Origin: Campylobacterales bacterium
GTDB taxonomy: Bacteria > Campylobacterota > Campylobacteria > Campylobacterales > Sulfurovaceae
NCBI GenBank assembly: GCA_014763895.1
Contig: JACXUM010000015.1
Location: 1 to 39,089 of the forward strand
DNA length: 39,089 nt
Direction of reading: 5' to 3'
Below, in pieces: positions 1-39,089 of the stretch (positions are counted from its first letter, which is position 1; each line of letters begins with the position of its first letter). The notes under the pieces were generated by a model. It saw nothing but the letters and a program-made list of their open reading frames with translations. It did no database searches and was not told the origin of the DNA. A program made the translations under genes and the position numbers.

Positions 1-2
1 AT

Positions 3-65
3 CTAAATCAAATGAAAATTGGCGACACTATCCGTGTGGTTGGCAGTCTTGAGCCTAATCAATAA
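3..65 (+). CDS. 3' end of an unidentified gene (partial)
   Basis: Twenty codons open from the window edge end in TAA at 63-65 and read LNQMKIGDTIRVVGSLEPNQ. The tail looks like a folded beta-type C-terminus rather than random sequence, and a transcription terminator lies in the gap downstream. An ATG at 12 has no ribosome-binding site, so this is more likely the end of a longer gene cut by the window than a 17-residue gene. No family can be assigned from so little sequence. Confidence 0.35.
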   Translation, partial: LNQMKIGDTIRVVGSLEPNQ

Positions 66-125
66 GTGAAATAGTTTACCCTCTCCTTTTTCTATAAAGA
101 AAAAAATATAAGTCTCTGAATGGTT

Positions 126-150
126 AAAAATCCGGTCTTGCCGGATTTGC
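126..150 (-). terminator. Rho-independent terminator of the S8 protease locus
   Basis: An 8-bp perfect stem (AAATCCGG at 128-135 with CCGGATTT at 141-148) encloses a 5-nt loop. Read on the minus strand the stem is followed by a run of T, so it fits a terminator for the minus-strand protease locus ending at 236. It lies between two convergent genes and may also stop plus-strand transcription. Confidence 0.6.
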
Positions 151-235
151 ACTGTGTTCAGTTGCTGGCAATCCCAAGTCTTCTGCATTCCAACAACTGA
201 AACAACTCTTACAACGGGGAAGAAGACAACAGCCC

Positions 236-1286
236 CTAAAGAAGAGGAACCGCCGAGATCATGCCTTCTGGCAATGTGGACGAAGAGGGGGTCTGGATCG
301 CCTGATCCGGACGGACGAGTCCGGCTCCTTCTTCTGCGGGCGTTAAGCCCAAGTTTTCTGCCGTGTTTTTCAGTGTTGTCTTCACTTCATCTGGTGTGAG
401 GGTAGGGTAGAGAGAAAGCAGAAGTGCCGCGGAAGCCGTGACGTGTGGGGTAGCCATGCTTGTACCGCTTTTGTAGACGTATAATCCATCCATCGAAGTA
501 GAGTAGATCGAAACACCGGGTGCCGCAAGGTCGATCTCAGGCCCATAGCTGGAGCTGGCCGCAAGCAGCCCGTTCGCATCGACAGAGGAGACGGCGATCG
601 TTTCGGGGTATTTCGCCGGATAGAGGATCGTGCCTCCGCGTCTTGTCTCGACCGAGCACTTTGACAGGATAGAGGTTGACCATGGGGCCTACACCCACGA
701 CGCCGATGTCGTTGTTGGCCGCGGCGATGATACCGGCGACATGGGTGCCGTGGCCGTTATCGTCGTCCGCGCTTTTTCTGGGATGAATGGCGTTATAATT
801 GCCTTTGATATTGGAGGCAAGGTCAAGATGGTCGAGATAGGCGCCGGTATCGAGGATGGCGACATTGACCATTGTCCCGTTTGTTTCTATCCACGCCATA
901 TCCGCTTCGATCCTGTCAACGCCCCACGGCAGTACCTGCGGTGGCTGCACCGGGTCTCCGGGTTTACCGGTTCCGTGGAATACGATATCCTCCGCAATAC
1001 GATTTATCTCGATACCAAGACGTTTTTCAAGCATATTTTGTGCCGTTTCCGGAAGTGAGACAGCAAACCCGTTGACGATACGCAACGGTTTGACGGGAAC
1101 GGCTCCGAATTGTTTTAACAGTGCCGCCTGAGCAATAGGATTTGAAAAACCTTTCTGAAAAACGATGATTTTACGCGGGAGCTCAATCACATCTGCAAAA
1201 CCTTCCTGTATTCCAAAGAACACGACTAAAAAAACAAAAATCCTCTTAACATTATGGAATCCCTCCTTTTTTGAATTGGCATACAT
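236..1286 (-). pseudogene. Broken S8 (subtilisin-like) serine protease
   Basis: On the minus strand the first frame gives a signal-peptide-like N-terminus, an inhibitor-like propeptide, the catalytic Asp segment (AILDTGAYLDH) and the catalytic His segment (NGHGTHVAGIIAA). After YPVKVLG, near 650, the reading frame shifts. The next frame continues with GGTILYPAKYPETIAVSSVD and APGVSIYSTSMDG, then the catalytic Ser segment SGTSMATPHVTASAALLLS, and stops at 236. Subtilases normally have roughly 70 residues between the VKVL strand and the YPAKYP segment, including the oxyanion-hole Asn (AAAGN). Here they are gone, so an internal deletion of about 200 bp that also changed frame is likely. The best ribosome site (AAGGAGGG, 1261-1268) points to an ATG at 1252-1250 whose frame stops after eight codons in a T-run, suggesting a second lesion. 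The product cannot be an active protease as written. The locus was probably secreted-protease coding DNA. Confidence 0.85.
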
Positions 1287-1498
1287 TATAAAATAATAAA
1301 ATTAAATTAAAGGATATTACGAATAGATAACACTTTGGTAACTCAAAAAGGAGGGTTGCCCCGGTTGTATTTCCAAATTTACTGATGAATGGGAATCAAA
1401 ACAATATATGTAATCAAATAAGTGTTTTATCAAAATCATCTATAGAATTTAGCGTAAATCATAAAAATCAAACTCTATTTCATTGCTAAATGATTTCA

Positions 1499-1507
1499 TG
1501 TTATAAT
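1499..1507 (+). promoter_or_regulatory. Extended -10 promoter for the PqqD-like gene and rsmG
   Basis: TGTTATAAT is a perfect extended -10 (TGnTATAAT), 21 nt before the ATG at 1529. Upstream, 1287-1498 is AT-rich and holds no ORF I can support; it is the shared upstream region of the divergent protease locus. Confidence 0.6.
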
Positions 1508-1528
1508 CCTCCTAAAAAGAAGTAACAG

Positions 1529-1807
1529 ATGGATTTGAATCAAAAAATTATTTTTTCTCCAACAGTTTTTGCCCAGATGGTGGATGATGAGATGGTATTA
1601 CTGGATATGAACAGCGAGAACTATTTTGGTCTGGATGAGGTGGGTACGTCTATTTGGCAGGTGATGCAAGAGCAAGAGACTTTAGAGAAGGTATTTGAAA
1701 CATTACTAGAAGAGTATGATGTATCTGCCGATATATTGAAAAAAGATCTGGAAGATTTTGTACAGAAACTTGTGGACAATGGTCTTGTTGAGGTACAAGC
1801 AGCGTGA
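1529..1807 (+). CDS. PqqD-family (RiPP recognition element-like) protein
   Basis: This 92-residue protein matches the PqqD fold family. A strand-rich N-terminus ([35 protein letters not shown]) is followed by a helical wing with TSIWQVM and a C-terminal region [16 protein letters not shown]. Family members bind a precursor peptide and present it to a modifying enzyme, classically PqqD with the radical-SAM PqqE. No precursor peptide, radical-SAM enzyme or B2-type protease is visible nearby, so the partner is unknown. The gene has its own extended -10 promoter and its TGA overlaps the GTG start of rsmG (GTGA), so the two are probably translationally coupled. The family call is fairly secure; the role is not. 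Confidence 0.75.
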
Positions 1808-2400
1808 ATCTGAATGATCATCTCCGTTCTGAGGGGATCTTGCTTTCTGATATCATCATCGAAAAATTGGAAGCATTCGCCCAGATTTTGGATGAGTGGA
1901 ACCGGGTACACAATCTTACGGGAGCAAGAAATACCAAGGAGATATATGACAATATCGTTGATTCGCTTTATCCCTTGACCTTTATCGATATTTCCAAAAC
2001 ACTGCTGGATGTGGGAACGGGAGCCGGCTTTCCGGGCCTTGTGCTCGCTATTGCATTGCCCCATACCCAGGTTATGCTTGCCGAACCTTTGAAAAAACGG
2101 GTATCTTTTCTCAAATATGCAGCGATCCACCTTGGGCTTTCGAATGTCAAAGTTGAAGCAAAACGTGTAGAAATGATCGAACATGCTCCTTTTGAACTGA
2201 TCACTTCAAGAGCCGTGACCAATACCGGTTTGCTTTTGGAACTGACAAAAAAGATCAGCGACGAAAAAACTGCCTATCTTTTTTATAAAGGGAGCCGTGT
2301 TTTTGAAGAGGTGGAAAAGGTACAACATCAGTTAAGTTATGATATAGTACAAAAAAACCAACGCAATTATCTCTATATTAAAGGTGAGCAATGCTCTTAA
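1804..2400 (+). CDS. rsmG: 16S rRNA (guanine-527-N7)-methyltransferase RsmG (GidB)
   Basis: RsmG transfers a methyl group from S-adenosylmethionine to G527 of 16S rRNA in the small subunit. The 198-residue protein starts with NHLTGA-type sequence ([14 protein letters not shown]) and has the class I SAM-binding motif [13 protein letters not shown] near residues 60-72. Further along are the acidic loop [11 protein letters not shown] and the ITSRAVTN segment typical of GidB proteins. The start is GTG, overlapping the stop of the PqqD-like gene by four bases. Its 3' end overlaps the following small gene by 10 bp. Length is at the short end of the family range but the domain is complete. Confidence 0.93.
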
Positions 2401-2609
2401 AGCTTCTCATATTTGTTTTGGCCGGGTTGGCGATCTACAAGTTGTTTGGCGGTAAACTTCCGACGCTTGGCAAAACAAAAGAAGAAAAAAAGCTCGATGA
2501 AGATACGCTGATTGAGTGTGAAAAATGCGGGACGTATGTCACTCTCAAGGAGAGTATTTTTGTGAATGGTAAACACTATTGTTCAAAAGAGTGTACAAAA
2601 TCATCATAA
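2391..2609 (+). CDS. PP0621-type small membrane-anchored zinc-ribbon protein
   Basis: This 72-residue protein has one N-terminal hydrophobic segment ([18 protein letters not shown]), a charged linker, and a Cys-rich tail: CEKCG, then YCSKEC. Four cysteines in CxxC...CxxxC spacing suggest a metal-binding ribbon facing the cytoplasm or periplasm. The architecture agrees with the uncharacterised PP0621 family found in many proteobacteria. It begins inside the end of rsmG (10-bp overlap), so it is cotranscribed. Function is unknown. Confidence 0.7.
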
Positions 2610-2624
2610 ACAAAAGGAATCAAC

Positions 2625-3005
2625 ATGATTATTTTCGGACATCCATGGATTAAAAGCAGTCATTTTTGTAAAGTGTTTTCGGTTGAAGATATGATGCAGA
2701 CAAAAGCAGAAGATATCGTGTTGCTTGAACCTTTGGTTGATTCACATTCTTTAGCTACATATTGTCAGGAAAATCATATCCCCTACGGTGTTGTAGTCAG
2801 TACACTGGAAGATGCGATTTTAGCCAATGCCATGGGTGCTTCTTACATTGTATGTGAAGAGGATGCTGCGTTCATGATTCAGCCGATCGCAGAGAATTAT
2901 TTGTTTGATGCTAAAGTACTTGTATTGATCCATGATACAAAAAGCATCAGCAAGATCGCAAGAGGCGGTATAGACGGTGCGGTATTTACAGAAGCCATTT
3001 CCTAA
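2625..3005 (+). CDS. Conserved hypothetical protein, TIM-barrel-like fragment
   Basis: The 126-residue protein starts at an ATG preceded by AAAGGAATCAAC, a good ribosome site. It has alternating strand and helix patterns (EDIVLLEPLVDSHSLATYC, IPYGVVVSTLEDAILANAMGASYIVCEED, AKVLVLIHDTKSISKIARGGIDGAVF), with glycine turns like those in half of a TIM barrel. No catalytic motif is obvious and I do not recognise a named family. It lies in the rsmG run between the PP0621-type gene and the rhomboid gene. Confidence 0.65.
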   Translation: MIIFGHPWIKSSHFCKVFSVEDMMQTKAEDIVLLEPLVDSHSLATYCQENHIPYGVVVSTLEDAILANAMGASYIVCEEDAAFMIQPIAENYLFDAKVLVLIHDTKSISKIARGGIDGAVFTEAIS

Positions 3006-3019
3006 ATAAAGCCGTTATC

Positions 3020-3700
3020 TTGTCAGAATTCTCCCGGTTTCAGATTACTTCAACACTTATCATTATCAATGTTGCAGCTTATCTGTTAACCGCTTTTCTA
3101 AGCGGTAATATCGAACAGATGGATATAAGAGCACTAGTAGGGGTCGGTGCATTGTTCGGTCCTGCTGTTCTGATCGAGGGGCAATGGTGGCGTCTGGTCA
3201 GTGCGATGTTTCTGCATGGAGGAATCACCCATCTGTTGATGAACATGGTCTCTTTATATGTCGTAGGAAGAGGTGTCGAGCTCTACTTCAAAACTTCCTC
3301 GTATCTGATCATTTACTTTTTTTCCGGCATTTTGGGTGCGATGGTCTCATTGATCGTTCATCCGCAAAGTGTAGGCGTGGGGGCTTCAGGAGCTATCTTT
3401 GGTCTTTTTGGTGCGCTTGCGGGATTTTTTTGGGCATACCGAGAGAGGATCGGGATGCAAAGCAAAGCCTTTATGAAGGATTTTGGTGTAATCATCGTGA
3501 TCAATGCCATTTTCGGGCTTGCCGTACCCGCAGTCGACATGAGTGCGCATATCGGCGGGTTGATCACCGGTTTGGTTGGCGGGTTCCTGCTTTCATCTTC
3601 CAAACGGTACGGGCTGATCATCTACACGGTTTTGTTTGGCTTGATGATGGTGATAGGGTACCGTTATTTTTATGAGATAGCCAGCATAACATTCCAATGA
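3020..3700 (+). CDS. Rhomboid family intramembrane serine protease
   Basis: Rhomboids cut transmembrane substrates within the membrane. This 226-residue protein has at least six hydrophobic segments. It carries the rhomboid signature HGGITHLLMNM (His66, His71, Asn75), the catalytic GASGA (Ser123) and SAHIGG (His177), so the Ser-His dyad is intact. The likely start is TTG at 3020; the ribosome site before it is weak, so the start is less certain. The last bases overlap the ATG of the downstream lipoprotein gene (ATGA), suggesting coupled expression. The substrate is unknown. Confidence 0.9.
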   Translation: MSEFSRFQITSTLIIINVAAYLLTAFLSGNIEQMDIRALVGVGALFGPAVLIEGQWWRLVSAMFLHGGITHLLMNMVSLYVVGRGVELYFKTSSYLIIYFFSGILGAMVSLIVHPQSVGVGASGAIFGLFGALAGFFWAYRERIGMQSKAFMKDFGVIIVINAIFGLAVPAVDMSAHIGGLITGLVGGFLLSSSKRYGLIIYTVLFGLMMVIGYRYFYEIASITFQ

Positions 3701-4224
3701 AGCCTGTTATCTTTCTTTGTGCGGTGTGGATACTCACTGCATGCAGTGTCAAACCGGTGGCACATCCTCCTAAAGAGAAGATCAATGCATTAAGTACGCT
3801 TTTGGTCTCTATGGACTCTGACCATATCTCAAAAGATGAGGCACGGCATCTTGCAACAGATATCTTTACAGAGACTGGAGCATTGATCAAAGAGTTTGAT
3901 CTGGTCTCTCCGCCTTTGTTTCATAATCTGTTGGTCAATACCGGATTGCGTAAAGGAGGATTGTGTTACCAGTGGAGCGATGCACTGTATGCGCATTTGC
4001 GCGCAGAGAACTACCAGGATTTTGACTTTCATCTGGCTGTAGCCAACAAGGGAGAGTATCTGGGAGAGCATAATGCCCTTGTTGTGGTGCCAAAAGGCGG
4101 GCAGGTCGAAGAGGGGGTGATCATCGATCCGTGGCGAAACTCTGGAAAACTCTATTTTTCAAGGTTCAAAGAGGATAAGGAGTACCATTGGAAACATCGG
4201 CTGGATCGCTGCCAAAGTGAGTAA
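3697..4224 (+). CDS. Lipoprotein with a possible papain-like Cys-His-Asp centre
   Basis: A lipoprotein signal ends in LTAC (lipidated Cys16), so the 175-residue product is probably anchored to the envelope. The mature part has GLCYQWSDALY (Cys90), GEHNALVVV (His125) and VIIDPW (Asp144). Cys, His and Asp come in the order and spacing of transglutaminase-like or papain-fold enzymes, with the Cys at the start of a helix and the His and Asp on strands. That reading is inference from pattern; no named family is claimed. The start overlaps the rhomboid stop by four bases, so membrane protease and lipoprotein are cotranscribed. Confidence 0.75.
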   Translation: MKPVIFLCAVWILTACSVKPVAHPPKEKINALSTLLVSMDSDHISKDEARHLATDIFTETGALIKEFDLVSPPLFHNLLVNTGLRKGGLCYQWSDALYAHLRAENYQDFDFHLAVANKGEYLGEHNALVVVPKGGQVEEGVIIDPWRNSGKLYFSRFKEDKEYHWKHRLDRCQSE

Positions 4225-4233
4225 AACACTTAA

Positions 4234-5202
4234 CTATAAAGGCAGATAGATTTTATCGATGAGTTCTTGGTATTCGCTTTTGGCATCGCTGTCAAGCGTG
4301 ATGCCGCCCCCACTTTTGTAATAGAATTTTTCTCCCTCTTTTTCGATAAAACGTATCATTACGCTCGAGCGCAGGCTTGTCCCGTCAAATATGCCGAATA
4401 CACCGGTATAAAATCCACGATCGTAGGTTTCGACCCGGTTGATGATATGGAGAGTACTTCTTTTGGGAGTTCCTGAAATGGAACCTGCGGGAAGCAGGAA
4501 AGATAGAATCTCTCCAAGATTTTCATGCCAGTTTTTAGAAAGTTTACCCGTGATCTTGGAGCTGACCTGAAGCAGCGTTTTTTCTCCCGCCTGTATCTGT
4601 TCAACATAACGAAATTTTTCAACACGGATATCCGAAGCCACGATCCCAAGATCATTGCGCATCAGATCAACGATCATGACATGTTCAGCCATCTCTTTTT
4701 CATTATGGAGGATGGAATCTTCTGCCTCTGGCAGATTTGCATCGATCGTCCCTTTCATGGGATAGGTTGCAATCGTATCATTTTCTATCTCGATAAAACG
4801 CTCAGGAGAGAAGCAGACAAATCGGCCTTTAAAATAGAGTTTAAATTTGGCTTTTGCATAGCTAAATATCTCTTTAAGGCCTAGATCGGTCTGGATTTGT
4901 GTTTTGAATGTAAGGTTGAGAAGATAGGTATTGCCGGCGCGTATCTCTTCGAGTATCCGGTCCAGACTTTTTTTGTAGGTTGAAAAATCGACCGGAGTTT
5001 TATGAAATTGAAATGGCCTATCTAGTTTTTTTGCAGGATAGTTGCGCCAATCTTCCAGTTTGTAGAAAATATCCTTATCTAATTGGTTTAAAGGTTGTGC
5101 GAATATCTTTTGCTTGTCAAAAGAGATGATGAAAAGGAAAGGGGTTTTGCTTTTGGCAAGTGTATCGATATGTGCAAACCCCTCTTTTTCGTTCAACCAC
5201 AT
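4234..5202 (-). CDS. pabB: Aminodeoxychorismate synthase component I
   Basis: PabB makes 4-amino-4-deoxychorismate from chorismate using ammonia from the PabA glutaminase, the first step to p-aminobenzoate and folate. The 322-residue protein is the chorismate-binding domain only. It shows the nucleophile-bearing YPMKGT (Lys150; PIKGT in the family), VDLMRNDLG, LLPAGSISGTPK and a terminal GGGIT. The Lys separates PabB from TrpE-type anthranilate synthases, which have a different residue there. No PabA or PabC is fused or adjacent. The ATG at 5202 follows AGGAGAG at good spacing, and the gene has its own promoter in the gap after pyrB. Confidence 0.9.
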   Translation of the reverse strand: MWLNEKEGFAHIDTLAKSKTPFLFIISFDKQKIFAQPLNQLDKDIFYKLEDWRNYPAKKLDRPFQFHKTPVDFSTYKKSLDRILEEIRAGNTYLLNLTFKTQIQTDLGLKEIFSYAKAKFKLYFKGRFVCFSPERFIEIENDTIATYPMKGTIDANLPEAEDSILHNEKEMAEHVMIVDLMRNDLGIVASDIRVEKFRYVEQIQAGEKTLLQVSSKITGKLSKNWHENLGEILSFLLPAGSISGTPKRSTLHIINRVETYDRGFYTGVFGIFDGTSLRSSVMIRFIEKEGEKFYYKSGGGITLDSDAKSEYQELIDKIYLPL

Positions 5203-5287
5203 ATCTCTTTATCTCTCCTGTTTGTTCTCTGCTTTTTTAAAAAAAGTAGGCAAAAATCGTACTGCTTTCAAGGGCGTTCGCCATGAC

Positions 5288-5296
5288 ATTATAACA
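5288..5296 (-). promoter_or_regulatory. Extended -10 promoter for pabB
   Basis: On the minus strand TGTTATAAT is a perfect extended -10, 86 nt before the pabB ATG. It indicates pabB can be transcribed independently of pyrB. The leader also contains an imperfect AT-rich inverted repeat (about 5230-5250: a T6 run followed by an A7 run). Confidence 0.5.
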
Positions 5297-5330
5297 ACAC
5301 GCAATAACGCTAAGAAGTCCGCGGCTCTTT

Positions 5331-6206
5331 TTATGAATCGAGCAGAAGAAGCTTCAGTACCGCCATTCGGATATAGACACCGTTATTGACCTGTGTAAGC
5401 ACTTTGCATCTTGGATCATCCAGTATCTCATCGGAGATATCGATATTTCTCATAACAGGTCCCGGATGCAGGATGAGGATCTCTCTGTTTTGCAATCTGT
5501 CTTTGGTGATGCAGTAATGCTTGGCATACTCCTGATAGTCATCAAAGATCGGCGAGGCATGCCTTTCAAGCTGGGCTCTTAGGCTCATGATGACATCGAC
5601 TTTGTCAAGTACCTCTTCAAGGCCCTCGTACTGGGGCAGGTTGCTTTGAGGCATAAAGGGCTTTGGCGCGACAAGGATCACATTCATACCCATCCGTGTA
5701 AAGAGGCGGATGCCCGAGCTTGCAACACGTGAACTGACGATATCCCCGACGATGGCGATCGTCTTACCCTTCACATCGCCAAAATGCTCCTGCATGGTAA
5801 AAAGGTCAAGCAATGCCTGGGTAGGGTGTGCATAATTCCCGGCTCCGGCATTGATCACCGAGGTCATCCCCATATCGGCAAGTTGTTGGGGTGTTTCATT
5901 CTCGCTGTGGCGGATAATGGCGCCGTCAGGTTCCATGGCACAGAGGTTGGCAAATGTGTCTTCAAGGGTCTCTCCTTTGTTGGTTGAGCTTTTTGAAGGA
6001 TCAAGATGTACGACAGCAGCCCCAAGCCTTTTGGCTGCTACTTCAAAAGAACTTCTGGTACGGGTAGAGTTTTCAAAAAATAGCGTGATCAGCAATTTGT
6101 CCCGAAGAAGATGGGAAGGACGCTGGATTTTGAATGCTTTGGCATCATCAAGTATCTGTTGAATCTGCCGGTCAGTGAGATGGGTGGTATCTAACAGATG
6201 TTGCAT
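5331..6206 (-). CDS. pyrB: Aspartate carbamoyltransferase, catalytic chain
   Basis: PyrB joins carbamoyl phosphate and aspartate to give carbamoyl aspartate in pyrimidine synthesis. The 291-residue protein has the carbamoyl-phosphate loop FENSTRTRSSFE (Ser47-Arg51), SSTNKGET with Lys77, and NAGAGNYAHPTQALLDLF with His127. Also present are the domain-linking GDIVSSRVASS and the C-terminal LHPGP. All key residues of the catalytic chain are present and the length is normal. No pyrI regulatory chain lies nearby. It sits on the minus strand 28 bp after bioD, so the two may share a transcript. Confidence 0.95.
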   Translation of the reverse strand: MQHLLDTTHLTDRQIQQILDDAKAFKIQRPSHLLRDKLLITLFFENSTRTRSSFEVAAKRLGAAVVHLDPSKSSTNKGETLEDTFANLCAMEPDGAIIRHSENETPQQLADMGMTSVINAGAGNYAHPTQALLDLFTMQEHFGDVKGKTIAIVGDIVSSRVASSGIRLFTRMGMNVILVAPKPFMPQSNLPQYEGLEEVLDKVDVIMSLRAQLERHASPIFDDYQEYAKHYCITKDRLQNREILILHPGPVMRNIDISDEILDDPRCKVLTQVNNGVYIRMAVLKLLLLDS

Positions 6207-6234
6207 AGTGTTCCTTGGGATTTTAAATTGGTAA

Positions 6235-6873
6235 TTATAACGAATAGCCGCTAATAAATCTGTTTAAGCCCGTTTGAATGTTCCACCATCCCGGGAATAC
6301 CGCATCATAAAAGGGCTGAGAGACTTTCTCAAAACTTATTTTATCTTCATAGAGGTTGACACACCATTCAAAATGGATGTTCCTGTTTTTTAATGCTTCC
6401 ATAGAAAGCAGTGTATCGTTGATGCATCCAAGGCGGCTTGGGGTGACGAGAAGCATCTTGGCATTCAGATCTTTGGCTAAGTCTATCATCTTATACTCCT
6501 TGGTGATGGGAACCATCAGCCCACCGGCTCCTTCGATCAAGAGCAGGTCGCAAAGGTTGGAGAGTTGATGATATTTTTGCAAAATGTGATCGATGCTGAT
6601 CTCGTGCATGGTATCGGCGCAGAAAGGGGCTGCGGGCAGAGCAAAGGTATAAGCTGTAGTATCTATCGGTGTGAGCGAAGCAAAAGCGGGATTATACTTT
6701 GAACATGCCTCAAGCAAAAGCGAGGCATCATGGGGCAACCCTTTAACTCCGGTTTCGATCGGTTTGAATACGCCTATGCGTATGCCGATTTCTCCAAAAC
6801 CTTTGATCAACTGTAGCGTCGTATGGGTTTTTCCTACATTGGTACCGGTTGCACTGACAAATAACGGCTGCAC
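6235..6873 (-). CDS. bioD: Dethiobiotin synthetase
   Basis: BioD closes the ureido ring of dethiobiotin from 7,8-diaminopelargonate, CO2 and ATP, the penultimate step of biotin synthesis. The protein opens with LFVSATGTNVGKTHTTLQL, the BioD Walker A loop (residues 10-16). It continues with FKPIETGV, the LLIEGAGGLMVPI segment that binds substrate and metal, and a late PSRLGCINDTL strand-loop. The frame is open further upstream, but AAGGA seven bases before GTG 6873 supports that start (212 residues) and avoids overlap with divergent clpS. No other bio gene is present in the window. Confidence 0.9.
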   Translation of the reverse strand: MQPLFVSATGTNVGKTHTTLQLIKGFGEIGIRIGVFKPIETGVKGLPHDASLLLEACSKYNPAFASLTPIDTTAYTFALPAAPFCADTMHEISIDHILQKYHQLSNLCDLLLIEGAGGLMVPITKEYKMIDLAKDLNAKMLLVTPSRLGCINDTLLSMEALKNRNIHFEWCVNLYEDKISFEKVSQPFYDAVFPGWWNIQTGLNRFISGYSL

Positions 6874-6895
6874 TTGCAAATCCTTGTTTTTTATG

Positions 6896-6901
6896 TATAA
6901 T
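6896..6901 (+). promoter_or_regulatory. -10 box for the clpS-clpA-aat operon
   Basis: TATAAT preceded by TTTTTTATG matches the T-rich plus -10 style of other promoters in the window. It lies 43 nt before the clpS ATG, in the 71-bp divergent gap with bioD. Overlapping minus-strand -10-like sequence (TATTAT) may serve bioD. Confidence 0.45.
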
Positions 6902-6944
6902 AAGAGTGTAAATAAAATATAGTTTAACAGGATTTTAACATAAG

Positions 6945-7244
6945 ATGCCAAAGATTGAAGAAGAAGTAGAGCATGCATTAGAGCTTCAAGAACCAAAAAA
7001 ATATAAGGTGATTTTGCATAATGATGATTATACGAGCATGGATTTTGTGGTGGAGATACTGGTGCGTATCTTTCATAAAAACCATGATGAAGCAGAACTC
7101 ATCATGCTTCACATTCATGAAAGAGGTAAAGCGGTATGTGGACTCTACTCTTATGAGATAGCCCAAACGAAAGCCCATCAGGTCAAACAGCTGGCCAAAC
7201 AGAACGGATTTCCTCTGCTTGCCACGATCGAAGAAGATATTTGA
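6945..7244 (+). CDS. clpS: ATP-dependent Clp protease adaptor ClpS
   Basis: ClpS binds proteins with destabilising N-terminal residues and hands them to ClpAP. The 99-residue protein has the family core: KYKVILHNDDYTSMDFVVEIL, which includes the DD pair that binds the N-degron amino group. HIHERGKAVCGLYSYEIAQTKA follows, with the conserved His-rich and G(X)YxxEIA elements. The short acidic N-terminal extension is the part that contacts ClpA. It is 34 bp upstream of clpA and in one operon with aat, so adaptor, unfoldase and the transferase that creates secondary N-degrons are encoded together. Confidence 0.95.
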   Translation: MPKIEEEVEHALELQEPKKYKVILHNDDYTSMDFVVEILVRIFHKNHDEAELIMLHIHERGKAVCGLYSYEIAQTKAHQVKQLAKQNGFPLLATIEEDI

Positions 7245-7278
7245 TCAGGCATTTATGTTATAGATACAAGGAGATAGA

Positions 7279-9474
7279 ATGATTAGTTTGGCACTTAATG
7301 ATGTATTTAAACATGCGGTCACCTTTGCAAAAGAAAACAGACACGAATATTTGACGGTAGAACATGTGTTTTTGGCGATTGTAGAAAGTACAGAGGGTAA
7401 AGAGATACTCTCAGCCCTGCTCGGAGATACCAAAGCGCTTAAAGAGGGTATCATAGAACATATCAATAAAACAATTCCCTCCCTCAAAGAAGCCGTAGAG
7501 CCGTTTGAAACGGTGGCACTTTCGCGTGCGATCAATGATATGATGACGCATATCCATAGTGCAGGAAGAACGGAAGCAAGTATCGGCGATATGCTTGCTG
7601 CGATCATGATGCAGGATCACTCCTATGCAGTGTATCTGATGAAAAAAGCCGGAATCGTAAGGGTGGATGTCCTTGAAGTGATCTCGCATTTCAATACCGT
7701 ACATACTCATGAAAAAGAGAATGAGCAAAAAGAAGATACGCTGCTAAGCGAGTTCACGACGGAGCTGGTCGCTTTAGCGAAAAAAGGAAAGATCGATCCA
7801 GTCGTCGGGCGGGCTATGGAGATCGAGCGAGTGATGCAGACGCTTTGCAGACGTAAAAAAAACAATCCGTTGCTTGTCGGAGAACCTGGTGTCGGTAAAA
7901 CGGCTATCGCTGAAGGTTTGGCTCTTAAAATCGCCCAAAAAGAGGTACCTGATGTTCTTAAAAATGCCAAGATCTTTGCCCTTGAAATGGGGGCTTTGGT
8001 GGCAGGCACCAAATATAGGGGTGATTTTGAAAAGCGTTTGAAAGGTATGATCAGTGAACTGGGGCAAATAGACAATGCTATCTTGTTCGTGGATGAGATC
8101 CATACGATGGTAGGCGCAGGTGCAACAAGCGGAGGAAGTATGGATGCTTCTAACCTGCTCAAACCGGCACTTGCCAGGGGAGATCTGAAGTGTATAGGGG
8201 CAACAACCTATGCAGAATATCGGAACTTCTTTGACAAAGACAAGGCACTAAGCAGAAGGTTTGCGAAGATCGATGTAGAAGAGCCGAGTATTGAAGATAC
8301 GATGACGATCCTGCAGGGTATCAAGCACAAATATGAGGCTTATCATCATATCAATTTCAGCGATGAAGCATTGCGAAGTGCTATTGATCTGAGCGTGAAG
8401 TATCTGCATGATAAATTTTTACCCGATAAAGCGATGGATATCATCGATGAGGTGGGGGCACACTTTATGCTTAAAGGCCAAAAAGAGACAACAGTCATGG
8501 CAAAAGATATTGAGCAGAGTGTTGCAAAGATGTTGAAATTGCCTTCTACGATCATCGGGACGGATGAGACACAGAAACTCAAAAACCTCGAAAAAGAGTT
8601 GATGGCACACATCATCGGTCAGGATGAAGCGATCAAGGCATTGGTAAATGCCATTAAACGTTCCTATGCAGGGTTGAATGCGCCTGATAGGCCGATCGGT
8701 TCGTTTTTGTTTGTAGGTCCTACAGGCGTAGGGAAAACGGCACTTGCAGCACAACTGGCCAAAACTTTTCATGTCCATTTTGAACGATTGGATATGAGCG
8801 AATATATGGAAAAACACTCTGTCAGCCGGCTGGTCGGTGCGCCTCCAGGATATGTGGGGTTTGATCAGGGGGGATTGCTCACCGAGATGATCAAAAAACA
8901 TCCTCATACGGTATTGTTGCTTGATGAGATAGAAAAGGCACATCCGGATATCATGAACATTTTGCTTCAGGTGATGGATGGTGCGAAGCTGACCGATAAC
9001 AACGGGGCGGTAAGTGACTTTAAGAATGTGATTTTGATCATGACCTCCAACATCGGGACAAAAGAGCCCAATGTCATGGGGTTTGCGAAAGACAGTTCGG
9101 GCAAGACAGAGAAAGCACTGGCGGATTTTTTCACTCCGGAATTTAGGAACCGTTTAAGTGCCACGATCCATTTCCATCCGCTTACCTTGGATGTGCTCAT
9201 GGGCATCGTCGATACGGAGATCACAAAGCTCAATCAGCTGCTTGAGGCCAAAAACGTCAGCGTAAAACTGGCTAAAAAAGCCAAAGAGTATATTGCCAAA
9301 GCAGGTTACGACGAACGTTACGGTGCCAGACATATCGCACGTGTGATCGATGAAAAGATCAAAGAAGCACTCACCGATGAGATCCTTTTTGGAAAACTCA
9401 AAAAAGGCGGTAAAGTGAATGTTTCCTATCAAAATGACAAACTGGCCTTTACATTCGAAGGAAATCAGGCATGA
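7279..9474 (+). CDS. clpA: ATP-dependent Clp protease ATP-binding subunit ClpA
   Basis: ClpA is the hexameric AAA+ unfoldase that feeds substrates into ClpP. The 731-residue protein has an N-terminal Clp repeat domain (about 1-145), a first AAA module with GEPGVGKT near residue 201 and the Walker B FVDEIHTMVGAG, then a second module with GPTGVGKT near 480 and LLLDEIEKAH. A C-terminal D2-small domain follows. The middle (M) coiled coil of ClpB is absent, which separates it from ClpB. The ATG follows AAGGAGATAGA. It is cotranscribed with clpS and aat; clpP is not in the window. Confidence 0.95.
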   Translation: MISLALNDVFKHAVTFAKENRHEYLTVEHVFLAIVESTEGKEILSALLGDTKALKEGIIEHINKTIPSLKEAVEPFETVALSRAINDMMTHIHSAGRTEASIGDMLAAIMMQDHSYAVYLMKKAGIVRVDVLEVISHFNTVHTHEKENEQKEDTLLSEFTTELVALAKKGKIDPVVGRAMEIERVMQTLCRRKKNNPLLVGEPGVGKTAIAEGLALKIAQKEVPDVLKNAKIFALEMGALVAGTKYRGDFEKRLKGMISELGQIDNAILFVDEIHTMVGAGATSGGSMDASNLLKPALARGDLKCIGATTYAEYRNFFDKDKALSRRFAKIDVEEPSIEDTMTILQGIKHKYEAYHHINFSDEALRSAIDLSVKYLHDKFLPDKAMDIIDEVGAHFMLKGQKETTVMAKDIEQSVAKMLKLPSTIIGTDETQKLKNLEKELMAHIIGQDEAIKALVNAIKRSYAGLNAPDRPIGSFLFVGPTGVGKTALAAQLAKTFHVHFERLDMSEYMEKHSVSRLVGAPPGYVGFDQGGLLTEMIKKHPHTVLLLDEIEKAHPDIMNILLQVMDGAKLTDNNGAVSDFKNVILIMTSNIGTKEPNVMGFAKDSSGKTEKALADFFTPEFRNRLSATIHFHPLTLDVLMGIVDTEITKLNQLLEAKNVSVKLAKKAKEYIAKAGYDERYGARHIARVIDEKIKEALTDEILFGKLKKGGKVNVSYQNDKLAFTFEGNQA

Positions 9475-9489
9475 TGGGGAAGGATAGCC

Positions 9490-10221
9490 ATGGCCTCAAT
9501 GTTTGAGGAAGAAACTTATCTGATCCCGCCGCTGGGGATGTCCTATTCTTTCCCTAACCCCAGGCTTGCTTCGGACGAAGGGTTGCTGGCGTATGGCGGG
9601 GATCTCTCGTCCAATAGGCTTTTGACAGCGTATCGAAAAGGGATATTCCCCTGGTTCAGTCATGATGATCCTATATTGTGGTGGTCGCCTAATCCAAGAC
9701 TGGTACTTTATGCTGGTCAGTTTAAACTAAGAAAATCATTTAAAAGGGTACTCAGAAGCGGGCGGTTCACTGTTAAGTTTGATCATGCTTTTGAAGAGGT
9801 GATCAATGCCTGTGCTACGATACATCGTGAAGGGCAGAAAGGCTCTTGGCTGGTTCCACAGATGCAGGAGGCATATATCCGGCTGCATGAAGAAGGATTT
9901 GCACATAGTGTGGAGGTCTATCAGGATGGGAAATTGGTCGGCGGGCTTTACGGCATTGCCATGGGGAAAGGGTTTTTTGGCGAATCAATGTTCTCTTTTG
10001 TCAATGATGCTTCCAAGGTGGCACTCAAAGCACTAAGTGATGTTTTAGGGGCGAAAGGTTATGATTTTATTGATTGCCAGATGAAAACGGATCATTTGGT
10101 AAGTTTGGGTGCTCAGGTCATATCGAGGGATAGATTTTTGGATGAACTCGAGCTTACATTGCAAAAATCTAGTGATTTGGGACAATGGCATCATTTTGCA
10201 TGGGAGTACAAAGATGGTTAA
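9490..10221 (+). CDS. aat: Leucyl/phenylalanyl-tRNA-protein transferase
   Basis: Aat adds Leu or Phe from charged tRNA to N-terminal Lys or Arg, creating N-degrons for ClpS-ClpAP. The 243-residue protein has the signatures LLAYGGDLSSNRLLTAYRKG, IFPWFSHDDPILWWSPNPR, GSWLVPQMQEAYIRLH, GLYGIAMGKGFFGESMFS and FIDCQMKTDHLVSLGA, all diagnostic for the family. The ATG at 9490 follows GGGGAAGGATAGCC, a strong ribosome site, 15 bp after clpA. Its 3' end overlaps tal by 8 bp. Confidence 0.95.
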   Translation: MASMFEEETYLIPPLGMSYSFPNPRLASDEGLLAYGGDLSSNRLLTAYRKGIFPWFSHDDPILWWSPNPRLVLYAGQFKLRKSFKRVLRSGRFTVKFDHAFEEVINACATIHREGQKGSWLVPQMQEAYIRLHEEGFAHSVEVYQDGKLVGGLYGIAMGKGFFGESMFSFVNDASKVALKALSDVLGAKGYDFIDCQMKTDHLVSLGAQVISRDRFLDELELTLQKSSDLGQWHHFAWEYKDG

Positions 10222-11209
10222 TACGGATAGAGGGTTTTCTCTGTGGTTGGATTTTGTCGAGAGGGATTTTCTCAGAAGAGATTTTTTAAAATTGATCGAA
10301 GCGGGCATCATTAACGGGGCGACCAGCAATCCGTCAATTTTTGCTTCCGCGATTACAACCTCAAATGCCTATAAAGAGCAGTTGGCTTCGCTTGCAGGTA
10401 AAAGTGCCAAAGAGAAGTATGAAGCACTGGCCATGGAGGACATCAAAATGGCAGCGGTTGAACTCAGGGGAGCATATGATGAAGGCAATGATGGTTATAT
10501 CTCGATCGAGGTCGATCCGTTTTTATCGAATGATACGAAAGCAACCGTAGAAGAGGGTAAAAGACTCTTCAAGGCCATTGGAGAGCCTAATGTGATGATC
10601 AAAGTTCCCGCCACAGAAGCGGGGTATGCGGCTATGACAGAATTGCTTAGTACCGGTATTTCCGTTAACGCTACCTTGATCTTCTCTCCGGAACAGGCAA
10701 GGAAATGTCTTGATGCGATGAAACAGGGATTGGATATTTTTGAAAACAGCGGTGGAAGAAGAGCAGAGGGGGTTGTCTCTGTTTTTGTCAGCCGTTTTGA
10801 CAGACTGCTTGATCCCCTGTTGCAAGAAAAAGGGCTTCCGACTGCGCGTACTGGTATCATGAACGCCGCCAAGATCTATAATATTATCGAAGACAACCGT
10901 ACGCCGAGTGTGCGTACTCTTTTTGCCAGCACAGGGGTTAAAGGGGATGAGTTGAAGGCGGATTACTATATCCGTGAGCTTTTGGCTTCACATTCGGTGA
11001 ATACAGCACCGTTATCTACGATAGAATCTTATATCAAAACCGAGGAGGGCGATACCAAATTGCCTATTTCCAACGAAGAGATTGAAGCTTATTTTGAGAC
11101 ACTGGAAAATGCAGGTATTAACATGGATGAAGTCTATGATAGACTTTTGAAAGAGGGGCTGATCGCATTTGAAAAAGCATTTGAAGAGATGCTTGATATG
11201 CTCAAATAG
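10214..11209 (+). CDS. tal: Transaldolase
   Basis: Transaldolase moves a dihydroxyacetone unit between sugar phosphates in the pentose phosphate pathway. The 331-residue product starts MVNTDRGFSLWLDFVERDFL, where ATG 10214 lies 8 bp inside the end of aat. It has INGATSNPSIFASAI, VMIKVPATEAG with the Schiff-base Lys (about residue 129), and GISVNATLIFSPEQA. The frame is open further upstream within aat, but that part does not resemble transaldolase. The family has two-domain fusions with glucose-6-phosphate isomerase; this one is transaldolase alone. Confidence 0.93.
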   Translation: MVNTDRGFSLWLDFVERDFLRRDFLKLIEAGIINGATSNPSIFASAITTSNAYKEQLASLAGKSAKEKYEALAMEDIKMAAVELRGAYDEGNDGYISIEVDPFLSNDTKATVEEGKRLFKAIGEPNVMIKVPATEAGYAAMTELLSTGISVNATLIFSPEQARKCLDAMKQGLDIFENSGGRRAEGVVSVFVSRFDRLLDPLLQEKGLPTARTGIMNAAKIYNIIEDNRTPSVRTLFASTGVKGDELKADYYIRELLASHSVNTAPLSTIESYIKTEEGDTKLPISNEEIEAYFETLENAGINMDEVYDRLLKEGLIAFEKAFEEMLDMLK

Positions 11210-11217
11210 GCAGGTAA

Positions 11218-12357
11218 ATGATGGAAGAGAAGTTAAAACTATTTCTGCGGACAATGATCAGCAACAAAGGAAGTGACCTTCATATCAAATCCGGATCCAT
11301 TGTCAGGGTTCGTATAGACGGTGTGCTGAAATTGCTTGGGAAAGATCCATTGAGCGCTGAAGAGGTGGATGCCATTGCGCAGGCGATCACAACACCGGAA
11401 CAGTACCTTAGCCTTAAAAAAGAGAGGAACCTTGACTTTACCTATGTTTTGGGTGAAGAGTATCGTTTCAGGGTAAATTTCTTTTACCAGATGGATGGGC
11501 TAAGTGCGGTTTTCCGTATCATCCCGGTAAAAATCGCAACGCTCGATGAACTGAATCTTCCAGAGGTTATCAAAACATTTGCACAGATGCAGCGTGGGCT
11601 TGTTCTTGTCACCGGTGTAACAGGTAGCGGTAAGTCTACGACACTGGCCGCATTAATCGATAAGATCAATAACGAACAAAAAAAACATATTATTACCATC
11701 GAAGATCCGATAGAATTTATCCATAAAGATAAAGGATGTCTGATCAATCAACGTTCAGTCGGTCAGGATACCCGTTCATTTTCAGAGGCCCTTAGAGGTG
11801 CACTCAGGGAAGACCCTGATGTCATTCTGGTGGGGGAGATGAGGGACCTTGAAACCATCGATATCGCGATCCATGCAGCCAATACAGGGCACCTTGTTTT
11901 CTCGACGCTTCATACCCTTGATGCCAAGGAGACGATCGACAGGATCGTCGGTATGTTTGAAAAAGAGGAACAGAACCGTATACGAAGTTCTTTAGCCTCA
12001 GTACTTGAAGGGGTTGTTTCCCAAAGGCTGATTCCAACCAAGCACGGAGGAAGGGTAGCAGGGATCGAGATCTTGAAAAAAACGGCAAGGATCGAACAGC
12101 TAATAAGGGAAAACCGTGACTATGAAATACCTGATGCTCTTTTTGAAGGGAAAGAGATTTATGGTACACAGACATTCGATCAGGCCCTTTTGGACCTGGT
12201 ACGCTCCGGTACGATCACACAGGAAGTAGCGGTAGAATATGCAACCAACCCTTCAGACTTGAAACTCAAAATGCAAGGGGTCGGCAAGGGTGCGATCGTA
12301 GATGATGCACCGCAAAGCCGCAAAGTTGATGTATTTGCTTTTAAAGAGGATACATAA
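11218..12357 (+). CDS. pilT: PilT-type retraction ATPase of type IV pili
   Basis: PilT depolymerises type IV pili and drives twitching motility. The 379-residue protein has an N-terminal PAS-like domain ([20 protein letters not shown]), the Walker A loop [10 protein letters not shown] (about 135-144), the Asp box [11 protein letters not shown], the Walker [15 protein letters not shown] and the His box [11 protein letters not shown] late QLIREN resembles the AIRNLIRE motif needed for retraction by PilT. Two ATGs (11218 and 11221) are adjacent; the second has better ribosome spacing. No other pilus gene is in the window. It closes the run that begins with clpS, ahead of the rplY promoter. Confidence 0.88.
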
Positions 12358-12383
12358 AAAAGGTCTTCAAGATTTTTTTAATG

Positions 12384-12398
12384 AAGTTTGGGTATAAT
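12384..12398 (+). promoter_or_regulatory. Promoter for rplY
   Basis: AAGTTTGGGTATAAT (-10 TATAAT at 12393-12398) lies 63 nt before the rplY ATG, just after pilT. It belongs to the T-rich plus GGn -10 motif repeated before lysA, ndk, fabH and leuS. Confidence 0.6.
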
Positions 12399-12461
12399 TC
12401 GCCCCTATTTTACAAAGGCGACGCTTTTATAAAAAAGAATTTATTTACAAGGACAACAGAG

Positions 12462-12998
12462 ATGTTAGAAGGTATCGTTAGAGAGAGTATCGGAAAAAGC
12501 AGTGCAAAGCAGCTTAAAAGAGATGGTTATCTAATCGCCAACATATATGCAAACGGTGTTGAAAATATTCACGCTGCATTTAAACGTGGTGAATTTGCAA
12601 GAACAGTAAGAAACAAAGAGACACTTGCTTTCCCGGTAAAAGTTGGAGATAAAGAACTTAACGTGGTTGTTCAAGAGTATCAACTACATCCAGTAACTGG
12701 TGATGTTGTACACGTAGACCTTAGGGTTGCTGTTCCAGGTCAAGTGACAAACTACCTTGTACCGGTAAAAACACACGGAACACCAAAAGGTCTTAAAAAC
12801 AAAGGTGTATTGATCATCTCTAAAAAGAGAGTTCAAGTAAGAGGTGCTATCGAAAATATGCCTGCAAACTTTGACCTTGACGTAACAGCTCTTGACAGAG
12901 ATGACTCTATTCTTGTCAGAGATGTTGAAGCGCCTGCAAATTGCCGTATGATGGATAGACCACACGTTGCTATCTGTGGTGTAATCAAAGCAAGATAA
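12462..12998 (+). CDS. rplY: 50S ribosomal protein L25 (general stress protein Ctc type)
   Basis: L25 binds 5S rRNA in the large ribosomal subunit. The 178-residue product is the longer Ctc form: an N-terminal 5S-binding beta barrel ([29 protein letters not shown]...) followed by a C-terminal beta domain (VNVKTHGT-type, here [17 protein letters not shown]). The ORF is open for 27 codons upstream, but AAGGACAACAGAG before ATG 12462 fixes the start. pth follows 26 bp downstream, the usual arrangement. Confidence 0.95.
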
Positions 12999-13024
12999 GA
13001 CTCTACATATATGAAAGACAGGTC

Positions 13025-13597
13025 GTGATACTTTTCGTAGGTCTGGGAAATCCGGGATCACAATACGAAAATACACGCCACAATATCGGTTTTAAGGTCA
13101 TCGACGTGCTAGTCGAGGACTTTAAAGCACAAGATGCTTCCAAAACTGCGTTTCAGGGCATTCTTCACAAATATGCCACTTCACTTTTTTTAAAACCCAC
13201 TACTTTTATGAACCTATCAGGCAAAAGTGTTCAGGCTGTAAAACAATTTTACAAGATAGAGCTTGATGATGTGATTGTCATACATGACGATATCGATCTG
13301 CCTTTTGGAGCTGTGCGTTTTAAAAAAGGCGGCGGCCATGGCGGTCACAATGGTCTTAGATCACTTGATGCCCATATCGGCAATGAGTATATCAGGGTCA
13401 GGGTAGGGGTAGGCAAACCGCTTCACAAGTCTCAGGTGGCGGATTATGTTTTGCATGATTTTGATACTGAGGAGAGACAATGTCTGGATAAACTCATTGC
13501 TCATGTTAAAGAGGGTTGTAAAGCATTAAGGACACAAGAACTTGATGAGGTAAAATCAAAATATTCTCTTAAATCAATCGAAAGTTTGGAGTGCTGA
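13025..13597 (+). CDS. pth: Peptidyl-tRNA hydrolase
   Basis: Pth recycles peptidyl-tRNAs that drop off the ribosome. The 190-residue protein begins at GTG 13025 with LFVGLGNPGSQYENTRHNIGF, containing Asn9 and the catalytic His19. VIHDDIDLPFGAVRFKKGGG (catalytic Asp) and GGHGGHNGLRSLD (substrate-binding Asn) follow. All catalytic positions are intact. The ATG-lacking start is supported because the family signature begins at the second residue. Confidence 0.96.
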   Translation: MILFVGLGNPGSQYENTRHNIGFKVIDVLVEDFKAQDASKTAFQGILHKYATSLFLKPTTFMNLSGKSVQAVKQFYKIELDDVIVIHDDIDLPFGAVRFKKGGGHGGHNGLRSLDAHIGNEYIRVRVGVGKPLHKSQVADYVLHDFDTEERQCLDKLIAHVKEGCKALRTQELDEVKSKYSLKSIESLEC

Positions 13598-13601
13598 GGC
13601 A

Positions 13602-14675
13602 ATGATACCATCACTCTATTTTCGGTATCTTTCAACGCTTTATCTCAAAAACCTTCTAGCTATCCTTTTGGGGCTTTCGTTTGCTTTTGCGAGCATTGAT
13701 TACTTTCAGCATTCCGGTCAGTTTGGACCGTCATTTAGTTCGAAAATACTTTATATTTACTATATGTGGCAGGAAGCACTCGGGATTTTGTATCCTTTAA
13801 GCATCGTTTTTGCCCTTATCATGACAAAATTTTCTTTGATCAAACACAATACAATGGGTGCACTGCATGCATTTGGATACAGTAAAAAACGGCTCTCTTT
13901 GCCTTTGATGAGTGTTGCCATGTTCGTTTACGTTCTTTTTATGTTTTTACATATGACTGAATTTTCATATGCTAAAGACAAGGCCGGGTATCTGCTGAAA
14001 AATGAGCTTCATGCCTATAATGTAAATGACCTTTTTTTCAAATATAACGATAATTTCGTTTATATCAAAAAACTGGATCCGGTCAATAAAACGATAGAAG
14101 ATATGACAATCTTCAGGGTCAACGGATTTCAGGTAGAAAGTACAATCCATACCCCAAGAGCTGCATTTGACGGAAAAGAGTGGGATGCGTATGATGCTAC
14201 GATCAAAAGACATATTTATCAAAATGGTATACTGCAACGTTACACGATTGAACATCAAGAGCATATTAATACGCTTGAAGGGTATAAACCCAAGATCATC
14301 AAATCGTTTTATGAAGGGGAATCTCTGACACTTATAGATGCTTTCAATACCTATAGGCTTTTGCTTCAACAGCATATTGATTCTGATAAGATACGTGCGG
14401 TATTTTACGACAAGGTCATCGTGCCGCTTTTTGCACCGGCGCTTCTTTTAATCCTGTTTTTCAAATTACCTTTTCATGGCAGGATGATGCAGATGGGAAA
14501 AATCCTTGCTATCTCACTGGGGATGACATTCATTACTTGGGGGATGCTTTTTGGCTTTCGGCAATTAGGACAGAGCGGTGTGGTGCTTCCTGAAGCGACG
14601 GCCATCGTTCCCGTACTTCTATTATGGGTGTATGCAGTGTATGTTTATCTCACGGATGAAAAAAAGATCGCGTAA
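13602..14675 (+). CDS. LptF/LptG-family lipopolysaccharide export permease
   Basis: Members of the YjgP/YjgQ family form the inner-membrane part of the LPS transporter with LptB. The 357-residue protein has an N-terminal membrane block of three segments, a periplasmic beta domain of about 130 residues (FKYNDNFVYIKKLDP, MTIFRVNGFQVES) and a C-terminal membrane block, the classic layout. It begins 4 bp after pth. In C. jejuni the matching place (after pth, before lysA) is occupied by the same family. LptF and LptG are hard to separate by eye, so no symbol is given. Confidence 0.85.
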   Translation: MIPSLYFRYLSTLYLKNLLAILLGLSFAFASIDYFQHSGQFGPSFSSKILYIYYMWQEALGILYPLSIVFALIMTKFSLIKHNTMGALHAFGYSKKRLSLPLMSVAMFVYVLFMFLHMTEFSYAKDKAGYLLKNELHAYNVNDLFFKYNDNFVYIKKLDPVNKTIEDMTIFRVNGFQVESTIHTPRAAFDGKEWDAYDATIKRHIYQNGILQRYTIEHQEHINTLEGYKPKIIKSFYEGESLTLIDAFNTYRLLLQQHIDSDKIRAVFYDKVIVPLFAPALLLILFFKLPFHGRMMQMGKILAISLGMTFITWGMLFGFRQLGQSGVVLPEATAIVPVLLLWVYAVYVYLTDEKKIA

Positions 14676-14689
14676 CTGCCCTCTTATCA

Positions 14690-14704
14690 TTTTTTGGATA
14701 AAAT
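14690..14704 (+). promoter_or_regulatory. Promoter for the lysA operon
   Basis: TTTTTTGGATAAAAT, with the -10 TAAAAT at 14699-14704, lies 46 nt before the lysA ATG. It has the same TTTTTTGG core as the ndk promoter. Confidence 0.6.
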
Positions 14705-14750
14705 CGCTTAAAATATTGTGGCATTAAAGACTAAGAACAGGACAATGTAA

Positions 14751-15968
14751 ATGAATATCGACTATAAAGCGTTGGCTCAAAAATACGGTACACCCTTGTA
14801 CATCTATGATTTTGATTATATCACAAACCGCTATATGGCGCTTAAAGAGGCATTTTCAGGACATAAATCATTGATCAATTATGCCGTAAAAGCCAATTCG
14901 AATCTCTCGGTCATCGCCCATTTGGCAAAAATGGGAGCCGGTGCCGACTGTGTGAGCATCGGGGAGGTGAGAAGAGCTTTAGATGCGGGTGTCGACAGAT
15001 ACAAGATCATTTTTTCTGGTGTAGGCAAACGTGATGACGAGATCCGTGCGGCATTGGAGTATGATATTTTGCTTTTGAACCTTGAGAGCGAAGCTGAGAT
15101 GAAGCGTGTTGAGATGGTTGCCAGGGAGCTTGGAAAAGAAGCCCGCATTTCCATCCGCGTCAATCCAAACATTGATCCTCAAACCCATCCGTATATCTCA
15201 ACGGGGCTTCATGAGAACAAATTCGGTGTAGAGATCGATATGGCAAAACGTATGTATATCTATGCGAAAAAATCGCAATATCTCAATCCTGTAGGAATCC
15301 ATTTCCATATCGGTTCGCAATTGACCAATCTGGATCCGATCAAAGAATCCTGTGGGATCGTGGCAGATCTGGTACGTTCGCTTAAAGCGATCGATATCGA
15401 TATCAAATTCTTTGATGTCGGCGGAGGGATAGGTGTCGTTTATGATAATGAAAAGACGATCTCCCCGACAGAATATACCCAGGCAGTTTTTGAGATGACA
15501 AAAGGGCTTGATGTGACGCTGCTTTGCGAGCCTGGCCGTTATATGGTTGCCAATGCAGGCGCATTTTTCACCAAAGTGCTGTATGAGAAACAAAACGGTT
15601 CAAAACGCTTCGTCGTGATAGACGGTGCGATGAACGATCTGATCCGTCCAAGTCTTTATAATGCCTATCATAGAATTGAAGCGGTAGGTGTGACAGGAGA
15701 AAAAACGCCTGCCGATGTAGTCGGACCGGTCTGCGAAAGCGGGGATTTCCTGGGCAAAAATGTACTTTTGCCTCCACTTAGACATGATGATCTTCTGATC
15801 GTTCACAGTGCCGGGGCCTACGGTTTTACAATGGCAAGCAATTACAATACCCGTCCAAAAAGTGCTGAAGTAGCTTTGGAAGGCGGCAAAGATCGTTTGA
15901 TCAGGGCACGTGAGACCTATGAAGATCAGGTACGTCTTGAACTGGCCTATTTGCATCAGGATGCATAA
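14751..15968 (+). CDS. lysA: Diaminopimelate decarboxylase
   Basis: LysA decarboxylates meso-diaminopimelate to lysine, the last step of lysine synthesis. The 405-residue fold III PLP enzyme has INYAVKANSN with the PLP Lys47, GIHFHIGSQ, DVGGGIGV, EPGRYMVANAG, and CESGDFLG with the conserved Cys at about residue 329. Length is normal and all motifs are intact. SD AGGACAATGTAA precedes the ATG. It is followed by pheA in the same order as in C. jejuni. Confidence 0.96.
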   Translation: MNIDYKALAQKYGTPLYIYDFDYITNRYMALKEAFSGHKSLINYAVKANSNLSVIAHLAKMGAGADCVSIGEVRRALDAGVDRYKIIFSGVGKRDDEIRAALEYDILLLNLESEAEMKRVEMVARELGKEARISIRVNPNIDPQTHPYISTGLHENKFGVEIDMAKRMYIYAKKSQYLNPVGIHFHIGSQLTNLDPIKESCGIVADLVRSLKAIDIDIKFFDVGGGIGVVYDNEKTISPTEYTQAVFEMTKGLDVTLLCEPGRYMVANAGAFFTKVLYEKQNGSKRFVVIDGAMNDLIRPSLYNAYHRIEAVGVTGEKTPADVVGPVCESGDFLGKNVLLPPLRHDDLLIVHSAGAYGFTMASNYNTRPKSAEVALEGGKDRLIRARETYEDQVRLELAYLHQDA

Positions 15969-16004
15969 GCTTTGAATACAGGTAAACCAAGAGAAGGAGC
16001 AGAG

Positions 16005-17072
16005 ATGACTTTGGAAGAACTCAGAGAGAAGATCGATACGATCGATGATACCTTGCTTCAATTGTTCAATGAACGGATGGAATATGTACATCAGGTGGGT
16101 GAGCTCAAGAACAATACCGGTGCGCCGATCTATCGTCCTGAACGTGAACAGGCCATTCTGAACCGTCTTAAGGCACAAAATAAGATTTCAGGCGGTAAAT
16201 TGACTGACGGTGCCATTGATGCGCTTTTTTTAGAGCTTTTTGCCGTTGCAAGGAATCTGGAGCTTCCCGAAGCAGTCGCCTTTCTTGGCCCGGAAGCAAG
16301 TTTTACCCATCAGGCAGCTGAGAGTAAGTTTGGTGCAATGAGTACCTATCTTCCCATGGGTTCGATCCAAGGGATTTTCAGGGAAGTTCAAAAGGGAACT
16401 ACAAAATTCGGCGTGATCCCGATCGAGAACAGTTCCAACGGTATTGTCAGTGACACGATCCACTGCCTAGATGAATATTCCTTAAAGATCGTAGCCGAGG
16501 TGGTAATCGATATCCATTTGGCTTTTGCTACAAAATGTGAGAATATCAAAGAGATCAAAAAGATCTATTCAAGGGATATCGCATTTGGACAATGCAGGGA
16601 TTTTTTAGAGGATCTTGGATTGGAAGAGGTAGAGCATATCCCGGTAGAATCTACTGCAAAAGCTGCAAAATTGGCTATGAAAGATGAGTATGCTGCAGCG
16701 ATCTGTCCTGCAGTGGCAGCAAAGATCAATAACCTGCCGATACTCTTTGACAATATTGAAGATAACAGCAACAACCGGACACGCTTTTTTATTATCAGTA
16801 ATTTTGAAAACCAGCCTTCAGGAAACGATAAAACATCAATGTTGGTCAAGCTTCTCAATAAACCGGGAAGCCTTGTAGAGTTTTTGAACGATTTTGAAGA
16901 AGCAAATATCAACCTCACTAAGATCAAATCGCATATCGTTGGTGGAGAGTCCATCTTTTTTATCGAGTTTAACGGGCATAAAGATGATGCACATATCAAA
17001 CCGATTTTAGAAAAACATCGCGATGTGATCAAAGTACTCGGTTCTTATGTGAAAGAAACGGAAGATATTTAA
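16005..17072 (+). CDS. pheA: Bifunctional chorismate mutase/prephenate dehydratase
   Basis: The P-protein converts chorismate to prephenate and then phenylpyruvate for phenylalanine. Three parts are visible: an AroQ-type mutase (about 1-90, [20 protein letters not shown]), a prephenate dehydratase (about 92-270, [18 protein letters not shown] and [14 protein letters not shown]), and an ACT domain (about 280-350). In the ACT domain the usual GALV and ESRP motifs that bind phenylalanine read GSLV and KSHI, so feedback inhibition may be altered. GAAGGAGCAGAG supports ATG 16005; the frame is also open from a TTG at 15972. Confidence 0.93.
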
Positions 17073-17097
17073 GTCAAGCATATATGGAAGGAAAACA

Positions 17098-18192
17098 ATG
17101 ACATTCAATAAAGTATTAGATGAGATACAGCTTTATGAAGCTGGGAAACCGATCGAACTGGTTGTACGTCAATTTGGGATCGCGCCTGAAGATGTAGTAA
17201 AGCTTGCATCCAATGAAAACCCTATCGGGACCAACCCGGCCGTTGTAAAAGTCATTGCAGAGAATGCAACCAAAGCACATCTCTATCCCGATGACAGTAT
17301 GTTTGCACTTAAAGCGGCGATTGCAAAGCTTTACGATGTGCGTTCAGAGAACATCATTATCGGTGCGGGAAGTGATCAGGTCTTGGAATTTATTTCACGC
17401 GCCTTGCTTAATGAGAACAGCAGTGTTCTGATGAGCCGAGTAACTTTTGCAATGTATGAGATCTATGCGAAGCAGATGGGTGCAAAGATCGTTCGTACAC
17501 CTAGTTATGAACATAAAGTAGAAGAGTTTCTTGAAGCCTATGAAGCACATCGTCCAAAGATCGTTTATATCTGTACACCGAACAACCCAACCGGAGATGC
17601 CACAAGCAAAGAGGATGTCATACGCATCATAGAAGCGGTCGATAAAGAGACATTGGTCGTTGTTGACGGTGCCTATATGGAGTATGCCGCTGCCAAAGAG
17701 ACAAAATATGCCATTACGCCAAATGATCTTTTGGGATATGAGAACGTGATCTATCTTGGAACGTTTTCCAAAGCATATGGTTTGGGAGGCATGCGCGTAG
17801 GATACGGTATTGCTCCTCAGCCATTGATCTCCACGCTTCATAAAATGCGTCCTCCTTTCAATATTACGACGCTTTCACTTGCAGCCGCGATCGAAGCAAG
17901 TAAAGATACGGATTTTGTGCGAGAATCGATTGCATTGCATCAAGAGCAGATCAAAAGATATGAAACATTTGCAAAAGAGAACAGAATCGGGTATATAGAT
18001 AGTTACACCAATTTTATCACCTATCTGTTCGATGACAGAAATGATTCAACCAAGATTGCCGATGCATTGCTCAAAAGAGGGGTGATTATCCGTAATCTGG
18101 CTTCATATGGCATGAATGCGATACGCATCACGATAGGGACAGCAAGGCAGAATGATATCTTTTTTGAACATTTCAAAGAGATTGTCATTTGA
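17098..18192 (+). CDS. hisC: Histidinol-phosphate aminotransferase
   Basis: HisC transaminates imidazole acetol phosphate in histidine synthesis; enzymes of this type often also act on aromatic keto acids. The 364-residue fold I PLP enzyme has [31 protein letters not shown] and [18 protein letters not shown] with the PLP Lys near residue 225. It lies directly after pheA, so a dual role in aromatic synthesis is plausible but not shown. Its TGA overlaps the TTG start of the following 71-residue ORF. Confidence 0.92.
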
Positions 18193-18404
18193 GAAAAGTA
18201 GAGATCGTCAAACCGCGGGAAGTACAGATCAAGCCGTTTGTGCTTGAAGCCTTTATAGAATATAAAAATGCCGTATATCCCCAAGAGGGTATCAGTAAGA
18301 AAACCTTAAAGGAACTTGCGGAAAGATTAGGCTTGATGTATAGCAAAGAGGCACTTGATCTGGCACAGAAGCTTCTTGAGGTTTATATCAAAGAAAAGAG
18401 ATAA
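18189..18404 (+). CDS. 71-residue conserved-looking protein between hisC and dxs
   Basis: The ORF starts at TTG 18189, overlapping the hisC stop by four bases, and ends 9 bp before dxs. The product is a charged, mostly helical protein ([52 protein letters not shown]). The pattern is a helix-loop-helix with no membrane segment or metal motif. I do not recognise a family. In C. jejuni this gap holds fliF, fliG and fliH; nothing here resembles a piece of those proteins. Tight spacing on both sides favours a real gene. Confidence 0.6.
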
Positions 18405-18413
18405 GAGTAAAAG

Positions 18414-20213
18414 ATGAATATAAAATCCTATTCTATAGAAGAACTCGAAAACCTAGCTCAGCGTATCAGGGAAAAGATCCTTGAGACCGTTAGCAAGAAC
18501 GGTGGACATTTGAGCTCGACTATGGGAGCGACCGATCTGATTGTTGCGATGCATAAAGTATTTGACGTGACTAAAGATCCTTTTATCTTTGATGTAAGCC
18601 ATCAGGCCTATGCGCATAAACTGATCACAGATCGCTGGGAACAGTTTGATACCCTGCGCCAGTTTGGCGGGATCAGCGGCTATACCAAGCCTAAAGAGTC
18701 TTCTTATGATTATTATATTGCGGGCCATAGTTCTACTTCCATCTCGCTGGCAGTGGGTGCTGCAAAAGCAATCGCATTAAAAAAAGAGGACCGTATTCCT
18801 GTTGCATTGATAGGGGATGGGAGTATGAGTGCCGGGATGGTCTATGAAGCGCTTAATGAGCTGGGTGATCGAAAGTATCCGGTGGTCATCATTCTCAATG
18901 ATAATGAGATGAGCATTGCCAAACCGATAGGGGCTATCAGCAAATTGCTTTCCCAAACGATGGCGGGATCTTTTTATCAGAGATTCAAGCTCAGAGTAGA
19001 AAAGGTTTTGGAACATCTGCCAGAAGGCGCAAGCTATATGGCAAAAAAGTTTGAGGAGTCTTTCCGTTTGATTACGCCGGGTATTCTGTTTGAGGAAATG
19101 GGTGTTGAATATATAGGACCTGTAGACGGTCATGATATCGCCTCTTTGATCGAGACGATGAAGATCGCCAAGAACCTTAAAAAACCGGTCATTATCCATG
19201 CCCAAACGACCAAAGGAAAAGGGTATGAGATCGCAGAGGGCACCAAAGAACACTGGCACGGAGTAAGCCCGTTTGATCTTGAAAGCGGCAAACCTCTTAA
19301 AAAAAGCCAGGCAAAATCTGCTACGGCCATTTTTTCTGAAACCTTGTTGGAATTGGCTCAGAAAGATGAAAAAGTTGTCGGTGTAACGGCCGCAATGCCA
19401 AGCGGGACTGGAATGAGTGCGGCAATGGAAAAATACCCGAACCGTTTTTGGGATGTAGCGATCGCAGAACAGCATGCCGTCACATCGATGGGACCGCTTG
19501 CGAAGGAAGGGTTCAAACCTTTTTGTGCGATCTATTCGACTTTTTTGCAAAGAGGGTATGATCAGGTGATTCATGATATTGCTTTGATGGATCTTGGAGT
19601 AGCTTTTGCAATCGATAGGGCCGGCATTGTCGGAGAGGATGGAGAGACGCATCAGGGCGCTTTTGATATCTCCTATCTTAGGGCGATCCCCAATATGACA
19701 CTTTGTGCACCGTGTAACGAGTCAGCGATGAAAGATGTGATGGCATTTGCCAAAGAGTTCAACCGTCCTTTGGCATTCAGGTATCCAAGAGGGGCATTTT
19801 TATCCGAAGATGTTCCAAGCGAACCTTTTAAACTGGGTAAATCCGTACTGCTTCAGGAAGGGGAAGAGATACTTTTGATCGGTTACGGAAATGGGGTAGG
19901 CCGTGCACAGCAAACAGCGGCATTGATGGATAAGAAAGTGGGGATCTTGGATCTGCGTTTTGTAAAGCCGTTGGATGAAGAAAAATTATCAGACCTTGCA
20001 GGTAAATATACCAAATGGTATGTTTTCTCTGACAGTGCGGCCAAAGGCGGTGTTGGTTCAGCGCTGCTGGAATTTTTGAGCCAGAAGAAGATTTCCGGTA
20101 TAGAACTTACGACATTTGAGTACCCGGACCGGTTTATCCCCCATGGGAATACCAAAGAGGTTGAAGCTTCTTTAGGATTATTGCCTGAACAGTTGGCCGG
20201 GAAGATCCAATAG
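18414..20213 (+). CDS. dxs: 1-deoxy-D-xylulose-5-phosphate synthase
   Basis: Dxs condenses pyruvate and glyceraldehyde 3-phosphate, using thiamine diphosphate, as the first step of the MEP isoprenoid route. The 599-residue protein has GHSSTSISLAVGAAKA, the thiamine-diphosphate motif GDGSMSAGMVYEALNELG, the transketolase-type segment DVAIAEQHAVTSMGPLAKEG and a C-terminal transketolase domain. It is slightly shorter than the common 620 residues but complete. In C. jejuni dxs follows fliH; here it follows the 71-residue ORF. Confidence 0.95.
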   Translation: MNIKSYSIEELENLAQRIREKILETVSKNGGHLSSTMGATDLIVAMHKVFDVTKDPFIFDVSHQAYAHKLITDRWEQFDTLRQFGGISGYTKPKESSYDYYIAGHSSTSISLAVGAAKAIALKKEDRIPVALIGDGSMSAGMVYEALNELGDRKYPVVIILNDNEMSIAKPIGAISKLLSQTMAGSFYQRFKLRVEKVLEHLPEGASYMAKKFEESFRLITPGILFEEMGVEYIGPVDGHDIASLIETMKIAKNLKKPVIIHAQTTKGKGYEIAEGTKEHWHGVSPFDLESGKPLKKSQAKSATAIFSETLLELAQKDEKVVGVTAAMPSGTGMSAAMEKYPNRFWDVAIAEQHAVTSMGPLAKEGFKPFCAIYSTFLQRGYDQVIHDIALMDLGVAFAIDRAGIVGEDGETHQGAFDISYLRAIPNMTLCAPCNESAMKDVMAFAKEFNRPLAFRYPRGAFLSEDVPSEPFKLGKSVLLQEGEEILLIGYGNGVGRAQQTAALMDKKVGILDLRFVKPLDEEKLSDLAGKYTKWYVFSDSAAKGGVGSALLEFLSQKKISGIELTTFEYPDRFIPHGNTKEVEASLGLLPEQLAGKIQ

Positions 20214-20386
20214 GAATAAATTTTCAAGAAAAAACCTCTTTATCAAGAGAGCTTTTGTTGGATTTAAAAAAGTATTTGTATAGAATATTTTTTTAAGTTC
20301 AGTGACAGTGGACAAATACATAGATCTCAAATGAAGATGGCACTGCCTTTTTCAAAAAGAGATGAATTACGATAAGGAATAGAAAA
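20214..20386 (+). promoter_or_regulatory. Leader region of metK
   Basis: This 173-bp gap holds a short hairpin (CTCTT TATC AAGAG) near 20237-20250 that may end dxs transcription. A T-rich stretch with TGTATAGAAT near 20278 could be a -10 region. A CAGTG...CACTG inverted repeat flanks 20299-20346. The ribosome site AAGGAATAG precedes the metK ATG. I see no complete match to a known SAM riboswitch class. Confidence 0.3.
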
Positions 20387-21544
20387 ATGGCTCACGAATA
20401 CATTTTTACAAGTGAATCGGTAACCGAAGGCCATCCGGATAAGATGGCCGATCAGATCTCTGATGCGATACTAGACTATATTATCGAAAGAGATCCACAG
20501 GCTAGAGTGGCATGTGAAACGTTACTGAGCAATGGTTTTTGTGTTATTGCAGGAGAATTGAAAACGCATACGTATTGCCCTATGCAAGAGGTCGCAAGAG
20601 AAGTGGTCAGGGAAATAGGCTATACGGATGCAAGTTATGGGTTTGATTATAGAAGTGCGGGTGTGCTTAACGGGATTGGTGAACAAAGCCCGGATATCAA
20701 CCAGGGTGTTGATCAGGCTTCCGGAGAGATCGGGGCAGGTGATCAGGGATTGATGTTCGGATATGCTTGTAATGAAACCAAAGAGTTGATGCCTCTGCCT
20801 ATCTCCTTGGCACATAAAATTACATCAAAACTTGCCGAAGTCAGAAAGAACGGCACCGTTCCTTTCTTAAGACCGGACGGGAAGGCGCAGGTGAGTGTCA
20901 AATATGTAGACGGTAAACCAGTTTCGATCGATACGATCGTTGTCTCTACGCAGCATCACCCGAATGTCAGTCAGGAAAAGGTCCATGAAGCAGTACTCGA
21001 AGAAGTGATCAGGCCGGTGATTCCTGCTGAAATGTTGAATGATGACATTACCTATCACATCAACCCTACAGGACGTTTCGTGATAGGCGGTCCACAAGGG
21101 GATGCCGGACTGACAGGAAGAAAGATTATTGTAGACACCTATGGCGGATCCTGTCCTCACGGAGGCGGTGCATTCTCCGGGAAGGATCCGACCAAAGTGG
21201 ACCGTTCAGCTGCCTATGCGGCACGACATGTTGCAAAGAACCTCGTTGCATCAGGCATCTGTGATAAAGCAACGATTCAAATCGCCTATGCGATTGGGGT
21301 TGCAAAACCGGTTTCGATCTATGTTGATACACACGATACGGCTAAAGTGGATGAATCCAAGATCACAGAATGTATCCAGACATTATTCGATCTGACTCCA
21401 AAAGGGATCATTAAAAGTTTGGATCTGCTTAGACCGATTTATCGAAAAACAGCGGCTTATGGGCACTTTGGACGTGAGGATGAAGACTTTAGCTGGGAGA
21501 AATTGGACAGAGTTGAAGATATAAAAGCATTTTTTCATATCTAA
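20387..21544 (+). CDS. metK: S-adenosylmethionine synthetase
   Basis: MetK makes S-adenosylmethionine from methionine and ATP. The 385-residue protein has the substrate loop [36 protein letters not shown], and the P-loop-like [23 protein letters not shown]. All signature motifs are intact and the length is normal. The gene appears to have its own leader. SAM made here serves RsmG, encoded upstream, among many users. Confidence 0.96.
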
Positions 21545-21562
21545 TTAAAGAATAATTTAAAT

Positions 21563-21577
21563 AAGTTTGGTTATAGT
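21563..21577 (+). promoter_or_regulatory. Promoter for the ferredoxin gene
   Basis: AAGTTTGGTTATAGT, with the -10 TATAGT at 21572-21577, lies 29 nt before the ferredoxin ATG and shares the TTTGG core of the other promoters here. Confidence 0.5.
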
Positions 21578-21605
21578 TTGTAAACTTAAAAGTTAAGGAG
21601 TTAAA

Positions 21606-21968
21606 ATGGCAGTAATTATTAATGATACATGTATCAACTGTGCAGCTTGTATTGACGAGTGTCCGGTTGAAGCAATCGTCGATGAGGACGATAACCCGAC
21701 GGGTGAAGAGTACTATTATGTATACCCAGACAAATGTGTTGAGTGTGTAGGTTACCACGATACACCAGCATGTGCTGAGGCTTGTCCTACTGAGGGTTGT
21801 ATCACTTGGGATATGCCTTTCACAGCTGAAAACAAAGATTTCTTCTCAGGTGCGAACTACTTGGATGGTCATAACTACGGTATCAATGATGCAGATGCAG
21901 AAATGCCGTTTAGAGATGATATCTCTGCTGATGACAGAAAAGCAAGAAAGCCTGTTGTAGAAGACTAA
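21606..21968 (+). CDS. 2[4Fe-4S] ferredoxin
   Basis: This 120-residue ferredoxin has two cluster motifs: CINCAACIDECP (Cx2Cx2Cx3CP) and CVECVGYHDTPACAEACP (Cx2Cx8Cx3CP). The six-residue insertion in the second motif marks the Alvin-type (YfhL-like) group, whose clusters have very low potentials. An acidic C-terminal extension of about 50 residues follows. TAAGGAGTTAAA gives a strong ribosome site. It is followed by a perfect terminator palindrome. The C. jejuni counterpart (FdxA) also sits next to ndk. Confidence 0.9.
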   Translation: MAVIINDTCINCAACIDECPVEAIVDEDDNPTGEEYYYVYPDKCVECVGYHDTPACAEACPTEGCITWDMPFTAENKDFFSGANYLDGHNYGINDADAEMPFRDDISADDRKARKPVVED

Positions 21969-21980
21969 TCTTCTTTTAAA

Positions 21981-22002
21981 TGCGGGGAATATATTCCCCG
22001 CA
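21981..22002 (+). terminator. Terminator palindrome after the ferredoxin gene
   Basis: A perfect 22-nt inverted repeat, arms TGCGGGGAAT and ATTCCCCGCA around a TA centre, lies 13 bp after the ferredoxin stop. It can form a GC-rich hairpin; the T content after it is modest. Confidence 0.65.
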
Positions 22003-22039
22003 ACTTCATTCCGTTTCATATTTATCTTTCTTTAATCTC

Positions 22040-22053
22040 TTTTTTGGTAAAAT
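22040..22053 (+). promoter_or_regulatory. Promoter for ndk
   Basis: TTTTTTGGTAAAAT, with the -10 TAAAAT at 22048-22053, lies 76 nt before the ndk ATG. Core identity with the lysA and fabH promoters is clear. Confidence 0.6.
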
Positions 22054-22129
22054 CCCCGCCGAATACTTGACTGTCAAAAATGTAGCATGCAAATTGGCAT
22101 AAAGTAAATTATTGTGTAGGAATCATCAT

Positions 22130-22543
22130 ATGGAACAAACATTATCGATCATCAAGCCAGATGCAGTAGCAAAAAATGTAGTAGGTCAGATCCTGGCTAG
22201 ATTTGAAGCGGCTGGTCTTAGAATCGCAGCAACAAAAAAAACAAGATTGAGCAGAGTGGATGCAGAAAACTTTTATGCTATCCATAGAGAGAGACCTTTC
22301 TTTAAAGACCTTGTTGAGTTTATGATCTCAGGTCCAGTAGTTGTTAGCGTACTTGAAGGTGAAAATGCAATGACAAAAAACAGAGAGTTGATGGGTGCTA
22401 CAAACCCTAAAGAAGCGGCTCCTGGAACAATTAGAGCAGATTTCGCTGACAGTATCGATGCAAATGCGGTTCACGGAAGTGATTCTTTGGAAAATGCGGT
22501 TGTTGAGATCAACTTTTTCTTCTCACAAAGAGAGATTTATTAA
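22130..22543 (+). CDS. ndk: Nucleoside diphosphate kinase
   Basis: Ndk moves the gamma-phosphate of ATP to nucleoside diphosphates through a phosphohistidine. The 137-residue protein has the N-terminal [36 protein letters not shown], the [20 protein letters not shown] segment and NAVHGSDS with the active His (about residue 115). The ATG at 22130 follows GTAGGAATC; six further upstream codons are open but not family-like. The downstream order yceD-rpmF-plsX-fabH is conserved. Confidence 0.95.
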
Positions 22544-22619
22544 TTAAATTTTTCACCAATGCCTGAAGCCCCCATTGCTTTTGGCCTGAATTTTGACAGA
22601 TGGGCAAAGGAATACTTCA

Positions 22620-22994
22620 ATGAAAATAGATTTTGATAAGATAGGGGCCACACCAAAACATTTCAAAATCGAACTTGACGGTGCAACTTTGGAAGGTGAT
22701 CTGCAAAAAAGTGGTCATCATCGGATTATGCTTGATGGCAGAGTGAGTGGAGAGGTTACATTAGAATGTGACAGATGCGGTAGTGAATATCTGCATCAAT
22801 TGGACACTTCTTTAAAGCTTACCATCGGCGATCAGATGATCGAAGATAAAGAAGATTTGGATATAATTGAGTTTTTGGATGGGATGGTAGATCTATCATA
22901 CATCCTTGAAAGCGAAATCAACGCACTCAAAGGTGCTTATCACTATTGTGACATTTGCAGCCAAAGTGATGAGGATTTTGAGGTAGAATTTTAA
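22620..22994 (+). CDS. YceD/DUF177-family protein
   Basis: DUF177 proteins are small, acidic and almost always encoded just upstream of rpmF; a role in 23S rRNA or ribosome metabolism has been proposed for the family. This 124-residue protein has the core LECDRCGSEYLHQLDTSLKL and ends with CDICSQ, giving two CxxC pairs that could bind a metal. ATG 22620 follows AAAGGAATACTTC. A TTG start at 22593 is also open but has no ribosome site. Confidence 0.85.
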   Translation: MKIDFDKIGATPKHFKIELDGATLEGDLQKSGHHRIMLDGRVSGEVTLECDRCGSEYLHQLDTSLKLTIGDQMIEDKEDLDIIEFLDGMVDLSYILESEINALKGAYHYCDICSQSDEDFEVEF

Positions 22995-23021
22995 CATTAA
23001 ATTTAACAAAAGGAAGCAATC

Positions 23022-23180
23022 ATGGCAGTACCTAAGAGACGTGTGAGCCACACAAGATCAGCAAAAAGAAGAACACATTACAAAGTAACTTTGCCAATGC
23101 CGGTAAAAGATGCAGACGGTACATGGAGAATGCCTCACCGTATGAACATGACTACTGGTGAATATAAAACAAAAGCGTAA
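23022..23180 (+). CDS. rpmF: 50S ribosomal protein L32
   Basis: A 52-residue ORF opens [20 protein letters not shown], the classic L32 N-terminus, and continues with a basic middle and a [12 protein letters not shown] tail. AAAGGAAGCAATC is its ribosome site. It lies between yceD and plsX as in most bacteria. L32 is a small protein of the large subunit. The usual zinc-binding CxxC pairs are absent, so this is the zinc-free form common in the phylum. Confidence 0.95.
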
Positions 23181-23183
23181 TTG

Positions 23184-24176
23184 ATGATTAAAATTGCGAT
23201 AGATGCAATGGGCGGGGATTTTGGTCCCGAACCCATCATTGAAGGTGTCGTTCAGGCTCTTGAGAGCGAAAAATTTATACCTATTCTCGTAGGTAACAAA
23301 GCAGAAATACTTTCACTTCTTCCCCAATATTATCATGAAAAAGTTCAAATTGTAGAATCGACTGATGTTATATCAATGAGTGATCAGGCAACGAATGCCC
23401 TCAAACGAAAAGACTCATCGATCTATAAAGCAGTTGAACTGGTACGTGAAAAAGAAGCAGATGCGGTGGTATCAGCTGGGCACAGCGGAGCAACGATGTC
23501 GCTTGCAACGTTACGCATAGGGCGTCTTCCCCATATTTCAAAACCTGCTCTTGCAACATTGATGCCAAGCGTCATCCAAACCAAGACATTGGTACTGGAT
23601 GTAGGTGCTGTGGTTGATTGTACGCCTAAGAATCTGTATGAATTTGGCGCAATGGGAGAAGCATATGCCCAAGAGATCCTGAAAATCCCTTCTCCAAGAA
23701 TCGGACTTCTCTCTAATGGAGAGGAAGACAGCAAAGGAAATGCCCTTACCAAAGAGGCGTTCAAACTGCTCAAAGGCTTGAAAGGGTTTGTCGGGAACGT
23801 CGAAGGACGTGATATCTTTAACGGACATGTCAATGTTGTAGTGTGTGACGGATTTACCGGAAACATTCTTTTAAAGACAAGCGAGGGCGTTGTTTCTACC
23901 ATCTTTGCGCTGATGAAGCAGCAGATTCGCAAATCGTTGCCGGCGAAGATCGGTGCATTGATGATGAAAAAGAAAGTATTTGGCAATATGAAAAAACAAG
24001 TGGATTATGCCGAATACGGCGGGGCACCTTTGTTAGGTGTAAACGGATGCGTGATCATCAGTCATGGCAGCTCGAATGCCAAAGCGATCAAAAATGCGAT
24101 TTTCCAGGCGATCCGCTATACGCAATCAAATGTAAATCAAACAATTGAAACTCTCTTAACTCATCATGAAGCATAA
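23184..24176 (+). CDS. plsX: Phosphate acyltransferase PlsX
   Basis: PlsX makes acyl-phosphate from acyl-ACP for phospholipid synthesis. The 330-residue protein begins [21 protein letters not shown], the family signature, and has [32 protein letters not shown] and [20 protein letters not shown] 23184 follows the rpmF stop by 3 bp with no separate ribosome site, so translation is likely coupled. Its stop codon lies inside the left arm of a terminator hairpin. Confidence 0.95.
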
Positions 24177-24201
24177 TTAAAGAGCTTGTCTCTTTAATTA
24201 T
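24173..24201 (+). terminator. Hairpin overlapping the plsX stop codon
   Basis: A perfect 12-bp stem (ATAATTAAAGAG at 24173-24184 with its complement at 24190-24201) encloses the loop CTTGT. The plsX TAA (24174-24176) is in the left arm. A T-rich region follows after about 15 nt. It could act as a terminator or as a stabilising 3' structure. Confidence 0.6.
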
Positions 24202-24223
24202 CTCCAAACCCCTCTTTTATTTA

Positions 24224-24237
24224 TTTTTTGCTAAAAT
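24224..24237 (+). promoter_or_regulatory. Promoter for fabH
   Basis: TTTTTTGCTAAAAT, with the -10 TAAAAT at 24232-24237, lies 26 nt before the fabH start. With the hairpin after plsX, it means fabH can be transcribed apart from plsX. Confidence 0.6.
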
Positions 24238-24263
24238 TATGAACTTTATACATAAGGACCATG

Positions 24264-25280
24264 ATGTCAACTTCTAAGCCGATATATGCTTCTTTTAGAT
24301 CAATAGGTGCTTATGTACCGGAAAAAATCCTAACCAATGCAGATCTTGAAAAGATGGTGGATACCACAGATGACTGGATCGTTAAGAGGACAGGGATCAA
24401 CAAAAGACATATTGCCGCAGCAGACGAGTATACCAGTGATATGGGTGCAAAAGCTGCAAAACTTGCGATCGAGAGAGCCGGGATTTCAATGGAAGCTATT
24501 GACTTGGTTTTGTGCGCAACCGTAACACCGGACTACTTCAATATGCCTTCAACCGCTTGTATCATTTCAGATAAACTTGGTATCCATAATGTGCAGGCTT
24601 TTGATATCTCCGCTGCGTGCAGCGGATTTGTTTATCTCCTTTCTATTGCAAAAGCATTTATCGAATCTGGAATGAAAAAGAATATCTTGATCATCGGTGC
24701 AGAGAAATTCTCTTCCGTAGTTGATTATACTGATAGAACTACCTGTATCCTTTTTGGTGACGGTGCCGGTGCAGCGGTAATATCGGCAACGGAAAATAAA
24801 TCCGAAGCGATCATTGATATCCATGCAAGTGCAGATGGAGCCTATGCTGACTTTTTGGTTACGCCGGCTCCAGGTGCTGTGTATCCGGCAAGCCAGCAGG
24901 TGATCGATGAAGGGCTTAATTTTGTCAAGATGAAAGGCAATGAAACCTTCAAATTGGCTGTCAAAACATTGACCAAAGACGTACAGGAAATTCTTGAGGT
25001 TAACGGTATATCATCAGAAGATATTCCCCATTTTATCCCTCATCAAGCCAACTACAGGATTATCAAGGCTGTTGGGGATGCTTTAAAGATGACAGATGAG
25101 CAGGTTGTACTGACAGTAGGCAAATACGGAAATACTTCAGCAGCTTCCATCCCTATGGCGATCAATGATATCTACGAATCAGGAAGATTGAAAAAAGGTG
25201 ATCTGATGCTTTTGGATACTTTCGGCGGCGGATTGACATGGGCAAGTGCACTGCTTCCTTTTGCTGGAGATAGTAAATAA
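24264..25280 (+). CDS. fabH: Beta-ketoacyl-ACP synthase III
   Basis: FabH starts fatty acid synthesis by condensing acetyl-CoA with malonyl-ACP. The 338-residue thiolase-fold protein has the catalytic triad: Cys near residue 119 ([14 protein letters not shown]), His in PHQANYRI and Asn in [12 protein letters not shown]. The N-terminal segment with [10 protein letters not shown] is also family-typical. Of two adjacent ATGs (24261 and 24264), the second has better spacing from AAGGA. The neighbour order plsX-fabH is usual, though a hairpin and promoter lie between them here. Confidence 0.95.
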
Positions 25281-25300
25281 GACAGGTTTTAGGAAGGATT

Positions 25301-25396
25301 GTGAATAAGCGACAAGTCGCGTGGGCACTCTGCCGAAGAGAACTCAGCGTTAGCGTAGATTTATGGACGTTGCCCAGAAAGCATTCTGTCCAATGA
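25301..25396 (+). CDS. 31-codon small ORF coupled to the metallophosphoesterase gene
   Basis: GTG 25301 follows AGGAAGGATT, one of the better ribosome sites nearby. The ORF encodes MNKRQVAWALCRRELSVSVD plus 11 more residues and its TGA overlaps the next ATG (ATGA at 25393-25396). The product is basic and short, with no family. The downstream gene has no ribosome site of its own, so this ORF may serve to bring ribosomes to it. No homologue is known to me, so chance is possible. Confidence 0.4.
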   Translation: MNKRQVAWALCRRELSVSVDLWTLPRKHSVQ

Positions 25397-26205
25397 GAAT
25401 CGGTTTTATCGGTGATATTGTAGGGAAGCCTGGACGTTTGATGCTAAAGCGTCACCTTAAACGCCTGAAACAGGAACATTTCATCGACTATGTGATCGCC
25501 AATTATGAAAATGCCAGCCATGGTTTTGGTCTGACTGAAAAAAATTGTGTTGAACTGTTCGGTTATGGCATTGATGTAATGACCGGCGGAAACCACAGCT
25601 TTGATAAGAAAGAGATCCTTCCTCTTTTTGACATTTATCCTCTTATTAGACCCTTAAATTATCCCAAAGAGACACCAGGAAAAGGTATCTATGAAGTAGA
25701 GTTATTGGGCCATCAATTAGCAATTATCAATCTAATGGGTCATTATACGATGCCGATGGTAGACAACCCTTTTACAAGGGTAAAACAAGAGATAGAAGAT
25801 CTTAGAGCAAAAGGGTACAATCATATTGTCATCGATATGCATGCCGAAGCCAGCAGTGAGAAACAGGTGCTTCTGCAGCTTTTTAGAAATGATGTCAGTG
25901 CGATCCTCGGAACGCATACCCATGTAGGTACCGATGATCTCCAGATTGTAGACGGGTGCTGTTATGTCACCGATGTGGGGTTGACCGGGTGCAGGGACGG
26001 TGTGATAGGAATGCACCATGAAATTCCGATTAAGCGTTTTATGACTGGACTTGGAGGGCATTTTGACGTGCCAGATGAATGTAAGGCACTGTTGCAGATG
26101 ATTGTTTTTGAAGTAGATGAGAACGGACGGTGCATCGATGCGAAAAAGGTCAAGATCTATGATGACCGGCCCAAGATCGTTACGGATGCTTGGATAGAAG
26201 AATAA
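25393..26205 (+). CDS. YmdB-type metallophosphoesterase (TIGR00282 family)
   Basis: YmdB-like proteins are dinuclear metal phosphodiesterases. The 270-residue product starts MRIGFIGDIVGKPGRLMLKR, with the first metal Asp, followed by NYENASHGFGL, TGGNHSFDKKE, DMHAEASSEK and GTHTHVGTDDLQI, which supply the remaining Asn and His ligands. All are in the expected order and length fits the family. ATG 25393 gives the signature at residue 2; an ATG at 25363 is in frame but adds a non-conserved stretch. It is convergent with dnaX. Confidence 0.88.
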   Translation: MRIGFIGDIVGKPGRLMLKRHLKRLKQEHFIDYVIANYENASHGFGLTEKNCVELFGYGIDVMTGGNHSFDKKEILPLFDIYPLIRPLNYPKETPGKGIYEVELLGHQLAIINLMGHYTMPMVDNPFTRVKQEIEDLRAKGYNHIVIDMHAEASSEKQVLLQLFRNDVSAILGTHTHVGTDDLQIVDGCCYVTDVGLTGCRDGVIGMHHEIPIKRFMTGLGGHFDVPDECKALLQMIVFEVDENGRCIDAKKVKIYDDRPKIVTDAWIEE

Positions 26206-26225
26206 AGTTTACCTAAAGCCCAAAA

Positions 26226-28100
26226 TCAGCTGTTGAGTTTGATCCGTACTTTTTTAGGATCAAAGAGGGCGATCGCTTCTTTGATCATAGGCTCTTCAAG
26301 GATAGTCGAAGGATTTTTTTCTTTCGCCGCTTCAGTTTCGCCTGCTTCCGGTGCGATACAGGAACTTTTCATCTCCACATCTTCGATCATCGATGAAGAG
26401 GCATTGCACTCTACTTCGGCTTCATTAGGATTAGCCGTTATTTTTTTTTTATCTTCTTCGATTCGGGGTTGCGATGTAGAAGGTTGTGCGATATTGACGA
26501 TCTTTGTTTCAAAACCGAAGAGTTCTTTGACAAACATATTGATCAGCCCCCAATGGGTGATCAAAAGCTTTTTTTCTTCACCTTCAGCCGTAGAGTGCCA
26601 TGTAAGCCGACCATTTTGGAAACTACCATAGGTGATATTGGCTTCAAAACAAGCTCCCAGCTCAAAATCTCTGTCAAATATTTTTTCAATCAGTGTCTCA
26701 AAGGTTTTTTCGTAAGAATCGGTTTGCTTCTCTTGTGAATATGTAACGACGGAGGAGTTCTTCAAGGCTGATTTGGGAGCGTCAGAAGGTTGTTGTATCT
26801 GGACTGTAGCTTCAGATATTTCTGTTACTTCTCTTTCGTTTTCAAGGTTATAATGAATTGGTTCAATTTCTTGGGCTTGAGAAGTCGGTTCTTCTGTTTT
26901 TGCCGTTGTACTTTGCGCACTTCTGATAGGCATTGCAGAGAGGATTTCATCCTGGGTAATAGTAATGACCTCTTCTTGACTTGATGATGTTGTAAGGGTA
27001 TCTTGCACATCATAAGCAGAAGAATGGATCTGCACGCCTTGCAGTTCATTTTTAAGTGATCTGATCATCGCATCGATCTCACGGATTTCCAGAGACTCCA
27101 TCATTTTAAAGAGGCTCAAGGTCAGCACGAATTCCCCATCACTCCCCAAAGCAAGCAGGCTTTTGGCTTCTGCAATAACCCTAAAGAAGCGTTCGATAAT
27201 CATAGGGGACAGTTTGGGATGATGTGAAAGCAGCAGTTCTTTGAGATAGAGCGTGAGTTCATCGAGAATCATCTCGGTTTCATAGTCTGCTGCCATTTTT
27301 ATAAATGCAAGAACTTTGGATCGGTCTTTTTGGATGATATCCTCAAGCAGGTTGGCAAGAAGACTTGGCTCGATGATCCCCAGCATACCCGTCACGGTTT
27401 CAACATCGACAAAATTTTTCGAATAAACGATTGCCTGGTCGAGCAAGGTGAGGGAATCCCTTAAACTTCCAGCCCCACTTCGCGCAATGATCTCAAGCGC
27501 CTCCGTTTCATATCCAATGTTTTCAAGATTGAGAATATGTTCAAGATGCTGACGAACCAGTTGCTGCGGTATCTTTTTAAACCTGAAATGCTGGGTCCTG
27601 GAAAGAATGGTCGCAGGCAGTTTAAGCGGGTCGGTGGTTGCAAGAATGAACTTAACAAAATCAGGTGGCTCTTCCAGGGTTTTGAGCAGTGCATTGAATG
27701 CCTGGGTGGTCAACATATGGACTTCATCGATGATAAAGATTTTGTAGCGTGCTGAGCTTGGCTTGTATTTGGTATGTTCGATCAGGTCTTTGATATCATC
27801 GATCCCTCGATTCGAAGCGGCATCCATTTCAATGATATCCATATGGCGGTTTTCAGTGGCCATCTGGCAATGGATACATTCACCGCAGGGATGAGAAGTG
27901 GTGCCTTTTTCGCATAGCAGTGATTTGGCAAAAATTCGTGCTGTGGAAGTCTTCCCACTTCCTCTAAGACCCGAAAAAAGATAGGCATGGGAAAGACGTT
28001 TACTTTCAAGAGATAGTGAAAGGGTTTCTGATACCGCCTCTTGACCAATCAGATCATTAAAAGTGGCAGGCCGGTATTTTCTTGCTAAAGCTAAAGACAC
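26226..28100 (-). CDS. dnaX: DNA polymerase III subunit tau (gamma by slippage)
   Basis: DnaX drives the clamp loader and, as tau, ties it to the polymerase and helicase. The 624-residue protein has the AAA+ Walker A GLRGSGKTS (about 44-52), a zinc knuckle with four Cys (CEKGTTSHPCGECIHC), the Walker B IIDEVHMLTTQAFNALLKTLEEPP and the LATTDPLKLPATILSRTQ sensor. A long low-complexity linker (about 360-470) precedes a C-terminal domain ending DPKKVRIKLNS. Start is GTG 28100 after AAGGAG. A run of ten A (26450-26441) near codon 551 is a likely slippage site. Confidence 0.95.
   Translation of the reverse strand: MSLALARKYRPATFNDLIGQEAVSETLSLSLESKRLSHAYLFSGLRGSGKTSTARIFAKSLLCEKGTTSHPCGECIHCQMATENRHMDIIEMDAASNRGIDDIKDLIEHTKYKPSSARYKIFIIDEVHMLTTQAFNALLKTLEEPPDFVKFILATTDPLKLPATILSRTQHFRFKKIPQQLVRQHLEHILNLENIGYETEALEIIARSGAGSLRDSLTLLDQAIVYSKNFVDVETVTGMLGIIEPSLLANLLEDIIQKDRSKVLAFIKMAADYETEMILDELTLYLKELLLSHHPKLSPMIIERFFRVIAEAKSLLALGSDGEFVLTLSLFKMMESLEIREIDAMIRSLKNELQGVQIHSSAYDVQDTLTTSSSQEEVITITQDEILSAMPIRSAQSTTAKTEEPTSQAQEIEPIHYNLENEREVTEISEATVQIQQPSDAPKSALKNSSVVTYSQEKQTDSYEKTFETLIEKIFDRDFELGACFEANITYGSFQNGRLTWHSTAEGEEKKLLITHWGLINMFVKELFGFETKIVNIAQPSTSQPRIEEDKKKITANPNEAEVECNASSSMIEDVEMKSSCIAPEAGETEAAKEKNPSTILEEPMIKEAIALFDPKKVRIKLNS
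26417..26450 (-). promoter_or_regulatory. Slippery A10 run with downstream stem-loop in dnaX
   Basis: On the coding strand ten consecutive A (26450-26441) encode the codons GAT AAA AAA AAA ATA around residue 551. Losing one A, or a +1 shift, gives TAA at once (26440-26438). Gaining one A, or a -1 shift, gives TAA three codons later (26433-26431). A 5-bp GC-rich stem (CGGCT at 26437-26433, AGCCG at 26421-26417, 11-nt loop) begins three bases after the run. The short product would lack the last 71 residues of tau. Confidence 0.65.
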
Positions 28101-28136
28101 AAAAACTCCTTCTTAATATAGTCTATCTTGATTTAT

Positions 28137-28142
28137 TTTATA
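28137..28142 (-). promoter_or_regulatory. -10 box for dnaX
   Basis: TATAAA preceded by CTAGG on the minus strand lies 36 nt before the dnaX GTG. It resembles the GG-plus -10 element of other promoters here. Confidence 0.4.
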
Positions 28143-28180
28143 CCTAGGTCATGATTTCTTATTGTAGTGAAATTTTACTT

Positions 28181-28194
28181 TTGGTTGGTATAAT
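28181..28194 (+). promoter_or_regulatory. Promoter-like site without a clear gene
   Basis: TTGGTTGGTATAAT, with the -10 TATAAT at 28189-28194, is as good as the promoters before rplY and leuS. The nearest plus-strand ORF of any length is leuS at 28437, which has its own -10 at 28395. A transcript from here would begin near 28201 and cover about 180 nt without a credible coding region. Confidence 0.4.
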
Positions 28195-28225
28195 TGAACA
28201 GACTATGTATCGTTTTATAAGAGGG

Positions 28226-28378
28226 TCAAAATGAAGCGGGAAGATCAATGCCAAAGGCAGTAACGTAAAAGATAGAGGCAGCAGTTCCAAGCAGCGTGTA
28301 GAGTGGTTTGGGCGCGGGTTTGAAAGCGGTGATCTTCGAGAGTGCAATACCTTTTAATAAACTGCAGCCTTGTTGGAA
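28226..28378 (-). pseudogene. Possible gene remnant between dnaX and leuS
   Basis: The minus strand has a 50-codon open stretch, closed upstream by a stop and ending in TGA at 28226. It reads like the C-terminus of a membrane protein (ITAFKPAPKPLYTLLGTAAS then IFYVTAFGIDLPASF). It has no ATG, GTG or TTG start. The hydrophobic segment and Pro/Lys pattern look like coding DNA, so it may be what is left of a lost gene. No family is recognised and chance is possible. Confidence 0.3.
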
Positions 28379-28387
28379 TTAATGACT

Positions 28388-28400
28388 ACTTAGGTATAAT
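28388..28400 (+). promoter_or_regulatory. Promoter for leuS
   Basis: ACTTAGGTATAAT, with the -10 TATAAT at 28395-28400, lies 36 nt before the leuS ATG. Confidence 0.55.
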
Positions 28401-28436
28401 CCCGCAAAGACAAATAGACCAACCAAGTGAGAAACA

Positions 28437-30881
28437 ATGAGTTACAATCCAAATGAGATTGAAGCCAAATGGCAGAAACAGTGGGATGATGAGCAGGCCT
28501 TCGAGCCGTCTGATTCACATGAGCAGAAGAAGAAATATATCCTCAGTATGTTCCCCTTCCCAAGTGGAAGACTCCATATGGGGCATGTGAGAAATTACGC
28601 AATCGGTGATGCAATCGCGCGATATTACAGAAAGCAAAATTATAATGTATTGCATCCGATCGGTTGGGATGCATTCGGTATGCCAGCAGAAAATGCAGCT
28701 ATCAAGCATGGCCGTCATCCTAAAGATTGGACCTATTCAAACATCGATTATATGAGAGGCGAATTGAATGCACTCGGGCTCTCTTTTTCCAAAACACGTG
28801 AGTTTGCCACTTGTGATCCGCTTTATACTAGATGGGAACAAGAATTCATCATTAAGATGTATGAGAGTAAACTGCTTTTCCGTGAGTCTACTACGGTCAA
28901 CTGGTGTGAGAGTTGCCATACGGTGTTGGCAAATGAGCAGGTAGAAGAAGGGTGCTGTTGGCGTTGTGACAATCCTGTGCAGCTTAAAGAAATGCCTGGA
29001 TACTACCTGGATATCATCAAGTACGCTGATGAACTGCTTAATGATCTAAAAATTCTTGAAGGTAAATGGCCGCATCAGGTGCTTACAATGCAGGAAAATT
29101 GGATCGGTAAATCCGAGGGGTTGGAGTTTGAGTTTGAATTAAGCGAAGAGAGTAAGGCGAAACTTGACGGTAGATTTGAGAAATATACTGTTTTTACCAC
29201 ACGTCCGGACACCATTTATGGGGTAACCTATTCGGCACTGGCAGCAGAGCATCCGATCACCAAGTATCTTGTTGAAAACGGTTTGGTGGAGAGTGAGGTT
29301 GCGCAAAAGATCACGCACATTGCCAATATGAGTGAGCGTGAAAGGGCACAATCGGACAAAGAAGGATATTCGCTTGGGATTACAGTGATTCATCCACTCA
29401 CAGGTGAAGAAGTGCCGGTATGGACAGCGAACTTTGTACTTGCAAGTTATGGCGGCGGTGCTGTTATGGCAGTACCTGCGCATGATGAGAGAGATTATGA
29501 GTTTGCAACCAAGTATGACTTGCCTATCAAAAGGGTGATCAGCGGCTCGGAAAAACTACCTTATACGGGTGAGGGTGAGCTTATCGATTCTGCAGCATTT
29601 ACCGGACTCATTAATCAGCAAGCCAAAGCCAAGATCATTGGAATGTTTGAAGAAGCTGGATTTGGCAAAGGAAAGATCAATTACAAATTAAGAAACTGGG
29701 GTGTCAGCCGTCAGCGTTACTGGGGTGCTCCGATTCCTTTCGTGCATTGTAAGCATTGTGGACTGGTTCCGGAAAAAGCAGAGAATCTTCCTGTAGCACT
29801 GCCGGATGATGTAGAAATAACCGGTGAGGGTAATCCGTTGGACAACCATCCTACGTGGAAATATTGTGATTGCCCAAAATGCGGGAAAGCGGCGATCCGT
29901 GAGACCGATACGCTTGATACTTTTGTGCAGTCAAGCTGGTATCAGTTCCGTTATGCGACAAATCCTAAGAAATGGAATGAAATAGGAATCGATAAAGAAG
30001 ATGCGGCATACTGGATGGGAGTAGACCAGTATATCGGCGGGATTGAACATGCTATACTTCACTTGCTTTATGCACGGTTCTTCACCAAAGTACTTCGTGA
30101 TCTGGGATATGTGGATATCGATGAACCGTTTGAGAGACTCTTAACCCAGGGAATGGTTACCATGGACGGGGCAAAAATGAGTAAGTCCAAAGGCAATACG
30201 GTAGACCCTGACAAGCTTATTGAAAAGTATGGGGCAGATACGGCAAGACTCTTTATCCTATTTGCTGCACCTCCGCAAAAAGAACTTGAGTGGAACGATA
30301 ATGCAGTTGAAGGAGCATTTAAATTTATCCGAAGACTCTTTGACAGAGCCGATAAAGTTACAATAGACCACCTGCCAAATATCGACCATGAGATGCTAAA
30401 TAAAGAGTCAAAGCTTGCACGCCAAAAGGTTTATGAAGCACTTCAAAAATCCGGAGATGTCTATGAAAAGACCTTTGCGTTCAATACACTCATCGCAGCC
30501 TGTATGGAAGCGCTCAATGCGCTTGATAGACAAAATGACGAAGCGGTCTGGAGCGAAGGGATGTACGTAATGCTCAACTTGCTTGAGCCTATCATTCCGC
30601 ATGCGGCTTCGGAATTAAGCGAAAGACTCTTTAAACGTGCCAATCTTTCTGATACCCTGAAGATCAGAAAGGAAGTTTTCGTGCAGGACAGCATTCTTTA
30701 TGTGGTAATGATTGGCGGGAAAAAAAGAACTGAGATTGAGGTCTCACCAAGTATTTCATCAGAAGAAATCCTTGCTTTGGCCAAAGAAGCAGGATACAAA
30801 TGGCTTGAGGGTATGTGTATCGTCAAAGAAGTGGTTGTCCCGGGAAAACTGGTTAATCTTGCGGTAAAACCGGCAACTTAG
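28437..30881 (+). CDS. leuS: Leucyl-tRNA synthetase
   Basis: LeuRS attaches leucine to its tRNAs. The 814-residue class I enzyme has the HIGH-type motif [12 protein letters not shown] (about 47-58), a zinc-finger-like [21 protein letters not shown], the editing domain with [12 protein letters not shown], a second CPKCGK element, and the KMSKSKGN loop near residue 579. Length is normal for bacteria and no motif is missing. It heads the leuS-lptE-folC-mfd run seen in related genomes. Confidence 0.96.
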
Positions 30882-30957
30882 CGAGTAAGTGGAAAGTAGT
30901 AATTTAGCAATGATTGTGTGCGGGAAAGCACTGCTTTTATGTATTGGAGAAAAGAAA

Positions 30958-31521
30958 ATGATACCATTTTATAAAAGTTTTTCGCAGAAAAATAAACCAA
31001 AACTTTTCACTTTTCATTTTTCATTTTTCACTCTGTTGCTGCTTGTAGCCGTAACAGGTTGCGGTTATAAACCTTCCTCCCATGCAATTTCGAACCTTTT
31101 TTCTGATACCGTTTACATTGAGGTGCATGTAGACAGGGTGGAGCCTGAGAATGCGCCGTTCTTAAAAGATGAAATGAACCGTATGGTATATACCCGTTTT
31201 GGCGGTAAAGTTGTTCCCAAAGAGCAAGCACAGAGTCAGATCATTGTCACCTATGCGGGAACTACTTTTACTCCTTTGGCCTATAAGAACGGATATGTAT
31301 CCCGTTATCGTACTAACGTTAGTGTCAACTTTGAAATGTTGACAAAACAAGGCAAGTTGACAAAAAGGATCAATGCGATCCAGGAAGCCGATATCCAAAC
31401 AAGTTCTCTCCTTTCGACAACCTTGAGAATACAGGCTATACATAATGGACTTGAAAAAGCAATGGATGAGTTTTTGGCCTATGCCAGTGCCAAAGGTTTG
31501 ACTTTGGAACATGAAAAGTAA
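30958..31521 (+). CDS. lptE: LptE-family LPS-assembly lipoprotein
   Basis: LptE plugs and supports the LptD channel that delivers LPS to the outer membrane. The 187-residue product has a lipoprotein signal ending VTGC followed by GYKPSS, the usual LptE start. After it come the FSDTVYIEVHVDR strand and a two-helix C-terminus (LSTTLRIQAIHNGLEKAMDEFL). GGAGAAAAGAAA supports ATG 30958; the frame is open from 30889 but that part is not signal-like. Its stop shares a base with the folC ATG. Assignment rests on position after leuS plus the fold pattern. Confidence 0.8.
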   Translation: MIPFYKSFSQKNKPKLFTFHFSFFTLLLLVAVTGCGYKPSSHAISNLFSDTVYIEVHVDRVEPENAPFLKDEMNRMVYTRFGGKVVPKEQAQSQIIVTYAGTTFTPLAYKNGYVSRYRTNVSVNFEMLTKQGKLTKRINAIQEADIQTSSLLSTTLRIQAIHNGLEKAMDEFLAYASAKGLTLEHEK

Positions 31522-32693
31522 TGGAAAATTTAGAACATTTTTTAGACTCCAAGCCGCTTTATTATCAAGAGATCGACCATGAGCGCATCAAGGTTGCTTA
31601 TGGGGTACTCAAACCTCATATCAAGCATCCAAGAACGGTACATATCGTCGGAACGAACGGTAAAGGGTCTACCGGCCGGATTGTGGCATATTTGGCCTAT
31701 AAAAGCGGTTTAAACGTAGGGCATTACTCTTCTCCCCATATCATGAAATTCAATGAACGTATCTGGCTCAACGGTGAAGATGCCAGTGTTGAGGTTTTAG
31801 AAACGGCACATCAGAAACTCTTCCCTATTCTTGGCAGAGAACTTTCTGAAGCGTTGAGCTATTTTGAGTATACCACGCTTTTAGCTTTGGTTGTTTTTGA
31901 ACATGTTGATCTGATGGTGCTTGAAGCGGGGCTTGGCGGTGAACACGATGCGACGAATGTTTGCGACAAAGAACTCAGTATCATTACACCTATCGGTCTT
32001 GATCATCAGGCGTTTTTGGGTGATACGATAAGCCAGATTGCGGCTACGAAGATACGCAGTATTCAAAAAGCAGCGTTGATCGCACCGCAGATACATGAAG
32101 AGGTTATCACTATAGCCAAAGAGATAGCGAGCGAAAAAAAGGCAAAACTTTTTTTGAGTTCCGATCTTCCTGAAGATATACGGACGGTTCAAAATCTCAA
32201 AGAGATCGCCAGACAAAAAGGTTGGGGAGCGTATCTGGCGGATAATGCGATGGTGTCCTTGCAGGCATTGGATATCATGGGTATTCCTTATAGATTAGAT
32301 GATCTTTTAGGGATAGAACTCTTTGGACGTTTTTATCTGTGGCGCAAGAATGTGCGTATCGATGTGGGGCATAACCCTCTTGCTGCAAGTGCGATCGAAA
32401 AAGCGCTCGATCACAAAGTGGTACTTATTTACAATAGTCTGGATGATAAAGATTATGAAGAGGTATTGCGAAGACTAAGACCAAAAGTCAAGCGAGTCGA
32501 GATCATTCCTATCTATTCCCAGCGTGCGACGACCATCTTCAAAATAGAAGAGGCACTTCAAAAGGTCGGGCTTCCTTACAGTTATTTTGAAGGAAAGATA
32601 GAAGATGATGAACGGTATCTTGTCTTTGGCTCTTTTTATGTCGTAGAAGCGTTCCTGAAAGAATTAAAAATTAAAAATGAGAAATTGATGTAG
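31521..32693 (+). CDS. folC: Folylpolyglutamate synthase/dihydrofolate synthase
   Basis: FolC adds glutamate to dihydropteroate and to folates. The 390-residue Mur-ligase-like protein has the P-loop VGTNGKGSTGR (44-51), the omega-loop YSSPHIMKFNERIWLNGE, the EAGLGGEHDATNV segment and ITPIGLDHQAFLGDT, followed by a C-terminal domain with DVGHNPLAASAIEKAL. All signatures are present. It starts at TAATG, overlapping lptE by one base. Together with pabB in this window it covers two folate steps. Confidence 0.93.
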   Translation: MENLEHFLDSKPLYYQEIDHERIKVAYGVLKPHIKHPRTVHIVGTNGKGSTGRIVAYLAYKSGLNVGHYSSPHIMKFNERIWLNGEDASVEVLETAHQKLFPILGRELSEALSYFEYTTLLALVVFEHVDLMVLEAGLGGEHDATNVCDKELSIITPIGLDHQAFLGDTISQIAATKIRSIQKAALIAPQIHEEVITIAKEIASEKKAKLFLSSDLPEDIRTVQNLKEIARQKGWGAYLADNAMVSLQALDIMGIPYRLDDLLGIELFGRFYLWRKNVRIDVGHNPLAASAIEKALDHKVVLIYNSLDDKDYEEVLRRLRPKVKRVEIIPIYSQRATTIFKIEEALQKVGLPYSYFEGKIEDDERYLVFGSFYVVEAFLKELKIKNEKLM

Positions 32694-32713
32694 GGTGCGT
32701 TTGCCAGTGCACC
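32691..32713 (+). repeat. Short GGTGC...GCACC inverted repeat
   Basis: Between folC and mfd, GGTGC (32694-32698) and GCACC (32709-32713) flank a 10-nt loop. Its TAGGGTGCGT opening resembles common intergenic palindromic elements in other bacteria, but only one copy is seen here. Confidence 0.3.
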
Positions 32714-32744
32714 AATCGTTAAAAATGGACCAAAGGGAATGGGA

Positions 32745-35720
32745 ATGATGTATCAAAGTAATATTTACGAATACCTTGAAACACTTCAAGAGAACAAATT
32801 GCTTATCTGCAAAGACGACAAAGAAGCTCAGCAGATAAGGGATGTTGCCTTTTTGCTTGGCTTTGAATCTTTTGTGCTTCCTGATCTAAGAGTACAGAGA
32901 GGCGAAGATCTTCGATCTTACAGTGAAGAGATACAATCACTTCTGGTACAACTTGCCTATTATCACAGAAGCCAAACAAAAAAGGTGCTGATCTCCCCGC
33001 TTCGAACCCTTTTGGTACCTTTCCCTAAACCCGAATGTTTCGGTAGTGAGATGATAGCCTTCGGTGATAAGCTGGATCTGAATGCTTTTAAAGAGAAGCT
33101 CTACCGGTGGGGATATCATTTTGTGGATATTGCTTCAAGCAAAGGGGAGGTTTCATTCCGTGGGGATATCATCGATATCTACCCTATCAATGCCGATCAT
33201 CCCTACCGTATCTCACTTTTTGATGATGAGGTCGAAGCGATCCATCCCTATGATGAAGGGAGCCAAAAGAGGCTGAATGAAGAATTGGAAGCCATAGAGA
33301 TACTTCCTGCATTTCTTGCTTTGGACGAAACACAGTATGAAGCGCTGCAAAACAGGGTTGAACACAGCCGTTACGATACCTTTATCAAAGATATTGATGC
33401 GTTGGGGCTTTGGCAGCTGGATACTTTGGCCAAAAGTGCTCTGGAGCAGTTTTCGGGGGTATTTACAGGTGATCTGCAGGAAGAGATCAAAGAGATCTAT
33501 GAATTGAATGAACCGCTGATTACACGTGAATCCTTTTCTCTGCCGGTCATTGATCAGGCAAAGCGCTACCGTGATCTTGAAGTTGCCGATGCAAATAAAC
33601 TGCTTAGTGCCCATAAAGATAAGCAGATCATAGTGATCGCCAAAAACGAGAGTATCGTACGTGGTTCACAGCTGGAGAGTTTTGATACTATTACTTTTGT
33701 TTACCAGGATGGTATCGTCAATCTTTTAGGACCGGATAAACTGATCCTTTCTTTGAACAAGCCGCTCAAGCGTAAGCGTGTCAAAAAGCCGACCCTCATC
33801 CTTGATGAGCTCAAACAGGGTGATTATGTCGTACACGAAAACCATGGGGTGGGGATATTTAAAGGGATTGAAAAAAGGGAGGTACTGGGAGCGACAAGCG
33901 AATTTGTCGTGATGGTCTATCAGAATGAGGATACCCTGCTTATCCCGGTATCCAGCTTGGAAGTGATCGACCGTTATGTGGCTGAAGGCGGTGCGCTTCC
34001 GGCACTGGATAAACTGGGGAAAGCCAGCTTTAGAAACCTCAAAAGCAAAGTTCGTGAGAAGCTCTTTGCCATTGCTTCTGCGATCATCAACCTTTCAGCC
34101 CAGCGTCACCTCAAAAAAGGGATCGTTCTTCAAACGGACATGGAAGAACAAGCCGTTTTCATGGCTAAGGCAGGATTTATCCATACCGAAGACCAGGAGC
34201 GTGCGATCCATGAAATGCTCTTGGACATGGCGAGCGGCCGTATGATGGATAGGCTGCTCAGTGCGGATGTGGGGTTTGGCAAAACAGAGGTAGCGATGAA
34301 CGGAATGTTCGCAGCAGTCAAGAACGGATATCAGGCGATGATGATTGCGCCTACTACACTGCTAAGCTCGCAGCATTACAAAAGTCTCAAAACCCGCTTT
34401 GAAGAGTTTGGTATAAAGGTCGCCAGACTGGATAGATTTACTTCGACCAAAGAAAAGAGTACGATCCTAAAAGGCATTACCGAAGGTACCATCGATGTTG
34501 TGGTAGGAACCCATGCATTGCTTAAAGCCAGGTTCAAGAACCTGGCGCTTGTCGTCATCGATGAAGAGCATAAGTTCGGGGTGAAACAAAAAGAGGCGCT
34601 TAAAGAGATCGCTATCGATGTACACCTGCTCAGTATGAGTGCTACGCCGATCCCAAGAAGCCTTAACCTGGCGCTTTCCCAGATCAAAAGTTTTTCTGAG
34701 ATACTCACGCCGCCTATGGAACGTAAAGGGGTACGTACTTTTGTCAAAAGCTATGATGAGAAGATCATTAAAGAGGCGATCAGCAGAGAAATGCGTCGCG
34801 GCGGACAGATCTTTTATGTTTTCAACTCCATCGCAGGCATCGAAGAGAAGAAAAAAGAGCTGCTGGAGATCCTGCCTAAACTTCGTATCGCAGTGCTTCA
34901 TTCAAAGGTTTCGCCAACGGAAACTGAAGATGAGATGATGAAGTTCGAAGCGGGTGAGTATGATGTGCTTCTTTCTACTTCCATCGTCGAATCGGGTATC
35001 CATATGCCGCATGCCAATACGATGATCGTAGACGGCGCTGACAGTTTCGGGATCGCTGATCTTCATCAGCTGCGCGGGCGCGTCGGGCGTGGAACCAAAG
35101 AGGGATATTGCTATTTTATGGTTACGGATAAAGACCGGCTTACCGACAATGCCAAACGAAGGCTGCTGGCGCTTGAGTCCCATTCCGATCTTGGCAGCGG
35201 TGCAGTTTTGGCATTCCATGATCTTGAGATCAGGGGCGGGGGTAACATTATCGGAGAAGCACAGAGTGGACATATCAAGCAGATAGGCTATTCACTCTAT
35301 CTAAGGATGCTTGAAGATGCGATTCGCCAGCTCAGCGGGGAACACAAAGAAGCCGAGCAGCATGTGGATATGAAACTCTCTGTCAACGCCTATCTCAACG
35401 AAGACCTTATCGGCGAGGACAGGCTGCGTCTGGAACTCTACCGTCGTCTGTCGCTTTGCGAAAGTGCGGGGGAAGTCTATGAGATCGAAGAAGAGATCGC
35501 AGACCGATTTGGCAAGCTCGATACGATTACCAGACAGTTCATCGATATCATGGTCATGAAAGTGCTTGCAAAAGATAAAGGTATCGCCAAAGTCTCCTCT
35601 TACGGAGAGAATGTCTTTATGGAATTTGTTGATGAGGGTAAAGAACGGGTGGTTCTGAAGTCGCCGAGCAAAGACGACGATGATATCATTGGAACGGCGA
35701 TGGGGTATCTTAAAAATTAA
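32745..35720 (+). CDS. mfd: Transcription-repair coupling factor
   Basis: Mfd removes RNA polymerase stalled at DNA damage and recruits UvrA. The 991-residue protein has an N-terminal UvrB-like part, a CarD-like polymerase-interaction domain (LKQGDYVVHENHGVGIFKGI), and a RecG-like motor with the Walker A LLSADVGFGKTEVA, the DEEH box VVIDEEHKFGVKQ and SATPIPRSLNLALS. DQLRGRVGRG-type motif VI (HQLRGRVGRG) and a C-terminal TRCF domain follow. It is shorter than E. coli Mfd (about 1150), mainly at the N-terminus. Three in-frame ATGs lie at 32739, 32745 and 32748; 32745 has the best spacing. Confidence 0.95.
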   Translation: MMYQSNIYEYLETLQENKLLICKDDKEAQQIRDVAFLLGFESFVLPDLRVQRGEDLRSYSEEIQSLLVQLAYYHRSQTKKVLISPLRTLLVPFPKPECFGSEMIAFGDKLDLNAFKEKLYRWGYHFVDIASSKGEVSFRGDIIDIYPINADHPYRISLFDDEVEAIHPYDEGSQKRLNEELEAIEILPAFLALDETQYEALQNRVEHSRYDTFIKDIDALGLWQLDTLAKSALEQFSGVFTGDLQEEIKEIYELNEPLITRESFSLPVIDQAKRYRDLEVADANKLLSAHKDKQIIVIAKNESIVRGSQLESFDTITFVYQDGIVNLLGPDKLILSLNKPLKRKRVKKPTLILDELKQGDYVVHENHGVGIFKGIEKREVLGATSEFVVMVYQNEDTLLIPVSSLEVIDRYVAEGGALPALDKLGKASFRNLKSKVREKLFAIASAIINLSAQRHLKKGIVLQTDMEEQAVFMAKAGFIHTEDQERAIHEMLLDMASGRMMDRLLSADVGFGKTEVAMNGMFAAVKNGYQAMMIAPTTLLSSQHYKSLKTRFEEFGIKVARLDRFTSTKEKSTILKGITEGTIDVVVGTHALLKARFKNLALVVIDEEHKFGVKQKEALKEIAIDVHLLSMSATPIPRSLNLALSQIKSFSEILTPPMERKGVRTFVKSYDEKIIKEAISREMRRGGQIFYVFNSIAGIEEKKKELLEILPKLRIAVLHSKVSPTETEDEMMKFEAGEYDVLLSTSIVESGIHMPHANTMIVDGADSFGIADLHQLRGRVGRGTKEGYCYFMVTDKDRLTDNAKRRLLALESHSDLGSGAVLAFHDLEIRGGGNIIGEAQSGHIKQIGYSLYLRMLEDAIRQLSGEHKEAEQHVDMKLSVNAYLNEDLIGEDRLRLELYRRLSLCESAGEVYEIEEEIADRFGKLDTITRQFIDIMVMKVLAKDKGIAKVSSYGENVFMEFVDEGKERVVLKSPSKDDDDIIGTAMGYLKN

Positions 35721-35866
35721 AAAAACTGTATTTAATTTATTATAATTAATTAATAAGTGAATATTATAAACCTTGTTTAAGCAAAATTGATTTATCATCT
35801 TGCTCATTTTCTTTTTCATGTATGAGGAAGGAAAAGGGAAAGAAAACTTTCAAATTCATTTCACAC
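35721..35866 (+). other. Leader region upstream of the riboswitch
   Basis: This AT-rich gap holds TATAAT at 35741-35746 and TATAAA at 35765-35770, either of which could be the -10 for the riboswitch transcript. No ORF is supported in it. Confidence 0.35.
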
Positions 35867-35942
35867 AGTACATAAAGCCAAACTATCTGTGAGGATAGGA
35901 CGGAAAGCCACGGATCTTACACAAGACCGCCGGGTTGCTACT
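35867..35942 (+). ncRNA. Class I cyclic-di-GMP riboswitch aptamer (GEMM-I)
   Basis: The conserved core is visible in order: GCCAAAC, a stem CTATCT/GGATAG (35883-35888 and 35893-35898) closed by a GNRA-type GTGA tetraloop, GGACGGAAAGCCACGG, a second stem (GG.TCTT with AAGACC, loop ACAC), then GCCGGGTTGC. In GEMM-I RNAs the tetraloop docks on the second helix and the GGACG...AAGCC junction holds the ligand. AGTA (35867-35870) and TACT (35939-35942) can close the basal helix. It lies 36 bp upstream of the surface protein start. Confidence 0.88.
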
Positions 35943-35971
35943 TTTAACTTGTTAATTTGTAGTAACGGAGG
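35934..35971 (+). promoter_or_regulatory. Expression platform hairpin and ribosome site
   Basis: GTTGCTAC (35934-35941) can pair with GTAGTAAC (35959-35966), eight pairs with one G-U, ending directly before the GGAGG ribosome site (35967-35971). The left arm includes the aptamer's 3' bases, so aptamer and hairpin exclude each other. No T-run follows, which favours control of translation. Direction of the switch is inference. Confidence 0.5.
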
Positions 35972-35978
35972 ATTTTAG

Positions 35979-38900
35979 ATGGGGTTTGTTATTCGATGGT
36001 TAAGGGCATTTGCTCTTTTTAGTTTTTTAAGTTTTACTTTGAGCACGCAGGTGTTTGCTTTCAATGTGGCCCAGACAACATTTGTACCGTTGTCGGAACC
36101 TAATATCGATACTTCGATTAAAGCTATTCGTAGTACCGGTGCAAGCAATAGTGTTCAAACAATTATTTCAATTTCTGCAACAAGCAACAATACGATTATC
36201 GTTTATGATCAGTGGGAAGACGGATATGAGAGTAATCTCAGTAATCCCGTTCAAACATCTACAGGGGTTTGGGGTGATGGCAATACTGCCAATGGTACAG
36301 CCCCTGGAACGACTGATGACCTTATTCATGCAGGAGATACGATCACGCTTCGTAATGTGGTCAACACAGCATCTCCTGCTACCGTAGACTATGATGGCAG
36401 TGATAAGATAGGTTCCACCAAAGCCATATCCGTTACACAAGCAGGGTGGGATACAGGAATAGGTACGATTGTGGCAGGCGCAGTCAATGTGATCGATGCC
36501 GGTAACGGAGGCAAAAACTTTATTTTGCCTATTGGTGAGAATATCGGTAATCTTGCAAGCAATAATGCCACTCTCTTTGAATATACTTCAATCCATATCA
36601 TTGCTTATGCAGCAAATACAAATATTTCGATCGACAAGGATGGAGATGGTACAACAGACCAAACGTTGGTTCTGAGTGAAGGTCAAACTGCACGTGTAGA
36701 TTCCGGTGTGATCAATGCCGGTGCAACGGTAAGTTCTGATAAGCCGATTGGAGTTTATCTGATTGCAGGTGACATTGGTCAATCGGAAAATAGATGGTTC
36801 GGTTTGAATTCGCTTGATCAGTGGGCTACAAGCTATTATGCCCCTGTAGCCACGGTTGGTTCTGGTCACCCCTCCCATGTTTTTTTACGAAATCCAAATG
36901 CTTCGGCAATTACAGTTTACTATGACACCAAAAGCAGTATAGGAAACACGCTGACGGTTAATGCCAATGCCACCAATGCAATTCAGGTGCCTACATCAGC
37001 CGTACATTTCTATACCACAGATGGTTCCAAGTTTTATGCCGTCGGGACGATCGATTCAGGAGCTAGTAAGCATTTTTATTATGACTGGAGTTATTCTTTA
37101 GTGCCGGAAAGCTATTTAACTGATAGATTTATTGTTGCTTGGGGACCGGGTAGTAGCAATACGCCGCCTGCAGAAAACGGAAGTCCTGTATGGATCACCT
37201 CTATAGCGGATACGTGGCTTTACATAGACAACAGCAGTACAGTGAATGTTAGAGATTCCAGCGGTACTGCTGTGACCAGAGAAGTTGTCGATGCGGATAC
37301 TTCAAGATATAGGATTCATGCGTTGGAGTCCTACCGCCTTTATGATACTGACTATGACCAGAGCGGGTTGATAGCCTATACGCTTGACGGTACCTTGATT
37401 ACAGCAGCATGGGGAGAAGATCCCTCTACGGCAGGCTTAACTGATCCTTATCTGGATATGGGTACTACTGTACTGCCATACCCAGACTACGTCTTTAAAA
37501 AAGTTTCAGCTGAAGCCTCACCTGTTTTGTATGCAGGGGCAAGCGACGGAGATTTACTTTCTGAACTGAATGAAGAGATAGAATATACTATCACGATAGC
37601 CAACCGTTCTGTTGTAGAGCTTTATAATGTGAATATCAAAGATGCACTCAATCCGAGTGATAGTGCTACCTATGTTCCAAGCAGTGCAACTTTGACAGTG
37701 CTCGATGCAGATAATAATGTTAAAGTAAACATAACTGACCTGGATGGTGCAAGTGACACATTCCCCCTATCCGATCCTGGATATACTCTGACAGATGCCG
37801 ATTCTGCGACTGGAGGTGATCAGGGGCTTGCAAGAGGACATAAGATCGTTGTCAAGTATCGCATGAAGATTAGGGGTGATATCAATACGGCATTGGCTGA
37901 TGACAATTATGTGATCAATAACACTGCAACCATGGCAGGCTCACCGCCTGTAGGTGATCCGATCGATCCCAAAGATACAAACAACACTACGATCATCAGT
38001 GTGATAGATGCTGCAGATCAGAGTGTGGTAGAAAATGTATCGATTTTAGATGCTAATTTTACGATCAGCAATCTAACAGGTTTAACGCAGATAACCGTGA
38101 ACGGAACCGATGTATCTGCAGCCCAGCTCAATGCAAGTGCGACAACGCCTGTTTCTATTCCAACGCCTCAAGGGACCTTGACGATCAAAGGTTTTGACAG
38201 TACTACAGGTGTAGTGACGTATGATTATGATCCGGCAGGAACAAGCAAAGACCATTCAGGCGGTTCTGTCACAGATCCGATCACACTCGTTGCTTCGTAT
38301 TCTGCATCTGTAACCGTAGAAAATATGTTAAACATCACCATTTTGGATACGGCACCAGTTGCTAACAGTGATACGAACAGTATTGATGAAAATGACGCCA
38401 ATGCCTCTGGCAATGTGATAACAGGGCCTACTACCGCCGATACTTTGGTCGGAGACAGCGTTAGTATGACAGGAATCGGGGCCGGAACATTGCCAGGTGT
38501 CGACGGAAATGTCAGCAGCACGGTTGTGGGTACATACGGAAGTATCATTATGCAAAATAATGGGGACTATGTCTATCTGTTGGACAATGCAAATCCTTCG
38601 GTAAATGGATTGAAAAATGGTGAAATTCTTTCCGATATATTTACCTATACCATTACCGACAGCGACGGCAATACAAGTACGACACAGCTTGTTGTCACAA
38701 TCAACGGAGTTAACGATGCACCGGTTGCGATAGATGACAATGCAACAACAGACCTGGATACGCCTGTGACCATCCCGGTAAGAAATAATGATAGCGATAT
38801 TGAAGGTGATGATCTGAATGTTACTGTTGTTTCAAATGGTACTAACGGTACGGTTTCCATTGATCCGATAAGCGGTGATCCAGTGTATACACCAAATCCA

Positions 38901-39089
38901 GGATGGACCGGCATCGATACGTTCACTTATACCATTAGTGACGGAAATGGCACAGCAACTGCAACTGTCACCATAACAGTGACAAGCTATCCGATCGATG
39001 CGGTGGACGATGATTACAGCAGTACGCCGATCAACGGGGCTGATGGGAACAGCACGGCAAGCGTATTGAACAATGATACGCTTAACGGC
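35979..39089 (+). CDS. Large secreted surface protein with VCBS and cadherin-like repeats (partial, 3' end outside window)
   Basis: The frame is open from ATG 35979 to the window end, 1037 codons with no stop, so the gene continues. A Sec signal peptide is clear (cut after TQVFA, residue 27). An N-terminal region (about 30-390) resembles the IgGFc-binding N-terminal domain (VYDQWEDGYE, KPIGVYLIAGDIG). Residues about 500-670 look like a DUF11-type Ig fold (EIEYTITIANRSVVELYNVN). A VCBS-like domain spans about 770-915 (FTYTITDSDGNTSTTQLVVT, INGVNDAPVA). A cadherin-like/Big_9 repeat follows (FTYTISDGNGTATATVTITV) and another begins at the end. Asp/Asn-rich turns suggest calcium binding. GGAGG at seven bases supports the start, and the upstream c-di-GMP riboswitch implies a role in adhesion or biofilm. 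Confidence 0.9.
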   Translation, partial: MGFVIRWLRAFALFSFLSFTLSTQVFAFNVAQTTFVPLSEPNIDTSIKAIRSTGASNSVQTIISISATSNNTIIVYDQWEDGYESNLSNPVQTSTGVWGDGNTANGTAPGTTDDLIHAGDTITLRNVVNTASPATVDYDGSDKIGSTKAISVTQAGWDTGIGTIVAGAVNVIDAGNGGKNFILPIGENIGNLASNNATLFEYTSIHIIAYAANTNISIDKDGDGTTDQTLVLSEGQTARVDSGVINAGATVSSDKPIGVYLIAGDIGQSENRWFGLNSLDQWATSYYAPVATVGSGHPSHVFLRNPNASAITVYYDTKSSIGNTLTVNANATNAIQVPTSAVHFYTTDGSKFYAVGTIDSGASKHFYYDWSYSLVPESYLTDRFIVAWGPGSSNTPPAENGSPVWITSIADTWLYIDNSSTVNVRDSSGTAVTREVVDADTSRYRIHALESYRLYDTDYDQSGLIAYTLDGTLITAAWGEDPSTAGLTDPYLDMGTTVLPYPDYVFKKVSAEASPVLYAGASDGDLLSELNEEIEYTITIANRSVVELYNVNIKDALNPSDSATYVPSSATLTVLDADNNVKVNITDLDGASDTFPLSDPGYTLTDADSATGGDQGLARGHKIVVKYRMKIRGDINTALADDNYVINNTATMAGSPPVGDPIDPKDTNNTTIISVIDAADQSVVENVSILDANFTISNLTGLTQITVNGTDVSAAQLNASATTPVSIPTPQGTLTIKGFDSTTGVVTYDYDPAGTSKDHSGGSVTDPITLVASYSASVTVENMLNITILDTAPVANSDTNSIDENDANASGNVITGPTTADTLVGDSVSMTGIGAGTLPGVDGNVSSTVVGTYGSIIMQNNGDYVYLLDNANPSVNGLKNGEILSDIFTYTITDSDGNTSTTQLVVTINGVNDAPVAIDDNATTDLDTPVTIPVRNNDSDIEGDDLNVTVVSNGTNGTVSIDPISGDPVYTPNPGWTGIDTFTYTISDGNGTATATVTITVTSYPIDAVDDDYSSTPINGADGNSTASVLNNDTLNG

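Follow-up and report, generated by a model that had tools for sequence, protein, structure and literature searches.

Our analysis suggested, with good confidence, that a class I c-di-GMP riboswitch is situated in the 5' mRNA leader of a repeat-rich, probably Sec-exported adhesin, that the ligand would change the access of ribosomes to this mRNA, and that the body of the adhesin was probably gained from outside the genus. We favour this reading because of the RF01051 score, the covariation and the conserved contacts of the aptamer, six aptamer copies in a genome with GGDEF and EAL proteins, the enrichment of export signals behind aptamers, the recurrence of the signal peptide, the synteny of the slot, the terminator-free gap before the start codon, and the first rank (1 of 19) of the duplex between aptamer arm and ribosome-binding site. 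The window, that is, the whole stretch of DNA analysed here (39,089 nucleotides), is the complete contig C13 of a 47-contig, 1.77-Mb genome. Its right end carries the following features.

32739..35720, + strand: mfd (transcription-repair coupling factor), flanking the adhesin slot on its left (TIGR00580 equivalog, 1031 bits)
35717..35746, + strand: promoter-like TTAAAA-18-TATAAT at the mfd end (consensus match only; no excess over shuffled sequence, 1 found against a mean of 1.6)
35867..35942, + strand: c-di-GMP class I riboswitch aptamer (RF01051, 56.3 bits; covariation; contact residues by alignment)
35883..35898, + strand: P2 tetraloop hairpin with the GUGA loop at 35889-35892 (Infernal alignment; 6 of 6 pairs covary in relatives)
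35934..35966, + strand: possible alternative hairpin, GUUGCUAC (35934-35941) with GUAGUAAC (35959-35966), extending onto the Shine-Dalgarno sequence (minimum-energy fold)
35967..35971, + strand: Shine-Dalgarno sequence GGAGG, 7 nt ahead of the ATG (sequence)
35979..39089, + strand: ORF of a large surface adhesin, running off the contig end after 1037 aa (ORF and repeat-domain matches)
35979..36059, + strand: predicted signal peptide, residues 1-27 (hydrophobic N-terminus by eye; outside homology starts at residue 27-30; HMM search)
36060..38027, + strand: N-terminal body module, all-beta, covering residues 28-683 (without a Pfam match; AlphaFold2 model; outside relatives)
38349..39089, + strand: VCBS, Big_9 and cadherin-like repeats, truncated where the contig stops (domain matches)

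The aptamer and its ligand contacts

The initial annotation had described a GEMM-I core ahead of the adhesin gene, and its parts, GGACGGAAAGCCACGG, the stem with the GUGA tetraloop and GCCGGGTTGC, were all present in the window sequence. The Infernal comparison with the Rfam model that it had proposed gave a clear match: RF01051 (c-di-GMP-I) was found by cmscan at 35867-35942 over the full model (positions 1-87), above the cut-off of 35 bits and with an E-value of 1.5e-8. This was the sole RNA-family match across the whole window at gathering thresholds. A covariance model of the lineage, built from 27 sequences including the window aptamer itself, gave this aptamer 79.6 bits, and both scores are far above chance. 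The GUGA loop conforms to a GNRA tetraloop. Among the 27 lineage sequences, standard pairs made up 97% of the pair cells and two-sided changes were observed at 12 of the 20 aptamer pairs; the covariation score was reached in 0 of 500 shuffles and was also above all slid controls.

G20, A47 and C92 of Vc2 have been named as ligand contacts (PMC4744006). In our alignment the presumed equivalents are G35877, A35904 and C35938, and these positions are conserved in the aligned lineage sequences. The Vc2 sequence used for this mapping was misnumbered by one position towards its 3' end, and the C92 equivalent was therefore assigned by motif. GEMM-I variants that bind cAMP-GMP carry A at the G20 position. 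Variants of the GEMM-I class with altered specificity are known (PMC7266159), and the window aptamer might bind cAMP-GMP (3',3'-cGAMP) rather than c-di-GMP like some of them, but this is hardly credible, as the presumed G20 equivalent is G in the window and in all 27 aligned sequences. By sequence comparison, the element was thus confirmed as a genuine c-di-GMP class I riboswitch aptamer, and the RNA of 35867-35942 would be expected to bind c-di-GMP.

The leader and the sign of control

The ATG at 35979 lies 36 nt past the 3' end of the aptamer, exactly the spacing that had been annotated. From the promoter-like sequence at 35717-35746, transcription would begin about 110 nt before the aptamer. 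No terminator-like site was found in the 36-nt gap, so control would be expected at translation, through ribosome access, rather than at termination, and is probably translational. A terminator-like hairpin occurs farther downstream, within the signal-peptide codons (36002-36017), in the window and in one relative (G073, a complete genome), and is absent from five other leaders checked. A transcription terminator as the expression platform was therefore rejected, since the gap contains none and only two of the seven leaders carry this hairpin. The same hairpin is what favours termination at 36002-36017, or an aptamer that is a mere copy without effect on the adhesin, as the explanation. We consider both very unlikely, because the hairpin is missing from those five leaders, the aptamer has not decayed, and the pair of aptamer and signal peptide has been retained across species.

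A candidate link between the aptamer and the ribosome-binding site was found by folding. The alternative hairpin at 35934-35966 sequesters the presumed ligand contact C35938 in the minimum-energy fold, and the duplex between arm and ribosome-binding site (-14.8 kcal/mol, P about 0.02 against shuffles) was the one in which the window's own pairing ranked 1 of 19. When a ligand bonus was simulated, the probability of the alternative helix fell from 0.93 to 0.21, and the probability of an unpaired Shine-Dalgarno sequence rose from 0.29 to 0.45. A separate calculation of the cost of opening the Shine-Dalgarno sequence leaned the opposite way (1.9 kcal/mol free versus 2.8 kcal/mol bound). Across the lineage, a permutation test revealed no signal of pairing between arm and ribosome-binding site (11-67 sites, p 0.2-0.6), and two-state energies revealed no pattern of opening energy among 16 short-gap leaders. 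The lineage as a whole thus does not conserve the alternative helix. Reading the sign of regulation off the folding was given up, as the two calculations disagree and the lineage tests gave no signal.

In the mechanism we propose, the free state would pair the 3' arm of the aptamer, including C35938, with GUAGUAAC and the Shine-Dalgarno sequence, and c-di-GMP would disrupt this helix and so increase adhesin synthesis. An ON switch is moderately probable, if the riboswitch regulates at all, and we prefer it mainly because of two precedents. The Bc2 class I riboswitch of Bacillus thuringiensis cap raises expression in response to c-di-GMP (PMC4933901), and the Vc1 class I riboswitch of Vibrio cholerae gbpA raises synthesis according to a translational reporter (PMC4744006). 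The window resembles the former in that a class I aptamer stands in the 5' leader of an mRNA for a surface adhesion protein, and the latter in having one at the gene of an attachment factor. It differs from cap, which has an intrinsic terminator beside the ORF and encodes a cell-wall-anchored protein of a Gram-positive bacterium, by its terminator-free gap of 36 nt; gbpA differs in that its transcript begins 225-244 nt before the start codon, with a long gap to that codon, and in the protein it encodes.

An OFF switch, in which c-di-GMP binding would lower adhesin synthesis, is somewhat unlikely. It agrees with the lean of one opening-energy calculation for the window RNA and with Clostridioides difficile, which has 16 c-di-GMP riboswitches of classes I and II; most of the class I ones are OFF switches, and one of these controls a calcium-binding adhesin (PMC6200980). 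On the other hand, comparable attachment factors (those of cap and gbpA) are raised through class I switches, and an alternative helix that covers both a ligand contact and the Shine-Dalgarno sequence suits an ON switch better.

The adhesin, its body and its slot

The description of the gene product as a secreted giant repeat protein held in part. VCBS (TIGR01965, 47.4 bits), Big_9 and cadherin-like repeats and a signal-peptide-like start (by eye) were found, whereas "giant" exceeds the evidence within the window, where the gene is cut. The ORF is open-ended because the window is the whole of contig C13. Export is probably by Sec. The repeats begin only at about residue 770-850, and the first 650 mature residues form another module; no Pfam family matched this body (residues 28-683). 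Its AlphaFold2 model (630 residues, mean pLDDT 87) is mostly beta. A fold search gave middling matches, from which no function is deduced: Ig-like structures for model residues 475-630, with Z about 8, and TM1070 for model residues 252-351, with Z 10.9. The rest of the model was barely covered.

LapA/BapA-type adhesins are controlled through LapD/LapG proteolysis. The window protein resembles these type I secreted adhesins as a large repeat adhesin with a c-di-GMP link, and differs from them by its apparent N-terminal signal peptide and its different tail. The BapA/Bap/LapF model NF045619 scored 55 bits against a cut-off of 180, this being a C-terminal model applied to a protein whose C-terminus is cut. 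For the GlyGly-CTERM route, no rhombosortase above the cut-off was found in the genome. Its best match to the model, at window 3164-3577, reached 50.7 bits against 84 and is probably an ordinary rhomboid-family protein; matches below the cut-off also occurred in all 14 control genomes.

We infer that the adhesin of C13 runs on into contig C23. C23 opens with a 602-aa frame that probably belongs to the window gene. It contains CshA repeats (TIGR04225, 158 bits versus 60) and Big_9 repeats, and its C-terminus is a hydrophobic stretch that includes basic residues. Genes for an outer-membrane beta-barrel and then moxR come after this frame. Joining the two contigs by sequence overlap failed, since their ends share none, and the link is drawn because of synteny with relatives. 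In G073, mfd, regulator genes, the aptamer, a 2,086-aa adhesin, the barrel gene and moxR lie on one contig, and this adhesin ends in the same kind of tail as the 602-aa frame. The window adhesin thus probably continues on C23, where its tail would be hydrophobic and contain basic residues, ahead of the barrel gene.

The slot was surveyed with moxR as anchor in 35 other genomes, from the DNA upstream of moxR or from that surrounding the aptamer; many of these stretches stop at contig ends, so the genomes classed here are a subset of those read. mfd directly adjoins moxR in 12 genomes (74-345 bp between them, the slot being empty), a two-gene regulator pair alone fills the slot in two, and one (G015) has other cargo. 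The aptamer heads the slot in 8 of 8 cases in which the mfd side is visible and an adhesin or barrel gene is present, namely this genome and G001, G004, G012, G018, G034, G060 and G073, all seven of these relatives likewise having mfd as the left neighbour. The order mfd, aptamer, adhesin, barrel and moxR is unbroken on one contig in G073 and G012. In G029 the order from aptamer to moxR is the same, and mfd was not seen within the 3.5 kb read there. The pattern has exceptions: the G008 aptamer has a left neighbour other than mfd, and in the DNA read for G036 and G061 adhesin-like genes occur with no aptamer. By eye, the cargo of G034 and G060 resembles a type I secretion adhesin set.

An HMM of the signal peptide only, built from the window and G073, was searched against 61 genomes of the genus and gave eight matches below E 0.05, two of which are the model sequences themselves. 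In four of the other six (G004, G012, G008 and G001) an aptamer precedes the match by no more than about 150 nt, and in two (G036 and G030) it does not. Behind this common signal peptide there are at least four kinds of mature N-terminus, one of them common to G073, G004 and G001. The window body had no match at E 0.001 in the 60 other genomes of the genus. It is 50-57% identical to proteins of Burkholderiales, Methylobacter and Crenothrix (methanotrophs among them), and about 31-42% identical to mostly verrucomicrobial proteins. The closest outside matches start at residue 27-30, just where the signal peptide ends. What precedes the module in the eleven nearest loci read is an EELGHAID-type domain and not a signal peptide. 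The window body was probably acquired from a source beyond the genus and came to be fused downstream of a native riboswitch and signal peptide.

Vertical descent of a single orthologous locus, with a body that diverged past recognition and no exchange, would also explain the recurrence of riboswitch and signal peptide, and the mfd-moxR locus is indeed common to several cases. We regard it as unlikely: divergence in place fits the body poorly because its 50-57% identical relatives are in other phyla and none is in 60 genomes of the genus. Beyond the gain of this one body, we tentatively suggest a possible pattern for the lineage, in which riboswitch, Shine-Dalgarno sequence and signal peptide would form a fixed head, a conserved C-terminal tail and the barrel gene a fixed end, and the bodies between them would be exchanged, some coming from other phyla. 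Newly gained adhesins would thus come under resident c-di-GMP control at once. If true, this would be a simple route for placing a foreign adhesin under an existing second-messenger control.

A c-di-GMP-I match (46 bits) was also observed in Crenothrix sp. D3 (L047, 4429-4508), about 240 nt before the first start codon possible for a protein that contains the body module of the window adhesin. The base at its presumed G20 position looks non-consensus.

c-di-GMP riboswitches across the lineage

The source genome has six c-di-GMP-I aptamers. It also encodes 14 GGDEF and 8 EAL proteins, which makes c-di-GMP plausible as the ligand. No PilZ domain was matched in this genome, and no flagellin was found in it or in 40 sampled genomes of its genus, in agreement with the initial annotation, which saw no flagellar genes at their usual place in the window. 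Aptamers were found in 34 of 36 other genomes of the genus, in 85 of 150 genomes of the family, and in 2 of 23 genomes from other families of the order. Some relatives have 17-21 copies (the maximum of 21 in G027), which exceeds the number in C. difficile (PMC6200980). Export signals, scored by simple hydrophobicity and lipobox, were present behind 50 of 67 distinct aptamer sites and in 67 of 223 background ORFs (odds ratio 6.8), the 67 sites being a non-random set made up of the best-scoring sites and those of three well-covered genomes.

Riboswitch control of adhesins by c-di-GMP is already known from B. thuringiensis and C. difficile, and the window probably adds a further example. Like the C. 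difficile regulon (PMC6200980), the lineage has many riboswitches at surface proteins and adhesins; it differs in copy number (for class I, the one class searched here, 6 in this genome and at most 21 in a relative) and in the absence of flagellin from the genomes. Our literature search, which left most subscription journals uncovered and is thus weak evidence of novelty, found no account of c-di-GMP riboswitches in Campylobacterota. Less ordinary are the lineage-wide copy number and the common head of riboswitch and signal peptide before differing adhesins. If true, a lineage without flagellin, and with no PilZ in the source genome, would use RNA sensors of c-di-GMP to run a large part of its surface programme.

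Other aptamer loci were also noticed. Tandem c-di-GMP-I aptamers stand before one gene in several relatives (L145, L148, L150, L156, L162, L163 and L138). At L010 (G000:C38, aptamer 16148-16248), the aptamer comes ahead of an ABC transporter gene, behind which lie Transglut_core3, HPr-kinase-C-like and asparagine synthase genes, and the set has the look of a lasso-peptide-type operon; a first gene similar to this transporter gene also lies behind the aptamers of L020 and L154. The aptamer of L009 (G000:C45, 24469-24570) is ahead of an outer-membrane-barrel-like gene and the genes of an IgGFc_binding protein (PF17517, 238 bits) and a DUF4410 protein.
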